Shown here: positions 1 through 64,000 of the stretch, piece after piece | Position numbering within the stretch: the stretch's first letter is position 1 | Layout: every line of letters begins with the position of its first letter | Source: Halovivax limisalsi | GTDB lineage: Archaea; Halobacteriota; Halobacteria; Halobacteriales; Natrialbaceae | DNA length: 64,000 bases | Reading direction: 5' to 3' | Assembly (NCBI RefSeq): GCF_023093535.1 | Contig: NZ_CP095757.1 | Location: 1 to 64,000, forward strand | The notes under the pieces: model-generated | The model's database searches: none | Told to the model about the DNA's origin: nothing | What the model saw: the letters and a program-made list of their open reading frames with translations, nothing else | Translations under genes and position numbers: made by a program

Positions 1-100
1 GGCGCCAGCCACTACGATTATGACAGTGCCGACCGATTGTTCGCCGGGAAGTGGGGTGTACAGCGGAGAACTCCGCAGGTCTCACGACCGGAGAACCGAC

Positions 101-352
101 ATGTTCGACATCGACGTACCGCCGCGTCCGTGGCTCACCAAGACCAATCTCTACCACGTCGTCGGCCTGGGGCTGCGCATCTACGTGGCCTGTCTCGTCC
201 TGCTCGGTTGCTACAGCGTCCTCTGGCTGGCCGAGGTCGCCGGCTACCTCGACGAGCGGACGCTCGCGGTCAGCTGGCTCGCCATCGCCGGACTGGGCAC
301 CGCGTTTCTCGTCCTCCTCGTTCCGCTGTACGGCGCCAGTCGCCGGAACTAG
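101..352 (+). CDS. small two-helix membrane protein, unknown function
   Basis: Predicted 83-residue protein. Two hydrophobic stretches are visible, about residues 19-43 (HVVGLGLRIYVACLVLLGCY region) and 56-77, joined by a short acidic loop (YLDERT), and it ends in SRRN. I start it at the ATG at 101; the frame stays open upstream but the added residues are polar and arginine-rich, unlike a signal. No family recognised. It stands alone, 158 bp before the YhhQ-type transporter on the same strand. Function unknown; a real gene is likely because of the coherent membrane pattern. Confidence 0.65.
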   Translation: MFDIDVPPRPWLTKTNLYHVVGLGLRIYVACLVLLGCYSVLWLAEVAGYLDERTLAVSWLAIAGLGTAFLVLLVPLYGASRRN

Positions 353-476
353 GCTCGCGTGCGCCGGGTACCGTCGATCGGCACGGACCGCCCGCCGCCC
401 CCGTCGTGACCGCGAGATAGTATCTCACGAATCGCGGCGTCGCTCCCGAAGAATACTGGGGACGCACTCGAATAGC

Positions 477-488
477 ATCCTTTAGGTG
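477..488 (+). promoter_or_regulatory. TATA-like box before the YhhQ-type transporter
   Basis: The sequence ATCCTTTAGGTG is centred about 28 nt before the ATG at 511, the spacing expected for a haloarchaeal leaderless transcript. It supports the ATG at 511 over the in-frame GTG at 490. Confidence 0.5.
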
Positions 489-510
489 CGTGCGCCCGAG
501 ACAGACGGCA

Positions 511-1233
511 ATGACAGCGTCGAACGGGACCCCCACGATCGCGCAGGTGACGCTCATCGGCGTCTTCGTCACCGGGCTGGTGACCGCCCAGTTGACGGCG
601 TCGAAGATCCTCGCGTTCTCGATCCCCCTCTCGTTACCGCTCACCGGCGACGAACTCCTCATGCCGGGCGCCGCGCTCGCGTACGCGCTCACGTACTTCG
701 CGAGCGACTGCTACACCGAACTCTACGGCAAGCGTGCCGGCCAGGTCGTCGTCAACGTGGCGTTCGCGATGAACTTCGTCGTGCTCGCGCTCGTCTGGTC
801 GACCGCGGCCGCCCCCGTCGCCTCGAACTCCGTCGTCGGCGCCGCGGCGTTCGAGAACGTCCTCATGCCGGCGTCATACGTCGTCCTCGGCAGCCTCCTG
901 GCGTACCTCGTCAGCCAGAACTGGGACGTCTGGTTCTTCCACCGCATCCGCGAGGCGACCGGCCGCGAGAAGCTCTGGCTGCGCAACATCCTCTCGACGG
1001 GGACGAGCCAGGCCATCGACACCGTCATCTTCGTCTCCGTCGCGTTCCTGATCGCCCCCGCGCTCTTTGGCGGGTTCGTCATGTCGGACGAGGCCATCAT
1101 CGGCCTCATCATCGGCCAGTACCTGCTGAAGCTCGCGATCGCCGTCGTCGACACGCCGGTCGTCTACGCCGTCGTCCGGGCGGCCCGGTCGCGCGCCGGG
1201 ATGGGCGCCGGCAGCGCCGTCGCCGCCGAGTAG
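511..1233 (+). CDS. queuosine/archaeosine precursor transporter, YhhQ family
   Basis: A 240-residue polytopic membrane protein with about six hydrophobic segments. The family signature is visible as SDCYTELYGKR near residues 65-75 and NWDVWFFHRIREAT followed by LWLRNILST near 140-165; these match the conserved D-YTE-YG and W-L-R blocks of the YhhQ/QPTR family, which in bacteria imports preQ0/preQ1. In archaea preQ0 is the precursor of archaeosine in tRNA, so a salvage role is inferred. The ATG at 511 is preferred because a TATA-like box lies about 28 nt upstream. Family assignment is firm; the substrate is inferred. Confidence 0.9.
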   Translation: MTASNGTPTIAQVTLIGVFVTGLVTAQLTASKILAFSIPLSLPLTGDELLMPGAALAYALTYFASDCYTELYGKRAGQVVVNVAFAMNFVVLALVWSTAAAPVASNSVVGAAAFENVLMPASYVVLGSLLAYLVSQNWDVWFFHRIREATGREKLWLRNILSTGTSQAIDTVIFVSVAFLIAPALFGGFVMSDEAIIGLIIGQYLLKLAIAVVDTPVVYAVVRAARSRAGMGAGSAVAAE

Positions 1234-1323
1234 CGCTCCCGCCGCGGCGCCGCACGTCGGGCCCGACCCGGCGGCCCGGACCGGAACCGACGCGCCTTTC
1301 GGGATTCGTCGCAGATCACCGCC

Positions 1324-2415
1324 ATGGATCCACGCGTTCACGAGCACGCCGAGGTACTCGTCGACTGGAGTGCGCGCATCGACGCCGGCGACGACGTCGT
1401 CGTGTCCGTCGGCCCCGACGCCCACGATCTCGCGGTCGCGGTCGCGGAGCAAGTTGGCGAGCGCGGCGCGTCGTTGCTCTCGACCTACGACTCCGGCGAG
1501 GTCGACCGCGCCCACCGGCTCGCCGTCGGGGACGTTCCGGAACCCGAACACGAGCGCGCGCTCTTCGAGGCGGCGGACGTCTACCTCCGCCTCGGCGGCG
1601 GCCGGAACACGAGCGCGACGGCCGACGTCCCGGCCGAGACGCGCCGGGCCGTCCGCGAGGCGCACGCGGCCGTCCGCGAAGCGCGCTACGACACGCGCTG
1701 GGTGTCGACGGTCCACCCAACCCGGTCGCTGGCCCAGCAGGCGAACATGTCCTACGCGGCCTACCGGGACTTCGTCTACGACGCCGTCCTCCGCGACTGG
1801 GAATCCCTGGCCGACGAGATGGCCGTCCTCAAGGATCGCCTCGACGCCGGCAGCGAGGTTCGGCTGGTCGGCCCGGGGACGGACCTCGCGATGTCGATCG
1901 AGGGGCGGACGGCGGTCAACAGCGCCGCCTCGGTCGCCTACGACTCGCACAACTTGCCGAGCGGCGAGGTCTTCACCGCGCCCGCCGACACCGAGGGCGA
2001 GGTGACCTTCGACGTGCCGATGACGCTGCAGGGCCAGTCGGTCCGGGACGTCACGCTGCGATTCGAGGAGGGCGAGGTGGTCGCCCACGACGCCGCCGAG
2101 GGCGCGAACGTGATCGGCGACATCCTCGACACCGACGCGGGTGCCCGCCGCCTCGGCGAGCTGGGCATCGGGATGAACCGCGGCATCGATCGCTTCACCG
2201 ACAACATCCTCTTCGACGAGAAGATGGGCGACACCGTCCACCTGGCGCTCGGCCGGGCCTACGACGCCTGCCTCCCCGAGGGCGAGGCCGGCAACGACTC
2301 GACCGTCCACGTCGACATGATCACCGACGTCAGCGAGGACTCGCGCATGGAGATCGACGGCGAGGTCGTCCAGCGAAACGGAACGTTCGCCTGGGAGGAC
2401 GGATTCGAGGCGTAG
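1324..2415 (+). CDS. M29-family metalloaminopeptidase (leucyl aminopeptidase/thermophilic type)
   Basis: A 363-residue cytoplasmic protein of the M29 (aminopeptidase T/PepS) family. Conserved blocks are visible in order: NLPSGEVFTAP with the metal-binding Glu near residue 218, HDAAEGANVI in the middle, FDEKMGDTVHLALGRAY near 300, and NDSTVHVDMI near 325. The family removes N-terminal residues from peptides using two metal ions. The start ATG follows a pyrimidine-rich CCTTTCGGG element about 25 nt upstream. The acidic composition fits a salt-in cytoplasm. Single gene, not in an obvious operon. Confidence 0.92.
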   Translation: MDPRVHEHAEVLVDWSARIDAGDDVVVSVGPDAHDLAVAVAEQVGERGASLLSTYDSGEVDRAHRLAVGDVPEPEHERALFEAADVYLRLGGGRNTSATADVPAETRRAVREAHAAVREARYDTRWVSTVHPTRSLAQQANMSYAAYRDFVYDAVLRDWESLADEMAVLKDRLDAGSEVRLVGPGTDLAMSIEGRTAVNSAASVAYDSHNLPSGEVFTAPADTEGEVTFDVPMTLQGQSVRDVTLRFEEGEVVAHDAAEGANVIGDILDTDAGARRLGELGIGMNRGIDRFTDNILFDEKMGDTVHLALGRAYDACLPEGEAGNDSTVHVDMITDVSEDSRMEIDGEVVQRNGTFAWEDGFEA

Positions 2416-2484
2416 GAGCCGATGGACACCGTACCCGGCGCACGGATCACCACATTCAAATGCGAGAGTCACGACCGGACGCGT

Positions 2485-2634
2485 ATGGCCAGTTTCGACG
2501 CCGCGGAAGCGCGAACCCTCGAAAAGCTCATCTGCATGAAGTGCAACGCCCGGAACCCGAAGCGAGCCGAGCACTGTCGCAAGTGCGGGTACGGGAACCT
2601 GCGACCGAAAGCCAAAGAGAGTCGCGCGGCCTGA
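2485..2634 (+). CDS. rpl40e: 50S ribosomal protein L40e
   Basis: A 49-residue zinc-ribbon ribosomal protein. The four zinc ligands are CMKC (residues 17 and 20) and CRKC (31 and 34), with the basic tail [10 protein letters not shown] typical of archaeal L40e. Unlike the eukaryotic protein it has no ubiquitin fusion. The frame is open upstream to 2422, but the ATG at 2485 gives the standard N terminus ([16 protein letters not shown]), and a CATTCAAAT element sits about 28 nt before it. It lies 69 bp after the aminopeptidase gene. High confidence from length and cysteine spacing. Confidence 0.96.
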
Positions 2635-2812
2635 GCCGGTGACGGTTCGGTTCGCCCGAGCCGGAGGCGGTTCCCTCCGCTAGTCCACCGCCGGCAGGAG
2701 TTTTCGATGCGCAGCTCGTCGGGAGACGCGTCGCTGGCGTGTGACGGGGACCGCAGGAGGGACTGACGCTCGACGACGGTCGGCCGGGGCCACGACGGGG
2801 CTCCCGGCGGCG

Positions 2813-3592
2813 TCACCGGGCGCAGCGGGAAACGAAGTTTCGCAGGATCTGCAGGCCCGTCTCGCCGCTCTTTTCGGGGTGAAACTGCGTGCCGAAGACC
2901 GTGCCCGACTCGTCGGCGATCACGGCGGGGAACCGGGTTCCGTACTCGGTCGTCGCGACGACGGCCGACTGGTCCTCGGGGACGGCGTAGTAGGAGTGGA
3001 CGAAGTAGGCGTACCGGCCGTCGACGGAGCCGCCGGCCGCATCGCCGTCGCCCGGTTCGTCCGCAGCGATGCCCACGTCCGGTTCGTCGACTCCGTCGGC
3101 CGTTCCCGACGCACCGCCGACGGCCGGCTCGTCGCCGTCGAGGCCGTCGACGAGCGGGTGCGATCGCTCGACCGTCAGGTCGTTCCAGCCCATGTGCGGA
3201 ATGTTCCGATCGCCGGCAAAGCGAACGTTGGTGCCGGGGATCAGGTCGAGACCGTGGACGGTGGCCTCGCCGGCCGAGCCCTCCTCGCTGTCGGTGAGCA
3301 GCATCTGCATCCCGAGGCAGATGCCGAACAGCGGGGTGTCGGTCTCGGCGACGGCGAGGAGATCCTCGCGAAGGGGATCGGCGTTCTCGACGCCCTCGCG
3401 GAAGGCGCCGACGCCGGGGAGGACGACGCCGTCGGCGGCGCGGAAGGCGTCGGGGTCGTCGGTGACCTCCACGGACGCGCCGGCCCGTTCGAGGCCGCGG
3501 GTGACGCTGTGGAGGTTGCCGAGGCCGTAATCGACGACGGCGACAGACGCTGCGGCCGTCTCGGGTGCGGACCGGCCTGCCTGCTGGCTCAT
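2813..3592 (-). CDS. hisH: imidazole glycerol phosphate synthase subunit HisH
   Basis: Glutamine amidotransferase subunit of histidine biosynthesis; it releases ammonia from glutamine for HisF. It has 259 residues when started at the ATG whose complement is at 3590-3592. Visible features: VDYGLGNLHSV near residue 20, the class I nucleophile in GICLGMQMLL (Cys92), and the His-Glu pair in TQFHPEKSG near the C terminus. It is longer than a usual HisH (about 200) because of an acidic, low-complexity insertion of roughly 42 residues before YAYFVHSYY. No other his biosynthesis gene is adjacent. Assignment is firm. Confidence 0.95.
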   Translation of the reverse strand: MSQQAGRSAPETAAASVAVVDYGLGNLHSVTRGLERAGASVEVTDDPDAFRAADGVVLPGVGAFREGVENADPLREDLLAVAETDTPLFGICLGMQMLLTDSEEGSAGEATVHGLDLIPGTNVRFAGDRNIPHMGWNDLTVERSHPLVDGLDGDEPAVGGASGTADGVDEPDVGIAADEPGDGDAAGGSVDGRYAYFVHSYYAVPEDQSAVVATTEYGTRFPAVIADESGTVFGTQFHPEKSGETGLQILRNFVSRCAR

Positions 3593-3682
3593 ACTCGTCA
3601 CTTGTCGCTGCCGAGGCAAGGTGCTTTCGTTCGCCACAGGCCGACCGGACTCGGCGGGAACCGAGACGCGACCGGACCGCGA

Positions 3683-4297
3683 TCAGTACTCCCCGAGACG
3701 CGACTGCCCGCCCGCATCGTCGGGGGAAACGCCGGCGATCGCGGCGGCCTCCGCGATCGTCTCCGCGAACGTCGACTCCTGACTCCGGTCGTACAGCGTC
3801 GCGGCCGGGTGGAGACAGACGAGGACACGCCGCGGCGTGCCGTCGATGCGGACCGTCTCGACCGAGCCGGCTTCGGACGTGACGGCGACCGAGCGACCGA
3901 GCAGGTGCTCGCTCGGCACCTTCCCGAGCGTGACGATCACGTCCGGATCGACCTGATCGATCTCGGCCTCGAGATAGTCCCGGCAGTGTTCGAGTTCTTC
4001 CCCCGTCGGATCCCGGTTCTCCGGCGGGCGACACCGCACGCAGTTGGTGATGCGGACCGACTCGCGTTCGAGGCCGACGGTCCGGAGCTGCTCGTCGAGG
4101 ACGCCCCCGCTCCGGCCAACGAACGGCTCGCCCTCGGCGTCCTCCCGTTTGCCGGGCCCCTCGCCGACGAACAGCACGTCGGCATCCGGCGGACCGGTCC
4201 CGTCGACGATGCGGCTCCGCGACTCGACGAGGGCGGGACAGCGAGTGCACGCCTCGACCTCGAGGCCGTCCATCTTCGATCGGTCGTCCGCGTCCAT
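3683..4297 (-). CDS. family 4 uracil-DNA glycosylase (4Fe-4S)
   Basis: A 204-residue uracil-DNA glycosylase that removes uracil from deaminated cytosine in DNA. The water-activating loop reads VGEGPGKREDAEGEPFVG (residues 44-61), followed by SGGVLD, and the catalytic-side HPAA motif lies near residue 165. Four cysteines fit the family iron-sulfur cluster: Cys17 and Cys20 (CTRC), Cys86 and about Cys102. The loop has Glu-Gly-Pro-Gly where many members read Glu-Ala-Pro-Gly. The ATG with complement at 4295-4297 gives the usual N terminus. Encoded just upstream of hisH on the same strand, 90 bp apart. Confidence 0.92.
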   Translation of the reverse strand: MDADDRSKMDGLEVEACTRCPALVESRSRIVDGTGPPDADVLFVGEGPGKREDAEGEPFVGRSGGVLDEQLRTVGLERESVRITNCVRCRPPENRDPTGEELEHCRDYLEAEIDQVDPDVIVTLGKVPSEHLLGRSVAVTSEAGSVETVRIDGTPRRVLVCLHPAATLYDRSQESTFAETIAEAAAIAGVSPDDAGGQSRLGEY

Positions 4298-4416
4298 ACG
4301 CCCGGATCGACGAGCGGACACCTACGCGTTTCGAAGGCGATTCGGCCGGCCAGTACCGCCCCATCGACCGTCGAGCGGCGCGCGATCGACCGCCAGACCG
4401 CTTCGGCCGGTCGGTC

Positions 4417-4425
4417 CCTTTTAAG
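4417..4425 (+). promoter_or_regulatory. TATA-like box for a structured RNA or regulator leader
   Basis: CCTTTTAAG is a strong match to a haloarchaeal TATA element. Transcription would be expected to begin about 25 nt downstream, near 4445, where an extended stem-loop begins. The next gene starts at 4583. Confidence 0.45.
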
Positions 4426-4441
4426 CTGCCGCGACTTCCGC

Positions 4442-4488
4442 GCCTCCGCCAAGATCGGGTGAAATCCCCGAAAGGTGGCGGTAGAGGC
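4442..4488 (+). ncRNA. candidate structured leader or small RNA hairpin
   Basis: Nested complementary segments form an extended hairpin: GCCT/AGGC at the outside, CCGCCA (4446-4451) with TGGCGG (4476-4481), then TCGGG (4455-4459) with CCCGA (4467-4471), leaving internal loops rich in A and G. A TATA-like box lies about 25 nt before it. It could be the 5' leader of the PhiH-like regulator or a short independent RNA. Only the pairing and the promoter-like box are seen; expression is not known. Confidence 0.35.
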
Positions 4489-4582
4489 GGCTTATCACCC
4501 GAACCGGCCGCGCCCGGGAATGCCAGGAGGCCGGAAGTATTACCTATTTCTGGCTGCATTCGTGGTCAACGGACGTGGTTTC

Positions 4583-4927
4583 GTGAAACTGAGACAACCA
4601 ACCGACTTCCTGATCCTCGAGGCGCTCGAGGAGACGGGCCGAAACGTCGCACCGAATCTGGCTTCCCACACCGGCAAGAGCCGCAAGAATATCAACACGC
4701 GCCTGCCCGTCCTCGAAGACTACGGGCTCGTCGAGAAGGTCGGTCCCGCCGATCGATCCGGGCTGTACGAGATCACCCAGCTGGGCAAGTCGGCGCTCGT
4801 CCACAAGAGCGAGTACGGCGAGGTCGACGATTTCGAGTCGCTGATCAGCGGCGCCGACGCGGCGACCGACGGCGGCACGCCCGCGGCGGCGATGGCCCGC
4901 GGCGACGACGAATCGGACGAGGAGTAA
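4583..4927 (+). CDS. PhiH-like winged helix-turn-helix DNA-binding protein
   Basis: A 114-residue protein started at the GTG at 4583 (KLRQPTDFLILEALEETGRN). Residues 1-80 form a winged helix domain: LILEALEE, then the recognition helix region TGKSRKNINTRLPVLEDYGLVEKV and the wing RSGLYEITQLGKSAL. This is the pattern of haloarchaeal regulators related to the phage phiH repressor. The C terminus is an acidic tail (DDESDEE). Longer starts in the same frame add a hydrophobic, non-family N terminus. A hairpin lies in the potential leader. The target genes are unknown. Confidence 0.8.
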   Translation: MKLRQPTDFLILEALEETGRNVAPNLASHTGKSRKNINTRLPVLEDYGLVEKVGPADRSGLYEITQLGKSALVHKSEYGEVDDFESLISGADAATDGGTPAAAMARGDDESDEE

Positions 4928-5049
4928 CCCGACGCTGCGGACTCGTTCCGTTCGGTACCGGACGATTCAGGCCGAGTCTGACAAGATCGGCCAGGTGCCA
5001 ACCAGCGGGTGCGTCGAGGAACGACCGCCACGGGCAGCCGTGTGGCGTT

Positions 5050-5610
5050 TCACTCGTCGCGGTAGCGTGCGCCCGCCCGGGCCAGCGTTCTCGCGACGCG
5101 GATCGGTTCCGGCCGCCCGCCCTCCGGCGTGAATCGGCGGACCAGATCACAGGCCGCCGCGGACTCGACGCCGAGGGCGCGGACGAAGACCCGCTCGCCG
5201 TCGACCGAACACGGCGTTCGCGGCGGGAGCGCGCGATAGCGCCGGAGGCGGGTTTCGAGCGCCCGACCGTCGAACGCCTCCCGAAGCGCGGCGTCGAGCC
5301 CGGAGCTCCCCTCGAAGGTGACCGCGACGACCGGGCAGTCGGTCGCCGCGTCGAGGCGCGCCAGGTCGAGCAGGTTGTACCACGCCGGTGCGACGGTCCC
5401 GACGAGCACGACGTGGAGGTCTTCGCGGCCGAGTTCGTCGACGACGGACAGGACGGCGTCGGTCGCGTCGAGGCCGCCGACGGTGGCCGAGGCGAACGCG
5501 GCGCCGTCGACGACGCGGTCGGCCCGGACGACCGCGCCGGCGACGGTGCAGGTCTCGTCGACGGTCGATTCGGCCACGCCGAGCGCGCGGATCCCTGGCT
5601 TGTCCGTCAT
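5050..5610 (-). CDS. DUF99 family protein
   Basis: A 186-residue protein of the archaeal DUF99 (UPF0215) family. Typical blocks are seen: the opening KPGIRALGVAES, the central DLHVVLVGTVAPAWYNLLDLARL, and the C-terminal RTPCSVDGERVFVRALGV. Related structures resemble endonuclease V, but the catalytic function of DUF99 proteins is not established and I do not infer one. The ATG complement is at 5608-5610. It is a single gene, convergent with the PhiH-like regulator. Confidence 0.85.
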   Translation of the reverse strand: MTDKPGIRALGVAESTVDETCTVAGAVVRADRVVDGAAFASATVGGLDATDAVLSVVDELGREDLHVVLVGTVAPAWYNLLDLARLDAATDCPVVAVTFEGSSGLDAALREAFDGRALETRLRRYRALPPRTPCSVDGERVFVRALGVESAAACDLVRRFTPEGGRPEPIRVARTLARAGARYRDE

Positions 5611-5782
5611 GCGGCGGCTCGAAAAACGGCGTCGCGTCTGAAAACGATGCGGGGCGGCGCGAGCGCGGTCGTCACTTCTGAGGGCGATCCATGGGCCGCG
5701 ACGCTGCGGGACGGCGCCGGAGGCCGAGTCCCGGAAGCGATCGCGACCTCTGAGGCTCGGTGCGAGCGTCCGAGTCAGATCC

Positions 5783-5956
5783 TCAGCCGTCGTCCTTGAT
5801 CTCCGAGAGGCGATCGATCAGTTCGTCGCTCGAGGCCCCGTTGTCGAACTCGATCGTCCCTCGATGGCCGTTCTCTTCGGACTGAACGGCATCTTCTTCG
5901 TCGAAGTCGGTATCGAGGTCCTGTTGTTCGGACTCGTCGTAGCTACCGAAACCCAT
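5783..5956 (-). CDS. small acidic haloarchaeal protein, DUF5786-like
   Basis: A 57-residue very acidic protein beginning MGFGSYDESEQQDLDTDFDE and ending in a conserved-looking segment GTIEFDNGASSDELIDRLSEIK. It matches by eye the short haloarchaeal family usually annotated DUF5786. Start chosen at the ATG with complement at 5954-5956; a GGATTTTTGCC element lies about 30 nt upstream, consistent with a leaderless transcript. Function unknown. It is divergently transcribed from the metallo-beta-lactamase fold gene, with 120 bp between the two starts. Confidence 0.8.
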   Translation of the reverse strand: MGFGSYDESEQQDLDTDFDEEDAVQSEENGHRGTIEFDNGASSDELIDRLSEIKDDG

Positions 5957-5982
5957 ACACGCACCAGTACTGGGCGAACGGG

Positions 5983-5993
5983 CAAAAATCCAC
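5983..5993 (-). promoter_or_regulatory. TATA-like box for the DUF5786-like gene
   Basis: On the minus strand GGATTTTTGCC lies about 27-37 nt before the ATG, which fits a leaderless promoter. It faces away from the box of the divergent gene at 6041. Confidence 0.4.
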
Positions 5994-6040
5994 TGCCGGA
6001 ACCCGTCTCGGTTCCGGACCGTCGAGGCGGCGGCCGACCG

Positions 6041-6050
6041 ATTTTTAAGG
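6041..6050 (+). promoter_or_regulatory. TATA-like box for the metallo-beta-lactamase fold gene
   Basis: ATTTTTAAGG is centred about 31 nt before the ATG at 6077, fixing that ATG as the likely leaderless start rather than upstream in-frame codons. Confidence 0.5.
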
Positions 6051-6076
6051 CCGTTCGGTGCGTCGGTGTCGACGAG

Positions 6077-6703
6077 ATGGACGTCTACTGCGTGACTGCA
6101 CCGGCCGAATCGTTCACCTGTAACGCGTACCTGCTCACCGGGGAGCGAACCGCGCTCGTCGACGCTGGGGCCTACGCCGACGTCGTCGACGAGATCGAAG
6201 CGCACACGAGCGACCTCGACGTGGTCGCCCTGACCCACCAGCACGGCGATCACGTCGCGGAGCTCCCGGCCGTCGCCGAGGCGTTCGACCCGGCCGTCGA
6301 GGCCTACGCCGATCACTCGCTCCGGACGAACGCGATCGACGATGGCGACGCGATCCGGCTCGGCGACGAGACGTTCGAGGTGGTCTACACGCCGGGCCAC
6401 GCGGACGATCACGTCTCGTTCGTCTCCGAGACGACGCTCTTCTCGGGCGACGTCGTCGTGCACGACGACGGCGCGTTCGAGTACGGCAGTTTCGGACGGA
6501 CCGACATGGCCGGCCAGTCCCGGGACACCCTGATCGAGAGCATCGAACGGCTGCTCGATCGCCTGCCGGCGTCCGTCGAACACCTGTACGCGGGTCACGG
6601 CGACGCGTTCCACGGCGACGCGTTCCACGGCGACGTCCGCGACGTCGTCGAGACGGCGCTCGAGCGAGCGCGACGGCGCGAACCGAAGTATCCGGACGAG
6701 TGA
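6077..6703 (+). CDS. metallo-beta-lactamase fold hydrolase (glyoxalase II-like)
   Basis: A 208-residue metallo-beta-lactamase superfamily hydrolase. The metal-binding motif HQHGDH is at residues 54-59, a further ligand His in TPGHADDHVSF near 113, the bridging Asp in FSGDVVV near 129 and a last His in YAGHGDAF near 177. The size and motif order are like hydroxyacylglutathione hydrolase-type enzymes, but the substrate cannot be read from the sequence. The segment HGDAFHGDAFHGD results from a 15-bp tandem duplication next to the last ligand. The start is supported by the TATA-like box at 6041. Confidence 0.88.
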   Translation: MDVYCVTAPAESFTCNAYLLTGERTALVDAGAYADVVDEIEAHTSDLDVVALTHQHGDHVAELPAVAEAFDPAVEAYADHSLRTNAIDDGDAIRLGDETFEVVYTPGHADDHVSFVSETTLFSGDVVVHDDGAFEYGSFGRTDMAGQSRDTLIESIERLLDRLPASVEHLYAGHGDAFHGDAFHGDVRDVVETALERARRREPKYPDE

Positions 6704-6799
6704 CGATCGGCGGGCACACCGAAGTTATCAGGGTGTCGCGGCGGATCGATCACGATCGGCGAGTGCGATTACTCGGTCGCGCTCGGCCTCGTCGAACGG

Positions 6800-8626
6800 T
6801 CAGGCGGGCCCGGCGGACGCGTCGGCGACCGTGACGCGGACGGTCGTCCCGTCGTCGCCGGACTCGAAGTCGATGCTCGCGCCGACGTGTTCGACGATCC
6901 AGTAGACGATCCAGAGACCGATGCCGCTGCCGTGTTCGAGCGGCGTCTCCTCGCCGCGCTCGAGGACGGCGAGTTCGTCGCGCGGGATGCCCGGCCCGTC
7001 GTCGGAGACGACGACGGTTGCGCCCTCGTCGGTCGCGATCGTCCGGATCGACACGGTCGGGCCACCGTCCCGAGTCGACGAGGAGGGCGCAGGGTCGGTG
7101 GATTCCAGGCTCCCGTCGTCCGGCGCTCCCACAGCGTCTTCGAGGACGCCAGACCGTGAGCGCGGCCCGGGGTCGGTCGCCTGCCCGACGGCGCGGGTAG
7201 CTGTACTGTGCTCCGCGGCGTTCTCGATCAGGTTTTCGAACGCCAGCGCGAGTGAACCGTCCACCGCCACGCCCCGAGACGGTTCCGTTTCGAGGTCGAA
7301 GGTGACCCCGTGGAACCGCGTCCGCTGTTGGGCGACGATTTCCGAGAGGAGCGAGTCCAGTCGGCGGACGCCGGTCGCGTCCGATTCGGTGACGAGCCGT
7401 TCGATGGTCGAGGCTTTCTCGCTCATCTCGACCAGGTCGTCGCTGCGTTCGACGATCCCCTTCGCAAGGGTCGCTTCGTCGACCGTCGGATCCGTCGCGA
7501 CGAGTTCCGCGTAGCCCCGGATCACCGACAGGTCGTTCCGGAGATTGTGCCGGAGCGCTCTCGAGAGGACCTGTCTGAGCAGGTCGAGTTCCCGTTCGCG
7601 CTCGAGGAGCGTCTCCTCGCGGCGTTTGAGTTCGGTCACGTCCCGCACGACGACGAGCCGACCGACCTGTCGTTCCCGGCGGCTGACCGGCGAGCAGTCG
7701 AGCTGGAAGTGTCGACGGTCGCCGTCGAGGTCGCGGGAAAATTCGAAGTCGCCGCCGCCGGCCTCGAGGTGCGCGCGGACCCCGGGAAGATTCCCGAAGA
7801 ACGAGTCCAGGGTGTACCCGCTCGCACCGCCACGCACGCCGGCGATCCGCCTGGCTGCAGGATTCGAGTAGACGACGCGGTCGTCGACGTCGAGAGTGAC
7901 GACGGCGTCGTCGAGTTCCTCGACAACCCGGTGTCGCCCGATCCAGCCGACTTCGAGGAAGTCCGCGCGAAAGAGCGCCCAGGTGTAGAAAAATACCGTG
8001 ACGACGAGGCTCAATGGCGCCCACGGGTAGGCGAACCCGGAGAGGAGAAACGCTCCGATCGCTCCCATCACGAGCAGCGGAGCGACGGCACCTAGCAGGA
8101 TCGCACCCTGCAACCGGCGGATCCCCTGGCCCACGACTACCTCGCGCGCGATAAAATAGAACCCGACGCTCGCGACGACTATCACGGCCGTGATAAAGAC
8201 GTAGAAGACGGGCCCTGGCGTCCCCATCGTGATATTTCCGGGTGTCGACCTCGACCAGACGAGGCCGTGTGCGAGGTCGCTCCAGGCGAGGACCAGCAGC
8301 GCGACGATCAGCGCGAAGACCGCTGCAAGACGCCGCCTCGTCACCCCGAAGACGCCGCTGTACTCCGCCGCCAAGAAGAAGTAGCCGACGCCGCCGAAGG
8401 CGACGCCGGCGACGAAGAGGGACATGATGGCCTGACGGGGCCAGTAGGCCGACGTGACGTGCATAGCAGCCATCGAAAGCGCCCAGAGGGCCTGGCCGAC
8501 GATCGTGAGGAGTAATCCGGTGGTTCCGGGCTTGCGCCGGTGTCTGAGAATGTACGGAACGAGAAGGAGCGGCAAGGTTCCGCTGAAGGCGTAGGTAGCC
8601 ACCACCCGGATCGTCGTAAATTCCAT
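6800..8626 (-). CDS. membrane sensor histidine kinase (7TM-PAS-kinase)
   Basis: A 608-residue sensor kinase. Residues 1-215 hold about seven hydrophobic helices of the N-terminal 7TM histidine kinase type; a PAS domain follows at about 225-330, then the phosphoacceptor segment ALRHNLRNDLSVI near 365, and an ATPase domain with the N box LAFENLIENAAEHS, DDGPGIP and GSGIGLWIV. Between the N box and the G1 box is an unusual insertion of about 55 polar residues. A TACTTTCC element lies 25-32 nt before the ATG (complement 8624-8626). No response regulator gene is adjacent, as is common in haloarchaea. Signal unknown. Confidence 0.9.
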   Translation of the reverse strand: MEFTTIRVVATYAFSGTLPLLLVPYILRHRRKPGTTGLLLTIVGQALWALSMAAMHVTSAYWPRQAIMSLFVAGVAFGGVGYFFLAAEYSGVFGVTRRRLAAVFALIVALLVLAWSDLAHGLVWSRSTPGNITMGTPGPVFYVFITAVIVVASVGFYFIAREVVVGQGIRRLQGAILLGAVAPLLVMGAIGAFLLSGFAYPWAPLSLVVTVFFYTWALFRADFLEVGWIGRHRVVEELDDAVVTLDVDDRVVYSNPAARRIAGVRGGASGYTLDSFFGNLPGVRAHLEAGGGDFEFSRDLDGDRRHFQLDCSPVSRRERQVGRLVVVRDVTELKRREETLLERERELDLLRQVLSRALRHNLRNDLSVIRGYAELVATDPTVDEATLAKGIVERSDDLVEMSEKASTIERLVTESDATGVRRLDSLLSEIVAQQRTRFHGVTFDLETEPSRGVAVDGSLALAFENLIENAAEHSTATRAVGQATDPGPRSRSGVLEDAVGAPDDGSLESTDPAPSSSTRDGGPTVSIRTIATDEGATVVVSDDGPGIPRDELAVLERGEETPLEHGSGIGLWIVYWIVEHVGASIDFESGDDGTTVRVTVADASAGPA

Positions 8627-8767
8627 CCGACTATGTGCGTATCTGCCCGGAAAGTACCAAATAGATACTGGCCGTTTCGAGCGTCGAAGCGCGGGAACAA
8701 AGATAAACAGTTTGATGGATCGCGGTGGCTCGCGTCGCCGCGACAAGCGAGGCGGCCGATCAGGAGC

Positions 8768-9913
8768 TCACGCGGCGTCGCTTGGCTCGCCGGTCTCGGT
8801 TCCGCCATCCACCCCACCCTCGGATTCACTGCTCGGATCGCTCTCGATGTCGGCACCAGCCCCGTCTCCGCGTGCATCGCTCGCTCCGCCGTCGGCTTCG
8901 TCGATCGATTCGGTTTCGGCGCCGTCGGATCCGCTCTCGACGACGCTCTCGGGATCCCCCTCGGCTTCGTCAGGATCGTCATCCGCAGCGTCGTCGGGAC
9001 CGCCATCCCCGTCGGCTTGGCCCTCACCGTCGCCGAGCGTCTCCTCCTCGCGGAGCTGTTTGCTCGCCCGGCGGACCTCGCGCATGACGCTCGAGATGCG
9101 CTCTTCGGCCTCGAGTTCGTCCTCGACGGAGAGGTCGACGCCCTCGACCTCCAGGAGGAACTTCGAGACTTCCGTCACCTCGTACATCACGTCGTCGAGT
9201 TCCGCTGCGGTGTAAAAGTCACACATCGCGCCGTAGAGGAAGGTCGCGCCCGCCTTGCGGACCTTCTCGTCGAACGACGAGCGGGCCTGGTTGACCGCCT
9301 GGGGGGTGTAGGTATCGGTCATGAACGGGACCAGCTCCGGCAGGTTCTCGCCGATCTTCGTCATCTCGACGCCAGTTTCGGTCCGGAAGTCCGCGCACAG
9401 GCGGGCGATCGCCCACTCCCGGGCGGTGACGTAGGTGCGATCCCGGAGAAACTCGTTGACGCGGTCGTACTGGGCGCCGTCCATCTTCTTGAAGCGCTCG
9501 TACTTCCGGACGTCCGCCGGAACGGTTCGCTCGGGCTCCGGCACCCCGGGCATCGCGTCCGTCTCGTCGGACGCGTCGGGGCCATCGTCGGGGGCGCCGG
9601 ACTCGTCGTCAGATTCGTCGGCGTCGGTCGTCTGTGAATCGCCTTCGGTCTCGGGTTGGTCGAGGTCGTCCGCACCCGAACTGGATTCGCCGTCCGTGTC
9701 GGTAACATCGTGCTCCTGTGCGTCGGCGCCTCCATCGAGCGCCCCGGCGCCGCCGTCCGGTGAGCCGGTGTCCCGCTCGCGCTCGTCGCGATCGTCGGCG
9801 CGCGTCGACGGCGCCTCGTCCGCCGCCCGGTTCGTGGGGGTCGAACCGTCGGCCTCGGTCCCCGCATCCGACGCGTCCGACTCGTCGTCGCCCGCCTCGG
9901 CTCGGTCGTTCAT
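8768..9913 (-). CDS. DUF5806-like protein with long acidic disordered arms
   Basis: A 381-residue protein in three parts. Residues 1-125 are a low-complexity acidic region (Asp, Glu, Ser, Thr, Gly). Residues about 130-290 form the conserved domain (RKYERFKKMDGAQYDRVNE... REWAIARLCADFRTETG... KIGENLPELVPFMTD), which matches the haloarchaeal family annotated DUF5806. The C-terminal 85 residues are again acidic and disordered. A CCTTATCTCGG element lies 25-34 nt before the ATG. Function unknown; no catalytic motif is visible. The length of the acidic arms is the notable feature. Confidence 0.82.
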   Translation of the reverse strand: MNDRAEAGDDESDASDAGTEADGSTPTNRAADEAPSTRADDRDERERDTGSPDGGAGALDGGADAQEHDVTDTDGESSSGADDLDQPETEGDSQTTDADESDDESGAPDDGPDASDETDAMPGVPEPERTVPADVRKYERFKKMDGAQYDRVNEFLRDRTYVTAREWAIARLCADFRTETGVEMTKIGENLPELVPFMTDTYTPQAVNQARSSFDEKVRKAGATFLYGAMCDFYTAAELDDVMYEVTEVSKFLLEVEGVDLSVEDELEAEERISSVMREVRRASKQLREEETLGDGEGQADGDGGPDDAADDDPDEAEGDPESVVESGSDGAETESIDEADGGASDARGDGAGADIESDPSSESEGGVDGGTETGEPSDAA

Positions 9914-10084
9914 GGATGGTGTTGCGAAACCGCCGAGATAAGGCTGTCCCTCCGACAGGGGCGAGTCGTCGTCCGCGGGCCGGGGCGAGTCAGTGATCCG
10001 TCCGACCGGACCGTGTCGGACCGATGGCAGAGCGGTACGTCGGGATGGGACGATCGAACGCCGTTCGAAGGTGTCGGGGCGCGA

Positions 10085-12064
10085 TCAGCGCAGGTCGACG
10101 CGGTGATGTTCCGCCCACGCCCCGCGGTCGAGGACGACGAGTTCGCCCTCGCCGAAGACGTAGAGGTAGTCTTCGACGTACATCGCCCGGACGCCGGGGC
10201 CGCCCAGGTCGACCTCGGTCTCGCGGGTGAGGTTGCCGTCCGCGTACGAGTAGACGTAGCTGGACTCGCCCGCCGGGACGAAGAACGCCCCGTTCTCGGC
10301 GTCGTGGAGGAACGCCCGGTGATTCTGGACCGCCTCGGAGAAGCGCTCGTCCTCGAGGATCTCCGCGTCCAGTTCGTCGGGATTCTGTCGGTCGCTCACG
10401 TCGAAGGTCGAGAGTTTGACCTTGCCGTCCTGCTCGCCGACGCCGAGGATCAGATCGCCCGCGTCGTCGAGCGGGTGCAGGTACGTCGAGAAGCCGGGAA
10501 TCTTGAGTTCCCCTTCGAGCGCCGGGTTCTGCGGGTCCGAGAGGTCGAGCGTGTAGAACGGGTCGATCTGGCGGAACGTCACGACGTAGCCCTCGTCGCC
10601 TTCGAATCGGACGGCGTAGATCCGCTCGGTCTCGCCGAGTCCCTGGACGGAGCCGGTGACCTCCAGCGCCGAGTCGAGGACGTAGACGTCGTTCACCGAG
10701 TCGGCGCCGTGGCTCCCCGGAATGGTGGTCGCGATCCGGAGGTGCCCCTCGTGTTCGTCCATCGACCACTGGTTCAGCGGGAAGCCGGGGACCTCGCCGC
10801 TGTCGGTCACTTCGAGGTCGCCGTCGATCGCAATGCGGGCGATACCGGTGGTCGTGAGGTCGCGCTGACGCTCTTCGGCGTAGGCGGCCAGTCCGTCGTC
10901 CATTTTCTCGTGGGCCTCGCGGCGCTCCTCGTCCTCGAGGCCGTCGAGCCACGAGTCGAGGATCGCCTCCAGTTCGACGCGCTTGGCCCGTTCGGAGATG
11001 TCGAGGTCGTCGAGCCTCCGGAGTCGGTCGACGGTGTCGGCGTCGAGGCCGAGGTCGTCGACGCCGGGGCCGGTGAGGTATCCGGACATGACCTCGTAGT
11101 CGGAGACGGAACGCGTGTAGCTGAGGTAGATCGCGGATTCGGAGACGTAGGTCGCAGACCGGCGCTGCGAGCCGACGACGCTGGTCTCGTCGGTGACCTC
11201 GCCGGTCGCGGGGTCCACGCGGGCGGCCGTGTAGACGGCGTCCGCGTCGGCCTGGGCGCCCGGGCGATAAACCTCCGTACACGGCACCGGGTCGCCGCCG
11301 AAGCCGGCAACCGGGCACGGGTTCGCCCCGTCGGGTCGGTCCACGAGGACGAGGTAGAGTTCGCCGTCGTAGAGACGCGCTGTGTCGAGGTCGGCGTCGA
11401 GCGGTTCGCTCCAGGCCTGCTCCGGGTTCGCGGGGTCGCTGACGTCGTAGCCCCAGAGCCGCTCGTTCTCGAAGACGACGAGCGTCTCCGTCTCCTCGAC
11501 GAGCAGGAGTTCACCCGCGGCTGGGATCGTCGCGACCGGCTTCGGTTCCGCCGGATCCGACAGGTCGAGGACGCTCGTCTCGCCGTCGCCGCGGTGGAAG
11601 CGATACCCGCCGTAGAAGGCGCTCTCGCCGTCGGTCTTCAACACGTCCGGTTCGTCGAGGGCGGCAACCTGGCGGTTCGTCTCGGAGACGTCGCGATCGC
11701 CGGCCGTACCGGACGTCCCGCTCGAATCACCGGCAGCATCCTCGGCGTCTCCGCCGGTGGGTGCACCGTCGGCTCCATCGCCGCCCCCATCGGCTCCGCC
11801 AGCGGCGGCGTCATCGGCCTCGAGTCCCGCGCTAGTCACCTGCGGCCTCATGAACAGATAGCTGTGACGCTCGGCGTTTCGAAAGTAGCGCTCGAACGCC
11901 GCGTCGGACTCGAACTGTTCGAGCGTCGAATCGCCGGACGCGCTCCATTCGGTCGGCTGCGACGCTGGTGACTGCGGTGCTCCCGCGAACGTGGCCCCGA
12001 AGGCCGCCCCGACGAGAAGGGCGGCCGCCGCGACCGCGACGATCGTCGATCGTGATACGTCCAT
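10085..12064 (-). CDS. secreted beta-propeller domain protein
   Basis: A 659-residue exported protein. The N terminus (MDVSRSTIVAVAAAALLVGAAFG) looks like a Sec signal peptide or anchor, followed by a Ser/Pro linker. The rest matches the Beta_propel family (PF09826): repeated beta-strand blades such as YHLHPL-like and DLSDPQNPALEGELKIPGF, DVSDRQNPDELD and VYVLDSALEVTGSVQGLGETERIYAVRF. An acidic Gly/Asp/Ala-rich stretch of about 45 residues lies near residues 90-130, and a helical insertion near 350-415. I use the ATG with complement at 12062-12064; an upstream GTG would lengthen the signal region. Role at the cell surface unknown. Confidence 0.85.
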   Translation of the reverse strand: MDVSRSTIVAVAAAALLVGAAFGATFAGAPQSPASQPTEWSASGDSTLEQFESDAAFERYFRNAERHSYLFMRPQVTSAGLEADDAAAGGADGGGDGADGAPTGGDAEDAAGDSSGTSGTAGDRDVSETNRQVAALDEPDVLKTDGESAFYGGYRFHRGDGETSVLDLSDPAEPKPVATIPAAGELLLVEETETLVVFENERLWGYDVSDPANPEQAWSEPLDADLDTARLYDGELYLVLVDRPDGANPCPVAGFGGDPVPCTEVYRPGAQADADAVYTAARVDPATGEVTDETSVVGSQRRSATYVSESAIYLSYTRSVSDYEVMSGYLTGPGVDDLGLDADTVDRLRRLDDLDISERAKRVELEAILDSWLDGLEDEERREAHEKMDDGLAAYAEERQRDLTTTGIARIAIDGDLEVTDSGEVPGFPLNQWSMDEHEGHLRIATTIPGSHGADSVNDVYVLDSALEVTGSVQGLGETERIYAVRFEGDEGYVVTFRQIDPFYTLDLSDPQNPALEGELKIPGFSTYLHPLDDAGDLILGVGEQDGKVKLSTFDVSDRQNPDELDAEILEDERFSEAVQNHRAFLHDAENGAFFVPAGESSYVYSYADGNLTRETEVDLGGPGVRAMYVEDYLYVFGEGELVVLDRGAWAEHHRVDLR

Positions 12065-12229
12065 AGCTGTCCGATCGTACCGGACACACATGATATCGAC
12101 GCAAGGTAAAACGACGATTTCACTGACCGGGTCGGGGCGATAGAGCGTTCGAATCGTTCGAGCGAGGAAGGGACTGGGCCGTTCTGGAGGCGACGAATAG
12201 CAGTATTCGAGAGCGGCCCCGTCGTCACG

Positions 12230-12667
12230 CTATTCCCAGGCCCAGCCCTCCTCGGGACCAGACGTCTCGTTAGTGGACTTCCACGCCCATCCTTCCTCCG
12301 GAGCTGACTCCGCGTCGTCCGTGCTCCACGCCCACCCTTCCTCCGGAGCTGACTCCGCGTCGTCCGTACTCCAGGCCCATCCTTCCTCCGGAGCTGACTC
12401 CGCGTCGTCCGTACTCCAGGCCCATCCTTCCTCCGGAGCTGACTCCGCGTCGTCCGTACTCCACGCCCACCCTTCCTCCGGAGCTGACTCCGCGTCGTCC
12501 GTGCTCCACGCCCACCCCTCCTCCGGGTCGGGCTGACCCGGCGCTTCGTCCGACCCGCCGTCGTCAGCAGTTGTACTCGCACTCGCCCCGGCGAGGGTGA
12601 GGGCTGCCAGTCCGATCGATCGGAGGACGGTCCGACGGTCGCGGTTCGTCGTAGGCGTTGGTGCCAT
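12230..12667 (-). CDS. Tat-exported peptide with seven GWAW repeats
   Basis: A 145-residue protein. The N terminus RDRRTVLRSIGLAALTLAGA is a twin-arginine signal sequence. After an acidic spacer the whole mature chain is seven copies of PEEGWAW: five are in 15-residue units (PEEGWAWSTDDAESA), the sixth continues KSTNETSG and the seventh ends WAWE at the C terminus. The mature chain has 14 Trp and very many Asp/Glu and no Cys. I recognise no family. It could be a cell-surface adhesive or metal/ligand-binding repeat, or a precursor peptide; no modifying enzyme or dedicated transporter gene lies next to it. The ATG has its complement at 12665-12667, with an AT-rich promoter region upstream. Confidence 0.75.
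   Translation of the reverse strand: MAPTPTTNRDRRTVLRSIGLAALTLAGASASTTADDGGSDEAPGQPDPEEGWAWSTDDAESAPEEGWAWSTDDAESAPEEGWAWSTDDAESAPEEGWAWSTDDAESAPEEGWAWSTDDAESAPEEGWAWKSTNETSGPEEGWAWE
12292..12516. repeat. five tandem 45-bp units inside the GWAW gene
   Basis: Five direct repeats of 45 bp begin at 12292, 12337, 12382, 12427 and 12472. They differ from one another only at a few positions (for example ACGCCCAC against AGGCCCAT), so the array is recent or homogenised. The period equals 15 codons, keeping the frame. Confidence 0.95.
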
Positions 12668-12689
12668 ACGTGGACGACATTTTCCCCAC

Positions 12690-12770
12690 ATTTAGTAATT
12701 GTGCTAATATATATTAAAATACATAATATTCGTATCTATTTCTGCTCCGTGATTAATCCTGGGTTAATAC
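12690..12770 (-). promoter_or_regulatory. AT-rich promoter region of the GWAW gene
   Basis: About 80 bp with far higher A+T than its surroundings, including ATATATATTAG and several TTAAT-type runs on the minus strand, directly before the Tat peptide start. It may also carry signals for the thiolase gene that starts in the other direction. Confidence 0.45.
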
Positions 12771-12842
12771 ATTCGAAAAGAGCTGCGGGCGGCCGCTCGG
12801 GGAGGATCGTAAACTCCGATCCCGGGTCCGGGCGTTCTACGG

Positions 12843-12852
12843 GTGTTTAAGG
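12843..12852 (+). promoter_or_regulatory. TATA-like box for thiolase
   Basis: GTGTTTAAGG is centred about 29 nt before the ATG at 12876, supporting that start over the in-frame codon at 12843. Confidence 0.5.
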
Positions 12853-12875
12853 GCATGACGGCCGTTCGCTACGGT

Positions 12876-14012
12876 ATGACGCGAACACCGGTGATCGCGG
12901 CGGCGGTCAGAACGCCCCAGGGCAAAGAAGACGGCGTCTTCGCCGACGTCCGCAGCGAGGACCTCTCGGTTCCGTTGATCGATCACATTCTCGAGGAGCA
13001 CGGACTCACCGGCGAGGACGTCGACGACCTCATGTGGGGCGTCGCCGGCCAGCGGGGCGAACAGGACAACAACGTCGCGCGCGTCATCGCACTGCTCTCC
13101 GGGCTCGGCGAGGGCGTCCCCGCGGCGACGATCAATCGCTGGTGCGCCTCGTCCATGCAGGCCGTGATGTCCGCCTCGGACGCCATCCGAGCAGGCCAGC
13201 GCGAGTGCGTCATCGCGGGCGGCGTCGAGAACATGTCCCGCGTGCCGATGCAGGGAGCCGACCGCGAACTCCACCCGCAACTCGCCGAGGAGTACGTCAT
13301 CACCGACCTGATGATGGGGATGACCGCGGAGGAAGTCGCCGAGCGGTACGACGTCTCCCGGGAGGAACAGGACGAGTACGCCGCCAAAAGCCAGCAGCGG
13401 GCCGTCGAAGCCACCGAGGAGGGCCGCTTCGACGACCAGATCGTCCCCATCGAGACCGAGGAGGGAACGGTCACCGAAGACGAGGGGCTGCGTCCGGGCA
13501 CGACGGCCGAGAAGCTGGCCGACCTCCCGCCGGTCTTTACCGGCACCGGCACGGTCACCGCGGGCAACGCCTCGCAGATCTCCGACGGCGCCGCCGCGCT
13601 CCTCGTCACGAGCGAGGCGTTCGCCGAAGACCACGGCCTCGAGATCATGGCCGAGGTCGGCGACAACAACGTCGCCGGCGTCGACCCCACGGTGATGGGC
13701 ATCGGGCCCGTCCCCGCGACCCGCGGCCTCCTCGAGCGCACCGGCCGCGACATCGAGGATTACGACCTCGTCGAACTCAACGAGGCCTTCGCCAGCCAGA
13801 CCGTCTACGCCCGCGACGAACTGGGCATCGACCCCGAGATCTTCAACGTCAACGGCGGCGCCATCGCCATCGGCCACCCGCTCGGCGCCTCCGGCGCCCG
13901 CCTGCCGGTCACGCTGATCCACGAACTCGCCCGGCGCGGCGGCGGGCGCGGCCTCGCGACGCTCTGTGTCGGCTTCGGACAGGGGGCGGCGATCGACTTC
14001 GAAGTTCGGTAA
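12876..14012 (+). CDS. thiolase (acetyl-CoA C-acyltransferase)
   Basis: A 378-residue thiolase. The acyl-accepting cysteine lies in NRWCASSMQ (Cys90), with [14 protein letters not shown] downstream, [17 protein letters not shown] carrying the catalytic His near 334, and the second cysteine in [10 protein letters not shown] near 364. This is a degradative/biosynthetic thiolase-II fold of normal length; whether it cleaves 3-ketoacyl-CoA or condenses acetyl-CoA cannot be decided. It may work with the acyl-CoA synthetase encoded at 16.8-18.8 kb, but they are not in one operon. Start supported by the TATA-like box at 12843. Confidence 0.95.
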
Positions 14013-14136
14013 GGTGACCGGCGCAGTCGCCGTTTGGTCCAGCTGTTGTGAGTGATGGGAATCGAAACGGTCGGGAGCGACGCCGGATGCCCCGAACGGG
14101 GAACGCGTTTTACACGGGCCGACCGAACGGCCTGGC

Positions 14137-14529
14137 ATGGTCGATCCGCTGCTGGTCCCGCTCGTCGGCATTCCGATCGGGGTGCAGTTCCTTCTCGCCG
14201 GGGTCGTCCACTGGGACGCGACCGACGTGGGGATGAACCCGCGCAAGTGGGCGGCGATCGTCGGTCTGATCCCAGTCTTCGGGCTCATCGCGTACCTCCT
14301 GACGCGGAGCGAACGCGACTACGATCCGACCGAGGACCCCTATCGCGACCGCGCGTTCGACATCCACCCCGATCGGCAGGGCGAAGGTCTCGGTCCGGCC
14401 GCCCGGAACCCGGACGCGACCAGCGACGAGGACGGGGCCGACGACACGGGCGGCGACGACTACTGGCAGAATCGGTCCGACGACGGGGACGACCCGACCC
14501 GCATCCCCGAGGACGACGAACGCGACTGA
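14137..14529 (+). CDS. haloarchaeal membrane protein with acidic tail
   Basis: A 130-residue protein. Two hydrophobic segments lie near residues 5-24 ([19 protein letters not shown]) and 38-58 ([18 protein letters not shown]). The remaining C-terminal 70 residues are highly charged ([15 protein letters not shown]... DDERD) and probably cytoplasmic and disordered. No family with a known role is recognised. It lies 124 bp after thiolase on the same strand. Confidence 0.75.
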
Positions 14530-14668
14530 CTTTGCGACGGACCATCCCACACTCGCGCAGGTTCAGCCATCCGTCAGCGCGCGTCAGGATGAAGTCGTGG
14601 CGTACCACCGGGCGATCGTTCGGGCCGTCGTCCCAAACGGTCAATGCGCGCCACCGCCAACAGGTTGT

Positions 14669-15916
14669 ATGACAGTCGACGCGGATCGGCTCCGTGCGGA
14701 CATAGAGGCGAACGGCGAATTTGGCGCGATCGAGAGTGCCGGATACGGCCGGACCGTACTCGCCGGGAGCGACGCCAATCGACGGGCTCGCGACCGGCTG
14801 TGCGATCGACTCGACGACGCGGGCTTGACCGTCCGGGTCGACGCCGTCGGCAACGTTCTCGGGGTGTGGCGCCCGCCGAGCGCTGCGGACGAGGCCGCGC
14901 CCGTCGTCGCGGGCAGTCACCTCGACTCGGTCCCGCAGGGCGGCATCTTCGACGGCCCGCTCGGCGTCTACGGCGCCCTGGAGGCCGTTCGGTCCCTCCA
15001 GGAATCGGACGTCGAGCCCGACCGGCCGATCGGCGTCGTCTCGTTCACCGAGGAGGAGGGCGCCCGCTTCGGCGGCGGGATGCTCGGCTCCGCCGTCGCG
15101 ACGGGACAACTGGACCCGGCCGAGGCGCTGGCCCTCGACGACGGGGACGGCGTCTCGCTGGCCGACGCGCTCGAGGACATCGGCTACCGAGGCGAGGGCG
15201 TCCTCGACGCGAGCGAGTGGGCGGCGTTCCTCGAACTCCACGTCGAACAGGACACCCGGCTCGAATCGGCCGGCGTCCCCGTCGGCGTCGTCACCACCGT
15301 GACGGGCATCGCCCAGGCGACGGCCCGAATCGCCGGCCAGGCGAATCACGCGGGCGCGACGCCGATGGACGAGCGTCGCGACGCCCTCGCGGCGGCCAGC
15401 GAGTTCGTCCTCGCGGTCGAAGCCGCCGGCCGAAGGGAGGCCGAGACGGGCGGAAACACGGCCGTCGCGACCGTCGGGCGGCTCGACGTGCGCCCGAACG
15501 TGACCAACGTGGTACCGGGCGGCGTCGAGCTCGGCGTCGACGTCCGGGACGTCGACCGCGCCTCGATGGAACGCATCTTCACGGCGCTCGAGGATTCACT
15601 CGAGTCGATCGAGGCCGAGCGACCCGTCAGAACGGCGCTCGACCGGACGCTCGACGTCGATCCGGCGCCGATGGCCGACCGCTGTCGATCCGCGCTCGAG
15701 TCCGGGGCCGACGCCGCCGGCGTCGAGACGATGGCGATGCACTCCGGCGCGGCCCACGACGCGATGCGCGTCTCCCGGGTCACCGACGCAGGTATGCTCT
15801 TCGCGCCGTCGCGCGACGGCATCTCGCACAACCCGCGCGAGTGGACCGACTGGGAGGACTGCGCGACGGCGGCGCGAGTGCTCACCGAGGCGCTCGCGGA
15901 GTTGGCGCAGAAGTAA
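14669..15916 (+). CDS. M20-family amidohydrolase (N-carbamoyl-amino acid hydrolase/hydantoinase type)
   Basis: A 415-residue zinc hydrolase of the carbamoylase/allantoate amidohydrolase branch of M20. Metal-ligand blocks are visible: GSHLDSVPQGGIFDGPLG near residue 80, TEEEGARFGGGMLGS near 130, LELHVEQDTRL near 190, the dimerisation domain QANHAGATPMDERRDAL near 226, and MHSGAAHDAM near 355. The family hydrolyses N-carbamoyl amino acids, ureidoglycolate-type compounds or allantoate; the substrate is not readable here. The ATG at 14669 gives the standard N terminus; upstream in-frame residues are not family-like. Confidence 0.92.
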   Translation: MTVDADRLRADIEANGEFGAIESAGYGRTVLAGSDANRRARDRLCDRLDDAGLTVRVDAVGNVLGVWRPPSAADEAAPVVAGSHLDSVPQGGIFDGPLGVYGALEAVRSLQESDVEPDRPIGVVSFTEEEGARFGGGMLGSAVATGQLDPAEALALDDGDGVSLADALEDIGYRGEGVLDASEWAAFLELHVEQDTRLESAGVPVGVVTTVTGIAQATARIAGQANHAGATPMDERRDALAAASEFVLAVEAAGRREAETGGNTAVATVGRLDVRPNVTNVVPGGVELGVDVRDVDRASMERIFTALEDSLESIEAERPVRTALDRTLDVDPAPMADRCRSALESGADAAGVETMAMHSGAAHDAMRVSRVTDAGMLFAPSRDGISHNPREWTDWEDCATAARVLTEALAELAQK

Positions 15917-16121
15917 CGGGATACGGCTGCCCGAGCCGAGTGGCAGCCGGACGGTATCGACGGATTTCGCCTCGACGGTGATCGACAGCGACGCGCCCGC
16001 GCTTGAGCCAAATCCGGTCCCCGAGTGCGCCTCCCGCTGCTGATCGCTCCCCGGAATGCCAGTTCTACACCCGGGTACAACGTGCATAACTACCCGGTCG
16101 TCGCTCCCGAATTGAGGGACG

Positions 16122-16730
16122 ATGTGGCCCTGGGAACACGTGCTCGTCGGCTACCTGGCGTACTCGCTCTTCTGTCACCTCTGGTGGCGCGAGTCCCCCG
16201 GCGGCCTGGAAGCGATCGCGGTGGTGCTGGGCTCGCTCCTCCCGGACCTGATCGACAAGCCGCTGGCCTGGGAGTTCGGCGTCTTCGATGGCGGCTACGC
16301 GCTCGGGCACTCGGTCTTGTTCGTCCTGCCGTTCACGCTGGCGGTCGGCCTGTTCGCCCGGGTCCTCGGGCGGGTCCGCGCCGGCGTCGCGCTCGCCGTC
16401 GGCTACGTGCTGCACCTCCCGGGCGACGCGTTCTACGGCTACCTCCAGAGCGGGACGGTTCACTACGACGCGCACCTCTGGCCGGTCGTCCGTTACTCGC
16501 GCGCGACCGAGCGTCCCGATCTCGTCGGCGAGATCACCCACTTCGCCACCGAGTACTGGGCCCAGGTCCAGGCCGGCGATCAGACGACCTACGTGCTGGC
16601 CCAGTTCGCCCTTGCCGGAGTCGTGTTCGTCCTCTGGCTCGTCGACGGCGCGCCGGTGCTCCGGGAGTGCCTGGCGGCCGGGAAGCGTCTCGGCGGCCGA
16701 TTTCTGGCGGTGATGGGAAAGGCGACGTAG
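16122..16730 (+). CDS. YdjM/LexA-binding-type membrane-bound metal-dependent hydrolase
   Basis: A 202-residue membrane protein with about four hydrophobic helices. It opens MWPWEHVLVGYLAYSLFCHL, has the motif SLLPDLIDKPLAW near residue 45, ALGHSVLF near 66 and HLPGDAFYG near 105; the P-D-x-D/K and spaced His residues are those of the DUF457/YdjM family of putative membrane-bound metal-dependent hydrolases. The activity of this family is largely predicted. A GCATAACTA element lies about 30 nt before the ATG. Confidence 0.85.
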   Translation: MWPWEHVLVGYLAYSLFCHLWWRESPGGLEAIAVVLGSLLPDLIDKPLAWEFGVFDGGYALGHSVLFVLPFTLAVGLFARVLGRVRAGVALAVGYVLHLPGDAFYGYLQSGTVHYDAHLWPVVRYSRATERPDLVGEITHFATEYWAQVQAGDQTTYVLAQFALAGVVFVLWLVDGAPVLRECLAAGKRLGGRFLAVMGKAT

Positions 16731-16769
16731 GAGCCCGTGCGCACCCCGGACTCGGACCGCGCGATACGT

Positions 16770-18764
16770 CTAGCTCTCGCGGTACATTTCCTCGATCCGA
16801 TCCTCGAACCGATCGGTGATCGTCCGGCGCTTCTTCTTCATCGTGGGGGTGAGGAGGTCGTTCTCCTCGGTGAACTCGGTCCCGACGAGGCGGAACTTCT
16901 TGATGGTCTCGTAGTCCTCGAAGTGCTCGTTGACGCGATCGACCTCGCGCTCGACGTACTCGCGAACGCGCTCGTGCGCACAGGCGTCGTCCGGATCCGC
17001 GGGGAGATCGATACCCTCCTCGTCGGCCCACTCGCGGACGTGCTCCATGTTCGGGACGACCAGCGCGGCGACGAACTTGCGGCCGTCGCCGACGACCATG
17101 CACTGTTCGACGACCTCGCTGGCGGCGAAGCGGTCCTCGATGGGGCCGGGCGCGACGTTCTTGCCCGTCGAGAGGACGAGGATCTCCTTCGCTCGCTCGC
17201 GGAACTCGAGGTAGCCGTCGGGGCGGCGGTGGACGATGTCGCCGGTGCGGAACCACCGGCCGGCCTCGTCCGGGTTCTCGAGTTCACCCTCGACGGATTC
17301 GGGCGGCTCGTCGGAGAAGGACCGCTCGGTCGCGCCGGGGTTGTTCCAGTAGCCGTCGCTGACGTTCGGGCCGCGGACGACGAGTTCGCCCACCTCGCCG
17401 GGGTCGTCCGCGAAGGCGTCGTCCGTAATGACGCTCGGGTCGATCCCGGTCTGGATGTCGGCGACCGGCGGCCCGATCGTCCCGATCTTCGGCGCGGCCG
17501 GCGGGTTGACCGTCACGACGGGGGCGGTCTCGGTGAGGCCGTAGCCCTCGTAGATCGGCAGCCCCATCGCGTGATAGAGCGCGCAGAGCTCAGCCGAGAG
17601 GCTGCCGCCGCCGCTGATGAGCATCTCGATCTCGCCGCCGAGGGCCTCGCGGACGGTCGAGAAGACGAGCCTGTCCGCGAGTTTGCGCTTGAGTTCGAGG
17701 ACGGTCCCCGGATCGTCGGCCTCGTGGTACGCGACGCCGACGTCGACCGCCCACTCGAAGATGCGCTCCTTCACGGCCGATTCGCTCGCCTGCTCGCGGA
17801 TCGCGTCGTAAATCTTCTCGTACACGCGCGGGACGCTGGTCGCGCTCGTCGGACCGATCGCCGCGAAGTCCGCCTGGAGGGTGTCGGGCGACTCCGCGTA
17901 GGCCACGCTCGCGCCGCTGCCGAACATGAGAAAGTGCCCGGAGGTTCGCTCGAAGACGTGGGCGAGCGGAAGGTAGGAAACGACCGTCGTGTGCTCGTCG
18001 ATCGACGGGACGTCCGGCGGCGTCTCCGGTTTTCGCGCGACGCGCTTTCGGATCTGCGTGACGTTCGACCGGAAGTTCCGATGGGTAAGTTTCACGCCTT
18101 TCGGCTTCCCGGTCGTCCCGCTGGTGTAGATCAGACTCGCGAGGTCGTCCATCGCCGGTTCGTCGATCCACTCCTGGTAGGCGTCCGGGTCGAAGACGTC
18201 CTGCCCGCGCTCGTAGACGTCGGCCAGCGTGTGGACGTCCGTCCGGGCGTGGTCGTCCGCGACGGCGTCCATCGTGACGACGAACGAGAGGTCGAGCTCG
18301 TCCTCGACCTCGCCCAGGCGTTCCAGCATGTCCTCGTTCTCGACGACGACGGCGTCGGCGCCGGCGTCGCCGAGCAGGTAGGCGATTTTCGAGGGCGAGG
18401 AACCCGCGTAGACCGTGGAGACGACGGCGCCGATCGAGAGCAGGGCGAAGTCCGACTGGGCCCACTCCATGCGCGTGTTCGCGAAGATGGCGACGCGGTC
18501 GCCGGGGTCGACGCCGAGGTCGCGGAATCCGGCCGCCAGATTCGAGACGATGTCGCGCATCTCGCCGTAGGTGAGCGTGCCCCACTCGCCGGGTTCGGCC
18601 CGCGGGACGACCGAGCCCGTCAGCGTGCGGTCGTGGATCCCGCCCTTGTAGTGCTGGGCCGGTCGGTCGGGGTATCGCGACGCGGCCGTCTCGAACAGCC
18701 GACCGAGCGTCGTCTCGCCCGTCACCCAGTCGTCGTGATCGCGCTCCGCTGCCAGCCAATCCAT
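16770..18764 (-). CDS. long-chain fatty acid--CoA ligase (AMP-forming)
   Basis: A 664-residue adenylate-forming enzyme. The phosphate-binding signature SLIYTSGTTGKPKGVKLTHRN lies near residue 205, YLPLAHVFER near 255, the adenine-binding block GYGLTETAPVV near 405 and the hinge region WFRTGDIVHRRPDGYLEFRERAKEILVLSTGKNV near 500-535. This is the eukaryote-like long-chain acyl-CoA synthetase (FAA1/FadD15) subtype by motif wording. The ATG with complement at 18762-18764 is preferred over the GTG at 18785 because the TATA-like box at 18790 is only then at proper spacing. It activates fatty acids for CoA-dependent metabolism. Confidence 0.93.
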   Translation of the reverse strand: MDWLAAERDHDDWVTGETTLGRLFETAASRYPDRPAQHYKGGIHDRTLTGSVVPRAEPGEWGTLTYGEMRDIVSNLAAGFRDLGVDPGDRVAIFANTRMEWAQSDFALLSIGAVVSTVYAGSSPSKIAYLLGDAGADAVVVENEDMLERLGEVEDELDLSFVVTMDAVADDHARTDVHTLADVYERGQDVFDPDAYQEWIDEPAMDDLASLIYTSGTTGKPKGVKLTHRNFRSNVTQIRKRVARKPETPPDVPSIDEHTTVVSYLPLAHVFERTSGHFLMFGSGASVAYAESPDTLQADFAAIGPTSATSVPRVYEKIYDAIREQASESAVKERIFEWAVDVGVAYHEADDPGTVLELKRKLADRLVFSTVREALGGEIEMLISGGGSLSAELCALYHAMGLPIYEGYGLTETAPVVTVNPPAAPKIGTIGPPVADIQTGIDPSVITDDAFADDPGEVGELVVRGPNVSDGYWNNPGATERSFSDEPPESVEGELENPDEAGRWFRTGDIVHRRPDGYLEFRERAKEILVLSTGKNVAPGPIEDRFAASEVVEQCMVVGDGRKFVAALVVPNMEHVREWADEEGIDLPADPDDACAHERVREYVEREVDRVNEHFEDYETIKKFRLVGTEFTEENDLLTPTMKKKRRTITDRFEDRIEEMYRES

Positions 18765-18789
18765 GTTCCGAAACCAGACGCTCACGAAA

Positions 18790-18798
18790 GATAAAGAC
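18790..18798 (-). promoter_or_regulatory. TATA-like box for acyl-CoA ligase
   Basis: GTCTTTATC on the minus strand is centred 30 nt before the ATG at 18764 and only about 9 nt before the upstream GTG, so it decides the start. Confidence 0.5.
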
Positions 18799-19012
18799 CG
18801 ATGATCGCCAAGCCGATTTCTGTCCGTTTATCGGGAGGCGCCGGGAAGTTGGGAATATTTCGCCCCATATCGGGATGAGAGTTTTTCTTTTCCGCACTAT
18901 TCTCCCACGTTCACTGCATTCGACCGCAGGACGAGAAGTGGCGGCGGTCCGTCATCGGTACGGCTGCGGTCACCGACAGTTAAGCACCTCCGATTCGTCA
19001 CCTCGAACGAAC

Positions 19013-20305
19013 GTGCGTCTCGTACAACTGACGATTCCGGTCGGCTCGCGCCGGTCGGTGCTGTCGGCCCTCGACGACCGCAACATCGATTACGTCGTCT
19101 CCGAGGAGACGAGCAAGCGGGGGTACACCGCGGTCGTCTACTTTCCGCTGCCGAAACCGGCCGTCGAACCGATCCTCGACGAACTGGCCGAGCAGGGCAT
19201 TCCCGAGGACGCCTACACGGTCGTCGTCGAGGCCGAGACGGTGGTCTCTCGCCACTTCGACGCGTTGCAAGCGGAGTACGAGGCGTCGAGCGTCGAGTCC
19301 GAGCGGATCTCGCGCCAGGAACTCCAGAGCGAGGCCCGGTCGCTGACGCCGTCGCGGGACGTCTTCGTGACGATGACCGTCATCAGCGCGATCGTCGCGA
19401 CGGCCGGCCTGCTGCTCGATTCGGCCGCCGTCGTCGTCGGCTCGATGGTGATCGCCCCGCTGATCGGGCCCGCCCTCGGCGCCAGCGTCGGCTCGGTGCT
19501 CAACGACGAGGAGCTGTTTCACTCGAGCCTCCGCTACCAGCTCGCCGGCGTGCTCGTCGCCATCCTCGCCGCGGCCGCCTTCGCCGTCGTCGTGCGCGTG
19601 ACGAACGTCGTCCCGCCGGGGCTCGACCTGACGAACGTCCCCGAGATCAGCGAGCGCCTCGCGCCGGACCTGCTCTCGCTCGCCGTGGCCCTGGGGGCCG
19701 GCGTCGCGGGCGTGGTGAGCATCTCGACCGGGATCGGCGTGGCCCTCGTCGGCGTCATGATCGCCGCGGCGCTCATTCCGCCGGCGGCCGCGGCCGGGAT
19801 CGCCATCGCCTGGGGCGAACCGACCGCGGCGATCGGCGCGACCGTCCTCGTGATCGTGAACGTCATCTCGGTGAACCTCGCCGGGCTGCTCACCCTGTGG
19901 TACGCCGGCTATCGACCGGAGCGGATCTGGGACCTCGGCCCGACCGAAGAGCGCGTCCGGCGGCGGGTGGTTGGCCTCGTCGTGATCGTCGGCGTGTTCG
20001 CGCTCTTCCTCGGCGGGATCACCTACGCCTCCTACCAGGCGGCCACCTTCGAAGAGGCCGCGCGCAGCGAGGTCGAATCCGTCCTCGCGGACGACGAGGC
20101 CTACCAGTTGCTCGACCTGCAGGTCGAGATGGACGACGACCTGCCGTTTCGCGAACCCGAAACGGTGACCGTGACCGTCGGCGGCCCGCCGGGACAGGGT
20201 GATCCGGCCCTCGTCGCGACGTTACGCGAACGCATCGACGCCCAGACCGACGCGGACGTGACCGTCCAGGTCCGGTTCGTCGGCGTCATCGAGGGCGAAG
20301 CGTGA
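19013..20305 (+). CDS. TIGR00341/DUF389 family membrane protein
   Basis: A 430-residue protein. A soluble N-terminal part of about 115 residues (RLVQLTIPVGSRRSVLSALDDR) is followed by the DUF389 core with motifs RDVFVTMTVISAIVATAGLLLDSAAVVVGSMVIAPLIGP, about six membrane helices to residue 345, and a C-terminal soluble domain of about 75 residues rich in Asp/Val. Function of DUF389 is unknown. The GTG at 19013 is chosen because an AGTTAAGC element lies about 30 nt upstream and the longer frame adds Arg/His-rich non-family residues. It is divergent from the acyl-CoA ligase gene. Confidence 0.88.
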   Translation: MRLVQLTIPVGSRRSVLSALDDRNIDYVVSEETSKRGYTAVVYFPLPKPAVEPILDELAEQGIPEDAYTVVVEAETVVSRHFDALQAEYEASSVESERISRQELQSEARSLTPSRDVFVTMTVISAIVATAGLLLDSAAVVVGSMVIAPLIGPALGASVGSVLNDEELFHSSLRYQLAGVLVAILAAAAFAVVVRVTNVVPPGLDLTNVPEISERLAPDLLSLAVALGAGVAGVVSISTGIGVALVGVMIAAALIPPAAAAGIAIAWGEPTAAIGATVLVIVNVISVNLAGLLTLWYAGYRPERIWDLGPTEERVRRRVVGLVVIVGVFALFLGGITYASYQAATFEEAARSEVESVLADDEAYQLLDLQVEMDDDLPFREPETVTVTVGGPPGQGDPALVATLRERIDAQTDADVTVQVRFVGVIEGEA

Positions 20306-20438
20306 GCGGCCGCGACGCCGCCGTCGGCGACCCGTCGCGATCGCGAATCGGCGACCGCCGCAGCGTCATCAGAGTGTCGTCCCCCGGCCGGCAGGACTAT
20401 ACGCCCCGACGTCGCTCACTCACGAGAGTTGAGCGCCA

Positions 20439-21173
20439 GTGCGAGAATCGATCGTCCAGTTGGTCTTCTTCGTCGCCGTCGCCGCCGTGACGACGGTGTT
20501 CGTCGGCTCCATCGTCACCAACGCCGCCATCTTCGGCGGCGCCGTCGAGAACGCGGGCGAGCGCGACGCGACCGCGATCGACACCGAGATTGCGATCGTC
20601 AACGACCCGGCCGTCGACGCGTACGAACCGGCCGACGGCGGTGGAAACGGCGTCCTCACCCTCTACGTGAAGAACGTCGGTGGGTCGACGCTGGAACCGG
20701 CAGCCCTCGAGCCGCTCGTCGACGGCGCCTACGTCACCAACGTCACGACGACGGTCCGCGACGCCGATCGCTGGTACGCCGGCACCGTCCTCGAAGTCGC
20801 GATCGAGACGACGCTCGATCCGGGGGACCACCGCGTACTGGTCGACGTCAACGGACAGCGCGATCGACTCACCTTCGAACACCGGATCGCCTACTGGGGC
20901 GAGCCCGACAACGCGACGCTGCAGGACGGCGTCTGGGTCGCCGACAACGACACCGTCGACCTGCCGATCCTGACCGACCCCGACCAGCCGGACGAGACCA
21001 TCGACCTGACCGTCAACGACACCGCGACCGCGACGGTCGATCCCGATCCGGTCACGACGGGCTCGGACGGGACCGCGGAGACGACGCTCTCGTTCTCCCA
21101 GACGGGGACGGTGACCGTCACGCTCGATTCCGGCTGGGACACCGACGAGATCGTCGTCCGGTGGGACGGCTGA
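20439..21173 (+). CDS. membrane-anchored archaellum-like (FlaG/FlaF-like) protein
   Basis: A 244-residue protein starting with GTG. Residues 6-28 form a single hydrophobic helix (VQLVFFVAVAAVTTVFVGSIV) resembling the N-terminal helix of FlaF/FlaG and other type IV filament-related proteins. The remainder is beta-rich with Thr/Val/Asp repeats (VLTLYVKNVGGSTLEP is like the extracellular Ig-like domain of FlaG-type proteins; later DTATATVDPDPVTTGSDGTAETT). The C-terminal 70 residues look like a second Ig-like domain. No archaellum genes are adjacent. The family link is suggestive only. Confidence 0.65.
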   Translation: MRESIVQLVFFVAVAAVTTVFVGSIVTNAAIFGGAVENAGERDATAIDTEIAIVNDPAVDAYEPADGGGNGVLTLYVKNVGGSTLEPAALEPLVDGAYVTNVTTTVRDADRWYAGTVLEVAIETTLDPGDHRVLVDVNGQRDRLTFEHRIAYWGEPDNATLQDGVWVADNDTVDLPILTDPDQPDETIDLTVNDTATATVDPDPVTTGSDGTAETTLSFSQTGTVTVTLDSGWDTDEIVVRWDG

Positions 21174-21357
21174 GACGCCGTCTCCATCGAGAGCGCATCG
21201 GCCCCAGCGCTCGCGAGGAGACGAGACTTCGCCGGGAGAATCCGGCGCGTACGGATCGCCGCGTTCAGGACTCTCGGACGATCCGGTTGGCAGAACAGAC
21301 GCGAGGGCAGCGCGGAAATTCCCGGGCGTGGACGAGCGAAGGGTCGATAGCGAACGC

Positions 21358-22173
21358 CTAGGACGACGCCGCGTCCGTGCCGACATCGGCGCCGCGATCG
21401 CCCATCGCCGGCAGGTTGGGATCGCGGTGCGGTGCGCGCCCGAGCGCCGCGCCGTGGAGGTCCTGCTCGTCGAGCTGTGTCTGGAGGACGCGATCGAGCC
21501 GGTTGAGACTCGTCGTGTCGAGGCCGTGGGCCTCCAGCAGGTCAGCAAACCGGGGATCCTCGGCCACGGACTCGAATCGGTCGTAGAGGGATTCGAGTTC
21601 CTCGGGTGAGCGCTCGCGGACCCACTCGCGGTCCTCGAGACCGAGACGGTGCCGGCGCTCGTGGTCGACGACGTAGCGGATGACGACCAGCGACACCTTC
21701 GGGACGGCCCGCTGACTGCCGAAGGCCGTCAGGTCGAGTTCGGTGACGATCCCGAGGACGCGGTCGCGCTCCCAGCGCGAGAGCGAGCAGGCGTTGGCAA
21801 GCGCGTGGGCGATGCGGGCCTTCTCCAGGCGGTGCATCCGGGCGCTGTGACCCGCCATCGCGGGGTGGCGCTCGTCGTGCAGCCGGCGGACGGTCTCGTC
21901 GACGTCGCCGCCGGGCTCGTCCGGGCGGCCGATGAGGGTCGCGCTCGGCGTGGTGACGTCCCACCGCCGGGTTCGTTCGTCCTTGACGGCGTCCAGCCGG
22001 GAGAGCGATCCGTCGCCCGGGCCGGTGCTCACCGGTCGGTCGTCGGCCGGGTCCATCCGGCGGCGAGGGCCCGCGGGCGGCGGGGAGTGATGGTCGACGA
22101 CGCCGTGTCGTCGGTCGTCGGAATAGCCGGCACCGTCGTCTGACGGACCGGACGGTGGCTGTCCGTCGGTCAT
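21358..22173 (-). CDS. DNA-directed RNA polymerase epsilon-like subunit (haloarchaeal)
   Basis: A 271-residue protein. The first 75 residues are a Pro/Gly/Asp-rich, probably disordered arm. The conserved core (RRWDVTTPSATLIGRPDEPGGDVDETVRRLHDE ... WERDRVLGIVTELDLTAFGSQRAVPKVSLVVIRYVVD) matches what I recall of the epsilon subunit described for haloarchaeal RNA polymerase. Its exact role in the enzyme is not established. The upstream 0.6 kb carries four promoter-like repeats pointing at this gene, which suggests strong or layered regulation. The ATG has its complement at 22171-22173. Confidence 0.7.
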   Translation of the reverse strand: MTDGQPPSGPSDDGAGYSDDRRHGVVDHHSPPPAGPRRRMDPADDRPVSTGPGDGSLSRLDAVKDERTRRWDVTTPSATLIGRPDEPGGDVDETVRRLHDERHPAMAGHSARMHRLEKARIAHALANACSLSRWERDRVLGIVTELDLTAFGSQRAVPKVSLVVIRYVVDHERRHRLGLEDREWVRERSPEELESLYDRFESVAEDPRFADLLEAHGLDTTSLNRLDRVLQTQLDEQDLHGAALGRAPHRDPNLPAMGDRGADVGTDAASS

Positions 22174-22240
22174 CGCCTCCTCGTACGGAACGGGGAGGCA
22201 AAAGGGTCGGGGTTCACCCAACGACGGTGAACCCGCTTCG

Positions 22241-22277
22241 CTCACTACGAACCGTTGTCGCCAGAGCCACTTAAAGG
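22241..22277 (-). promoter_or_regulatory. proximal promoter-like repeat copy 1
   Basis: CTTTAAGTGG with the conserved downstream segment. Initiation about 25 nt after the box would fall near 22245-22250, giving a leader of about 75 nt before the ATG at 22173. Confidence 0.5.
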
Positions 22278-22381
22278 CGGATCGGGTACCAGCAGCGACG
22301 CGACGGTCATCGACAAATCGGCACGTATCCTTGCACAGTGTGACAGCGCAACCGCTCGCCGGTCGGCATCCCGGAAGAAGC

Positions 22382-22418
22382 CTCACTACGAACCGTTGTC
22401 GCCAGAAGCACTTAAAGG
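22382..22418 (-). promoter_or_regulatory. promoter-like repeat copy 2
   Basis: CTTTAAGTGCTTCTGGCGAC and the rest of the shared element, 141 bp upstream of copy 1. Confidence 0.45.
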
Positions 22419-22526
22419 AAGAATGGATATCAGTACCGATCCGAAGACTGGCCACAGGCGGAGCGGTGATCCGTCTCCCAACAGTGACGGCGCGGATGCT
22501 CGCCGAACAGTGTTCCCGGAAGAAGG

Positions 22527-22563
22527 CTCACTATGAACCGTTGTCGCCAGAAGTACTTAAAGA
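22527..22563 (-). promoter_or_regulatory. promoter-like repeat copy 3
   Basis: CTTTAAGTACTTCTGGCGAC and the rest of the shared element, 145 bp upstream of copy 2; one base differs in the distal part (GGTTCATAG). Confidence 0.45.
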
Positions 22564-22765
22564 AACGCCGGTACAGCGGATGGGGAGCCTGGGGGAGGAG
22601 CGCTGCCAGGCCGGGGTCCCGGCAGAACGTGGCGATAGTCAAGCGAGGCTGTTGCATCGAGTGGCGATGAACCGCAGAAGAAACTCGCACCGTTTCGCAT
22701 CGATGAAACCGACTGGACGACGGAGACGCGGGGCTCGCTCGAAAACGGGTCGCCGGAGAATCCCT

Positions 22766-22801
22766 CTACTACGAACCGTTGTGACGAGAACCACTTAAAG
22801 G
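22766..22801 (-). promoter_or_regulatory. promoter-like repeat copy 4, most diverged
   Basis: CTTTAAGTGGTTCTCGTCAC followed by AACGGTTCGTAGT; it lies about 60 bp after the hemL stop codon and 238 bp upstream of copy 3. Confidence 0.45.
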
Positions 22802-22859
22802 TCGCAGCGCCACGTCGGCACCTGCTCCCCCAAACCGGCGCCAGCGGACTGGTCCCGGC

Positions 22860-24134
22860 TCAGAGCGCTTCCTTGTAGGCTTCGAGGGTTCGGTCGACGT
22901 CCTCGTCGGTGTGGGCGTGGCTGACGAACTGACACTCGAACTGGTTCTGCGAGAGGAAGATCTCCTCCTCGAGCATCGATTCCCAGAAGATTCGCCGCCA
23001 GCGGTCGGTCTCGCCGCGCTCGACGTCCGCCGCGCAGGTGGGTTCCGTCCCGTCGCGCGTGAAGAGGACCTTGAACATGCTCGCGGTCCCGGCGACGGTG
23101 TACTCGGGCGCCTGGTCGGCGACGATGTCTTCCAGTCCGCTCCGGAGTCGCTCGCCGAGGTCGTCGACGTGCGCGTAGACGTCGTTCTCGGCGGCGTAGG
23201 TGAGCGTCTCGAGGCCGGCGGCCATCGTCACCGGGTGGCCGGAGAAGGTGCCCGCCTGGAAGACGTCGCCCGCGGGCGTGAGGTGCTCCATGATCTCGGC
23301 CCGACCGCCGACGGCGCCGACGGGGAACCCGCCCCCGACGATCTTCCCGAACGTCGTGAGGTCCGGCGTCACGTCGAAGCGACCCTGCGCGCAGCCGAGG
23401 CCGCCGACGCGGAAGCCCGTGATGACCTCGTCGAAGATGAGGAGGGCGTCGTGTTCGGCGGTGATATTGCGGAGGAACTCGTGGTAGCCCTCCTCCGGGT
23501 GGACGATGCCGTAGTTGCCGAGGATGGGCTCGGTGAGCACCGCCGCGATGTCGTCGCCGTGGGCCTCGAAGACCTCCCGCATCGCGTCGCGGTCGTTGAA
23601 CGGGACCGGGAGCGTGTGCTCGGCGAACGATTGGGGGATGCCCGCCGAAGAGGGGCGCGGATGTTCGGCGTCGCCCTCGACGAGCGTCGTCTCCTGGGCG
23701 CCGTGATAGCCGCCCTGCATCACGACGATCTTGTTCCGACCGGTGTACCCCCGCGCGAGGCGGACCGCCGAGACGGTCGCCTCGGTCCCGGAGTTGACGA
23801 AGCGGAGCTGTTCGACGCTCGGGACGTGCCGGGTCACGAACTCCGCGAGTTCGATCTCGACCTCCGTCGGCGCGGCGTACATGGGTCCCTCGCTGGCCCG
23901 GCGCTGGACCGCCGCCCGCACCGACTCCGGCATGTCGTGGCCCAGCAGCAGCGGTCCCAGGCCCATCACCCAGTCGACGTAGCGGTTGTCGTCGACGTCC
24001 ACCACGTGGCCGCCGTCGCCCTTGTGGACGAAGAACGGGTACGGTTCGACCGCCGCCCGGACGGCGGAGTTGACGCCGCCCGGCATCACGGAGAGCGCCC
24101 GGTCGTACAGGTCGCGTGATCGATCGTGCTTCAT
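22860..24134 (-). CDS. hemL: glutamate-1-semialdehyde 2,1-aminomutase
   Basis: A 424-residue PLP enzyme of the C5 tetrapyrrole pathway, converting glutamate-1-semialdehyde into 5-aminolevulinate. Visible motifs: [12 protein letters not shown] at the N terminus, [17 protein letters not shown] near residue 118, [13 protein letters not shown] near 240, and the PLP lysine in [17 protein letters not shown] near 264. The ATG with complement at 24132-24134 is preceded by ATCTTTGCC at 26-34 nt. hemB lies about 3.6 kb away on the same strand. The epsilon-like gene follows downstream but has its own promoter-like array. Confidence 0.97.
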
Positions 24135-24298
24135 ACGCGCGGGTTGGCCCTCACCCGGCAAAGATGTACCGAGGTTCGTCTGACCTCGACCGGGAGACGG
24201 AGATCGGGTCCGATTGACCGACGAACAGTCGAGGAGTACCTGCGTCACGAACGGAAAGAACCGGAGCACACATGTCGGCCATCCGTCTGGTGGCGAGT

Positions 24299-24514
24299 AT
24301 GTCCGACCGGACGCCGCTCGGGTTCGGCGCCATACTGGTGATCGGCGGTTCGCTGTCGGCGGTCGATCATCCCGTCATCGACTGGTTCAACCGCTGGGTG
24401 AAATCAGTCGGAACGAACCAGCGGCCGTCGGAGATCGAAATGAGTCGACCGTCGGTGCTGGTCGGACGGGTAGTCGGAACGCCACTCGTCGTCGGTGGCG
24501 CAGTCATCGCGTGA
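24299..24514 (+). CDS. small membrane protein, unknown function
   Basis: A 71-residue protein with two hydrophobic segments, [15 protein letters not shown] near residues 8-22 and [19 protein letters not shown] at the C terminus, separated by a charged loop. I start it at the ATG at 24299; an alternative ATG at 24272 adds MSAIRLVAS. No family recognised. It is divergent from hemL, 164 bp away. Moderate confidence because of its size. Confidence 0.5.
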
Positions 24515-24691
24515 CGGGGGTTCGTCGGGTGAAGAGCCGGTCGAGCGCGAGCGAGACCGGTTCGCGTGAGCGATGGTAACTCAAGACAGCTCGCACCAAA
24601 TCCTGCCGATGCGATTCGCCACCACGTTGAACCGGTTACGTCGTCCGCAGCCGAATTCAGTGACGGATCGGTTCGCGGCCCGAACGATACA

Positions 24692-25087
24692 TTACGGCCT
24701 GGGCGCCTCTTCGGCCTCGATAATCTCGTCCGGCTTCGAAACGGTTGCGTAGAGTTCTCGCCAATGGGCTTCGAGAAAGACGTCGTTTTTGTCGAACAAC
24801 TCCCGCGCACTCTCGGTGAGCCGATAGAACGTTCTCGGCTGATCTCGCTTCACCGCTTCTTCGGGGAGCGTTTCCGTCTCGACGAGTCCCGCGCTATGGA
24901 GTTCGTCGATGTGTTCGTAGATTGTCGACCGGTGGAGCCCCGTCATGAATTCGAGTTCTTTCATCGACGGGAGACCCTTCGGGTGGGCGACGATGTTCGA
25001 GACGATATCTCGTCGAGACGGCGCCGACAGCGCGTCGACCACGTCGAAGAACGCGCTGTTTTCGGCGGGCGGAATAGATTGGGACAC
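24692..25087 (-). CDS. winged helix-turn-helix transcriptional regulator
   Basis: A 131-residue regulator from the GTG with complement at 25085-25087 (SQSIPPAENSAFFDVVDALSAPSRRDIVSNIV). The central 70 residues form an ArsR/MarR-type winged helix with LPSMKELEFMTGLHRSTIYEHIDELHSAGLVE as the DNA-binding segment and PRTFYRLTESARELF as the wing. The GTG is preferred because GGTAAAAC (minus GTTTTACC) lies 24-31 nt upstream, a leaderless arrangement; a TTG at 25135 would place the operator inside the gene. A perfect inverted repeat sits immediately upstream of that TATA box, so autoregulation and control of the divergent gene are likely. Ligand unknown. Confidence 0.82.
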   Translation of the reverse strand: MSQSIPPAENSAFFDVVDALSAPSRRDIVSNIVAHPKGLPSMKELEFMTGLHRSTIYEHIDELHSAGLVETETLPEEAVKRDQPRTFYRLTESARELFDKNDVFLEAHWRELYATVSKPDEIIEAEEAPRP

Positions 25088-25108
25088 ACCTTGTCGTTCG
25101 CGTTCGAG

Positions 25109-25118
25109 CGGTAAAACT
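25109..25118 (-). promoter_or_regulatory. TATA-like box for the divergent regulator
   Basis: Minus-strand GTTTTACC lies about 24-31 nt before the GTG at 25087. Confidence 0.45.
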
Positions 25119-25120
25119 AT

Positions 25121-25136
25121 GTTGGCGACAGCCAAC
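25121..25136. promoter_or_regulatory. palindromic operator candidate GTTGGC-GACA-GCCAAC
   Basis: Perfect 6-bp arms with a 4-bp centre, abutting the TATA-like box of the winged helix regulator and lying 45-70 bp before the divergent gene. The position is that expected for an operator that governs both promoters. Binding by the adjacent regulator is inferred. Confidence 0.55.
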
Positions 25137-25189
25137 TTGGTCGGAGCGGATCCGAATGCTCATGTTGATCGCGTTTGGAAATGATCGCT

Positions 25190-25771
25190 ATGGGTGACAG
25201 TGAATTGCATCGGTTAATAGACGATACGAGGCGCTACTCGGACCGGGACGAGCTCGAAATCGAGGAGTACCGTTCGCTCACACGAGCACTCAACGAGGAT
25301 GTCCACGACGTGATCGTCGCAGATCGATCGTTTTTCGTTCTAGGAAGCTACAACGACGAAGAGAAAACTCGCCTCGAACGTGCCCGGGATCGGTTGTTTA
25401 ACGAGGGTCACGCCTTTCTGATGGACGATACGTATGCCGCCTGGGAGTACTGGACCACCCAATTCAAGATCTATGCCGATCGTGCCACTCATATCGTCGG
25501 GATATACGAACATACGGATGGTGGACACGAATGGGAGGCGGGATATCTCGATCACACGGAGTACCGATCGAAGACGTATATTCTGAAGCGGCGATATCCA
25601 GAACTGGACCCTCGTGAGGAACCGTTCGACGGCATGATGGCCCATTACATGCTTCTTGCAAGTCGGCGGGACCAGTTGATCGAGTGGGACGGTGCGGCCG
25701 ACGCACCCATGCATCAGCTCGACGCTGCACTGGATCGCGCGATCGATTCGTTTCTCGACTCGATCGACTGA
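25190..25771 (+). CDS. conserved protein of unknown function, possibly nucleoside deoxyribosyltransferase-like
   Basis: A 193-residue protein from the ATG at 25190 (an in-frame ATG at 25181 adds MIA). Residues about 45-170 show an alternating beta/alpha pattern: VIVADRSFFVLGSYND, then a helix with many charges, FLMDDTYAAWEYWTTQFKI, ATHIVGIYEHTDGGHEWEAGYL and KTYILKRR. The DGGHEWEAGYL segment resembles the D-x-GT-x-x-E-x-GxA active-site block of nucleoside 2-deoxyribosyltransferase-like folds, with the middle Glu as a candidate catalytic residue. This is a by-eye similarity only. It is divergent from the winged helix regulator with a shared palindrome. Confidence 0.7.
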   Translation: MGDSELHRLIDDTRRYSDRDELEIEEYRSLTRALNEDVHDVIVADRSFFVLGSYNDEEKTRLERARDRLFNEGHAFLMDDTYAAWEYWTTQFKIYADRATHIVGIYEHTDGGHEWEAGYLDHTEYRSKTYILKRRYPELDPREEPFDGMMAHYMLLASRRDQLIEWDGAADAPMHQLDAALDRAIDSFLDSID

Positions 25772-25921
25772 CCCGGTCGACACCGATATCGCTGACTGCC
25801 ACTCCGTCCGTGCGTCGGCCCGTGTCGTCGATTCTCAGCGCAGGATTCCGGAGTCTGATCCTGTTGAGACGTCTCATCACGATGGGAATCCGTAAGTCGG
25901 TCCGACTCGAACGACGCGTCC

Positions 25922-26857
25922 ATGAGCCGTCGCAGCGCGCTCGGGTTCGTCCTCCTGGCGGTCGTCTGGGGGAGTTCGTTTCCGGCGGTGAAGGTGGGCG
26001 TCGAGCACGCGCCGCCGGTGCTGTTCGCCGCGTTGCGCTTCGACGGGATCGCGCTCTTCGTCCTCGCCGTCGCCGTCCTCGCCGGCGGGCGGGTGCTCCC
26101 CGGCCGGGCCGACCTGGCCGGGATCGTCGCCGGCGGCGTGCTCGTAGTCGGCCTGCACAACCTCCTGTGGTTTCTCGGTCAACAGTCCGTCACCAGCGCC
26201 GTGGGTGCCGTCGTCATCGCGACGGTCCCGATCCTCGCGGCCGGCTTCTCGCGCGTGCTCCTGCCGGACGAGCGAATCGGCATAATCGGACTGGCCGGCC
26301 TCGCGCTCGGGTTCCTGGGGACCGCGATCGTCGCCCGGCCGACCGGCGCCACGCTGTCGGGACCGCACGCGATCGGCGTCGGCCTGATCTTCGTCTCCGC
26401 CGTCGCGATGGCGCTCGGCACGGTACTCGTCCAGTCGACGCGAAGCGACCTGCCGGTCGCCGCGATGCAAGGCTGGATGATGGTCCTCGGCGCCGCCGTG
26501 ATGCACGCCGCGAGCCTCGGCCTCGGCGAGACCCAGGCCGTCGCCTGGACGCCCAGAGTCGGGCTCGCGCTGGCCTACCTGGTCCTGATCGCCGGCACCG
26601 TCGGCTACCTGCTGTACTTCCACCTGCTCGACGCACTCGGCTCCGTGGAGCTGACCCTGGTCAACTACGTCATCCCGGTCGTCGCCGCCGCGACCGGCTG
26701 GCTCGTTCTCGACGAAGGGATCGAGGTGACGACGGTCGTCGGCTTCGTGGTCGTCCTCGCCGGCTTCGCCCTCGTGAAGCGACGCGCGCTTCGGTCGCTG
26801 CTCCGGCGATACGGCGACGCGAGGCTCGCGGAGCCGACCGGGTCACAGGACGACTGA
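25922..26857 (+). CDS. EamA/DMT-family transporter
   Basis: A 311-residue membrane protein with ten hydrophobic segments in two five-helix halves. The EamA signature is visible at the N terminus, LGFVLLAVVWGSSFPAVKVG, and again in the second half (LAYLVLIAGTVGYLLYFHLLDALGSVELTLVNYVIPVVAA). The family exports metabolites or amino acids; the substrate is unknown. A CCGTAAGTC element lies about 30 nt before the ATG. C-terminal 25 residues are basic then acidic and cytoplasmic. Confidence 0.9.
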   Translation: MSRRSALGFVLLAVVWGSSFPAVKVGVEHAPPVLFAALRFDGIALFVLAVAVLAGGRVLPGRADLAGIVAGGVLVVGLHNLLWFLGQQSVTSAVGAVVIATVPILAAGFSRVLLPDERIGIIGLAGLALGFLGTAIVARPTGATLSGPHAIGVGLIFVSAVAMALGTVLVQSTRSDLPVAAMQGWMMVLGAAVMHAASLGLGETQAVAWTPRVGLALAYLVLIAGTVGYLLYFHLLDALGSVELTLVNYVIPVVAAATGWLVLDEGIEVTTVVGFVVVLAGFALVKRRALRSLLRRYGDARLAEPTGSQDD

Positions 26858-26881
26858 CGGGTTCCGTGACGAGTAACGGAA

Positions 26882-27595
26882 TCAGCGGACCGCGACCGGA
26901 CTCGCCTCGATCCGGGTGATGATACCCAGGACGTGCTCGTGGACGTCGATCAACGGAAGGCCCGCATCGCGGACGAGTTCGACGGGGTCCTGATTCCACC
27001 GACAGCCGTGCTTCTCGTAGTGGGCCTCGGCACGCCAGTCGAGGAAGCGATCGATCGGTCCGACGTCGCTCCGGCCGTGTTCGAGGAGGAGAATCCGGCC
27101 GTCCGGCTTGCAGACCCGTTGCATCTCGCGGAGCGCCGCCACGGGGTCGGGAAAGGTACACGTCGACAGCGCCGAGATGACGGTGTCGAAACTGTCGTCC
27201 GGATAGGCCAGTTGCTGGGCGTCCATCCGGACCAGCTCGCCGTCCCGATCGAGCCGATCGAGTTCACGCCGTGCCGCCGCCAGCATCTCCGGACTGATGT
27301 CGACGCCGACGAGATCGGTCGAAACGGGGAGAAACGCGAAGTTCGTCCCCCCGCCGCAGGCGACGTCGAGGACGCGACCCGCCGCGTCGCCGAACTGGCG
27401 GCGCCGGTACCGGCCGGTGAGTTTGCGGTCGAGCCAGCGCATCCGCTCCATGGTGTCGGCCTGGTCCGCGTAGATCGACGCGATATCGGATGCCGTCTTC
27501 GGGTGATCGGTCGGCGCCCGCGCGCCCGCCCCGACAGTCGGCGCCGTTTCCGCCGGCTCGCTCGCGGTCTCGTCCGAAGAAGCTTCGTTGGTCAC
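26882..27595 (-). CDS. class I SAM-dependent methyltransferase
   Basis: A 237-residue methyltransferase. After an acidic Ala/Thr-rich arm of about 35 residues comes the Rossmann SAM domain: motif I VLDVACGGGTNFAFL near residue 76, VGVDISPEML near 96, DAQQLAYPDDSFDTVISALSTCTF (motifs II-III) near 124, and LREMQRVCKPDGRILLLEHG near 155. This is the UbiE/COQ5-like group, which acts on quinones and other lipids, but the substrate is not readable. It lies between EamA and hemB; convergent with the former. Confidence 0.88.
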   Translation of the reverse strand: MTNEASSDETASEPAETAPTVGAGARAPTDHPKTASDIASIYADQADTMERMRWLDRKLTGRYRRRQFGDAAGRVLDVACGGGTNFAFLPVSTDLVGVDISPEMLAAARRELDRLDRDGELVRMDAQQLAYPDDSFDTVISALSTCTFPDPVAALREMQRVCKPDGRILLLEHGRSDVGPIDRFLDWRAEAHYEKHGCRWNQDPVELVRDAGLPLIDVHEHVLGIITRIEASPVAVR

Positions 27596-27737
27596 GACGG
27601 ATCGCTCTCGGGTGTCGACTCGCTCCCCGGCGGCAAAAACGCACCGACTGGTCGGACTAGTTACAGTAGTCGGCGACGGCGGCCGCCCGGTCGGAGGATG
27701 GGCCCTCGCGCTCCCGTCTCGTGGAGACGGCGCCCAC

Positions 27738-28796
27738 TCACAGCGAGGCGGCGACGTCCTCCGCGAAGTAGGTCAGGATCAGGTCTGCACCCGCGCGCTT
27801 GATCGAGAGCAGCGATTCGCGGGCGGTCTCCTCGAGGTCGAGCCAGCCGTTCTCGGCCGCGGCGTGGAGCATGGCGTACTCGCCCGAGACGTTGTACGCC
27901 GCGACGGGGTGATCAAACTCCCGGCGGACGTCCGCGACGACGTCGAGGTACGGCAGGGCGGGTTTGACCATCAGCACGTCGGCCCCTTCCTCGACGTCGA
28001 GGGCGACCTCACGCCGGGCCTCCCGCGCGTTCGCGGGGTCCATCTGGTAGTGGCGGCGGTCGCCGAAGGCCGGGGCGCCGTCGGCGGCGTCGCGGAACGG
28101 GCCGTAGAAGGCGCTCTCGTACTTCGCCGCGTAGGACATGATCGGGACCGATTCGAACCCCGCGCGGTCGAGGCCCTCGCGGATCGCCCCGACCATGCCG
28201 TCCATCGACGCGCTCGGGGCGACGACGTGCGCACCCGCTTCGGCGTGCGAAACGGCGATCCGGGCCAGCGACTCGATGGCCGCGTCGTTGTCGACGGTGA
28301 GCGCGGGTCCGGCATGGTCGTCCGGAGCCCCCACCGGCGGCTCCGCCGTCGTGTCGGCCTCGGCCGACCGAGCACCACCGCCGCCGTCGGCGTCCAGCCC
28401 CTCCTCCAGCGGGCCACAGTGACCGTGATCGGTGTACTCGCAGAGGCAGACGTCGGTGAAGACGGTCGCGTCGGTCTCGGCCGTGATTCGACGAACCGCC
28501 TCCTGGACGACGCCGTCTTCGGCCCAGGCGCGGGTGCCCGCCGGGTCCTTCGATCGTGGGATTCCGAAGACCATGACCGCCTCGACGCCGGCGTCGCGGA
28601 CGTCCTCGACGCGGGCGACGGCGTCGTCGATCGGGACGCGGTCGTGGCCGGGCATCGACTCGATCGGGCGGCGCTCGTCGGTCGTCGCGTCGACGAAGAT
28701 GGGGGCGATGAAGTCCGCGGGCGAGAGCGACGTCTCCCGCACCAGGTCGCGGACGGGGTCGCTTCGCAGTCGACGCGGTCGATGCGTGAGGTCCAT
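27738..28796 (-). CDS. hemB: delta-aminolevulinic acid dehydratase (porphobilinogen synthase)
   Basis: A 352-residue enzyme condensing two 5-aminolevulinate molecules to porphobilinogen. Motifs: [13 protein letters not shown] at the N terminus, the metal site [14 protein letters not shown] near residue 118-131, [17 protein letters not shown] with the first catalytic Lys near 222, and [11 protein letters not shown] with the Schiff-base Lys near 275. An acidic, Gly/Ala-rich insertion of about 30 residues follows [11 protein letters not shown]. The three-cysteine site is kept, so a zinc enzyme is expected. CCTTTTTGCGC lies 25-34 nt before the ATG. Works after HemL in haem/cobalamin precursor synthesis. 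Confidence 0.96.
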
Positions 28797-28919
28797 GTCC
28801 GAACGAAGGGAGAGACGGCGCAAAAAGGCCCCGCTCTCCGGATTGCTCGGCGAAGCTCGTGCCCACGAACGGATCCGAACGCGCAAGCGCAGGTTCTCGC
28901 GGGAGTCGCGCCGGCCCGA

Positions 28920-29165
28920 TCAGAACCGACCGCCGACGCGGGTGAGGACCCACCGGCACCGACTATCGAGACCGGCGTCCTCCGTCCGGCTCTCGTCGGG
29001 GTCCGCCTCGGCGGGAATCGTGGTCCCACAGTCCTGGCACGTGAGCGACCCGCCGACGGCCGACTCGACGTAGACGGTGCGCTCGTGGTCACAGCCCTCG
29101 TCGCCGGGCGGGCCCGTCGCCGTCCGCCCGCGATCGGGGTTCTCGCGCACGTCGGTCGTGTACAC
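28920..29165 (-). CDS. small zinc-ribbon-like protein
   Basis: An 81-residue protein. Zinc ligands are suggested by CDHERTVYVESAVGGSLTCQDC: Cys-x-His about 20 residues before a Cys-x2-Cys knuckle. The rest is acidic. The GTG with complement at 29163-29165 is chosen because TGATATG lies about 32-38 nt upstream; a GTG at 29192 is the alternative. No named family. It is divergent from the metallo-beta-lactamase fold gene that starts at 29279. Confidence 0.65.
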   Translation of the reverse strand: MYTTDVRENPDRGRTATGPPGDEGCDHERTVYVESAVGGSLTCQDCGTTIPAEADPDESRTEDAGLDSRCRWVLTRVGGRF

Positions 29166-29246
29166 GGTTGTCACACTGTTCGACGGTACCACATATCAGT
29201 CTTTCCCTGAACGAGACGCGTCCAGGTACCGCATCGACAAAACCAG

Positions 29247-29256
29247 CCTTTTTGCG
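29247..29256 (+). promoter_or_regulatory. TATA-like box for the second metallo-beta-lactamase fold gene
   Basis: CCTTTTTGCG is centred about 28 nt before the ATG at 29279, fixing the start. Confidence 0.5.
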
Positions 29257-29278
29257 CTCTCGGACCGCCTCTCGGCGT

Positions 29279-30190
29279 ATGGCAATCGGAGACGTCGAGC
29301 GGGTAACGATCGGCGACTGCACGGATCTCCACTCCGTCGACACGGGCATGTACGGGACGGCCGAGTACGGTTCCGTCTACATCGTCGACGACGAGCGACC
29401 GGCGATCGTCGACTCGGGGATCGGCACGAACTACGAGCGGATCCTCGACGCGATAGAGGCGGTCGGGATCGACGCCGAGTCCCTCGCGGTGATCGCGCTG
29501 ACGCACGTCCACCTCGATCACGCCGGCGGCGCCGGCTTCCTGGCCGAGGCCTGTCCGAACGCGACGGTCTACGCGCCCGAGCCCGGCGCTCGCCACGTCG
29601 CGGATCCCTCGCGACTCGTCGAGGGAACCAAGGCGGCGGTCGGCGACCAGTGGCGGTACTACACCGAACCGAAACCCGTCCCCGAGGCGCGCCTGGAGAC
29701 GTACGACGACGGCGACGAGATCGATCTCGGGGCGCACTCGCTCCTCGCGCACGCCGCGCCCGGCCACGCGCCGCACCACTTCGTCTTCGAGGACCCCGCG
29801 AACGACGCGATCTTCACCGCCGACGCCGCCGGCATCTGGGTGCCGGCGATCGAGGAGGTCCACCCGACCTCGCCCCCGCCGCAGTTCGACCTCGAGACCT
29901 GCCTCGCGGACGTCGAGACCCTGCAGTCGCTCGATCGGTCGACGCTGTGTTTCGCCCACTTCGGTCCGCGCGAGACCGGCGACGTCCTCGACGCCTACGC
30001 CGAGACGCTCTCGGGATGGGTCGACGCCGTCCGCGAGAAACGCGCGGAGCTGGGCGACGACGAGGCCGTGATCGAGCACTTCGCCGAGGCGACAGACATG
30101 GACGCCGTCTGGGGCACCGAGAAGGCCCGCGGCGAAGTGAGCATGAACGTCCGCGGCGTCCTCGCGTACCTCGATCGGGAACGGGCGTGA
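29279..30190 (+). CDS. metallo-beta-lactamase fold hydrolase
   Basis: A 303-residue protein. The metal motif is THVHLDHAGG near residues 80-88, with further ligands in AAPGHAPHHFVFED near 163, FTADAAGIW near 183 and CFAHFGPRE near 224. The C-terminal 75 residues are helical (WVDAVREKRAELGDDEAVIEHFAEATDMDA), a pattern of haloarchaeal members whose substrate is not known. It is longer than the enzyme at 6.1 kb and has an Asp-Ala-Ala instead of the Gly-Asp pair after FTA. Start supported by the TATA-like box. Confidence 0.88.
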   Translation: MAIGDVERVTIGDCTDLHSVDTGMYGTAEYGSVYIVDDERPAIVDSGIGTNYERILDAIEAVGIDAESLAVIALTHVHLDHAGGAGFLAEACPNATVYAPEPGARHVADPSRLVEGTKAAVGDQWRYYTEPKPVPEARLETYDDGDEIDLGAHSLLAHAAPGHAPHHFVFEDPANDAIFTADAAGIWVPAIEEVHPTSPPPQFDLETCLADVETLQSLDRSTLCFAHFGPRETGDVLDAYAETLSGWVDAVREKRAELGDDEAVIEHFAEATDMDAVWGTEKARGEVSMNVRGVLAYLDRERA

Positions 30191-30310
30191 CGACGAGTGG
30201 ACCGACGGACGATCGACGTCGAACCGGTCGACGGAGCGTGCCCCGCTTCCGATCGGCGCCCCGTCGCCAGCGTCGCGGGACTTATCAGCGCCGGCCGTCC
30301 ATCGACGGGT

Positions 30311-30928
30311 ATGTTCGAGGGGCGTCCGGATCGCGACGCGGAAGTGGTCCTCGTCGGCCGATCCAACGTCGGCAAGTCGACGCTGATGCGCGAACTCACC
30401 GGCCACGCCGTCCCGACGGGCGGGAAGCCGGGCGTCACCCGCCAGCCCAACCACTACGACTGGGCGCCCGAGGACTTCGTCCTCACCGACCTGCCGGGCT
30501 TCGGCTTCATGAGCGGCGTCGAGGAAGAGCGACGCGAGCAGATCAAGACCGACGTGGTTCGCTACCTGGAGACCTACGCCGAGCGCCTGCTGGTGGGCGT
30601 CATCGTCGTCGACGGCAAGAGCGCCGTCGACATCATCGATCGTCACACCGGTCCGGATTCGATCCCCTACGACGTCGAGATGTTTCACTTCCTGCAGGAC
30701 CTGGGGGTCCCGACCGTCGTCGCGGTCAACAAGATGGACAAGGTCGACGACCGGGACGAGCGCCTCGACGAACTCTGCGACCGCCTCGGGCTGGTGCCGC
30801 CGTGGCAGCAGTGGCAGGACACGATCGCGCCGATCACGGCCAAGCGCGGCTCCATCGACGCCCTCACCGAGGCGGTGCGAACCCACCTCCACGAGGCGGG
30901 CCGGGACGACCTCTTCAAGTTCTTCTGA
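30311..30928 (+). CDS. engB: EngB-type ribosome biogenesis GTP-binding protein
   Basis: A 205-residue small GTPase of the EngB/YihA family. G1 GRSNVGKST lies at residues 16-24, the G2 Thr in [14 protein letters not shown]3 [10 protein letters not shown] near 62, G4 NKMDKVDD near 142 and a G5-like TAKRGSID near 178. In bacteria EngB acts in large-subunit assembly; the archaeal role is inferred from homology. The ATG at 30311 is preceded by ACTTATC at about 28 nt. The next gene on the strand starts 44 bp later. Confidence 0.92.
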
Positions 30929-30972
30929 GAAGCGATCCCCTTGAGGCCACAACAGTTTCGTCCGTCGGGCGA

Positions 30973-33900
30973 ATGTATTCCCTACGAACCGGCTCGACCC
31001 CCGTACGCATGCTCGACCACTCACTCGAAGATCGCCTCTGCCTGTACCTCGCGTCGGTCGAAGACGGGACCGACGCGGCCACGGGGATGACGAGTTCCGA
31101 ACTCGCGACCGCGCTCGGACTCGGCACCACGACGGTAGCGGGCCGAATATCGATGATTTCCGCGCTCACAACCCTGCAAGACGAGGGGTTCGTCGAAGAA
31201 CGGCGAGTCGACGCAGGGAAGACCCGCGGAGAGCGGTCGGTCTATCGCCTCACCGAGTCCGGTCGAGCGCGCGCCGGCGAGTTTCGCGCCCGAATCGAGG
31301 ATCAACCCCTGCGGGTTCGAACGTCGCACGGAGACGTGCTTATCCCGCTTCACGCCGTCGATTCGTACCTTGACGCGAACGAGGCGCCGATGGCGAGCGC
31401 ACTCTCGGCCGCGACGGAAGACGGCGTCCTCGTTCTCGAGGACGAAATGGGCGACGACGCGTTCGTCGATCGCGAGGCCGAACGGGAGTGGCTACGGACG
31501 CGCTTCGAGCGCGCGAGCGCTGAGGGGGCGGTGACCGCTCGCGTGTCCGGAGACGCCGGCATCGGCAAGACGAGTTTGCTCCGGGCGTTCGGAGAAACGG
31601 TCGAATCCGACGGCGGGCTATTCCTCATGGGTCGGTGCATTCGAGACGTCTCCGAACCATACGGATCGTTTCTGGAAGCGCTCGACGGCCATCCCGAGTA
31701 CGGACCGGTCGATCGCATTCGAACCACCCTCGAGGAGGTGAGCGGCTTCGATCCGACGGTGAGCGGTGACTTCGAGGACGAGCGACGGGCCCGGTTCGCG
31801 GAGATCGCGACGATGGTCCGCGAGCTGGCCCACGATCGCCCGCTTGTCCTCTGTCTCGACGACGCCCAGTGGATCGATCACTCGACCGCAGCGCTCGTCG
31901 GCACGATCGCCGAACGCGTCGAGACGGCTCCGCTGCTCCTCGTCATCAGCTATCGATCCGGTGACGTCACCGCGGACCATCCGTTAGCCACCGTGTTCGA
32001 CGAGCGATCCGCGGACCACCTCGAGATCGAGCCGTTCGATCGGGCGACGACCGGCGAACTGGTCCACCGCCTGGTCGGGACGCGGGCCGTCCCCGATCGG
32101 TTCGTCGACAGCGTGTTCGACCGGCTCGGCGGAATCCCGCTGTTCGTCGAGGAGTGCGTCAGTTCCCTCCTCGAAACCGGCGACGTCGATCCCCGGATCG
32201 GGGTCTATCCCGACGGCCCCGACGAGGTGCGGATACCGGACGACGTCGAATCGTCGATCGTGACCAGAATCGACGCGTTCGGTGCGGAGGCTCGCGAGGT
32301 GCTGGCGATCGCGAGCGTCGTCGGGGAACGGATTCACCCGCACGTGCTCGAGGCCGTCGCATCGCTCGATCCCTCCACGGTTCGGACGTACGTCGATCTG
32401 CTGGTCGACGCGACCATCTGGGACCGAACCGACGACGGCAACCGACTTCGATTCGCCAGTCCGGTCGTCCGGGAAACGATATACGAGACCATCGAACCGG
32501 GCCGTCGCGAGACGCTCCATCGAGCGGTGGCCGACGCGTACCGAACGCTCGACGATCACGAACCGAGCGAGGAGCGTGCGGCGACGATCGCCAGACACTA
32601 CCACGAATGTGGCGAACGCGAGCGAGCGATCGAGTACTACCTGCAGGCCGGCGACCACGCCGAGTCGGTCTACGCGCTCGAGCTCGCGACGGAGACGTAC
32701 GAACGCGCCCTCACCTGTGCTCGCGAGCGGGACGACGAAACCGCCGTCCAGGACATTCTCGAGCGAATGGGCGACATCTCCCACACGCTCGGCGACTTCG
32801 GGGACGCGCGGAAGCGATTCGAGTACGTCGCGGAGCGAACGACCGATCCCGAAGTCGTCCAGCGCACCTGTCGCAAGCGAAGCCGGGCCCACTGGCAACA
32901 GGGCTCGCACGACGAGGCGCTCGAACTGGCAAACCGCGGGCTCGAACTCGTCGACGAGGACGGCGCCGCGCCGACCGAGGAGTGTCGACTCCGCGACAGT
33001 CGGGCCATGGTTTTCTTACAGACCGGCGAGGAAACGAAGGCGCTGGAGGAGTACGAGCGAGCGCTGGAGGTGGCGGAGGAAATCGGAGACGAGACCGAAC
33101 GGGCCCGCGCCCTGCAAGGTATCGGGTCCGCGAAATTCCGCCTCGGAGAAATAACCGACGCCGAAGAACCGATTGAGACGGCGATCGCTACCTGGAAGAA
33201 CCTCGGGAACGAGCACGAACTGGCGACCGCCTTCAACGCGCTCGGGGCTGTGCGGATGCGAACCGGCGACGAGGCGGGTGCGGCCGACGCGTTCACCGAC
33301 TCACTCGAGCGGTTCGAGGAGATCGGCCACAGACGCGGTCAGTCAACCGCCCTGAACAACCTCGGCCTGATCACTGACCTCCGGGGGGACCCGAAACGCG
33401 CCCGCGAGTACTACGAGGACGGCCTGGAAATCGCCCGCGCGCTCGACGACGCGCAGAACCAGGCGAACCTGCTCATCAACCTCGGTTCGATCGACGTCGA
33501 GCTGGGCCGGCTCGATGGAGCCATCGAACACAGCCGGGAGGCCATCGAGCTGGCCGAATCGATCGGCGATCGCGGCGGGCTCGCAGCCGCGCTCGACGTC
33601 CAGGCGGGCGGTCGGTACTATCGCGACGAACTCGATGCCGCGCTTCGGTACGCGGAGCGCGCACGCGACGTCGCGGCGGAAACAGACGACAAGTCCTGTC
33701 AGGCCGACGCCAACTGGCGTATCGGGTATATCAGCCGTGAACGGGGTGCGGTCGAGACCGCCATCGAGGCACACGAACGCGCGCTCGAGCTGTCACGTCG
33801 TTTCGGAAACGAACAGAAAGCGCTCGAAAACCGCGAGGGGTTGATCCTGGCGAGGTTGGCCGACGATCCGTCGGCGGCGTCGGAACACGTCGAGGCGATC

Positions 33901-34194
33901 GAGCGCGGCGAGGACCGCGCCGAATTGTACGCGGTGGCTCTCGGTCCGTACTATCACGCGACCGGCGACCACGAACGCGCACTGGAACTCCTCACCGAGG
34001 GTATCGAAGATGCAGTCGACGCGGAAAAGCGGCCGACGGAAGCGGAATTGCTGGTCGAACGAGCGCGGGTACGACTCGAGTTGGGCGAGCACGACGCGGC
34101 GAGCGAAGACGTCGAGCGGGCCCGGGCCATCGCGACCGAGCACGGCATCGAACTCGTCGCGACGCGCTGTCGATCGCTGCTCGAGTCGATGTGA
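30973..34194 (+). CDS. winged helix-AAA ATPase-TPR regulator (STAND-like)
   Basis: A 1073-residue protein in three parts. Residues about 20-110 form a winged helix domain (LCLYLASVEDG... TSSELATALGLGTTTVAGRISMISALTTLQDEGFVEE). Residues about 170-460 form a P-loop ATPase like AAA_16/STAND regulators: Walker A SGDAGIGKTSLL near 193 and Walker B PLVLCLDDAQWID near 290. Residues about 545-1060 hold at least ten TPR repeats with Ala/Leu/Tyr spacing (for example TALNNLGLITDLRGDPKRAREYYEDGLEIA). The layout is like MalT-type regulators but with the DNA-binding domain first. An in-frame ATG at 31009 is an alternative start. The ligand is unknown; no gene nearby is an evident target. Confidence 0.88.
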   Translation: MYSLRTGSTPVRMLDHSLEDRLCLYLASVEDGTDAATGMTSSELATALGLGTTTVAGRISMISALTTLQDEGFVEERRVDAGKTRGERSVYRLTESGRARAGEFRARIEDQPLRVRTSHGDVLIPLHAVDSYLDANEAPMASALSAATEDGVLVLEDEMGDDAFVDREAEREWLRTRFERASAEGAVTARVSGDAGIGKTSLLRAFGETVESDGGLFLMGRCIRDVSEPYGSFLEALDGHPEYGPVDRIRTTLEEVSGFDPTVSGDFEDERRARFAEIATMVRELAHDRPLVLCLDDAQWIDHSTAALVGTIAERVETAPLLLVISYRSGDVTADHPLATVFDERSADHLEIEPFDRATTGELVHRLVGTRAVPDRFVDSVFDRLGGIPLFVEECVSSLLETGDVDPRIGVYPDGPDEVRIPDDVESSIVTRIDAFGAEAREVLAIASVVGERIHPHVLEAVASLDPSTVRTYVDLLVDATIWDRTDDGNRLRFASPVVRETIYETIEPGRRETLHRAVADAYRTLDDHEPSEERAATIARHYHECGERERAIEYYLQAGDHAESVYALELATETYERALTCARERDDETAVQDILERMGDISHTLGDFGDARKRFEYVAERTTDPEVVQRTCRKRSRAHWQQGSHDEALELANRGLELVDEDGAAPTEECRLRDSRAMVFLQTGEETKALEEYERALEVAEEIGDETERARALQGIGSAKFRLGEITDAEEPIETAIATWKNLGNEHELATAFNALGAVRMRTGDEAGAADAFTDSLERFEEIGHRRGQSTALNNLGLITDLRGDPKRAREYYEDGLEIARALDDAQNQANLLINLGSIDVELGRLDGAIEHSREAIELAESIGDRGGLAAALDVQAGGRYYRDELDAALRYAERARDVAAETDDKSCQADANWRIGYISRERGAVETAIEAHERALELSRRFGNEQKALENREGLILARLADDPSAASEHVEAIERGEDRAELYAVALGPYYHATGDHERALELLTEGIEDAVDAEKRPTEAELLVERARVRLELGEHDAASEDVERARAIATEHGIELVATRCRSLLESM

Positions 34195-34284
34195 CCGGTT
34201 CCCCGGAACGCGATCGGGAACCGGTCGGGCGGGCGACGGCGGAACCGGCCGGCGTTTCTTACGGAACGGCGACGTACCGTCGAC

Positions 34285-34767
34285 ATGAGTCAGGATCACC
34301 TCGAGCTCGACGGGATCGACCGCGCCATCCTGCAGGCGCTCCAGGACGACGCGCGAAACAACTCGACGACCGACATCGGGGAGACCGTCGGCGTCTCGCA
34401 CTCGACGGTGAGTTCCCGAATCCGTCGACTCGAGGACGAGGGCGTGATCGCGGGCTATACGGTCGACATCGACTTCGAACGGGTCGGGGTCAACCCGGTC
34501 CAATTGCTCGTCTGTCGGGCTCCGGCGGACGAGCGCGAATCCTGCGCCCGCGAGGCGATCGAACTGGACAACGTCACCGACGTTCGGACGGTGTTGAGCG
34601 GCGAGCGGAACCTGCACGTCACCGCCGTCGCGCGCGAGATCAGCGAACTGGCGGACGTGGTCGAACGACTCGAAGAACTGGGCGTTAGCGTGGTCGACTC
34701 GGGCCTCGTAAAGAGTACGTACTACCAGCCGTTTTCTCACTTCGGCGAGGACGCGCTCGACGAGTGA
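34285..34767 (+). CDS. Lrp/AsnC family transcriptional regulator
   Basis: A 160-residue regulator. Residues 8-60 form the AsnC-type helix-turn-helix (LDGIDRAILQALQDDARNNSTTDIGETVGVSHSTVSSRIRRLEDEGVIAGY); the rest is the RAM effector domain with LLVCRAPADERE and VRTVLSGERNLHVTAVAREISEL. The C-terminal segment ends with STYYQPFSHFG. Many haloarchaea carry several such regulators; the effector (often an amino acid) cannot be assigned. TTTCTTACGG lies about 28 nt before the ATG. Confidence 0.92.
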   Translation: MSQDHLELDGIDRAILQALQDDARNNSTTDIGETVGVSHSTVSSRIRRLEDEGVIAGYTVDIDFERVGVNPVQLLVCRAPADERESCAREAIELDNVTDVRTVLSGERNLHVTAVAREISELADVVERLEELGVSVVDSGLVKSTYYQPFSHFGEDALDE

Positions 34768-34881
34768 TCGAGTCGACGCGCGAGCGGTCCGCGACGAGCG
34801 GTGTGAAAGAAAGGTTTCTACCGACGACCTGGACCGAACGCTTCCCCAGCGTTCAAGGCCATTCGCGCGATACCACGGCCG

Positions 34882-35310
34882 ATGGAATCGTCGACCGATA
34901 CCGCACCGAGCATCGCCGTCGTCAAACAGATCGCCGCGGTCGAAGGCGTGCGGCCGATTGACCTGCAACCGCCGCTCCGGCACGTCCTGGATCCCGACGC
35001 CCTCGATCGACTCGTCGACGGTGGGGACGCGTCGACGTCGGTCGCCTTCGAGTATCTGGGCCACTCCGTTCGGATGGACGGTTCCGGTGAGGTCATCGTT
35101 GACGGCAGCGAGACGACCGCCGGGCCCGTCGGGATCGACGGGAGTACGGTCGACGATCGAGGGGAACCCGAGGACGTCACGCGCGGTGCCTCCGATCGCT
35201 CGCCCGGCCACGGCCGAAACGAGCGCTCGACGGCCGAACGGCCCGATTCGGTCGGCGATGGACGCGAGCCGACGGCCGACGATCGATCCGACGCACCGAC
35301 CGACGATTAG
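34882..35310 (+). CDS. HalOD1 output domain protein
   Basis: A 142-residue protein. Residues 10-80 match the haloarchaeal output domain HalOD1: AVVKQIAAVEGVRPIDLQPPLRHVLDPDALDRLVDG followed by STSVAFEYLGHSVRMDGSGEVIV. In other proteins this domain is found after PAS/response-regulator modules; here it is free-standing with a Ser/Asp-rich disordered tail of about 55 residues. Partner and role unknown. A terminator-like stem-loop follows the stop by 55 bp. Confidence 0.82.
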   Translation: MESSTDTAPSIAVVKQIAAVEGVRPIDLQPPLRHVLDPDALDRLVDGGDASTSVAFEYLGHSVRMDGSGEVIVDGSETTAGPVGIDGSTVDDRGEPEDVTRGASDRSPGHGRNERSTAERPDSVGDGREPTADDRSDAPTDD

Positions 35311-35765
35311 CGAGGTTCGTCCGGGACGGCCTCCGCGGCTACTCACCGAGGCCGGGACGATTCGCCGCCCCGCTTCACGCGGGCCGCGGGGCGTTTTCGG
35401 GCTCCGTATCCGCCCCGATCCGGTTACCCTCGTTCGAAGGCGTCGGGCTCCCGCGATATCCGCTTCATCCGACGGAGCGGACCGAGACGCCGCGTTCCGA
35501 TCGAACGAACCGGTTTTTTCGAATATCCAAAGGTATTATATGTTTCTACATAGTCGTGATAATTGCACACGATACGATCGGGTAGCAGTTACGTCGAATC
35601 TACCGGTTCGCGACAGATCGAGGGGATTGGGGCTGCTCGCGGTCGTTCTTCGTACCTCCGTGCCATGTATTCGAACTCATTCGCATTCGATCCGCCGTCG
35701 GATCGGCCCGTCGACCGTTTCGGGCACCGAGAGCGGTCGCCGACCGAACGCTCGGGTGGGGGGCG
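35311..35765. other. 455-bp intergenic stretch without a convincing gene
   Basis: It contains a stem-loop followed by TTTT (35366-35397) and an AT-rich island (about 35512-35576) that includes AGGTATTATATG and TAATTGCAC, typical of a promoter. The open frames across it encode Arg/Ser-rich sequence with no family resemblance. The island might drive the zinc microprotein at 35766 with a long leader or an unannotated RNA. Confidence 0.6.
35366..35397 (+). terminator. stem-loop with T-run after the HalOD1 gene
   Basis: Perfect 8-bp arms CGCCCCGC (35366-35373) and GCGGGGCG (35386-35393), 12-nt loop, then TTTT. The position just after the HalOD1 stop suggests transcription termination. Confidence 0.45.
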
Positions 35766-36020
35766 ATGGCGATGACCCCCGGTCCCGAACGGGATCGTCC
35801 CGCCGACGAACTGCTCGAGTCGCTCGACGCCGACGACTGGGCGAGCGTCGAACCGCAGGAGCTCGCGGCCGTCGATATGCGCGACGTGCCGGACGAGGCG
35901 CTCCCGACGGATCGACGCTGTCCGCACTGTCATTGGCCCGTGCTCCAGGTGACCACCACGGGGCCGCACGACCACCGACTGCGACCGTGCGGCTGTCGCG
36001 TCGCGTCGCCGGAGTGGTGA
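35766..36020 (+). CDS. small zinc-binding protein
   Basis: An 84-residue protein with an acidic N-terminal half and a metal site in the C-terminal half: RCPHCHWP (Cys-x2-Cys plus His), then TTTGPHDHRLRPCGCRV (His-x-His and Cys-x-Cys). This cysteine/histidine pattern resembles haloarchaeal zinc microproteins. An ATG at 35772 in the same frame is an alternative start. No function known. It lies 107 bp before the PRC-barrel gene. Confidence 0.72.
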   Translation: MAMTPGPERDRPADELLESLDADDWASVEPQELAAVDMRDVPDEALPTDRRCPHCHWPVLQVTTTGPHDHRLRPCGCRVASPEW

Positions 36021-36094
36021 CGGCCCGTTCCACCCGCGGGACGCCCGACCGACGGGCGACCCGGCGGCCGGTCGAGGCGTCTGACAGTCCCGTG

Positions 36095-36105
36095 GTGTTT
36101 AATAG
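36095..36105 (+). promoter_or_regulatory. TATA-like box for the PRC-barrel/Nob1 pair
   Basis: GTGTTTAATAG is centred about 28 nt before the ATG at 36128, in leaderless spacing. Confidence 0.5.
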
Positions 36106-36127
36106 CGATTAACCTGAAGGGGCGTGC

Positions 36128-36373
36128 ATGAGTGACGTACTCGCGGAGAACCTCTCCGGCAAGTCGGTGATGGGCGCCGACGGCACCGAACTCGGACTGC
36201 TCTACAACATCACGATGGACCTCTCCTCGGGCCAGCTCTACGACCTCGTGGTCGAACCCGACGAGGAACTCCCGACGCGGGGCGTCGACTTCGACGTCGA
36301 CGAGCGCGGCCGGTTCCAGATCCCCGTCTCGCGGGTCCAGGCCGTCAAGGACTACATCGTCGTCGACCGCTGA
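36128..36373 (+). CDS. PRC-barrel domain protein
   Basis: An 81-residue single PRC-barrel domain: LAENLSGKSVMGADGTELGLLYNITMDLSSGQLYDLVVEP followed by IPVSRVQAVKDYIVVDR. PRC-barrels occur in RimM and photosynthetic reaction-centre H proteins; the free-standing archaeal form has been suggested to act in RNA-related processes. The gene for Nob1 follows after only 16 bp, so the two are probably cotranscribed and may both serve ribosome maturation. That functional link is inferred from position. Confidence 0.9.
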   Translation: MSDVLAENLSGKSVMGADGTELGLLYNITMDLSSGQLYDLVVEPDEELPTRGVDFDVDERGRFQIPVSRVQAVKDYIVVDR

Positions 36374-36389
36374 GGCCCACTACTTCTGC

Positions 36390-36848
36390 ATGTACGTTCT
36401 GGACTCGTCCGCGTTCATCCACGACTTTCACACGACCGAACAGACCGCGACGATCCCGCTCGTCCGCGAGGAACTCGAAGACGAAAGCGCCTACCGCTAC
36501 GACGCGATGGAGGGCTCGGGGATGCACATCCACATCCCGAACGACGAAGCCACCGAGACGGTACTTCGAGCCGCCCGCGAGTCGGGCGACGCCGACGAGC
36601 TCTCCGAGACCGACAGCCGCCTCGTCGCGACGGCGTTCGAACTCGACGGGACGCTCGTGACGGACGACTACGCGATGCAAAACGTCGCGGAGAAACTCGG
36701 CGTCGCCGTCGAGTTCATCGCCCGCGACGGCATCACCGAGCAGCGCGACTGGCAGTTCCAGTGTCGCGGCTGCGGACGGGAGTTCGAGGAGCAGAAGGAT
36801 CGGTGTCCGATCTGCGGCAGCGAGCTGACGCGCAAGAACCCGACCTGA
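36390..36848 (+). CDS. nob1: Nob1-like PIN domain endoribonuclease
   Basis: A 152-residue protein with an N-terminal PIN domain: first acidic residue in MYVLDSSAFIHDF, others in LSETDSRLVATAFELDGTLVTDDYAMQNVAEKLGV near 75-108. The C-terminal zinc ribbon is CRGCGREFEEQKDRCPICGSEL (four cysteines). This is the organisation of archaeal Nob1, which cleaves the 3' end of 16S rRNA precursor. It is the second gene of the likely PRC-barrel operon. Confidence 0.93.
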   Translation: MYVLDSSAFIHDFHTTEQTATIPLVREELEDESAYRYDAMEGSGMHIHIPNDEATETVLRAARESGDADELSETDSRLVATAFELDGTLVTDDYAMQNVAEKLGVAVEFIARDGITEQRDWQFQCRGCGREFEEQKDRCPICGSELTRKNPT

Positions 36849-36934
36849 GGCGCCAGCAGGGCCGATTCGACCACCGCCGCTCGGCCGGGTCAACCCGATC
36901 CACCGATCGACCGACGCCGAAAGCGCGGCGCAGC

Positions 36935-38110
36935 CTATCCCACGAGGGAGGCGTACGCCGAGAGGTAGACCGCCGCGTTGTAGCAGCCGTGGACCAGCGC
37001 CGGCACGAGGAGGTTCTCAGTCCGTTCGTAGATCGTACCGAGGAGCAGCGAGAGGACGAGGACCATCCCCAGACTGACGAGCGACTGGCCGACGGAGCCG
37101 CCGGCGTAGGCCGAGACGTGTACCAGCGCGAACGGGACGCTCGCGACGACGACGGCGCCCGCTCGGGAGAAGGGTCCGTACAGCGACTTCTGGACGACGT
37201 TCCGGTAGAGCAACTCCTCGAACGGGCCGACCACCACGATCGAGGCGACCGCCAGGACGAGGAGCACTTCGGGCGCCTCGCTCGCCCCCTCGAAGGTGCT
37301 GTGAGCCGCGCTCTCGGTCCCGGTCGCGCCCAGCAGCGCGCCGATGGCCAGCGCGGCGCCGACGATGGCGACCGTCCCCGCCACGACGTAGCCGAGGTCC
37401 CGGAGGGTGGGGATCGACAGATCGACGAACGAACGATCGCGCTCGGTCCAGACGAGAAACGCCCACGCGGCGAATCCCAGGCCGAGAACCGTCCCGGCCT
37501 GCGAGAGCAACGCTCGCTCGGTGACCGCGAGTTCGGTCGCGGGCGCGCCCGTCAAGAGGGGGACGACGGTGGTCGCGAGCAGGACCACCCAAACGGTGAT
37601 CGCGAGGTAGCCGGCGACCGCGACCAGGCTGTAGCGGACCGTCGCCGAGAGCCGCCGACGCAGCCCGTCGTCGGTGATCCCGGTGACGAACGCGACGCCG
37701 CCGGCGACCGTGAGCGCGGCGCCGAAAACCGCGAGCACCAGCGACGGGACGGCCTCGATCGGCGGAATAGGGACGGCCGCCGTCCGGCCGTGGGCGAGTC
37801 CGTAGACGGACAGCAGCGCGAGCAGCAGCCCCGACAGGCACGCGACGGCGCCGCCGACTCGTCGCGACAGGGCCGCCCAGCGAACGCCGATAGCGGCGCC
37901 GACGGCGGATGCACCGAGACCGACGATCGCAATCGCGAACGGGTCCGTTGACCCGGCCACGAGCGGCCCGCTCGCCCCGACGAGTGCGATCGTCGTCGCG
38001 GCGAGGGTCGCGAGATCGACCCGGTCGCGGGAAGCCGAAGTGACGCGCGTCGGAGACGCGTCGGCTCCGTCACCGGCAGCCGTCGCCCGGCCGGGCGATT
38101 CGTCGGTCAT
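36935..38110 (-). CDS. CPBP family intramembrane metalloprotease (CAAX protease-like)
   Basis: A 391-residue membrane protein with about ten hydrophobic segments after a 30-residue acidic arm. The Abi/CPBP motifs are clear: FEELLYRNVVQKSL near residue 296 (EExxxR type), SVPFALVHVSAY near 325 (FxxxH) and LVHGCYNAAVYL near 377 (HxxxN). These are the metal-ligand motifs of the Rce1-like family. The substrate is unknown. CCATTAGTCG lies about 26 nt before the ATG. Confidence 0.9.
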   Translation of the reverse strand: MTDESPGRATAAGDGADASPTRVTSASRDRVDLATLAATTIALVGASGPLVAGSTDPFAIAIVGLGASAVGAAIGVRWAALSRRVGGAVACLSGLLLALLSVYGLAHGRTAAVPIPPIEAVPSLVLAVFGAALTVAGGVAFVTGITDDGLRRRLSATVRYSLVAVAGYLAITVWVVLLATTVVPLLTGAPATELAVTERALLSQAGTVLGLGFAAWAFLVWTERDRSFVDLSIPTLRDLGYVVAGTVAIVGAALAIGALLGATGTESAAHSTFEGASEAPEVLLVLAVASIVVVGPFEELLYRNVVQKSLYGPFSRAGAVVVASVPFALVHVSAYAGGSVGQSLVSLGMVLVLSLLLGTIYERTENLLVPALVHGCYNAAVYLSAYASLVG

Positions 38111-38197
38111 GCCTGGTCGTTCGCGTGCGCGACTAATGGATTTGCGGATATCCGTAGGTAGCGGGAGGGCCGCTGATGGCGCGTCGATCCCAGCTCC

Positions 38198-38273
38198 GCT
38201 CACTGCTCGACGGTCCGTGCACCGTTCGACGGTCCGTTCACCGCTCGCCGGCCCGCTCACTGGCCGACGGCGT
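38198..38273. repeat. four degenerate 19-bp direct repeats
   Basis: Units begin at 38198, 38217, 38236 and 38255 with a shared pattern G-TCAC-G-TCGACGG-CC. They fill the space between the CPBP gene start and the pgi stop. No protein family is encoded here. Possible protein-binding array or slippage product. Confidence 0.6.
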
Positions 38274-38277
38274 TCTG

Positions 38278-38297
38278 ACCGGTCGAAACCGACCGGT
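38278..38297 (-). terminator. stem-loop directly after the pgi stop codon
   Basis: Perfect 8-bp arms ACCGGTCG and CGACCGGT around AAAC, four bases beyond the pgi stop on the minus strand. There is no T-run, so it may protect or end the transcript by another route. Confidence 0.35.
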
Positions 38298-38301
38298 TCG
38301 T

Positions 38302-39612
38302 TCAGCGCTCCACCCTGAGCGTGTCCTTCTCGGCCACCGCGTCCGCTTCCGCGAACTCGCCGCCGCCGAGGAGGCCGCGAGTCGCTTTCTTCGCCCACTC
38401 GACGGCCGGCTGGTCGAACGCGTTCACGCCCGAGAGTTCGCCGGCGAGCACGCAGGCGGCCTCCAGGCCGTAGAGGAGCCCCCCGAGTTCGAACGCGTCG
38501 ACGCGCTCGATCTCGATGCGGACCGTCGGTCGGCCAGCCGCGGCCAGGCTGGCCTCCGTCGCGCGGAACTCGGCGTCCAGGAGGTCGGCGAGCGGGGTAC
38601 CGCCGAGGTAGGACAGTTCCGCGACGTCGGTTTCCGGGATCGCCAGATCGGACCGCTCGCGCGGCGCGACGAACGTGACGAGCGTGTTCCGCGGGCCTGC
38701 GCGATAGAGCTGCAACTGGGAGTGCTGGTCCGTCGCGCCGAGGGCGCGAACGGGCGTCTGGCCGAGGCCGTCTTTCCCCAGGCTCTCGGCCCACAGCTGT
38801 GCGAACCACTCGGCGGTCGTCTCCAGCGACTCGGCGTAGGGCATGAACGCGTTGACGCGGACGCCGCGGGTCGCGAGCGCGTGCGCTGTCGCACCGTAGG
38901 CGTAGGCGGGGCACTCGAAGAGCGATCCAGTGAGGGTCTCGGCCTCGGCGGCGGCCCCCGCGAGCAGCGCGTCGAGGTCGAGGTTTCCGGCCGCGGCTGC
39001 GACGAGCCCGACCGCGGAGAGGGCCGAGAACCGGCCGGGGACGCCGTCGGGGACGTCGAGCGCCGGCAGGTCGTGCGCGTCGGCCAGCTCGCGAAGAGGC
39101 CCGGACTCGCCCGTCGTCACGATCGTCCGGTCGGTCCAGTCGACGCCCGCCGAGTCGAACGCCTCGCGGACGACGAGGAAGTTCGCGAGCGTCTCGGCGG
39201 TCGTCCCCGACCGGGAGACGACGGCGACCGCGGTCCGTTCGAGCGGGAGCGACTCGATTCGGTCCGCGACCCAGGCGGGATCGACGTTGTCCAGAAAGAC
39301 CGTCTCCAGCTCCGGGTCCAGGGCGTCGACGATCGTCGCCGCGCCGAGGGCGCTCCCCCCGATCCCGATCGTCACCAGCGCCTCGATCGCCTCGCCGTCG
39401 ACGCGAGCGATCGGTTCGACGGCCGCCCGGATCGCGTCCGGGTCAGTTCGGTCAGGCAGGTTCAGCGCCGCGTAGCCGTGGTCGTCGTCGGCCCGCCCGG
39501 CCTCGATACGGTCGTGGGCCCGGGCCACCCGGTCGTCGAGCCGATCGAGCGCCTCCCGGGAGACGCCGGGCGAGGCGACCGACGAGAGCGCGTTCGCGAT
39601 GTCTACGTCCAT
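38302..39612 (-). CDS. pgi: glucose-6-phosphate isomerase
   Basis: A 436-residue phosphoglucose isomerase (SIS fold) that interconverts glucose-6-phosphate and fructose-6-phosphate, used here mainly for gluconeogenesis and hexose metabolism. Visible motifs: VTIGIGGSALGA near residue 78, VVSRSGTTAETLANF near 130 (sugar-phosphate loop), GVPGRFSALSAVGL near 192, and the C-terminal signature VNAFDQPAVEWAKKATRGLL with catalytic residues. The ATG with complement at 39610-39612 is preferred; GCCTTTGACGCC lies about 30 nt upstream. A longer frame adds MTPALAHSG. Confidence 0.95.
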   Translation of the reverse strand: MDVDIANALSSVASPGVSREALDRLDDRVARAHDRIEAGRADDDHGYAALNLPDRTDPDAIRAAVEPIARVDGEAIEALVTIGIGGSALGAATIVDALDPELETVFLDNVDPAWVADRIESLPLERTAVAVVSRSGTTAETLANFLVVREAFDSAGVDWTDRTIVTTGESGPLRELADAHDLPALDVPDGVPGRFSALSAVGLVAAAAGNLDLDALLAGAAAEAETLTGSLFECPAYAYGATAHALATRGVRVNAFMPYAESLETTAEWFAQLWAESLGKDGLGQTPVRALGATDQHSQLQLYRAGPRNTLVTFVAPRERSDLAIPETDVAELSYLGGTPLADLLDAEFRATEASLAAAGRPTVRIEIERVDAFELGGLLYGLEAACVLAGELSGVNAFDQPAVEWAKKATRGLLGGGEFAEADAVAEKDTLRVER

Positions 39613-39775
39613 GCCCGAGTGCGCGAGCGCCGGCGTCAAAGGCGTTCCGTCACGTCACCGACCACCACCGGATTCCACACCGACGAGCGAGACCGGCCAC
39701 CGCCAGCCCTGCGGCCGTCCATCGACCCCGGGAGCGGTGGAAGCGACGTCGTATCTAGCGATGGCAGAACGACAG

Positions 39776-39786
39776 CTATTTAATTC
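39776..39786 (+). promoter_or_regulatory. TATA-like box upstream of a 21-codon upstream ORF
   Basis: CTATTTAATTC lies 23-33 nt before the ATG at 39809 rather than before the channel gene at 39871, so a leaderless transcript would begin at the small ORF. Confidence 0.45.
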
Positions 39787-39808
39787 GCCATCATTGGACA
39801 TAAGCTGT

Positions 39809-39874
39809 ATGATAGAAGTTATTGAATTACAGACAATATCGGGCAGATATATCGGATCGGAGGTTCGACCATGA
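39809..39874 (+). CDS. candidate 21-residue leader peptide overlapping the next gene by ATGA
   Basis: A 21-codon ORF beginning MIEVIELQTISG, whose TGA stop overlaps the ATG of the channel-like gene in the sequence ATGA. A TATA-like box is placed for initiation at its ATG, and a GGAGG sequence at about 39858-39862 lies inside it, 8 nt before the downstream start. This suggests translational coupling. No family is expected at this length. Confidence 0.4.
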   Translation: MIEVIELQTISGRYIGSEVRP

Positions 39875-40560
39875 CGACCGGGTCGACCGGCTCGTTCGGC
39901 AGCACGCTGGTGGAAACGATCAAAGCGAGCGTTCTCGAGGCGATGGGGCTCCTGCCGGAACTGTTCGTTGCCCTCGTCATCCTGCTGGTCGGAACGTTCG
40001 TCGCCCGTCGGGTCGCCCCGACGGTCACGAAAATCGCGGCTCGGGCCGACGCCGACGGCCTCGTCCGGCGGACGCCGCTCGGTGCGCTCTTCGGCGAGGG
40101 AGAGGGAGCCGTCTCTCGGTCCCTCGGGTCGATCGCAAAATACTACGTCTTCCTGATCGCCGTCTTCGCGGCGTTCGAACACATTGGCTTTACGCACGTC
40201 ACCCAGTGGCTCGAGAGCGGCATCGATTACCTTCCCGTCCTCGTCGGCGGACTCGGACTCCTGGTGCTCGGGTTCGTCGTGGCCGACAACGCGGCTCGAC
40301 GGGCGCGCGAATCCGACCTCGCCGCCCGCCTGGGTGACCAGGCGGCCGTCGCCGACGGACTCCGGGCCGGGCTGTACGTCGTCGTCGCCGTCCTCGCGCT
40401 CGACACGCTCGGCGTCAGCGTCACGTTCGTCCACGTCGTCGCCGAGGCGTTCGCCTTCGGAGCGGGGATCGCCCTCGCGCTGGTCGTCGCCTACCTCATC
40501 GTCGACGCCCACCGCGACGACCTCGAACCCGCCGCGAAGGAGGTCGTCGGCGACGACTGA
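39871..40560 (+). CDS. mechanosensitive channel-like membrane protein (TM-helix repeat)
   Basis: A 229-residue membrane protein with four to five hydrophobic segments (LLPELFVALVILLVGTFVARRV near residue 30; a second near 95; LPVLVGGLGLLVLGFVVAD near 120; LRAGLYVVVAVLALDTLGVSV near 165; AFAFGAGIALALVVAYLIVD). The pattern with Gly-rich helices and the repeated LGV-type turns matches the conserved TM-helix (PF05552) module found in small-conductance channel-like proteins, but no MscS beta domain follows. A GGAGG Shine-Dalgarno-like sequence precedes the ATG, unusual in this window. Function as an osmotic channel is inferred. Confidence 0.8.
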   Translation: MTTGSTGSFGSTLVETIKASVLEAMGLLPELFVALVILLVGTFVARRVAPTVTKIAARADADGLVRRTPLGALFGEGEGAVSRSLGSIAKYYVFLIAVFAAFEHIGFTHVTQWLESGIDYLPVLVGGLGLLVLGFVVADNAARRARESDLAARLGDQAAVADGLRAGLYVVVAVLALDTLGVSVTFVHVVAEAFAFGAGIALALVVAYLIVDAHRDDLEPAAKEVVGDD

Positions 40561-40610
40561 CACGCGGACGAGTCGAAAACGCGATAGGGATCGCGCGCCT
40601 CGATCCGACG

Positions 40611-41102
40611 ATGAGCGATCAGTCGGAGCCCGAGACGGTCTCGGGGACGTTCGTCGTCACCCACGCGGACGAGGCGAGTCCCGTCCTCAGAGACGTCGAG
40701 ACCGCCCGGATCCACACCCTGGCGTCGAATCCGGATCTCGAATCGAACGAGGTCGTCGACGCCTCGCTCGCCGCCGAGCCGCCGCTCGAAGTCGCCTGGG
40801 AGGTCGTCGAGCTGCGCGAGCGGCGAACGGTCGACGTCGTCGACAGCGACCTCTCGCCGACGACCCACGAGCGGGCGGTCGCCGACGAGCAGTCGATCGG
40901 CGATCTCGACCGAGTCGAACGCGCCGGGACGGGCGAGATTCACGTCCTCAGCGTCGAGCCCGCGGAGACGGAGGCGGCCGCCAGGGACGTCCTCGAGGAT
41001 CCGGAGACGATCGCAAGGGCCGCGCGACTCGACGCCGTCCGCGTCGAGGTCAGGAGCGATGCGGCCGAGGGCGTCCTCAGCGTCCGGTATCTTCCCGATT
41101 GA
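40611..41102 (+). CDS. DUF5812-like haloarchaeal protein
   Basis: A 163-residue acidic cytoplasmic protein. The wording TFVVTHADEASPVLRDVETARIHTLASNPDL, then LEVAWEVVELRERRTVDVV and ERAGTGEIHVLSVEPAETEAAARDVLEDPE matches the Halobacteria-only family annotated DUF5812. Its function is not known. It follows the channel-like gene by 50 bp and could be cotranscribed, although a GAAAACGCGATAGG element is present upstream. Confidence 0.85.
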   Translation: MSDQSEPETVSGTFVVTHADEASPVLRDVETARIHTLASNPDLESNEVVDASLAAEPPLEVAWEVVELRERRTVDVVDSDLSPTTHERAVADEQSIGDLDRVERAGTGEIHVLSVEPAETEAAARDVLEDPETIARAARLDAVRVEVRSDAAEGVLSVRYLPD

Positions 41103-41169
41103 GACGCCAGCGAGTGTGAACCGGGTAGATCCGGTGTTCGGACGGCGCAGACGGAGGCGGCGCCGTCGG

Positions 41170-41559
41170 TCACGTCGGCGGTTCGGTCGCCGTCTCCGAG
41201 TGCGACGGGCCGTCGTCGCTCTGGACGCGCCAGCTCCCGTCGATCCCGCAGGCCTCCCTGACGGTGTACTCGATGTCGGTCTCAGGCCCAACCTGCTCGC
41301 CGCCCTCGACGCGTTCGACGCGCAGCGGCACGTCGAGGGTGTTGCCGCAGCAGCCGACGCCGACGAACTCCGCCCAGGCGTCGCCTTCGGCGGCCGTCTC
41401 GCGCGTCTTGCGGAGGAACGCCAGAAAGGACGGTTTCTCGACCTGGAACCGGCCCCAGGAGGAGAGGTCGGCCGGGTACGAGAGCACGATTCGATCCGCG
41501 GCCGCGCCGCGCCGACCGTCCGGGCGGTCACATCCGGAACGGGTGGATGGCGACGTCAT
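41170..41559 (-). CDS. conserved haloarchaeal protein, unknown function
   Basis: A 129-residue protein. The N-terminal 20 residues are Ser/Arg/Asp-rich; then ADRIVLSYPADLSSWGRFQVEKPSFLAFLRKTRETA, FVGVGCCGNTLDVPLRVERVE and DIEYTVREACGIDGSW. The adjacent cysteine pair and a later single cysteine could bind metal, but no family with known function is recognised. The ATG complement is at 41557-41559 with CTATTACGC about 25 nt upstream. Convergent with the DUF5812-like gene, 67 bp apart. Confidence 0.75.
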   Translation of the reverse strand: MTSPSTRSGCDRPDGRRGAAADRIVLSYPADLSSWGRFQVEKPSFLAFLRKTRETAAEGDAWAEFVGVGCCGNTLDVPLRVERVEGGEQVGPETDIEYTVREACGIDGSWRVQSDDGPSHSETATEPPT

Positions 41560-41686
41560 CGGCCGTCGTAGGGTCGCGAGCGTAATAGGTGTGGCGCGCG
41601 TCGTTCGGTACGGACGTCGAATCCAGCCGCTGCCGGCGCGAGCGGGTCGGGACAATATCTCAGCGCGAGCGGCCTGAAATTGAGAA

Positions 41687-41697
41687 GGTTTACGTTA
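41687..41697 (+). promoter_or_regulatory. TATA-like box for secF-secD
   Basis: GGTTTACGTTA is centred about 31 nt before the ATG at 41723 and supports that codon over the GTG at 41714. Confidence 0.5.
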
Positions 41698-41722
41698 CGG
41701 CCATCACTAGCCGGTGGCATAT

Positions 41723-42634
41723 ATGGCTTCACTCGAGGTACCGGAACTCGATTACACCCGGTATTCCCACCGCCAGCTCGTGGCGGTGCCACTCGCACTT
41801 CTGGCCGTTGCGCTCGCGATTCTCGCGATCACGTTCGCGCTGACGGGCACGCCGCTGGCACTCGGCATCGAGTTTACCGGCGGTGCGGAACTGACGCTGA
41901 GCACGACCGCCGACCAGTCCACCGTCGCCGACGCGTTCGATCAGGAACCGACGTCGGTCCAGCCGGTCGCCGAGGACGATCGCTACATCGTCCAGTTCGC
42001 CGCCGGCGACCTCCCGGGGTTCGAGGAGGACTCCCAGGGCGTCCTCGAATCGCTGATCGGGCAGGCCGAAGCCGATCTCGAACCAGCGCCGGGTGACGAC
42101 GAGGTCGTCCAGTCCGAGTCGCTCACCTCCGCCTCCTTCGGGGCCCAGACCCAGTCGACGGCGCTGCTCGGTATCGGCGCCGCCTTCCTCGGGATGAGCC
42201 TCATCGCCTTCGCGCTCTTCCGGACGTTCGTCCCGTCGATCGCCATCGTCATCTCGGCCTTCTCGGACCTGATGATCCCGCTCGCCTTCATGAACCTCGC
42301 GAACATCGAACTCACGCTGGGGACCGTCGCCGCCCTCCTGATGCTGATCGGGTACTCCGTCGACTCCGACATCCTGCTCAACAACCACGTGCTGCGCCGG
42401 AGCGGCAGCTTCTACGAGAGCGTCCACCGCGCGACGCGAACCGGAATCACGATGACCGTCACGGCGATGGCCGCGATGGCGGTGATGGCGATTACCGCCT
42501 GGTTCTTCGGGATCGAACTCCTGACGAGCATCGGCCTCATCCTGTTCGTCGGGTTGGCCGCCGACATCATGAACACCTACCTGCTCAACTTCAGCCTGCT
42601 TCGCTGGTACAAGTTCGAGGGGGTGACGCGATGA
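41723..42634 (+). CDS. secF: protein-export membrane protein SecF
   Basis: A 303-residue subunit of the SecDF complex, which drives late steps of protein translocation with the proton or ion gradient. One N-terminal helix is followed by the periplasm-side segment with GIEFTGGAELTLS near residue 50, and then five helices including FSDLMIPLAFMNLANIELTLGTVAALLMLIGYSVDSDILLNNH, the conserved D4/D5-like motifs of SecF. secD follows with a 4-bp ATGA overlap, the archaeal order (secF before secD), so they are translationally coupled. Confidence 0.95.
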   Translation: MASLEVPELDYTRYSHRQLVAVPLALLAVALAILAITFALTGTPLALGIEFTGGAELTLSTTADQSTVADAFDQEPTSVQPVAEDDRYIVQFAAGDLPGFEEDSQGVLESLIGQAEADLEPAPGDDEVVQSESLTSASFGAQTQSTALLGIGAAFLGMSLIAFALFRTFVPSIAIVISAFSDLMIPLAFMNLANIELTLGTVAALLMLIGYSVDSDILLNNHVLRRSGSFYESVHRATRTGITMTVTAMAAMAVMAITAWFFGIELLTSIGLILFVGLAADIMNTYLLNFSLLRWYKFEGVTR

Positions 42635-44265
42635 GCCTCCGCGGCGCAGTCAGCAAGTGGGGTCGAGTCGGATTCCTGGTGCTCCTGGTCGCCTTCGCGC
42701 TCACGGCGCTGTTCATCCCCGGGGGCCTGATCGGCGACAGTGATCCGGTCAGCGTCGACAACGAGAGCGACGTGGACCAGCCGATCCACAACCTCGCGTT
42801 CGGACTCAACCTCGACGGCGGGGCCCGCATCAGCGCACCCCCGGTCGGAATGATGGTCGAGGACATCGAGCCAACGACGAGCGATCCGCGATCGGACCTC
42901 CGGAGCGCACTCATCGACGAACTTGGCTTGCCACCGGAGGACGCTCGCGTCCGCGCCGAGCAAACCACCGCTAACGGTCGGCAGACGATCTCGTACACGG
43001 CGGAAGTGTTCGACGGGAACGTCACCGCCGAAGAGTTCGCCGCGGCCGTCTCCACCGTCGACGGCGTCGACGTCTCCGCGGACGCCGTCCAGGACGGCGT
43101 CACCGAGGCGACTCGCCAGGAGATGATCCAAACCCTCCAGAGCAAGCTGAACGAGGCGGGTCTCTCGGGTGGGAGCGTCTACCAGACCGAGCGGCTCAAC
43201 GGCCAGCACTTCATCGTCTCCGAGGCGCCCGGATACACCACCAGCGAGTTGGAGTCGCTACTGGAAGAGCGCGGGACGGTCAGGATCGAGGCGCACTATC
43301 CCGACCCCGACGGTGACGGATTGACGAACGAGACGGTCCTCGAACAAGAGGACTTCACGAACGTCGGTCGCGCCGAGTACGACTCCGAAACCAGTCAGTG
43401 GGAGGTCGGCGTCAACGTCGTCAGCGAGACGGCACCGGAGTTCCAGGCGCGGATGAACGAACTCGGGTTCACGAGAGAGGGGCAGGGCCAATGCAGCCGC
43501 AACTATGTAGAGGACGGGCAGGTCAACATGGACGAGTGGAGCAATCAGTACTGCCTCGTCACGATCTCGGGGGACGAGGTCGTCAGCGCGCACTCGATGG
43601 GAGACCTGGCAGAGGGGATGCGAGCGGGAACGTGGGCCAACAATCCGACGTTCCAGATGACGTCGAACGAGCGAGCCGAAGCCCAGCAGCTCTCGATCAA
43701 CCTCCGGGCCGGGGCGCTGACCGCGCCGCTCGACTTCGGCGACGCGCAGTACTTCTCGGTGCAGCCGGCGCTCGCCCAGCAGTTCAAGTCCTACTCGCTG
43801 CTCATCGGGATCCTGTCCGTGCTCGCCGTCAGCGCGACGGTGTTCGTGCGCTATCGCGACCGGCGCGTCGCCCTCCCGATGATCCTCACCGCGATGGCGG
43901 AGGTCCTCATCCTGCTCGGCGTGGCCGCGACCGCCGGGATGGCGATCGACCTGGCCCACGTCGCCGGCTTTATCGCCGTCGTCGGGACGGGCGTGGACGA
44001 CCTGATCATCATCGCCGACGAGGTGATGGACGAGGGCGACGTCAGCCAGGGCCGGGTGTTCGACACGCGCTTCCGCAAGGCGTTCTGGATCATCGGTGCC
44101 GCCGCGGCGACGACGATCATCGCCATGTCGCCCCTGGCCGTGATGAGCCTGGGCGACCTGCGCGGGTTCGCCATCATCACCATCCTCGGCGTCCTGATCG
44201 GCGTCTTCGTCACCCGCCCGGCTTACGGAGACATCCTCCGCAAGCTCATGACGCGCGGGCAGTAG
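42631..44265 (+). CDS. secD: protein-export membrane protein SecD
   Basis: A 544-residue partner of SecF. Residue order: N-terminal helix (VGFLVLLVAFALTALFIPGG), the extracytoplasmic segment beginning NLAFGLNLDGGARI near residue 55, the P1-like domains, then six helices from about residue 385 with VAGFIAVVGTGVDDLIIIADEVMDEG near 450 and the FWIIGAAAATTIIAMSPLAVMSLGDLRGFAII stretch. The Asp pair in GVDDLIII corresponds to the conserved ion-pathway motif. The extracytoplasmic part carries two cysteines (CSRNYVED and YCLVTISG) that could pair. Start overlaps the secF stop. Confidence 0.95.
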   Translation: MSLRGAVSKWGRVGFLVLLVAFALTALFIPGGLIGDSDPVSVDNESDVDQPIHNLAFGLNLDGGARISAPPVGMMVEDIEPTTSDPRSDLRSALIDELGLPPEDARVRAEQTTANGRQTISYTAEVFDGNVTAEEFAAAVSTVDGVDVSADAVQDGVTEATRQEMIQTLQSKLNEAGLSGGSVYQTERLNGQHFIVSEAPGYTTSELESLLEERGTVRIEAHYPDPDGDGLTNETVLEQEDFTNVGRAEYDSETSQWEVGVNVVSETAPEFQARMNELGFTREGQGQCSRNYVEDGQVNMDEWSNQYCLVTISGDEVVSAHSMGDLAEGMRAGTWANNPTFQMTSNERAEAQQLSINLRAGALTAPLDFGDAQYFSVQPALAQQFKSYSLLIGILSVLAVSATVFVRYRDRRVALPMILTAMAEVLILLGVAATAGMAIDLAHVAGFIAVVGTGVDDLIIIADEVMDEGDVSQGRVFDTRFRKAFWIIGAAAATTIIAMSPLAVMSLGDLRGFAIITILGVLIGVFVTRPAYGDILRKLMTRGQ

Positions 44266-44424
44266 CGATCGTGCGTTTCGGTGGCGGCCGGTTCGACGGT
44301 CCGAACGGGGAATTGGTCGGCGCCAAACGCCGAGGCGGACTGACTCTCGCAGCCGGGCTCCCCGATGCGTCGCAGCCGGTGGACGCCGTCGGAAACAGCC
44401 GTGGCCGATTTCGGTCGGAGTCAG

Positions 44425-44433
44425 CTATTTAGT
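44425..44433 (+). promoter_or_regulatory. TATA-like box for the 51-residue membrane protein
   Basis: CTATTTAGT is centred 28 nt before the ATG at 44457, in leaderless spacing. Confidence 0.5.
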
Positions 44434-44456
44434 CCTACAGACAGAATTTCGGACCG

Positions 44457-44612
44457 ATGACGTCAGACGGACCGAAGCCGCCGAACCGCGACCCGCACTT
44501 CGATCCCAATCTCCCGCTGACGACAGGGAACGTGCCGCGGTGGGTGGCCCTCGCGGTCGTCGGCTATATGATACTCTCGCTGGTGATCGCGTTTTACGTG
44601 TTCGTCCTGTGA
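44457..44612 (+). CDS. 51-residue single-helix membrane protein
   Basis: A short gene with an N-terminal Pro/Asp-rich segment (MTSDGPKPPNRDPHFDPNLP) and a single C-terminal hydrophobic helix, WVALAVVGYMILSLVIAFYVFVL, ending the protein. The TATA-like box at 44425 supports it. It is probably a tail-anchored membrane protein; it resembles short conserved haloarchaeal proteins that follow secDF but I cannot name a family. It is convergent with truA, 19 bp apart. Confidence 0.7.
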   Translation: MTSDGPKPPNRDPHFDPNLPLTTGNVPRWVALAVVGYMILSLVIAFYVFVL

Positions 44613-44631
44613 ATGACTCAGGAAGCGCACA

Positions 44632-45561
44632 TCAAAGTAAACCATCGCTCACTTGCCGCGCGACGCGAGCGCCGATCGTCCGCTCGATCCGGGCCCGTTC
44701 GAAGACGGTTCGGGCGCTCGTCGCCGCCTCCTCGTCGACCGCGAAGGTGACGTTCGGGTACGTTACATCGGTCAGAACCAGGGGTTCCGGCGGCGCTGGT
44801 GGAATCCCCTCGTGACCGGGCAGCGGATCGGCGTCGAAGACGCGATCGATTTTTTCGAGCGACGCCTCCCCGCTTCCGACGCGCTGGATCAGCGTGGCGA
44901 GGCGCCGGACGAGCTGTCGGCAGAAGCCGCCGGCGCGAACGGTGAGGACCAGAACGTCGCCGTCGCGCTCGGCCGCGATGTCGATCGTCCGCTCGGTGTT
45001 GTCGTCGTCCGGCGTGAGATTATGGTAGTCGTGCGTGCCCGAGAGAGCGCGACACGCCTCGCGAACGCGATCGTCAGAGACGGGCGGCCAGTCGGCGTCG
45101 GCGACGGAGTCGGCTCCCTGGTCACTCGTTGGCGCGTTGGCCTCGTCACTGCCCGCCAACGTACGGCGGTCGTCCGCCGGCGGCGCGTAGAGGTGGTACG
45201 CGTACGTGCGCTCGCTCGCGTCGTGGGTCGCGTGGAAGTCCGACGCCACGTCCGCGTGCGCCCAGGCGCGGATCGAGGCCGGGAGGTCGGCGTTCAGCGC
45301 CCGCGACGAGAGCCAGTCGGGCGCGTCGAACGCGACGGTCTGGGCGAGCGCGGAGACGCCGGCGTCGGTGCGGCCGGCGGCGGCGTAGCCCCGGGGCCGA
45401 TCGGGGACCTCACCGCCATCGACGGCCGAGTGCTCGGCTGGCCGGTAAGCTCCCAGCGCGCGGAGCGCGTCGAAGATGGCGTCCTCGACGGTCGGGACAT
45501 CGGGCTGGCGCTGGAAGCCGCGATAGTTCCGGCCGTCGTACGCGAGGCGATACGCGCGCAT
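44632..45561 (-). CDS. truA: tRNA pseudouridine synthase A
   Basis: A 309-residue pseudouridine synthase modifying the anticodon stem of tRNA (positions 38-40). The opening MRAYRLAYDGRNYRGFQRQP is characteristic, the catalytic Asp lies in AAGRTDAGVSALAQTV near residue 66, and DFHATHDASERTYAYHLYAP near 110. An insertion of about 35 Asp/Ala/Thr-rich residues separates YAPPADDRRTL from the next motif. The C-terminal half contains LVLTVRAGGFCRQLVRRLATL with the conserved Arg. The ATG complement is at 45559-45561. Confidence 0.95.
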   Translation of the reverse strand: MRAYRLAYDGRNYRGFQRQPDVPTVEDAIFDALRALGAYRPAEHSAVDGGEVPDRPRGYAAAGRTDAGVSALAQTVAFDAPDWLSSRALNADLPASIRAWAHADVASDFHATHDASERTYAYHLYAPPADDRRTLAGSDEANAPTSDQGADSVADADWPPVSDDRVREACRALSGTHDYHNLTPDDDNTERTIDIAAERDGDVLVLTVRAGGFCRQLVRRLATLIQRVGSGEASLEKIDRVFDADPLPGHEGIPPAPPEPLVLTDVTYPNVTFAVDEEAATSARTVFERARIERTIGARVARQVSDGLL

Positions 45562-45772
45562 GGTGGGCGGGTTCCGTCGCCACCGGGTTAGCTTCGTCGG
45601 GTCCGGTTACTCACTCTCGTTCGTTTCAGCGGTCCCCGCACCACGGCTCCTTCCCGAAATTAGGCTCCGGGAGGCGTGACGAGCGGCGGAAGTGCTGGTA
45701 GCGACCGATCGAGTACCACCTGCGTACGCCGGGGCGGTGACCTTCACACTCACCGCTGCAGGTACGGGTACC

Positions 45773-47290
45773 ATGACCCTTGCTGGCGATTCGGCGGAGG
45801 ACGGGGAGAGCCATACTACTGGGCGGTCGAGCAGCGACGACGGTCGGCGCAACGTCTGTCTGGTCGTGCTCGATACCGCCCGATCGATCGACGTCGACGC
45901 GGAGACGATGCCGACGCTGTCACGACTCGGCGAGGCGGGTACGCGGTTCGAGCGTGCGTTCGCGACGGCGCCGTGGACCGTCCCGTCCCACGCCTCGCTG
46001 TTCACCGGCACGTATCCCAGCGAGCACGGCACGCACGGCGCCAGCCCGGCGCTCGACGATCGACTGCGGACGCTCCCCGAGGCGTTCGCCGACGCCGGCT
46101 ACGAGACCGTCGGCGTCTCGAACAACACCTGGATCACCGACGAGTTCGGGTTCGACCGCGGGTTCGGTCACCTGCGACGGGGCTGGCAGTACCGCCAGTC
46201 CGATACCGACATGGGAACCGTGGTTCGCGGCGAGTGCCTGACGGAGAAGCTCCAGGCCGCACGGGAACGCCTCTTCGATGGCAATCCGCTCGTCAACCTC
46301 GCGAACGTCGTCTACAGCGAGTTCGTCCAGCCGACCGGCGACGACGGCGCGGCGCGGAGCGTCGACTGGATCTGCGAGTGGCTCCAGAATCGGGACGGCT
46401 CTCGGCCCTTCTTCTGTTTTCTAAACTGTATCGAACCGCACGTCGTCTACGATCCACCCCGTGAGTACGCGGCGGCGTTCCTCCCCGCCGGCGTCGACCA
46501 CGAGACCGCCAGGTCGATTCGTCAGGATCCCCGCGCCTTCGACTGCGGCGAGTACGACCTCTCCGAGGCGGAGTTCGAGGCGCTCCGCGGGCTCTACCGG
46601 GGATCGCTGGCCTACGTGGACGAGCAGTTGGCGACGCTCCGCGAGACCCTCGACGCCGCCGGCGAACTCGAGCGGACCGTCTTCGTGATCTGCGGCGACC
46701 ACGGCGAACACGTCGGCGAACGCGGTTTCTTCGGCCACCAGTACAACCTCTACGACACCGTCCTGTCCGTCCCGCTCGTGATCCACGGCGGCCCCTTCGC
46801 GAACGGCGGCCGTCGCGACGAGCTGGTCCAGTTGCTCGATCTGCCCGAGACGCTCCTCGACGCAACCGGGATCCGGGACGACCCGCTTCGAGACCAGAGC
46901 CAGGGGCGCTCGCTGGGCCTGGATTCGACCGCTGCGCCTCGAGAGGCCGTCTTCGCGGAGTACGTCACGCCGCAACCGTCGATCGACCGGCTGGAGGCCC
47001 GGTTCGGGGACGTACCCGATCGGATCTACGACTTCGATCGCCGACTGCGCGCCGTCCGCACCGAGCGCTACAAGTACGTCGAGGGCGACGACGGCTTTCG
47101 GCGCCTGCACGACCTGCGGCGCGATCCGAACGAGGCCCGCGACGTCGCCGACGCGAAGCCGTCGGCGGTGGCCGCACTGCGAGAGCGACTCGACGCCCGA
47201 CTCGGTCCGCTCGACGCGCCCGTTCGGTCGGACGCCGTGGCGATGACCGAGGGAACCAAACAGCGACTCGCCGACCTCGGATATCGCTGA
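45773..47290 (+). CDS. sulfatase/alkaline phosphatase superfamily hydrolase with a Thr/Ser nucleophile site
   Basis: A 505-residue member. The metal-ligand block is NVCLVVLDTARSID near residue 27 and the nucleophile block is TAPWTVPSHASLFTGTYPSEHGTHG, followed by FVICGDHGEHVGERGFFGHQYNLYDTVLSVPLVIHGG near 305. The formylglycine cysteine/serine of true sulfatases (C/S-x-P-x-R) is replaced by T-V-P-S-H, so it may be a Thr-nucleophile phosphotransferase or phosphodiesterase-like enzyme. I start at the ATG at 45773; a GTG at 45692 is alternative and a TATA-like GAAATTAGG lies about 30 nt before that GTG. Near a second, Cys-type sulfatase. Confidence 0.82.
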   Translation: MTLAGDSAEDGESHTTGRSSSDDGRRNVCLVVLDTARSIDVDAETMPTLSRLGEAGTRFERAFATAPWTVPSHASLFTGTYPSEHGTHGASPALDDRLRTLPEAFADAGYETVGVSNNTWITDEFGFDRGFGHLRRGWQYRQSDTDMGTVVRGECLTEKLQAARERLFDGNPLVNLANVVYSEFVQPTGDDGAARSVDWICEWLQNRDGSRPFFCFLNCIEPHVVYDPPREYAAAFLPAGVDHETARSIRQDPRAFDCGEYDLSEAEFEALRGLYRGSLAYVDEQLATLRETLDAAGELERTVFVICGDHGEHVGERGFFGHQYNLYDTVLSVPLVIHGGPFANGGRRDELVQLLDLPETLLDATGIRDDPLRDQSQGRSLGLDSTAAPREAVFAEYVTPQPSIDRLEARFGDVPDRIYDFDRRLRAVRTERYKYVEGDDGFRRLHDLRRDPNEARDVADAKPSAVAALRERLDARLGPLDAPVRSDAVAMTEGTKQRLADLGYR

Positions 47291-47379
47291 CCCGAGGGTG
47301 AACCCGTCGCGTCGGGAAGGGGCAGAGATTCGTCTCGTCGGAATGGAGCGAACGTAGAGACAGTGATCGATCCGTCGCT

Positions 47380-47700
47380 TCAGACGTTGTACTCGACGTG
47401 AACGGACGGGGTGCTGGCGGATTCCGGTGCGGGTGTTCCGCTCCAGTCGACGAGGTGGACGTTCGCCAGTTCGCCCGAGAAACGGAGGCGCGTGACGCCG
47501 ACCTCGATCGATCCTTCGACCGCCGATCCCGAGACGATCGTGGTATCGGCGACCGGATCGTCGGAAACCGCTTCGATCTCGCCGTCGACCGTCACTTCGA
47601 AGGCGGACGGAACGCCTCGGCCGACGATCGTGACGAGATTTGGAAGTGGTTCCTCTCCGTTCGACTGCACACCGGTTCGTACCGGATTGTCGCGTGCCAT
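47380..47700 (-). CDS. haloarchaeal protein of unknown function, small beta-rich
   Basis: A 106-residue protein with the sequence blocks NLVTIVGRGVPSAFEVTVDGEIEAVSDDPVADTTIVSG and VTRLRFSGELANVHLVDWSGTPAPE. The alternating hydrophobic pattern suggests a small beta-sandwich. No cysteine. GACTTATGG lies 28-35 nt before the ATG, so the gene appears to have its own leaderless promoter. I recognise no named family. It is convergent with the first sulfatase. Confidence 0.65.
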   Translation of the reverse strand: MARDNPVRTGVQSNGEEPLPNLVTIVGRGVPSAFEVTVDGEIEAVSDDPVADTTIVSGSAVEGSIEVGVTRLRFSGELANVHLVDWSGTPAPESASTPSVHVEYNV

Positions 47701-48087
47701 ACCGGGAAACGCTGGGGGTCGACCATAAGTCTTCTAGTCCCACGGGACGTTCGGTCAGAAATAGATAAATTACTCCATATTTGTAAATTTCTGCCTGGGT
47801 GACTCTCAGGAACGGGTGACTGTATCGGACGCCTACCAGAACCGCAGGCGGATCAATGGCCGACTACTCCGGCGAGGGCGGGCGGTTGCCCGTGAGAGCC
47901 CGGAGATCGACCGCGGTGACCGGTTCGGCGCTGCGAGCGACGACGATCGATGAAACGATGATTACCGACAGCGAAACGGACGGACGCGCGGCGCAACGAT
48001 TCAGGCGCACCGACAGTATGGCGTCATTATTCCCGGTATGAAAGCAGTAACAACGGTCCGTCTCGTGGAGTGTCTCTCTGGTTGTCG
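47701..48087. other. 387-bp intergenic stretch with an AT-rich inverted repeat
   Basis: It contains an AT-rich island at about 47756-47795 with CAGAAAT and ATTTCTG arms, and farther on GC-rich sequence without a family-like ORF. A 61-codon open frame at 47856-48041 has no resemblance to a protein family. A promoter for the PadR gene may lie near 48045 (CAGTAACAAC). Confidence 0.55.
47756..47793. repeat. 38-bp AT-rich inverted repeat
   Basis: Perfect 7-bp arms CAGAAAT (47756-47762) and ATTTCTG (47787-47793) flank a 24-bp AT-rich centre with TAAATTACTCC and ATATTTGTAA. This looks like an operator or paired promoter site. Confidence 0.5.
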
Positions 48088-48363
48088 ATGCACGAACTCA
48101 CCGGGTTCCAACGCGACTTGCTGTACGTGATCGCCGCGGCCGATCAGCCGTCCGGCCAGGAAGTCAAAGCCGAGATCGAGGGCTACTACAGCTCCGATAT
48201 CAACCACGGCCGGCTGTATCCGAACCTCGACACGCTCGTCGACCGCGGGCTGGTCGAAAAGGGCCAGCTCGACCGCCGGACGAACTACTACGACATCACC
48301 CAGGAGGGCAGGCAGCTGATCGAGGACCGACGCGAGTGGGAATCGCAGTACGTCGATACGTAA
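48088..48363 (+). CDS. PadR family transcriptional regulator
   Basis: A 91-residue winged helix protein: ELTGFQRDLLYVIAAADQPSGQEVKAEIEGYYSSDINHGRLYPNLDTLVDRGLVEKGQLDRRTNYYDITQEGRQLIEDRREWE. The NHGRLYPNLDTLVDRGLVEK segment is the PadR-type recognition helix and wing. The ATG at 48088 is used; an upstream TTG gives a poorer N terminus. It lies between two sulfatase-superfamily genes, so local control of these is possible but unproven. Confidence 0.9.
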   Translation: MHELTGFQRDLLYVIAAADQPSGQEVKAEIEGYYSSDINHGRLYPNLDTLVDRGLVEKGQLDRRTNYYDITQEGRQLIEDRREWESQYVDT

Positions 48364-48662
48364 TGGCGTCGGCCTCCCGCGCGGCGACCGCGATCACGCA
48401 GCGACAGCACTCGCGTTTGCGCACCCGCCCCAGATGGACCGCCGTCGGTCGGTCCGGTGAGCCGATGGTGTCGACCGCTCGTCCCCCAGCACCGAGTGCA
48501 GCCGATTCCGCCCCTGGAGCGACGAAGATTCGATCGGCAGGAGCGGCCCCGACACGCGACATCGAAGAGCCATCCGTCCGCTCGCGGGTCCGGTAGGCGT
48601 CGACCCGGTCAGCCACGTGCGACCCGCCGAGCGATCGTCGACCGCGCAGTTGCCTGACAACC
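48364..48662. other. 299-bp intergenic stretch, nothing seen
   Basis: Between the PadR stop and the convergent sulfatase stop. Open frames here encode Arg/Ser/Pro-rich sequence without a family pattern, and no clear stem-loop with T-run or promoter was found. Confidence 0.5.
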
Positions 48663-50156
48663 TCACTCGAACGTCCGGGGGACCCACGTCCGGTAGGGGT
48701 CGTTCGTCTCCGCCATCCAGCCGACGAGGCGATCGACCAGATCCGCACGCACGTCGGCGTAGTCGGGGTGATCGATCAAGTTGACGAGCTGGGCCGGGTC
48801 GGCCTCGCGGTCGTAGAGTTCGTTCGTGTCGGGGCCGTTGTAGACGAACGTGTAGCGGTCGGTCCTGACCATCCGCTGGGTGTAGAGGCCGAACTCCTCG
48901 CCGTAGTACTCGCCGAACGTGGCGTCCGGCCAGGCGTGAGGGCGTCGTCCGTCGAGTAGCGGTTCGAGACTGCGCGCGTCGAAGGCGTCCGGAATCGGGA
49001 CGTCGGCTGCGTCGCAGAACGTCGCCGCCAGGTCGTGCAAGTGGACCGGCGCGTCGCAGGTCGACCCCGCCTCGACCTCGCCGGGCCAGCGGACCTGGAG
49101 CGGGATCCGGTAGGTGTCGTCGTACATCAGCGGCCCCTTGTTGAACTGGCGGTGGCCGCCCACGAAGTCGCCGTGATCGGACGCGTGGACCACCATCGTG
49201 TCGGCGGCGAGTCCGCTCTCCGCCAGCGCGTCGAGCACCCGGCCGATCTGGTCGTCGAGCAGCGAGACGAACCCCCAGTACTTCGCGAGCACCGCCTTCC
49301 AGGTCGCGCGATCGAAGTCATCGACGCCGCGGTAGGAGAGAAACTGCTCCTGGACGCGGGGCTTGCCGGCGTAGGGTTCGGCGAAGCTCGCTGGCAGTTC
49401 CACGTCGGCGGGATCGTACATCGACGCGTACGGTTCCGGGATCACGTACGGATGGTGGGGCCCGTAGAAGTCCGCTCGGTGGAAGAACGGCCGACCAGCC
49501 TCGGCTTCCCCGGGACTGGGTTCGTCGCCACCCGCCCCGGCATCCGGCGCTCGATCGTCCGCGTGGGCCCGGATCGCCTCGATCGTCCGGTCGGCGATAA
49601 AGTGTGCGCGCGTGGCTTCGATGTCGACCGGCGTGGTCGCCGCGACCAGCGTTCCGTCGCCACCGCGGGTGTAGACGGCGTCGGAAAAGGCCACCTCGCC
49701 GAGTGGCGCCCCGAACTCCTCGGCACGGTAGTGAGCGAACGCGTCGTCGAGATCGGGATCGTGGTGGTCGTCGCTGCCCCCGAGGTAGGCGAAGCCGAAA
49801 TCCTCGGGCCCCTGATCGCGCCCCACGTGCCACTTGCCCGCGTACGTACAGCGGTAGCCAGCTTCGGCGAGCCGTTCGGAGTACGTCGGTAGCCCGGGAT
49901 CAAGATTCGGGCGGATCGCGTCCGCCTCGTGGCTGTTGTTCACCATGCCGTGCCCGTGGGGAAACTGCCCGGTGAGTAACGACGCCCGCGCGCTCGTACA
50001 GATGCTGATCGGCGTGGTCGCCTCGGTAAACCGCATCCCGTCGGCCGCGAGGCGATCCAACGCGGGCGTCTCGACCGGCGGCCCGTCGGGCGCCGTGACG
50101 TCGTATCGCTCCTGGTCGGTGAGAAGTACCAGCACGTTCGGTGGCGCGTCGACCAT
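48663..50156 (-). CDS. sulfatase (Cys-type formylglycine sulfatase)
   Basis: A 497-residue sulfatase. The N-terminal metal block is NVLVLLTDQERYDV near residue 8 and the nucleophile block PISICTSARASLLTGQFPHGHGM near residue 53 carries the Cys of a C-x-S/P-x-R site, expected to be converted to formylglycine. Further features: YAGKWHVGRDQGPEDFGF near 105 (conserved Lys/His), HASDHGDFVGGHRQFNKGPLMYDDTYRIPLQVRWPG near 330, and a C-terminal block ELYDREADPAQLVNL. CCATTAACACC lies about 30 nt before the ATG. The substrate is a sulfate ester; which one is not known. Confidence 0.9.
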   Translation of the reverse strand: MVDAPPNVLVLLTDQERYDVTAPDGPPVETPALDRLAADGMRFTEATTPISICTSARASLLTGQFPHGHGMVNNSHEADAIRPNLDPGLPTYSERLAEAGYRCTYAGKWHVGRDQGPEDFGFAYLGGSDDHHDPDLDDAFAHYRAEEFGAPLGEVAFSDAVYTRGGDGTLVAATTPVDIEATRAHFIADRTIEAIRAHADDRAPDAGAGGDEPSPGEAEAGRPFFHRADFYGPHHPYVIPEPYASMYDPADVELPASFAEPYAGKPRVQEQFLSYRGVDDFDRATWKAVLAKYWGFVSLLDDQIGRVLDALAESGLAADTMVVHASDHGDFVGGHRQFNKGPLMYDDTYRIPLQVRWPGEVEAGSTCDAPVHLHDLAATFCDAADVPIPDAFDARSLEPLLDGRRPHAWPDATFGEYYGEEFGLYTQRMVRTDRYTFVYNGPDTNELYDREADPAQLVNLIDHPDYADVRADLVDRLVGWMAETNDPYRTWVPRTFE

Positions 50157-50355
50157 CGGCGTCGCTACACCGACCGCGGTGTTAATGGTGGGGTGGGCAG
50201 CGGCGCGACCCGCTCCGGACCGGCCCGCGCTGATTCGGTACCGACCAGCGCGCAGCGACCGCCACCCGGCCAACGGCGGCGACCGCCCGGGTAGCAAAAA
50301 TTACCCCGGATATCGTGGATCCGGATACGTTATCGAGCAGCCCGTATCGGGGCGT

Positions 50356-50508
50356 ATGTCCACAGATGCCGCACACGTCCCGGACGAGATCGACAGGGAG
50401 AACGCCCGCCTCGCGGCCATCGGCCTCGCGGTCTGGATGGCCGTCACGATCGTCGCCGTCGTCCTGCTGTGGGTCTTCGGTCCCTGGATCACGTCCCTGC
50501 TCGTCTAA
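50356..50508 (+). CDS. 50-residue single-helix membrane protein
   Basis: A short protein with an acidic N terminus (MSTDAAHVPDEIDRENARLA) and one hydrophobic helix, AIGLAVWMAVTIVAVVLLWVFGPWI, up to the C terminus. CGTTATCGAG lies about 25 nt before the ATG. It is divergent from the second sulfatase. It looks like a short tail-anchored membrane protein; no family is named. Confidence 0.65.
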   Translation: MSTDAAHVPDEIDRENARLAAIGLAVWMAVTIVAVVLLWVFGPWITSLLV

Positions 50509-50570
50509 CCCGCCCGATCGAACTGGCGCCGTCGCGAACCGATCCGACCGCGTCAGCCATCGGTCCGTAG

Positions 50571-50579
50571 AATTATATG
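50571..50579 (+). promoter_or_regulatory. TATA-like box upstream of a second 21-codon upstream ORF
   Basis: AATTATATG lies 30-38 nt before the ATG at 50609 and about 95 nt before the zinc microprotein start at 50671, so initiation at the small ORF is expected. Confidence 0.45.
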
Positions 50580-50608
50580 GAATCGGCGGAGAGTCACGCG
50601 CACCTAAA

Positions 50609-50674
50609 ATGCGTGTCGACGTACAGCCGACGACTGACCGATCGCGCGTCCCTGCCGATACTCGAGAACCGTGA
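50609..50674 (+). CDS. candidate 21-residue leader peptide overlapping the next gene by GTGA
   Basis: A 21-codon ORF starting MRVDVQPTTD and ending with TGA inside GTGA at 50671-50674, where GTG is the start of the next gene. It has the same length and the same overlap type as the leader ORF at 39809, with a TATA-like box in leaderless spacing. No family is expected at this length. Confidence 0.35.
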   Translation: MRVDVQPTTDRSRVPADTREP

Positions 50675-50856
50675 CCACCGCCTATTGCGAGGTCTGTGAC
50701 TGGGCCGAAGGAACCGGCGACGGGACCAGCCGGAGCGACCTGAATCGCGCGATGATCGACCACCACGTCGAGACCGGACACGCCCCGATCGAGACGATCG
50801 AGGCGGACGCCTCCCGCGACGAACCCGCTCAGCCGACCGTCGAGCTGGACCGGTGA
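50671..50856 (+). CDS. small zinc-binding protein
   Basis: A 61-residue protein starting with GTG. The pattern YCEVCDWAEG (Cys-x2-Cys) plus AMIDHHVETGHAP (two or three His about 25 residues later) is a C2H2-like zinc site. The C-terminal third is acidic. Similar short zinc proteins are frequent in haloarchaea, but their function is mostly unknown. The start overlaps the leader ORF. It lies 84 bp before the convergent hisS stop. Confidence 0.7.
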   Translation: MTTAYCEVCDWAEGTGDGTSRSDLNRAMIDHHVETGHAPIETIEADASRDEPAQPTVELDR

Positions 50857-50940
50857 TTCGGACGACGGGGAGGACGCGATCTGGAGCGTCGGCGACGTCG
50901 GTCGGGTCACCGCCGGCCCCGGTCGACTCACTCCGGACGA

Positions 50941-52275
50941 TCAAGCAAAGTCGTCGATCGTCGGCCGCTCCCGATCGCCGGGGAAGTCGTCGACGGGCGC
51001 GGTGACCTGATCGCCGGTGGCCATGTCCTTGACCGTCACCTCGTCGTTCGCGAGGTCCTGTTCGCCGACGATGACGACCGTCTCGGCGTTGATCGCGTCG
51101 GCGTAGTTCATCTGCGCGCCGAATGACCGCCCCGATACGTCGCTCTCGACGACGTGGCCGCGCTCGCGGAGGTCGCGGGCGATCCGGGCGGCCGTCGGGC
51201 GCGTGTCGCCGACCTGCAGGACGTAGTACTCCGTCGCGAGTTCCTCCTCGGGCCAGACGCCGGCGCGCTGACAGAGCAGCGAGAGCGTGGCGTAGCCGGG
51301 CGCGACGCCGACCGCGGGCGTGGGCTGGCCGCCGTAGGACTCGATGAGGTCGTCGTAGCGCCCGCCGCCGAAGATCGACCGGGAGACCTCGCCCGTCGAG
51401 TCGAAGCACTCGAAGACGACGCCGGTGTAGTAGTCCAGCCCGCGCGCGGTGTCGAGCGAGATGGTGCAGTGCTCGCGGACGCCGAAGTCGTCGGTCGCGG
51501 CGAGGACCGCCTGCAGGTTCTCGACGGCGTCGGTCACCCGATCCGAGTCGGTGTGTGCGAGGACGGCCTCGAGGTCGTTGCGCTCGATCAACGAGGCGAA
51601 CTCCTCGGCCTGGCCGTCCGTCAGACCGGCGCTCGCGAGCAGGTCGAGGTACTCGGCACGGTCGACCTTCTCCGATTTGTCGACCGCGCGAATACCGGCC
51701 TCGACGTCGATTTCTCGCCGGTCGGTCTCACCGCCCGTCGCGTCGGTTCCCGATTCGTATTCCTCGAGCAGCCCGCCGAGAATGTCGCGGTGGGAGACGC
51801 GGAAGTCGAAGTGCTCGCCGGTGAGGCCGAGGCCCGTCAGCGCGTCGGCCGCCCAGGCCAGGATCTCGGCGTCGGCCTCGGGCTCGCTCGAGCCGAAGAT
51901 GTCGACGTTGGTCTGGTAGAACTCGCGCTGGCGACCCTGCTGGACCTGCTCGTAGCGCCAGAACGGCCGCGTCGAGAACCACTTGATCGGCTTCGAGAGG
52001 GCCTGCTGCTTCGCGACGACCATGCGCGCGACGGTGGGCGTGAGTTCGGGCACCATCGTGACGTGCCGGCCGCCCTGATCCTCGAAGGCGTACAGCTCCT
52101 CGACGATGTCGTCGCCGCTCTTCTCGGTCCAGATCGCGGCGCGTTCGAGCGACGGCGTCGAGATCTCGCGAAAGCCGTACTGTCGGGCCGTCTCCTCCAG
52201 GGTGTCGATGGTCGCCCGTCGAGCGCCCATCTCCGCGGGGTAGAAGTCGCGAAAGCCCTTGATGCGGTCGTACAT
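50941..52275 (-). CDS. hisS: histidyl-tRNA synthetase
   Basis: A 444-residue class II aminoacyl-tRNA synthetase. Motif 1 is near residue 15 (FYPAEMGARRATIDTLEETARQ), motif 2 is RPFWRYEQVQQGRQREFYQTNVDIFG near 105, the histidine-specific block LDTARGLDYYTGVVFE lies near 272 and motif 3-type GGGRYDDLIESYGG near 300. The C-terminal anticodon-binding domain starts about residue 335. A Ser/Gly/Thr-rich insertion lies near 175-190. It charges tRNA-His. The ATG complement is at 52273-52275. Confidence 0.96.
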   Translation of the reverse strand: MYDRIKGFRDFYPAEMGARRATIDTLEETARQYGFREISTPSLERAAIWTEKSGDDIVEELYAFEDQGGRHVTMVPELTPTVARMVVAKQQALSKPIKWFSTRPFWRYEQVQQGRQREFYQTNVDIFGSSEPEADAEILAWAADALTGLGLTGEHFDFRVSHRDILGGLLEEYESGTDATGGETDRREIDVEAGIRAVDKSEKVDRAEYLDLLASAGLTDGQAEEFASLIERNDLEAVLAHTDSDRVTDAVENLQAVLAATDDFGVREHCTISLDTARGLDYYTGVVFECFDSTGEVSRSIFGGGRYDDLIESYGGQPTPAVGVAPGYATLSLLCQRAGVWPEEELATEYYVLQVGDTRPTAARIARDLRERGHVVESDVSGRSFGAQMNYADAINAETVVIVGEQDLANDEVTVKDMATGDQVTAPVDDFPGDRERPTIDDFA

Positions 52276-52352
52276 AGCGGTCCGTTCGCGCGGGTCGTAC
52301 TTTGATGTGTCCTCTCGGCGTCGCCCGGCGACGTTCGACGACTGCCAAATAT

Positions 52353-52371
52353 GTAATTTTATCTAAATTAC
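52353..52371. promoter_or_regulatory. 19-bp inverted repeat upstream of hisS
   Basis: Perfect arms GTAATTT and AAATTAC around TATCT, in a short AT-rich island 78-96 bp before the hisS ATG and 150 bp before the divergent kinase start. Possible operator. Confidence 0.4.
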
Positions 52372-52521
52372 GGGCTCGCAGCGGTGGATCATCGGGTACG
52401 TCGGTACGGCGAGAACGACTGGATATCCCCCAAGACGTCAGTTTTCATCGGTAGCGGTTTTCGTTCCATCCGATAGCGATAATTCTTGAGATTCGGAGGG
52501 ATTGGTTCGAATGCGACGGGA

Positions 52522-53604
52522 GTGAGCGCAGCCCAGAGATTCATTTCGGTCGGGTTCCTCACCCAGCACGTGCACTCGAGGGTCGATGACGACGACTGGA
52601 TCGATTCGGTCGCGGCGCGCTTACCGCTGTCGCCGCTGACCGCGCTCGGACTCTTCCTGGCGGCCGTGATCGGCGTCCGCGTCGTCGCGGAGAACGTCAC
52701 GTCCCAGGCGATCCTGGAGAGCGTCGGCCCGTTGCTCGCGGCGACGGGAGTCGTTCTCGCGGATCGGTACCTGGTGCGACGGAACGTCGGGTCGCGCGAC
52801 CGTCTCACCGTCTTCGCCTACGGGCTCGGCGGGTTCTACGCGGCGTTCGTCCTGACGGCGCTGCACCTGCACGTCCTCCAGGTGAACGAGGTCGGCCCGC
52901 CGAAACCCTTCTACCTGACGTTGCTCTCGGGAACCGTCGGCGTCGCCGCCGGCTGCGTCGCCGGCTGGTTCCACATCCGCCAGCGAGCCGCCCGGCGCGA
53001 CGCGAATCGCCAGCGCGAACGCCTCGAACAGTTCGCCTCCGTCGTGAGTCACGACCTTCGAAACCCGCTGAGCGTCGCCCAGACCGGCCTGCAGGAGGCG
53101 TTCCGGACGGGCGACGCCGAGAACCTCGAGATGGTCGAGGAAAACCTGGACCGCATGGACGAACTCATCGACGACACCCTCTCGGTCGCTCGCAGCGGCT
53201 CCGAGGTGGTCGATCCGGAGCCCGTCCCGCTGGTCGACCTCGCGGCGACCGCCTGGGACAGCGTCGACACCGGGACGGCAACGCTCGAAATCGAGGGCGA
53301 GCGCCGCCTCGTCGTCGACGAATCCCGCGCGAAGGCGCTCTTCGAGAACTGCTTTCGCAACGCGCTCGAACACGGCGACGCCGAAACCGTCCGCGTCGGC
53401 CCCACGCGCGACGGCTTCTACATCGCGGACGACGGCGCGGGCATCCCCGAAGACCTCCGTGACTCTGTCTTCGATCGGGGCGTCTCGACCGCCGCGGAGG
53501 GATCCGGTCTCGGGCTCGCGATCGTGGAAGCCATCGCGGAAGCCCACGACTGGAACCCCACCGTCACCGAGAGCGACGAGGGCGGTGCGCGGTTCGAGTT
53601 TTAG
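52522..53604 (+). CDS. membrane histidine kinase
   Basis: A 360-residue kinase when started at the GTG at 52522 (SAAQRFISVGFLTQ). Four hydrophobic segments lie within residues 35-150, followed by the HisKA domain with the phosphoacceptor in FASVVSHDLRNPLSVAQTGLQEAF near residue 178, and an ATPase domain with FENCFRNALEHGD (N box), ADDGAGIPEDLRDSVFDRGVSTAAEGSGLGLAIVEAIAEAHDW. A TTG at 52486 is an alternative start. It lacks a PAS domain and its N-terminal module resembles other haloarchaeal membrane sensors of unknown ligand. No response regulator is adjacent. Confidence 0.88.
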   Translation: MSAAQRFISVGFLTQHVHSRVDDDDWIDSVAARLPLSPLTALGLFLAAVIGVRVVAENVTSQAILESVGPLLAATGVVLADRYLVRRNVGSRDRLTVFAYGLGGFYAAFVLTALHLHVLQVNEVGPPKPFYLTLLSGTVGVAAGCVAGWFHIRQRAARRDANRQRERLEQFASVVSHDLRNPLSVAQTGLQEAFRTGDAENLEMVEENLDRMDELIDDTLSVARSGSEVVDPEPVPLVDLAATAWDSVDTGTATLEIEGERRLVVDESRAKALFENCFRNALEHGDAETVRVGPTRDGFYIADDGAGIPEDLRDSVFDRGVSTAAEGSGLGLAIVEAIAEAHDWNPTVTESDEGGARFEF

Positions 53605-53648
53605 CCGGCGAGGCGGAGAACGAGCGACCCTCGTTCGACTGACCTCGG

Positions 53649-54242
53649 CTACCGCCGCCCGGTGACGTGGGTCTGGTCGTGATCGGGGAAGTACTCCGCG
53701 ACGGCACCCGGACCCTCCTCCGCGAGAAGTTTCGCCCTGAGTTCGGCCTCGTAGTCCGCGCGGGGGATCTCCTCGCTCGGCCCGACGGTCACGTCGAGCG
53801 TCGACTCGACCAGCCGATCGACCGCGCCGCGGCCGAAGCCCGACAGCGGCGCGACGTACTCCACGTCGTGGCGATCCTCGAGGCTCTGGGCCTGGGCGCG
53901 CGAGACCGTGGGAACCCGGTCGTCGCGGCGGGTGCCGTCTGCGATGGCGTCGAACTCGTCCGTGGCCGCGAGGGCCTCCAGCGCGGCGAGGTGGACCCGC
54001 TGGATGCCGTTCCGGGGAAACCCGTCCTCGCGGATCCGGTCGACGGCGTCGGCCGCCACCGACTCGTCGAGTTCGAGTCGCTCGAACGGCAGGCCGAGGC
54101 GCTCGGCGGCGCGCTCGGCGTGTTCCCAGTCGTCGGTGATGCCGAAGTGGGCCGTCGCGAGGGTGACGTCGTAGAAGTCCTCGAGGAGCAACGCCGCGAG
54201 CGTCGAGTCTTTCCCCCCGCTGTACAGCAATCCGAGTCGCAT
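53649..54242 (-). CDS. PP-loop ATP pyrophosphatase family protein (diphthine-ammonia ligase-like)
   Basis: A 197-residue protein with the PP-loop SGGKDSTLAAL at residues 8-18 and further family blocks GDG-like IADGTRRDDRVPTVSRAQAQSLEDRH near 118 and YVAPLSGFGRGAVDRLV near 148. The N-type ATP pyrophosphatase fold adenylates a substrate; related archaeal proteins include Dph6 and thiouridine enzymes, but the substrate here is not clear. Its ATG overlaps the PDCD5 stop by one base (TAATG), so the two genes form an operon and are translationally coupled. Confidence 0.85.
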   Translation of the reverse strand: MRLGLLYSGGKDSTLAALLLEDFYDVTLATAHFGITDDWEHAERAAERLGLPFERLELDESVAADAVDRIREDGFPRNGIQRVHLAALEALAATDEFDAIADGTRRDDRVPTVSRAQAQSLEDRHDVEYVAPLSGFGRGAVDRLVESTLDVTVGPSEEIPRADYEAELRAKLLAEEGPGAVAEYFPDHDQTHVTGRR

Positions 54243-54583
54243 TATCGGCGCCGAATGTCGAAACTCTTCGAGTCGGGCTTGAGTTCGTTGAGCAGCTGTT
54301 TCATCTTCGCGTCGTCGATCTTGCCCTGAATGCGACCGCTCTGGGCGAGCGCGACGACCTGGCGCTCGACCTGCTCGCCGAACTGGGGCTTGCTCATCTT
54401 GACGGTGTTCAGCCGCTTTCGCGCTTCGTCGGTGAGATGTTGTCGAAGGACCGCCTTCTTCTGGGCGTCGGCCTGTTGCTGGCGGGCCTGCTGGGCCTCG
54501 GCCTGTTCCTCGCCCGCCTGCTCTTTGAGTTCCTGCAGGCGTTCCTGGCGGAGTTCGTCGAGTTCGTCGTCCCCGGAGCTCAT
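54242..54583 (-). CDS. PDCD5-family DNA-binding protein
   Basis: A 113-residue protein of the archaeal/eukaryotic PDCD5 family. The N-terminal half is a highly charged Gln/Glu/Ala-rich helix ([22 protein letters not shown]) and the core is [43 protein letters not shown]. The family is linked to ribosome or chromatin-related functions in archaea; the precise role is unclear. GATTTTCCC lies about 30 nt before the ATG. It follows rps19e on the same strand, as in many archaea, with 157 bp between them. Confidence 0.93.
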
Positions 54584-54740
54584 ATCACGTCGATTGGGTC
54601 GCCGGCGGGAAAATCATTACGGAGCAGACTCGTCGCCGGCGCCGCGGGCACCGGACGAACGGACTTCGAGACAGCGCGCCGGCGTGGAACGCGGAACCGA
54701 CGACGGCCGACGGGACCAGCCGACGAGGAGACAGCGCGCG

Positions 54741-55196
54741 TTACGCGTAGCGTTCGAGTTCCGGTCGGTCGAGGTCTTCGAGGACGTTGCCGGCGGTCTC
54801 GTCGAGCAGGCTGCGGCCCTCGGCCGTGATGCGACGCCCCTCGCCCTCGGCGGTCTCGACGTAGCCCTCCTCCTCCAGTTGCTGGAGGATCGTCCGGATG
54901 ATGTTCTTCGAGCCGTCCGCACGTTTGTCGGGCGCGACCCGGTATCGGTTCGAGCCGCGCTTGGAGCCGCCGTACTCCGTCGAGAGGCGTTCGACACCGA
55001 CGGGGCCGGTGTCCGCGACCTTGCGAAGGAGGCTCGCCGCGCGGGTCGCCCAGAAGTCCTCCTGTTCGGGCGGGAGCTCGTTGCTGACGCCGCTCTTTGC
55101 GAAGACGGCCCACTCGGGCTCGTCCAGGTCGTCCGCGAGGTCCGCGGCGAGCGCCTCGATGAGGTCGTCTGCCGGGACGTCGTACATCGTAGCCAT
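54741..55196 (-). CDS. rps19e: 30S ribosomal protein S19e
   Basis: A 151-residue archaeal/eukaryotic ribosomal protein. Family sequence is clear: YDVPADDLIEALAADLAD, WAVFAKSGVSNELPPEQEDFWATRAASLLRKV, RLSTEYGGSKRGSNRYRVAPDK and IIRTILQQLEEEGYVETAEGEGRRIT. It is a winged helix-like protein of the small subunit. GTTGTTAAAT lies 25-34 nt before the ATG (complement 55194-55196). Divergent from thiL. Confidence 0.97.
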   Translation of the reverse strand: MATMYDVPADDLIEALAADLADDLDEPEWAVFAKSGVSNELPPEQEDFWATRAASLLRKVADTGPVGVERLSTEYGGSKRGSNRYRVAPDKRADGSKNIIRTILQQLEEEGYVETAEGEGRRITAEGRSLLDETAGNVLEDLDRPELERYA

Positions 55197-55220
55197 TGAA
55201 CGTGCGTATCCGGCGCCGCC

Positions 55221-55230
55221 ATTTAACAAC
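55221..55230 (-). promoter_or_regulatory. TATA-like box for rps19e
   Basis: Minus-strand GTTGTTAAAT is centred about 29 nt before the ATG at 55196. Confidence 0.5.
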
Positions 55231-55308
55231 ATCGGTGTCGCTCGACGCTGGTCGGGCCCGACACGGCTCCGGATGGCTTTTCTCGCCCGCGTGCGAACGC
55301 CGAGGCAT

Positions 55309-56226
55309 ATGGACGAACGCGCGGCGCTCGGGCTACTCGACCGCGAGCTCGACCCGGTTGGCGACGACGCTGCCGTCGTCGACGGGCGGGTCCTCACGAC
55401 GGACATGCTCCACGAGACGACGGACTTTCCCGACGGGACCACGCGCTACACCGCCGGCTGGCGGGCCGTCGGCGCCTCGCTGTCGGACGTCGCGGCGATG
55501 GGCGCCGCGGCGACCGCCGCCGTCGCCGTCTACGCGGCACCGTCGTTCGACGACGCGGAACTCCTGGACTTCGTCCGCGGCGCCCGCGACGTCTGCGATC
55601 GCGTCGGCGCCAGCTACGTCGGCGGGGACCTCGACGAACACGACGAGTTCACCGTCGCGACGACGGCGCTCGGTCGAGTGACGGACTGCGGACCGGTGCG
55701 TCGGTCCGGAGCGAGACCCGGCGACCTCGTCTGCGTGACGGGCACGCTCGGCCGGAGCGCCGCCGCCATCAGGTGCTTCGAACGGGGCGATCACGAGCGG
55801 GCCAACGAGCTCTTTCGTTTCGAGCCCCGCGTCGCGGCCGGTCGCGCCCTGGCTCCCGACGCGACGGCCATGATGGATTCCAGCGACGGCCTCGCCCGCT
55901 CGCTGCACCAGCTCGCGGCCGCCTCCGACTGCGGCTTCGCGATCGAGGCCGACCGCGTCCCGATCGACGACGCGCTGACCGCCGTCGTGGCGAACGGTCG
56001 GGCGTCCGAGGGTCGAGAATCGGCAACCGAAGCGGCGCTCGAACCGGCGCTGACGTTCGGCGAGGACTTCGAACTCGTCTGTACGATTCCCGAGGCCCGG
56101 ATCGACGACGCGCGCGAGTCGGCGCCGGTCGCGCTGTCTGTCCTCGGGCGCGTCGTCGAATCCGGCGTAACGGTCGACGGCGAGGCGCTGGCCGACGAAG
56201 GGTACGGTCACGGCGAATCGCGATGA
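55309..56226 (+). CDS. thiL: thiamine-monophosphate kinase
   Basis: A 305-residue AIR-synthase-like kinase that phosphorylates thiamine monophosphate to the diphosphate cofactor. Motifs: GDDAAVVDGRVLTTDMLHETTDFPDGTT near residue 18-45, RAVGASLSDVAAMGAAAT near 52, YVGGDLDEHDE near 103, MMDSSDGLARSLHQLA near 189 and LTFGEDFELVCT near 245. The N terminus is compact compared with bacterial ThiL. GCTTTTCTCG lies about 28 nt before the ATG. Length and motif order are standard. Confidence 0.95.
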   Translation: MDERAALGLLDRELDPVGDDAAVVDGRVLTTDMLHETTDFPDGTTRYTAGWRAVGASLSDVAAMGAAATAAVAVYAAPSFDDAELLDFVRGARDVCDRVGASYVGGDLDEHDEFTVATTALGRVTDCGPVRRSGARPGDLVCVTGTLGRSAAAIRCFERGDHERANELFRFEPRVAAGRALAPDATAMMDSSDGLARSLHQLAAASDCGFAIEADRVPIDDALTAVVANGRASEGRESATEAALEPALTFGEDFELVCTIPEARIDDARESAPVALSVLGRVVESGVTVDGEALADEGYGHGESR

Positions 56227-56282
56227 CGCCGGACGAGAGAACGGAACCGTCCCGGGCAACTCGATCGGAGCCGACACCGCTC

Positions 56283-57401
56283 TCAGGCGACGAGTTCGAT
56301 CGGCACGGGAGTGAAACAGAGGGCGCCGAGTCCGAAGGTCACCACCCCGAGCGCCAGGCGACGGCGATCCAGCGATCGATCGATCACCGGCTGGGCCGGC
56401 CCGATCGCGGCGACGAGCGTCGTCAACACGCCCCAGAGTACCCAGATGGAGACCGCTTGCCCGCCGTAGTCGGCGACGAAGTAGAGGTAGCCCGCGAGCG
56501 CGAGCAACGCGGCGGGCACCAGCGCGGCCACCGACTCCTGATCGGGCCCCAGGATCGCCCGGAGGATGTGCCCGCCGTCGAGTTGCCCGACGGGGATCAG
56601 GTTGAGGAGGGTGACGAGCATGCCGACCCAGCCGGCGATGACGACCGGGTTCACCATCGTCGTCACGTCGCCGCGGTAGAGCGGCTCCCCGAACGCGGCG
56701 GCAAGCCCCTCGAGCAGGAGCGGATACCCGAGTCGGAGTTCGACGGCGTCCGCGCTCTCGACGACCTCCTGCGGCGCGTGGATCGGTTCCAGGTGGAGCC
56801 CGACGACGGTCACCAGTACCGTCGCGACCAGTCCCGCGAGCGGGCCCGCGACGCCGATGTCGAACAGCGCCTTTCGATTCGGCATCCGGCCGTTCATCTT
56901 GATGACGGCGCCGAGCGTCCCGATGAGCGTCGGCACCGGGATGAAGTACGGCAACGACGCGTCGACCCCGTGATAGCGGCTCGCGACGTAGTGGCCCATC
57001 TCGTGGACGCCCAGCACGAAGAGTAACGCGGCCGCAAACGGCCACGCGCCCAGTGCCCCCAGCGGGTTCGCGATCGGATCGAGCTGGTACCAGAACGCGC
57101 CCGCGAAGAGCGTCGAGAGCGCCGTCGCGACGAAGAGCAGCAGGTGCGTCCACGGGATCCCGTCGATGCCGATCGATTTCGGCGTCGCGACGATGGCGAA
57201 GCGGCCCGCCCGACGCGTGAGTTCGAGGTCGTAGCCGGCCTCGTGAAACGCCGGCCAGAGTTCCCGCGCGACGGCGCCGGGACGCGCTCGGGGCCGGCCG
57301 ACGTAGACGATGCGATCGGATTCGCGGTGGATTTCGTCGACGACGAAGACCGACTGGATCCGCTCGAGCGCCGGCTCGTCCGTCGTCGGCTCCGCGGGCA
57401 T
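56283..57401 (-). CDS. site-2 protease family (M50) membrane metalloprotease
   Basis: A 372-residue intramembrane protease. Residues 1-80 are soluble; then the first helix. The zinc motif VLGVHEMGHYVASRYHG lies near residue 128-140, followed by FIPVPTLIGTLGAVIKMNGRMPNRKALFDIGVAGPLAG, and the second ligand NLIPVGQLDGGHILRAILG near 275. This is the archaeal/plant EGY-like short S2P with no PDZ domain. Substrates, typically anti-sigma-like or membrane regulators, are unknown. GATTTATACGCG lies about 28 nt before the ATG. Convergent with thiL, 56 bp apart. Confidence 0.93.
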   Translation of the reverse strand: MPAEPTTDEPALERIQSVFVVDEIHRESDRIVYVGRPRARPGAVARELWPAFHEAGYDLELTRRAGRFAIVATPKSIGIDGIPWTHLLLFVATALSTLFAGAFWYQLDPIANPLGALGAWPFAAALLFVLGVHEMGHYVASRYHGVDASLPYFIPVPTLIGTLGAVIKMNGRMPNRKALFDIGVAGPLAGLVATVLVTVVGLHLEPIHAPQEVVESADAVELRLGYPLLLEGLAAAFGEPLYRGDVTTMVNPVVIAGWVGMLVTLLNLIPVGQLDGGHILRAILGPDQESVAALVPAALLALAGYLYFVADYGGQAVSIWVLWGVLTTLVAAIGPAQPVIDRSLDRRRLALGVVTFGLGALCFTPVPIELVA

Positions 57402-57535
57402 TACCGGCCGTTCTTCGTCGTCGCGTATAAATCGCCGGTTCGCGGGCGAGCGACGAAACTCGGCGGGTAGCGCCGTTCGAAAATGGGGACCGTGCGGAGG
57501 GCACGGGGACCGGACGTGTTCGGGCGGTTCGGCGC

Positions 57536-57781
57536 TTACGCGGCCTGGACGCGCCAGGTGGTCGCGCTCGTGTAGGACCACTTCTCGACTTCGAGGTCGT
57601 CCGCGGACTCGGACAGTCGAACCATCAGCGCGCCGATCTCTTTCGGCGAGAGGCCGACGTCGTCGGCGATGAACTTCCCTTTGAAGTACATCTCTCCGTC
57701 TTCGGCGCGTTCGCGCAGGTACTGCTTCAGGCGGCGTTTCTTGCTGTCCGTGGAGGGTGAGGCAGTCGTACTCATCGACAT
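57536..57781 (-). CDS. small haloarchaeal winged-helix-like protein, DUF7123-like
   Basis: An 81-residue protein. It opens with Ser/Thr-rich residues, then KKRRLKQYLRERAEDGEMYFKGKFIADDVGLSPKEIGALMVRLSESADDLEVEKWSYTSATTWRV, a pattern of a small winged helix fold. It matches by eye the Halobacteria family annotated DUF7123. A second in-frame ATG (complement 57773-57775) is an alternative start. The TATA-like box at 57805 suggests a leaderless transcript. Confidence 0.82.
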   Translation of the reverse strand: MSMSTTASPSTDSKKRRLKQYLRERAEDGEMYFKGKFIADDVGLSPKEIGALMVRLSESADDLEVEKWSYTSATTWRVQAA

Positions 57782-58223
57782 CCCAACGCAATCCCTCGCT
57801 ACCTGTTATAAAGGCAGGTTACTTCGTGGCGTTTCGCTCGCTTTTATGATTCGGACCGGTAATCGCGCCATATCGCGACGATGGTGAACGTTTCAATATC
57901 CATTTTGAGCGCCGTAGAAATTTTATAATACGCTTTGAGACTTTATTTCTGTGGTCTGTGAGTTGCTCCGTTAGTGCCGATTTATTATCAAATGAACTGG
58001 AAATTTCGGTCTCGTCGAACTGAGTTCGCCCCTGCGAGGGTCACCGGCGATCGACGGCGGAGCGAGGACGGCGAACGATCGATCCGACGTCATCATCGTC
58101 CACAGACGCGGCGTGATCAATAGTATCGGCTGAAACAACGAGTGCGAACATCGAGTACGGACGGCACTGGAGCGAGGTGGCGGAGAGCGACCGGTGAGGC
58201 GAGACCGGGAGCGACGCGCTCGG
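57782..58223. other. 442-bp intergenic stretch with an AT-rich island
   Basis: It holds the DUF7123-like promoter at its left edge and an AT-rich island (about 57885-58000) with TTTTATAATACGC and TTTATTATCAAATG, but no family-like ORF. The right part is GC-rich, after the stop of the beta-helix gene. The island could be a second promoter or the site of a small RNA. Confidence 0.5.
57805..57814 (-). promoter_or_regulatory. TATA-like box for the DUF7123-like gene
   Basis: Minus-strand CCTTTATAAC is centred 28 nt before the ATG at 57781. It is one of the best TATA matches in the window. Confidence 0.55.
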
Positions 58224-59477
58224 TTAGCAGCCCATATTATCGAGGTAGACGTTGTCGTTGACCTCGATCTCGTTTCCGTCGCCGCCGTCGATGCAGATCG
58301 GACCGTCACCGTTTCCAGACGCTGCGTTGTCCGGGCCGGCGTTCCCGTCCGAGTCGACGAGGTGGAAGCCGTACTCGGCGTTGTCGTTCGAGGCGTTGGC
58401 CACGAACGCGTTCCCGTCGGATTCGGTGAGACAGACGCCCGATCGGCCGTTGTCGTTCGTCTGGTTGCGCATGAGTCGGTTCCCGTGGGCCGAATCGAAG
58501 CAGATGCCGCAATCGCCGTTGGCCTCGACTTCGTTTCGGGTGATGACGTTCTCAGCGGACCCGGTGAGGAGCATCCCGCACTGGTCGTTCTCGTTGGCCT
58601 CGTTCCGGGCGAAGTAATTGTCGTTGGCGCCCTGGAGCTGGAATCCGTGTGCGTTGTACCACGACCGGTTGTGCGTGAGCACGTTGTCCCACGTGCCGTC
58701 CTGGTCCGCGGCGAGCGTGAATCCGGGGCCGTCGTTGTACGCCGGATTGTTGTATCGGAGTTCGGAATCGTGGACGTCGACCAGAAGGAACCCGTGGCCG
58801 TTGTCCGTCGCGACCGTGCTCTCGACGCAGCTGTCGGCCGAACGGGCGAGCCCGACGCCCATGCGCTCGTTGTCGTGGACGGCGGCGTCGTCGATCGTGC
58901 CGCCCTTCGTGCGGTAGAACCCGATGCCGGTGTCACAGCCTTCGACGGTGACGTCCGTTACGGTCACGTCGGTGAGGTGCTTGTTCTTTTTCTCGCCGGA
59001 GTGGCCGGGCGGGCGGACGAGGATGCCAGCGGTCCCGAACATCTCTTCCAGCGGGTGATCGTCGGCACCGTCGTCCGAATCCTCGCAGACGATCCCGTGA
59101 CCGCACCCGTCGAGCGTGACGTCGCTGGCACGGATCTCGATGGCCGCCAGTCCGTGATCGTCGGTGTCGTCGCAGTCGCAGTCGTCGTGATCGTGGTCGT
59201 GAGACAGGTCAGCCGTCAGTTCGTAGTAGCCGGGTTCGTCGATGACCACGCCCGCCTGGTCGATCTCCGTGGACCCTTTCTTCTTTTTCTTCCCGTGATC
59301 GTCGTCCGTCCCGCGTTTGTCGCCTTTCTTCGAGTGATCCTTCGAATCCGTCTCGGAGTCGTCCTCGCCGGCGACGGCGCTGCCCGCGCCGAGCGTGAGT
59401 GCGCCGGTCGCCGTGGCCGCGCTTCCGAGGTACGCTCGTCGAGCGATCCGCGAGTCGCCGGGATCGTCATCTGACAT
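58224..59477 (-). CDS. Tat-exported right-handed beta-helix protein
   Basis: A 417-residue exported protein. A twin-arginine signal (RIARRAYLGSAATATGALTLGAGSAVAG) is followed by a Lys/Asp/His-rich linker and a DLSHDHDHDDCDCDDTDDHG segment near residue 100. From about residue 130 to the end runs a pectate-lyase/NosD-like parallel beta-helix with short repeats such as NGHGFLLVDVHDSELRYNN, NDNYFARNEANENDQCG and NDNAEYGFHLVDSDGN. Such proteins bind or process surface polysaccharide or ligands; no catalytic site is obvious. The His/Asp/Cys segment suggests metal binding. The C terminus ends DNMGC. Confidence 0.88.
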   Translation of the reverse strand: MSDDDPGDSRIARRAYLGSAATATGALTLGAGSAVAGEDDSETDSKDHSKKGDKRGTDDDHGKKKKKGSTEIDQAGVVIDEPGYYELTADLSHDHDHDDCDCDDTDDHGLAAIEIRASDVTLDGCGHGIVCEDSDDGADDHPLEEMFGTAGILVRPPGHSGEKKNKHLTDVTVTDVTVEGCDTGIGFYRTKGGTIDDAAVHDNERMGVGLARSADSCVESTVATDNGHGFLLVDVHDSELRYNNPAYNDGPGFTLAADQDGTWDNVLTHNRSWYNAHGFQLQGANDNYFARNEANENDQCGMLLTGSAENVITRNEVEANGDCGICFDSAHGNRLMRNQTNDNGRSGVCLTESDGNAFVANASNDNAEYGFHLVDSDGNAGPDNAASGNGDGPICIDGGDGNEIEVNDNVYLDNMGC

Positions 59478-59897
59478 GACGACCGAGTATACTGGAATGG
59501 GTCACTTTGCTACGCTGTAAGTATACCATATTCGAGTAGTCATACTCCCCGTAAATACGCCAGTGAAGAATCGTATCCGGTCCATTACGGACGCCACGTT
59601 TGACATGTCATTCGCAGCGAACGGATCCGAAGCGCCACGCATCCGCCGGATCGGTCGGTCCAGACGACCGGATCGAGCGGATGATGCTCCCGGTGGCGGG
59701 CCGTACCCGGCGTGGCACCCGAGTAGGAAGCGTATCCCGCCGCCGGGCGGACGGAACGGATTCGGGAGGGGAACAGATGCGGCGTAGTACGCCAACTTCC
59801 AGTCGGCGCCGAGCCCCAGCCGTCCAGGTGTACTGGTCCGAACTACGCGACGGGTCGGTGGCCGTTGCGGGGTCGTGCCAGTCGATCGCCCCGCCGG
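59478..59897. other. 420-bp intergenic stretch with paired GTATAC sites
   Basis: Upstream of the beta-helix gene. GTATAC palindromes lie at about 59487 and 59521. Minus-strand GTATACTTACAG may be the TATA element. The remaining sequence up to the MoaE stop has open frames rich in Arg/Gly/Pro with no family resemblance. Confidence 0.5.
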
Positions 59898-60728
59898 TCA
59901 CTCGCGTTCGTGCGCCCAGAATTCGTCGTCGACGGTGACTTCCTTCTTGAAGAGCGGGACCTCGTCTTTCAGCCGATCGATCCCGTCCTCGACGGCCCGA
60001 AACGCCTCCGCCCGGTGGCCCGCGAGGACGACCGCGTAGACGACGTCCTCGCCGGATCTGACCACGCCGGTCCGGTGGTGAAGCGCGACCTCGTGGACGC
60101 CCTCGCGTGCCAGCAGGGCGTCCTCGATGGCGCGCATCCGCTCGGCGGCGACGTCCTCGTAGGCCTCGAACTCGAGGTACTCGGTGGGCGAATCGTCGGG
60201 TTCGTCCCTCGCGCGCACCCGCCCGGTGAACGTCGCGATCGCCCCCGCACGCTCCGCGCGAGGGGACCGCTCGACGCGCCGGACGAGCGATTCGAGCGTC
60301 TCGTGTGGATCGCTCGCCGCGACCGATCGAAAAATGGCGTCGACGTCGAGGTCACCGGGCGAGTCGACGGCGACGAGGTGGTCACCGGCTGCCTCGGGAT
60401 CCGCCCCGACCGCGATGGTCGGGTGCGCAAGATTCTCGACGCCGACGACGACCGCGAAGTCGCACTCGGTCGCGAGCGAATCCAGCGCGCCGGCGACGGA
60501 CAGACCCGTCCCCGTCGCCGCCCAGTCGCCATCGGCGCCGAGGTCGTAGGTGACGTCACCCCCGCTCGGCGCGCGGTCGGGCGCCGAGGTCGCCCCGTCC
60601 GCGATGGTCGCGTCGTAGCGGATCACGCCGACCCGACCCTCGCGCCCGAATCGACCGACGAGACGATCGACCGCGCCCGAGATCGCACCGGCCGACGCCC
60701 CGTCGTCCGTAATCCCCAGTACGTGCAT
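59898..60728 (-). CDS. moaE: MobB-like/MoaE fusion, molybdopterin synthase large subunit
   Basis: A 276-residue two-domain protein. Residues 1-125 resemble a MobB-type region without a clear Walker A (HVLGITDDGASAGAISGAVDRLVGRFG... DYDLGADGDW... FAVVVGVENLAHPTIAVG). Residues about 140-276 are MoaE: GAIATFTGRVRARDE near 165, YLEFEAYEDVAAERM near 185, HHRTGVVRSGEDVVYAVVLAGHRAEAFRAVEDGIDRLKDEVPLFKKEVTVDDEFW with the active-site Lys pair. MoaE with MoaD transfers sulfur to precursor Z to make molybdopterin. The fusion form is known from haloarchaea. ATG complement at 60726-60728. Confidence 0.9.
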   Translation of the reverse strand: MHVLGITDDGASAGAISGAVDRLVGRFGREGRVGVIRYDATIADGATSAPDRAPSGGDVTYDLGADGDWAATGTGLSVAGALDSLATECDFAVVVGVENLAHPTIAVGADPEAAGDHLVAVDSPGDLDVDAIFRSVAASDPHETLESLVRRVERSPRAERAGAIATFTGRVRARDEPDDSPTEYLEFEAYEDVAAERMRAIEDALLAREGVHEVALHHRTGVVRSGEDVVYAVVLAGHRAEAFRAVEDGIDRLKDEVPLFKKEVTVDDEFWAHERE

Positions 60729-60907
60729 ACTAGGACGTGGTGGGGGTTCGTTGTAGCTGTTGGGGAGCGCGAGGCGGGAACGAAGTGACCGCCTCGGGTG
60801 TATGAACGACAACCGACGGAGCCGTCAACGGCGAGCCGGAAGCAGCGGGAACGGGACGTCTACCCCGCTTCTGTGTCCGGCTCTGGATCCGGCCCCTCGC
60901 TCGTCGA

Positions 60908-62716
60908 TCAGGCGAGCAGCGTCGGTCCGAAGATCATCAGAACGAAACTCGCGAGCATGGTCACGCCGACGAGCGTGGTAACCACGCGCACCCGCCGTCG
61001 TGTCGCGTCGATCCCGGGAAGGCGCGAGATGATCGCCTCGGCCGAGGTGCGCATGATGTGACCGCCGTCGAGCGGGAAGGCCGGAATGCAGTTGAAGAAG
61101 CCGAGGTTCAGGTTGATCCAGCCCGTCCAGAAGAGGACGTTCGCAAGCGCGAATATCGCGGGCTCGCCGAGTCCGCCGAGGGCGCCCTGGACCTCGTAGA
61201 AGTTCTCGATCCCTCCGGCAAAGCCCGCGAAGTTAAACTGCAACCCGAGTAACCCGATGATCGGCAGTAACAGGGCGAAGACGATCTTTCCGAAGAACGT
61301 TTCGGTGATGGCGAACGGGTTCTCGCCCCCGCCGCCGAGGACGCTGTGGAATGCCTCCGCCGGATAGAGCTGGACGCCGAGGTCGTTGATCTGCAGGCCC
61401 GAGATTCCGTCGTAGACCGCAGCGTCGAACTGCGCCGACTGCGGATCGACGGTGACCTCGTAGGAGACCGATTCGCCCCCGAGATAGCCCGAGATCGCGA
61501 TGGTCTCGCCCGCGTTGGCCTCGACGACGTCCTGCAACGTCGCGCCATCGACGGTCCGCTCGCCGGCGGCGGTCGTCACGACGACGAACGAGTCGACCGG
61601 CACACCGGCTTCGTCGAGCGGGCTCCCCTCGAGGACCTGGACGGCAGCCCCGATGGGGATGTCGTGGGTCGTTCGCGTGCCGTCGGCCGACTGGGCGGTG
61701 ACCGTCGCCCGCTCGCTGTCGCCGACGGCCGCGCGTAATCCGGTGACCGTCGTCACCGACTCGCCGTCGACGTCGACGATGCGATCGCGGAGGCCGATCC
61801 CGGTCGGACCGCCCTCGATCTTCGAGGTGACGATCGGCTGGCGATCCACCTGCCGCTGCTCGTCGCCGTCGATCGTGACCGTGATCGTCCCCGAATCGGT
61901 CGCGTCGAGAGCGCGTCCGAGCTCGTCGTTCCCCCCGATGGGATCGCCGTTGACGTGCGTGATGCGGTCGTTCGGCTGGATCTCGGCGTCCTGGGCGGGG
62001 GAGTTGTCGATCACGTCGCCGATGGCGGCGCCCGGGGCCACGGCGATGACGCTCCCGACGAGCCAGAACAGCAGCGCGAAACTCGCCAGCGTCACCACGA
62101 AGTTGTTGGTGACGCCGGCGGCGAACATCCGCGTCTGACCGCCGCGACTCGCGTCTCGACTGCTCTCCTCGTCCGGCTGGACGAACGCCCCGATCGGCAG
62201 GACGGCCAGCAGCGCGATCCCCATCGAGTCGATGTCGATGTCCTCGACGCGACAGAGCAGGCCGTGGCCACCCTCGTGGACGACGAGGCCGACGAAGAGT
62301 CCGGCGACGATCCCCGGCGTCGCGGACGGCGGCAGGAAGTCGTTGAGCCCCGGGATGATGAGGATGTTTCGTGGCTGCTGGATCTGCGTCGGCTGGGGCG
62401 CGAGGACGGAACTGATCGCGGCGCTGAGCAGGAAGAGGAACATCGCGACCATCACGACGAGGGCGATACCGACGCCGAAGTTCGACCACGCCCGCCAGAA
62501 GCGCTTCGGACCGGCCAGCCATGAGAGAAACGCCCGACCGCGCTTGGTGTGCAGCGTCACCATCGGACCCTGGACGCTCACCCAGTCGGGCAGGTCGACG
62601 CGTTTTCGAACGGCCCACAGGGCGGCCCAGTAGAGCCCGAGTCCGATCAGTATCCAGGTCAATATCGTCGACCCGAAGAGCGGCGGGACGGAGAGTGCGG
62701 GGAGCACAGTTCCCAT
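60908..62716 (-). CDS. site-2 protease family (M50) metalloprotease with PDZ domains
   Basis: A 602-residue intramembrane protease. Three hydrophobic segments come before the zinc motif GLVVHEGGHGLLCR near residue 148; PDZ-like domains follow at about 240-300 (NSPAQDAEIQPNDRITHVNGDPI) and 330-420 (EGSPLDEAGVPVDSFVVV). The second ligand motif is FFNCIPAFPLDGGHIMRTSAEAII near 555. This is the RseP-like form, distinct from the PDZ-less protease at 56.3 kb. The TM segments near 470-545 complete the core. Substrates unknown. LysS is downstream in the opposite reading order on the same strand, 128 bp away. Confidence 0.93.
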   Translation of the reverse strand: MGTVLPALSVPPLFGSTILTWILIGLGLYWAALWAVRKRVDLPDWVSVQGPMVTLHTKRGRAFLSWLAGPKRFWRAWSNFGVGIALVVMVAMFLFLLSAAISSVLAPQPTQIQQPRNILIIPGLNDFLPPSATPGIVAGLFVGLVVHEGGHGLLCRVEDIDIDSMGIALLAVLPIGAFVQPDEESSRDASRGGQTRMFAAGVTNNFVVTLASFALLFWLVGSVIAVAPGAAIGDVIDNSPAQDAEIQPNDRITHVNGDPIGGNDELGRALDATDSGTITVTIDGDEQRQVDRQPIVTSKIEGGPTGIGLRDRIVDVDGESVTTVTGLRAAVGDSERATVTAQSADGTRTTHDIPIGAAVQVLEGSPLDEAGVPVDSFVVVTTAAGERTVDGATLQDVVEANAGETIAISGYLGGESVSYEVTVDPQSAQFDAAVYDGISGLQINDLGVQLYPAEAFHSVLGGGGENPFAITETFFGKIVFALLLPIIGLLGLQFNFAGFAGGIENFYEVQGALGGLGEPAIFALANVLFWTGWINLNLGFFNCIPAFPLDGGHIMRTSAEAIISRLPGIDATRRRVRVVTTLVGVTMLASFVLMIFGPTLLA

Positions 62717-62844
62717 TAGTCGTCACCCCCACCGACGGGGTGGAGTGATTTGTGTCTGGCGCTTCGGCCCCTCCGTCGACGCCCACCGATTCGCCTTCGG
62801 GTCCGTCAAACGGTCTGGGTCGGCCCGGTTCCGTCGCGCCCAGG

Positions 62845-64000
62845 TCAGCGCTCCCGGCGGAGCCGGTCGACGACGAACTCGCGGTCGAGCTTCGCGAGGA
62901 ACTGCCCCAGCTTCGGCCCCTGATCGTCGTCGAAGAAGAGGCGATAGCCCGCCGCGAAGAAGTCGCCGACGGGGACGTCGTGTCGCTTCGCCGTCTCGTA
63001 GATTTCGCCTTGCAGTTCGTCGGGATCCTCGTCGCCGCCCGCCGCGACGAAGTCGGCCAGTTCGTCGAGCGCCGCCTCGGTCGCGTCGTCGAAGTCGTGG
63101 TCGGGCAACGCTGCGCGCTTGAGCTCGTAATCGAACTCGTTGCCGGTGCGACGCGCCCACGCCTGGGCGCGTTCGACGCGGGCCAGCGCGTCGGCGACGA
63201 CCGGTTCGGGCGCGTCGTCGGGAATGTGGCCCTCCGTCCGGGCGATCTCCTCGCGGATCGACGGATCGTCGGTCATCCCGAGGACGGCGGCGAACGTGTA
63301 GGGCAAGCGGACGCGATTGGGGTCGGGGCCCTCCCTGCGCCCGCCGGGGGGCTCGGATTCGGCGGCAGTAGCCGCCCCGCTTTCGGCGGCAGTTGCCGCC
63401 CCGACGACGAGTGGATAGACGCGCTCGGCGAAGCGTTTCTCGTCCTCGCTGGCGTCGACCTCCCCGAAGTAGATCCGCTCGAAGCGGTCGAACTCGTCGA
63501 CGAGCTGGTCCAGTCGCTCGACGCTGAAGTCGCGGGCCTTCGCGGGGTCCTTCGCGAAGAAGTAGCGGAGCACTTCGGGCTCGATCAGGTCGAGGACGTC
63601 AGAGACCAGGATGACGTTCCCCTCGGAAGAGGAGAAGGCCGCGCCGTCGAGCGTGAACCACTCGTAGACCATCGGCACCGGCGGCTCGTTCCCCAGGACG
63701 TTTCGGGCGATGTCCTCGCCGCTCGGCCAGGAGCCCTCGGCGTGGTCCTTGCCGAAGGGTTCGAAGTCGACGCCCAGCGCCTGCCACTGGGCGGGCCACT
63801 CGAAGCGCCAGGGGAGCTTGCCCTCGCGGAGAGTCGCGGTGCCCTCGTGGCCGCAGCCCTCGATGGTCCGGTCGCCGGCCTCGAGGTCGGTACAGCGATA
63901 GTCGACCGTGCCACCATCTCCGCCGGTGCCATCGTCGCCGTCGTCGAGATCGACGCTCGTCACCGTCTCGGTGATCTTCCCGCAGTTCTCGCAGATCGGG
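62845..64000 (-). CDS. lysS: lysyl-tRNA synthetase class I, 3' part (5' end outside the window)
   Basis: The gene runs off the right edge; 385 codons of the C-terminal part are visible. At the edge is a zinc-knuckle ICENCGKITETV, then FEPFGKDHAEGSWPSGEDIARNVLG, and the KMSKS-equivalent FSSSEGNVILVSDVLD, in which the usual Lys before Gly-Asn is Glu. Then comes the C-terminal helical anticodon-binding domain. An Ala/Thr-rich insertion contains the duplicated octapeptide GAATAAES. Class I LysRS is typical of many archaea and charges tRNA-Lys. The N terminus and HIGH motif lie beyond the window. Confidence 0.95.
   Translation of the reverse strand, partial: PICENCGKITETVTSVDLDDGDDGTGGDGGTVDYRCTDLEAGDRTIEGCGHEGTATLREGKLPWRFEWPAQWQALGVDFEPFGKDHAEGSWPSGEDIARNVLGNEPPVPMVYEWFTLDGAAFSSSEGNVILVSDVLDLIEPEVLRYFFAKDPAKARDFSVERLDQLVDEFDRFERIYFGEVDASEDEKRFAERVYPLVVGAATAAESGAATAAESEPPGGRREGPDPNRVRLPYTFAAVLGMTDDPSIREEIARTEGHIPDDAPEPVVADALARVERAQAWARRTGNEFDYELKRAALPDHDFDDATEAALDELADFVAAGGDEDPDELQGEIYETAKRHDVPVGDFFAAGYRLFFDDDQGPKLGQFLAKLDREFVVDRLRRER

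What the first reader, a model, noticed from the sequence alone, without database searches (positions are those of the whole stretch)
12230..12667. Tat-exported peptide consisting of seven acidic GWAW repeats
After a twin-arginine signal the mature chain is almost entirely PEEGWAW repeats (15-residue period, near-identical at DNA level). The combination of export in folded form, 14 Trp with no Cys, and extreme Asp/Glu content is not one I can place in any family. Options are a surface adhesin, a repeat that binds a ligand or metal through acidic/indole clusters, or a precursor whose repeats are modified. No maturation enzyme lies next to it, which weakens the last idea.
Basis: partly seen in the sequence, partly recalled or inferred. 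Interest (0 to 1): 0.75.

Follow-up and report, generated by a model that had tools for sequence, protein, structure and literature searches.

The report
Genus-specific secreted acidic GWAW-repeat peptide
One genus of salt-loving archaea carries a small gene, absent from all other genomes searched, for an exported, very acidic peptide built from one to seven copies of the motif GWAW; natural selection clearly keeps the motif, but nobody knows what it does.

Summary
In detail: window 12230-12667 (-) encodes a twin-arginine (Tat) signal followed by seven PEEGWAW repeats with a 15-residue period. The gene is real: orthologues sit at the same locus in three of the four other species of the genus held. 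In all 22 motif copies of the four genes only third codon positions vary (D/E, G and A codons); GWAW itself never changes.

The new fact is copy number. Two orthologues have seven repeats, but G031 has one: a 50-residue precursor whose predicted mature peptide is about 16 residues and ends in PEDGWAW. A sister genome (G029) lacks the gene. In 26 outgroup loci the flanking thiolase and beta-propeller genes adjoin with nothing between, so the gene is an innovation of this genus. No homologue was found in family-, order- or class-wide samples, phages, plasmids, viral contigs, Pfam, NCBIfam, PHROGs or PDB.

The propeller is not an obligate partner: each gene occurs without the other. Tat export does not imply a folded cargo; AlphaFold confidence is about 46. 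Best reading: an orphan secreted linear-motif peptide in which one [DE]GWAW unit is active and tandem copies raise dose or avidity. A multivalent surface protein, or a dispensable lineage-specific repeat, remain possible.

The parts
12230..12667 (-). Gene of the GWAW-repeat secreted peptide (145 aa)
   Evidence: orthologues in the same frame and place
12566..12667 (-). Tat signal peptide, about residues 1-34 (RRTVLR plus an uncharged stretch; no lipobox Cys; cleavage site read by eye from AxA/TTA, not predicted by a program)
   Evidence: RRxVLR invariant in four species
12632..12637 (-). Twin arginine (R11-R12)
12236..12526 (-). Array of seven PEEGWAW motifs, 15-residue period; motif copies at 12506-12520, 12461-12475, 12416-12430, 12371-12385, 12326-12340, 12281-12295, 12236-12250
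12704..12719 (-). TATA-like AT-rich box (TTTTAATATATATTAG) about 37-52 nt before the start codon; a similar box lies before the G031 gene
   Evidence: sequence; archaeal promoter inferred, not tested
10085..12064 (-). Downstream neighbour: secreted PF09826 beta-propeller protein (context, not shown to be a partner)
12089..12114 (-). Element TTTNACCTTRCGYCGNTATCATGT conserved before the propeller gene in four species, including G029, which lacks the peptide gene: the propeller probably has its own promoter
12876..14012 (+). Divergent neighbour: thiolase gene (context)

Best explanation
An orphan secreted-peptide gene of one haloarchaeal genus. The precursor is exported by Tat and cut by signal peptidase I (inferred from sequence), leaving a hydrophilic, acidic, probably disordered chain in which [DE]GWAW is the conserved, selected element. 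One unit (acidic linker plus [DE]GWAW, with GWAW at or next to the C-terminus) is the active entity: a short linear motif that binds something outside the cell. Tandem duplication and unit-to-unit homogenisation raised the copy number to seven in three species, increasing dose (if extracellular proteases cut the chain into peptides) or avidity (if the chain stays whole). Shown: gene, conserved signal motif, conserved motif, copy number 1 or 7, genus restriction, independence from the propeller. Inferred: export, cleavage, disorder. Not shown: the binding target, any processing, any activity.
For: Four orthologues at one locus. Invariant RRxVLR and GWAW. All 22 motif copies vary only at third codon positions. 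Within-array pN/pS 0.14-0.47; signal-to-first-motif pN/pS 0.50-0.81 between species, including G031 (0.50-0.74), so the one-repeat gene does not look decayed. Linkers differ between species (STDDAESA, ETRGSDER, xTADTDHPD) while the motif does not. G031 is MRSTDAGRRSRRHVLRSITAGAGVLAGASTFAAATEDGGDEPDPEDGWAW-stop: one unit, ending in GWAW. G030 and G032 also end exactly at GWAW, the window gene at GWAWE. AlphaFold mean pLDDT about 46 in two orthologues. RNA folding is ordinary, z -0.41.
Against: No conserved processing site in the linkers. No transcript, protein or activity data. G031 may be a recently collapsed array on its way out, and G029 has lost the gene altogether. Four sequences are a thin basis. 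AlphaFold places a weak beta strand at each WAW, which may point to a repeat fold rather than disorder.
Confidence: 0.4

Rival explanations
1. Multivalent surface or matrix protein: the whole chain acts as sticker (GWAW) and acidic spacer, or stacks one WAW strand per 15-16-residue unit into an aromatic face that binds polysaccharide, S-layer or other cells.
For: Seven copies in three species; regular 15-16-residue spacing; both AlphaFold models put a short strand at each WAW.
Against: G031 has one repeat with conserved signal and stop; model confidence is very low; the unit has almost no residues for a hydrophobic core; no anchor (no lipobox Cys, no C-terminal membrane helix).
Confidence: 0.25
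2. Lineage-specific secreted repeat with little or dispensable function, gained once and already lost or shrunk in some species.
For: Absent outside the genus; lost in G029, reduced to one unit in G031.
Against: Motif invariance in 22 copies and pN/pS below 1 in arrays and heads show that the protein sequence has been under selection.
Confidence: 0.17
3. Ligand of the adjacent PF09826 beta-propeller (for example one motif per blade).
For: Same strand, immediately upstream in three species.
Against: G031 keeps the peptide gene and lacks the propeller; G029 and 33 genomes of other genera have the propeller without the peptide; the propeller has its own conserved upstream element. The adjacency is explained by insertion into an old thiolase-propeller interval.
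Confidence: 0.06
4. Multi-core RiPP precursor: Trp in WAW is modified (for example a Trp-containing cyclophane) before export.
For: Repeated short cores with an invariant aromatic motif; a single-core relative exists.
Against: No maturase recognised among the nearest genes scanned; radical-SAM counts are 13-15 in all five genomes and YcaO 1-2, with no difference that follows presence of the gene.
Confidence: 0.07
5. Trp-codon leader peptide (attenuator) that senses charged tRNA-Trp for the downstream gene.
For: Many Trp codons in a short upstream ORF.
Against: Conserved Tat signal at protein level; downstream gene differs between species (propeller or DUF5806) and is not a tryptophan gene; no unusual RNA structure; GWAW rather than Trp runs is conserved.
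Confidence: 0.02

Closest known systems
Multicopy secreted peptide precursors (yeast alpha-factor type; from general knowledge)
   Same: Signal peptide plus tandem near-identical short units with invariant motif and variable linkers; copy number varies between relatives.
   Different: No conserved processing site, no known receptor, exporter of the prepeptide is Tat; not shown to be cleaved; archaeal.
Haloarchaeal antagonistic precursor HapP/HFX_0892 activated by halolysin (PMC12893001) and halocins
   Same: Secreted haloarchaeal precursor that can yield a bioactive peptide by extracellular proteolysis.
   Different: HapP is activated through two alpha helices in its N-terminus; this chain is acidic, Trp-rich, repetitive and has no predicted helix in the mature part.
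Haloarchaeal lanthipeptides and other archaeal RiPPs (PMC12144867)
   Same: Short ribosomal peptides exported by haloarchaea.
   Different: No Cys at all, so no lanthionine is possible; no gene-tracking maturase found.
Insect antifreeze beta-solenoids with a TxT motif per 15-residue coil (general knowledge)
   Same: One X-x-X aromatic or polar pair per 15-16-residue unit.
   Different: Fold not supported by the models (pLDDT about 46), no core residues, one-repeat orthologue.
MC1 chromosomal protein (PF05854)
   Same: Contains the only other in-frame [DE]GWAW in a recognisable gene among the genomes of the genus (EGWAWEETAPDDKPDW).
   Different: Intracellular DNA-binding protein, no similarity beyond five residues; a chance match is likely.

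Membership tests
Haloarchaeal Tat substrate, class I signal | RRxhh motif followed by an uncharged stretch | tested here: met
   RRTVLR / RRGVLR / RRHVLR / RRGVLR plus an uncharged or nearly uncharged stretch in four orthologues; read from sequence, no TatFind run
Haloarchaeal Tat substrate, class I signal | Actual export and cleavage by signal peptidase I | not testable with these tools
   needs secretome mass spectrometry
Haloarchaeal Tat lipoprotein | Lipobox Cys 12-21 residues after the second Arg | tested here: not met
   no Cys in any of the four proteins; definition from PMC2945643
Multicopy secreted peptide precursor | Signal peptide plus tandem identical units | tested here: met
   but one unit only in G031
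Multicopy secreted peptide precursor | Conserved processing sites between units | tested here: not met
   linkers differ between species; only P near the motif is shared
RiPP precursor | Cognate modifying enzyme linked or co-occurring | tested here: not met
   nearest genes scanned are ordinary; radical-SAM and YcaO counts do not follow the gene; other enzyme classes not searched
RiPP precursor | Modified residues in the mature peptide | not testable with these tools
   needs mass spectrometry
Lanthipeptide | Cys and Ser/Thr in the core | tested here: not met
   no Cys
Obligate beta-propeller partner | Co-occurrence of the two genes | tested here: not met
   G031 has peptide without propeller; G029 and 33 genomes of other genera have propeller without peptide
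Beta-solenoid repeat fold | Confident repeat fold | tested here: inconclusive
   weak strand at each WAW, mean pLDDT 46.5 and 45.3
Any Pfam, NCBIfam, PHROG or PDB family | Match above cut-off | tested here: not met

The most novel reading that the evidence does not exclude
The gene is a multicopy precursor of an archaeal extracellular signalling or antagonistic peptide: each unit is released as a short acidic peptide ending in [DE]GWAW, with dose set by tandem copy number (1 to 7) and recognition by an unknown receptor, comparable in design to yeast alpha-factor and so far without a described archaeal example known to me.
Probability: 0.12. Interest if true: 0.78.

Novelty: new variant of a known kind. 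Interest (0 to 1): 0.42.

Why it matters
Archaeal secreted peptides are poorly known. This family is small, clean and testable: a genus-restricted gene with an invariant five-residue motif, natural variants of one and seven copies, and a near relative that lacks the gene (about 95% identical DNA around the locus). If a unit proves active it would be a simple system for archaeal peptide communication or antagonism; if not, it is a well-dated example of a newly arisen secreted repeat gene under selection.

Tried and rejected
Propeller partnership: rejected as obligate by reciprocal absence. Radical-SAM or YcaO maturase: no tracking difference. Plasmid hits are an Enterococcus KPEESTSPSEDKTEV repeat and other composition matches without Trp. 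The second G031 hit is an unrelated lipoprotein signal. RNA structure: ordinary. DNA-level function of the repeat: rejected because variation in the motif is confined to third codon positions. Literature: no paper found on this motif; 'GWAW' returned only unrelated papers. MC1 similarity: a five-residue match; by my own estimate about one [DE]GWAW is expected per five proteomes, so treated as chance. Polarity of 1 versus 7 repeats: the genus tree from thiolase is unresolved apart from G029+G032; a shared variant unit (KSTNETSG, RSTDGEPV, ESTDTEHP) suggests, but does not prove, that an array is ancestral to the three seven-repeat species.

Full report
The observation. Window 12230-12667 on the minus strand encodes a 145-residue protein with a twin-arginine signal and seven GWAW motifs at a 15-residue period. 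The array is the strongest tandem repeat of the window (45-nt period, 96% matches, score 438). There are 14 Trp, no Cys, 37 acidic and 5 basic residues, pI about 4.05. An earlier in-frame ATG exists at 12691, but the alignment with the G031 orthologue favours 12667.

Relatives. Of 125 genomes of its family, only its own genus gives real matches. G030 and G032 carry seven-repeat orthologues; their units are ETRGSDERPMDGWAW (15 aa) and xTADTDHPDPDEGWAW (16 aa). In G031 the same place, next to the same thiolase gene, holds a 50-residue ORF, MRSTDAGRRSRRHVLRSITAGAGVLAGASTFAAATEDGGDEPDPEDGWAW-stop: the same signal with one unit. G029, about 95% identical to G032 in the conserved DNA around the locus, has about 91 unrelated bases where G032 has 640 bases including the gene.

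Origin. In 26 loci from other genera of the family the thiolase and the PF09826 propeller genes are direct divergent neighbours with no gene between them. The peptide gene was therefore inserted into, or born in, this interval in the ancestor of the genus, and lost in G029. A profile of the four proteins finds nothing outside the genus in 293 genomes of the order; a C-terminal [DE]GWAW-stop pattern finds three genus members and three unrelated Arg-rich frames in 391 genomes of the class. Pfam, NCBIfam, PHROGs, PDB, phages, plasmids and viral contigs give nothing.

Selection. In the 22 motif copies of the four genes, first and second codon positions never vary; variation is confined to the third positions of the D/E, G and A codons. 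Copies within an array are not independent because they are homogenised, but the four lineages are separate. Within arrays pN/pS is 0.25, 0.47 and 0.14; between species over signal and first motif it is 0.50-0.81, and the comparisons with G031 lie at 0.50-0.74, so the one-repeat gene shows no sign of decay. This is good evidence that the gene is translated and that the motif matters as protein. An ordinary RNA folding energy (z -0.41) and the codon pattern speak against a nucleic-acid function.

Export and structure. All four proteins share RRxVLR and an uncharged or nearly uncharged stretch, and none has a lipobox Cys; cleavage at AxA-like sites is read by eye. Tat export is not evidence of a folded cargo here: 39-55% of haloarchaeal secreted proteins use Tat (PMC2945643), and Tat passes unstructured hydrophilic stretches of 100-120 residues (PMC6708511), about the length of the mature chain. 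AlphaFold models of two orthologues have mean pLDDT 46.5 and 45.3, with a weak strand at each WAW. Disorder, or a fold that needs a ligand or high salt, are both compatible.

Partners. The adjacent propeller (PF09826) is absent in G031, where the peptide gene persists, and present without the peptide gene in G029 and 33 genomes of other genera. It has its own conserved upstream element in four species. It is not an obligate partner. Radical-SAM genes (13-15 per genome) and YcaO genes (1-2) do not follow presence of the peptide gene.

Mechanism. I take one unit as the active entity: a secreted acidic peptide whose [DE]GWAW motif is a short linear binding motif, with tandem copies raising dose or avidity. 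The one-unit gene of G031, with a predicted mature peptide of about 16 residues ending in GWAW, is the main reason; the diverging linkers around an invariant motif are the second. Haloarchaea are known to release active peptides from secreted precursors through halolysins (PMC12893001), so such processing is plausible, but there is no conserved processing site and no activity data. The main rivals are a multivalent surface protein and a lineage-specific repeat of little importance.

Novelty. No family is matched. The design (signal plus tandem short units) is known from multicopy peptide precursors; the sequence, its restriction to one genus and its 1-or-7 copy number are new as far as these collections show. 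I rate it a new variant of a known kind, with moderate interest because function is unknown and the family is tiny.

Noticed in passing
L354 (G000:C1:590730-590744) and orthologues L329, L330, L333, L335: The MC1-family chromosomal protein (PF05854) of all five genomes of the genus contains EGWAWEETAPDDKPDWMP, the only other in-frame [DE]GWAW in a recognisable gene; probably chance, but a curious match to the repeat unit.
   Followed up: partly
window 12089-12114 (-) and the same place in G029, G030, G032: Conserved element TTTNACCTTRCGYCGNTATCATGT just upstream of the PF09826 propeller gene; possibly its promoter or an operator.
   Followed up: no
L260 / G031: G031 lacks the propeller gene that lies between thiolase/peptide gene and the DUF5806 gene in the window species; otherwise gene order is kept.
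   Followed up: partly
L314 (G162:C1, around 2793077): A haloarchaeon of another family encodes an acidic protein with GWSLGDSS and WDWGDSDSS repeats; unrelated in sequence but similar in style (acidic with repeated WxW).
   Followed up: no
window 38195-38271: Four copies of a 19-nt repeat (TCCGCTCACCGCTCGACGG) in the short interval between a CPBP-type membrane protease-like gene and a gene that looks like glucose-6-phosphate isomerase (both on the minus strand; names from reading the sequence, not from a family scan).
   Followed up: no

Follow-up and report, generated by a model that had tools for sequence, protein, structure and literature searches.

Tandem promoter-like repeats ahead of the RNA polymerase epsilon gene of Halovivax limisalsi belong to a sequence class that co-occurs with epsilon in haloarchaea

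Background

Some bacterial sigma factors are autoregulated alternative initiation factors. In haloarchaea, promoters carry a BRE with the sequence CGAAA upstream of the TATA box (PMC4983044). The RNA polymerase subunit epsilon of Hbt. salinarum (rpoeps, OE_1279R) has been reported to copurify with the polymerase, and native templates were transcribed efficiently by the epsilon-containing polymerase, in contrast to polymerase that lacked epsilon; the biological relevance of the subunit has been called enigmatic (PMC8305020).

The window analysed here is a stretch of 64,000 nucleotides of Halovivax limisalsi (contig NZ_CP095757.1, positions 1 to 64,000), for which a preliminary description had pointed out a series of promoter-like repeats upstream of an epsilon-like gene. 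What that description missed is the main point: the element is a class that recurs in many genomes and is tied to the presence of epsilon.

Results

The four repeats ahead of epsilon

The element occurs in four copies of 33-36 bp each between positions 22244 and 22800 of the window, all on the minus strand and all oriented toward the epsilon gene (Table 1), and a pattern that fits all four had no match in 100 dinucleotide shuffles. The four tandem repeats described before are thereby borne out, and so is their direction: NCBI names the orthologs of the downstream gene 'DNA-directed RNA polymerase subunit epsilon', and its product shares 56-61% identity with four plasmid proteins annotated as epsilon. 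The start-to-start distances between the copies are 141, 145 and 238 bp, and the units of copies 1 to 3 are still alike (63-nt match, 81% and 60%), in line with the 141/145 bp spacing and the residual spacer similarity noted earlier; the proposal that a whole promoter unit was duplicated stands for these three copies. The entire 3.89-Mb genome holds no fifth copy. The leader of the putative copy 1 transcript folds with z = -3.57 and was equally stable in 0 of 200 shuffles. In its predicted gene-proximal hairpin (22175-22199) a CCUCC pairs with the GGAGG that precedes the epsilon ATG, so that ribosome access is perhaps controlled.

Table 1. Positions in the window of the putative promoters, the leader and the epsilon gene
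Feature	Position	Strand	Inferred start	Remarks
Putative promoter copy 1 (gene-proximal)	22244-22276	-	~22245	TATA box TTTAAGT at 22269-22275
Putative promoter copy 2	22385-22417	-	~22386	
Putative promoter copy 3	22530-22562	-	~22531	
Putative promoter copy 4 (furthest upstream)	22768-22800	-	~22769	
Leader of putative copy 1 transcript	22175-22234	-		Hairpins predicted at 22210-22234 and at 22175-22199
RNA polymerase subunit epsilon gene	21358-22173	-		271 aa; ATG at 22173; open reading frame, annotated orthologs, predicted fold

Elsewhere in the window, a gene for an ArlG-like archaellum stator protein was recognised (20439-21173; NCBIfam 111.6 bits, cut-off 110), which adjoins the gene of a DUF389 membrane protein and has no recognised archaellum cluster nearby, as well as a gene for a small protein (12233-12691) in which tandem repeats of APEEGWAWSTDDAES follow a Tat-like signal.

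Anatomy and conservation of the element

A logo was built from 138 dissimilar sites. The element spans about 39 bp and consists of an almost invariant TATA box, TTTAAGT, followed just downstream by YTCTSG (approximately -21 to -16), by ACAASG (approximately -13 to -8) and by a start-region motif around +1. The 23-bp core holds 38.7 bits at the epsilon sites and likewise 38.7 bits at the other sites, and a second conserved block lies 26-37 bp along the element (approximately -4 to +8). The 20 columns upstream of the TATA box hold just 3.6-3.8 bits and are pyrimidine-rich; a BRE (CGAAA) is absent from them. As a rule the class has no hairpin at the transcript start (mean z about -0.1, the same as in the flanks). 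Some lineages have a strong hairpin right after the probable start (L142, 3054-3580 and 16400-16620; L131, L132, L144 and L159), which precedes TTTTCG or TTCTCG within ~45 nt of that start and resembles a terminator or attenuator.

At 41 of 44 epsilon loci, one to four copies of the core TTTAAGTNNYTCTSGNSACAASG were found within 800 bp and in the correct orientation, often in tandem and mostly spaced 85-240 bp apart. The element thus precedes almost every epsilon ortholog examined, in many genera and several haloarchaeal families; that box, spacing and orientation are conserved throughout the class lends support to the view that the repeats are promoter-like. Copy number differs among relatives: the nearest congener has two copies versus the four found here, with boxes that are almost identical and spacers that can barely be aligned. 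The element represents a long putative promoter class that is apparently undescribed; no description of it was found in the papers open to searching, most subscription papers lying outside that search.

Co-occurrence of element and epsilon

A full epsilon gene (profile A2) is present in 160 of 391 genomes of the class Halobacteria, and 20 further genomes have a weak, distant epsilon match only. Sites recovered with a 39-column model (R2, cut-off E <= 0.001) occur in 160 of the 391 genomes, and 159 of these are epsilon genomes. The element is therefore found in 159 of the 160 genomes with epsilon versus 1 of the 231 without, a count that is to be read with the training of R2 on sites from epsilon genomes in mind and that partly covers sites adjoining epsilon itself. 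G368, the genome with sites but no epsilon, bears them at a contig end (L070), where epsilon ought to start; G204, the reverse case, has epsilon and no R2 site. When the filters were relaxed, the best site among 34 genomes that lack a full epsilon, three congeners of H. limisalsi among them, reached E = 0.016, and none passed E <= 0.001. The presence of the element with epsilon and its absence without it suggest that epsilon itself is a start-site factor that reads these putative promoters. Several genomes of one family (f6; G230, G266, G272 and G339) hold multiple epsilon genes, with 2-4 matches each.

Two epsilon clades, marked by the motif RxWG or RxWD, are matched by two types of start region, at distal sites too: all 33 typed genomes with RxWG have GATAC/GCTAC, and 12 of the 14 with RxWD have TAGT. 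The link amounts to few independent changes, and G151 departs from it, but the Natrialbaceae hold both kinds, and there the sites follow epsilon rather than the family.

Distant epsilon-like proteins (~30% identity) are encoded mostly on small plasmids, where they are labelled hypothetical. A variant site, TTTAAGT...ACAAC...ATGAAGGGA, lies upstream of five of six such genes, and the contig of the sixth begins shortly before the gene; for the shorter epsilon-like proteins, weak matches in other genomes, no such site was found. The smallest plasmid with both variant gene and variant site measures 14.5 kb and has 14 annotated genes. On plasmid pSTJ003 of Halobacterium hubeiense (L154, 2367-4864) the distant epsilon-like gene lies ~1 kb from a gene for a TATA-binding protein, with the variant putative promoter between the two. 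No epsilon was found in phages.

Sites away from epsilon

Among 150 sites listed for 23 genomes that were chosen mostly for their high site number, 75 are separated from epsilon by over 6 kb or by a contig boundary, and such distant sites are present in 21 of the 23. One plasmid of Halorussus vallis carries epsilon together with seven sites, and tandem arrays occur at several loci. In the fetched loci, whose gene calls are script-made and uncurated, 1 of 211 sites falls inside a gene call. For 43 non-epsilon sites the next gene is co-directional, for 47 it faces the site, and for 22 there is none within 800 bp; roughly one non-epsilon site in two leads into no gene, and those that face gene ends would yield antisense or non-coding RNA. 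Recurrent or clear co-directional targets are a GNAT-thiE-thiM run, a FrnE/DsbA-like gene beside epsilon, a PRPP-synthetase-like gene and a TetR gene (all names except TetR are our own reading of the sequences). Rfam matched no RNA family in the window or the distal loci, a tRNA scan of the distal loci gave three tRNAs only, which do not account for the sites, and the sequence 3' of the distal sites showed, among the matches listed, further tandem copies and orthologs of the same loci, with no common new gene or RNA. In three genera (L110, L120 and L149), sites lie 100-200 bp before a GTP-cyclohydrolase-like gene and are directed away from it.

Predicted fold of epsilon

Pfam and NCBIfam provided neither a name for epsilon nor any domain within it. 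Two AlphaFold models (AF2) of different orthologs, made from shallow, 3-sequence input, reach a pLDDT of ~85 over one domain, and the confidently folded part covers ~135 residues, about one cyclin repeat. The best solved match of both models is the first cyclin repeat of TFIIB: yeast TFIIB matched with Z 9.1 (131 residues, 4.6 A), archaeal TFB with Z 9.2, the best TFIIB match of the second model had Z 10.8 (2.2 A over 97 residues), and Brf2 and cyclins scored just behind, values to be read with the caveat that Z 8-11 can reflect an arrangement common among helical proteins. The models contain no second cyclin repeat, and epsilon has no N-terminal zinc ribbon and no C-x2-C pairs. PF00382 (the TFIIB family of Pfam) had no match in 33 epsilon orthologs, and a sequence search of the PDB gave nothing significant. 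Homology to TFB found no support in profile-profile comparison (hhalign; not significant, probability 0.5%). Judging from the models, epsilon perhaps works in a TFB-like manner, but it is not filed as a TFB.

Discussion

We favour, with a probability of about 0.6, the reading that the repeats act in tandem as promoters of a class on which the polymerase works with epsilon, and that epsilon, as a specificity factor resembling TFB, promotes its own synthesis. Each repeat would be an extended core promoter (TTTAAGT, YTCTSG, ACAASG and the start-region motif, with no BRE) and the four in series would drive the epsilon gene; the polymerase that carries epsilon would serve the class, the subunit, with its one predicted TFIIB-like cyclin repeat, would read the DNA 3' of the TATA box, and the copies elsewhere would constitute a small regulon. 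If epsilon reads the element downstream of TATA, its own gene would be under positive self-control. We infer the start of transcription at the element, epsilon as its reader and the positive sign of the control. The efficient transcription of native templates in the presence of epsilon (PMC8305020) fits an epsilon-dependent class. More tentatively, and at less than even odds, epsilon might be a single-repeat, TFB-like specificity factor that recognises, in place of a BRE, the part of the core promoter that follows TATA together with the start region, switches on its own gene through the multiplied copies, and moves along with the promoters it reads, plasmids included, as a self-contained transcription module that makes antisense or non-coding RNA as well.

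The main rival to epsilon-dependent self-activation is a co-inherited third regulator, i.e. another DNA-binding protein, or a dedicated TFB or TBP paralog, that controls the regulon and has epsilon merely as its most conserved target. We regard this as unlikely. YTCTSG-ACAASG could be an operator that overlaps the start region, a TBP gene stands near the distant epsilon-like gene on pSTJ003, and the likeness of epsilon to TFB in fold is unsupported by sequence. Such a regulator would, however, need to have been gained and lost in step with epsilon over several families, the gene neighbours of epsilon vary among lineages, the number of TFIIB-domain matches is similar in H. limisalsi and in congeners without epsilon, and variant epsilon-like genes bring the variant site even to the smallest of the plasmids mentioned above.

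It is improbable to a further degree that the repeats are ordinary strong TBP/TFB promoters that were multiplied for output, with epsilon not involved in their recognition. The preliminary description had likened their design to that of rRNA promoters, and this holds for the tandem layout, which is common to rRNA operons, but not for the sequence. The rRNA promoters of H. limisalsi itself have a CTTATATA or CTTAAGT box, the latter resembling TTTAAGT, and a TGCGAACG / TGCAAACG start motif; the TGCGAACG-type motif, present there, is absent from the four epsilon copies, and the differing downstream and start sequences within the same genome rule out a likeness in sequence. The element also has no BRE, whereas haloarchaeal promoters show CGAAA (PMC4983044), its conserved stretch 3' of TATA is long, and the class is absent from genomes without epsilon. 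The least probable explanation, a repetitive and possibly mobile element that arrived with epsilon and multiplied in intergenic DNA, so that not every copy is a functional promoter, would suit the many copies that face gene ends or sit in gene-poor DNA, the several tandem arrays and the plasmids that carry epsilon and sites, but the conserved part is only ~39-50 bp with no defined ends noticed, and while the spacers are not conserved, its place ahead of epsilon is constant from family to family.

The role of epsilon would become open to direct test, as the subunit is now joined by a defined DNA element, a list of genomes that have or lack it, targets away from its own gene and a predicted fold like that of TFIIB. 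If epsilon-dependent self-activation is correct, archaea own a polymerase-bound promoter-specificity factor alongside their TFB and TBP paralogs.

Comparison with known systems

By the NCBI annotation of close orthologs, the gene studied here belongs to the same family as haloarchaeal epsilon (OE_1279R), for which a promoter class, a TFB-like fold and self-control were not found described in the papers searched. With the haloarchaeal core promoter the element shares a TATA-like box and, judging from the second conserved block at 26-33 bp, a putative start region ~27 bp further on, and it differs in lacking the BRE CGAAA. With the promoters of haloarchaeal rRNA operons it shares a serial layout before one transcription unit and a TATA-like box, whereas the downstream and start sequences are unlike. 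The predicted fold of epsilon corresponds to the first cyclin repeat of TFB, TFIIB, Brf1 and Brf2, and the first model has, ahead of the repeat, a stretch of low confidence that aligns with the TFIIB residues preceding the first repeat there; in contrast to TFB and TFIIB, epsilon has no zinc ribbon, one repeat and no significant sequence or profile match, and the element linked to it is conserved downstream of TATA, where the BRE lies upstream. As in autoregulated bacterial sigma factors, the gene of the factor would stand under promoters that the factor itself reads, together with a small regulon, but the epsilon system is archaeal, would employ a TFB-like protein and has putative promoters that contain a TATA box.
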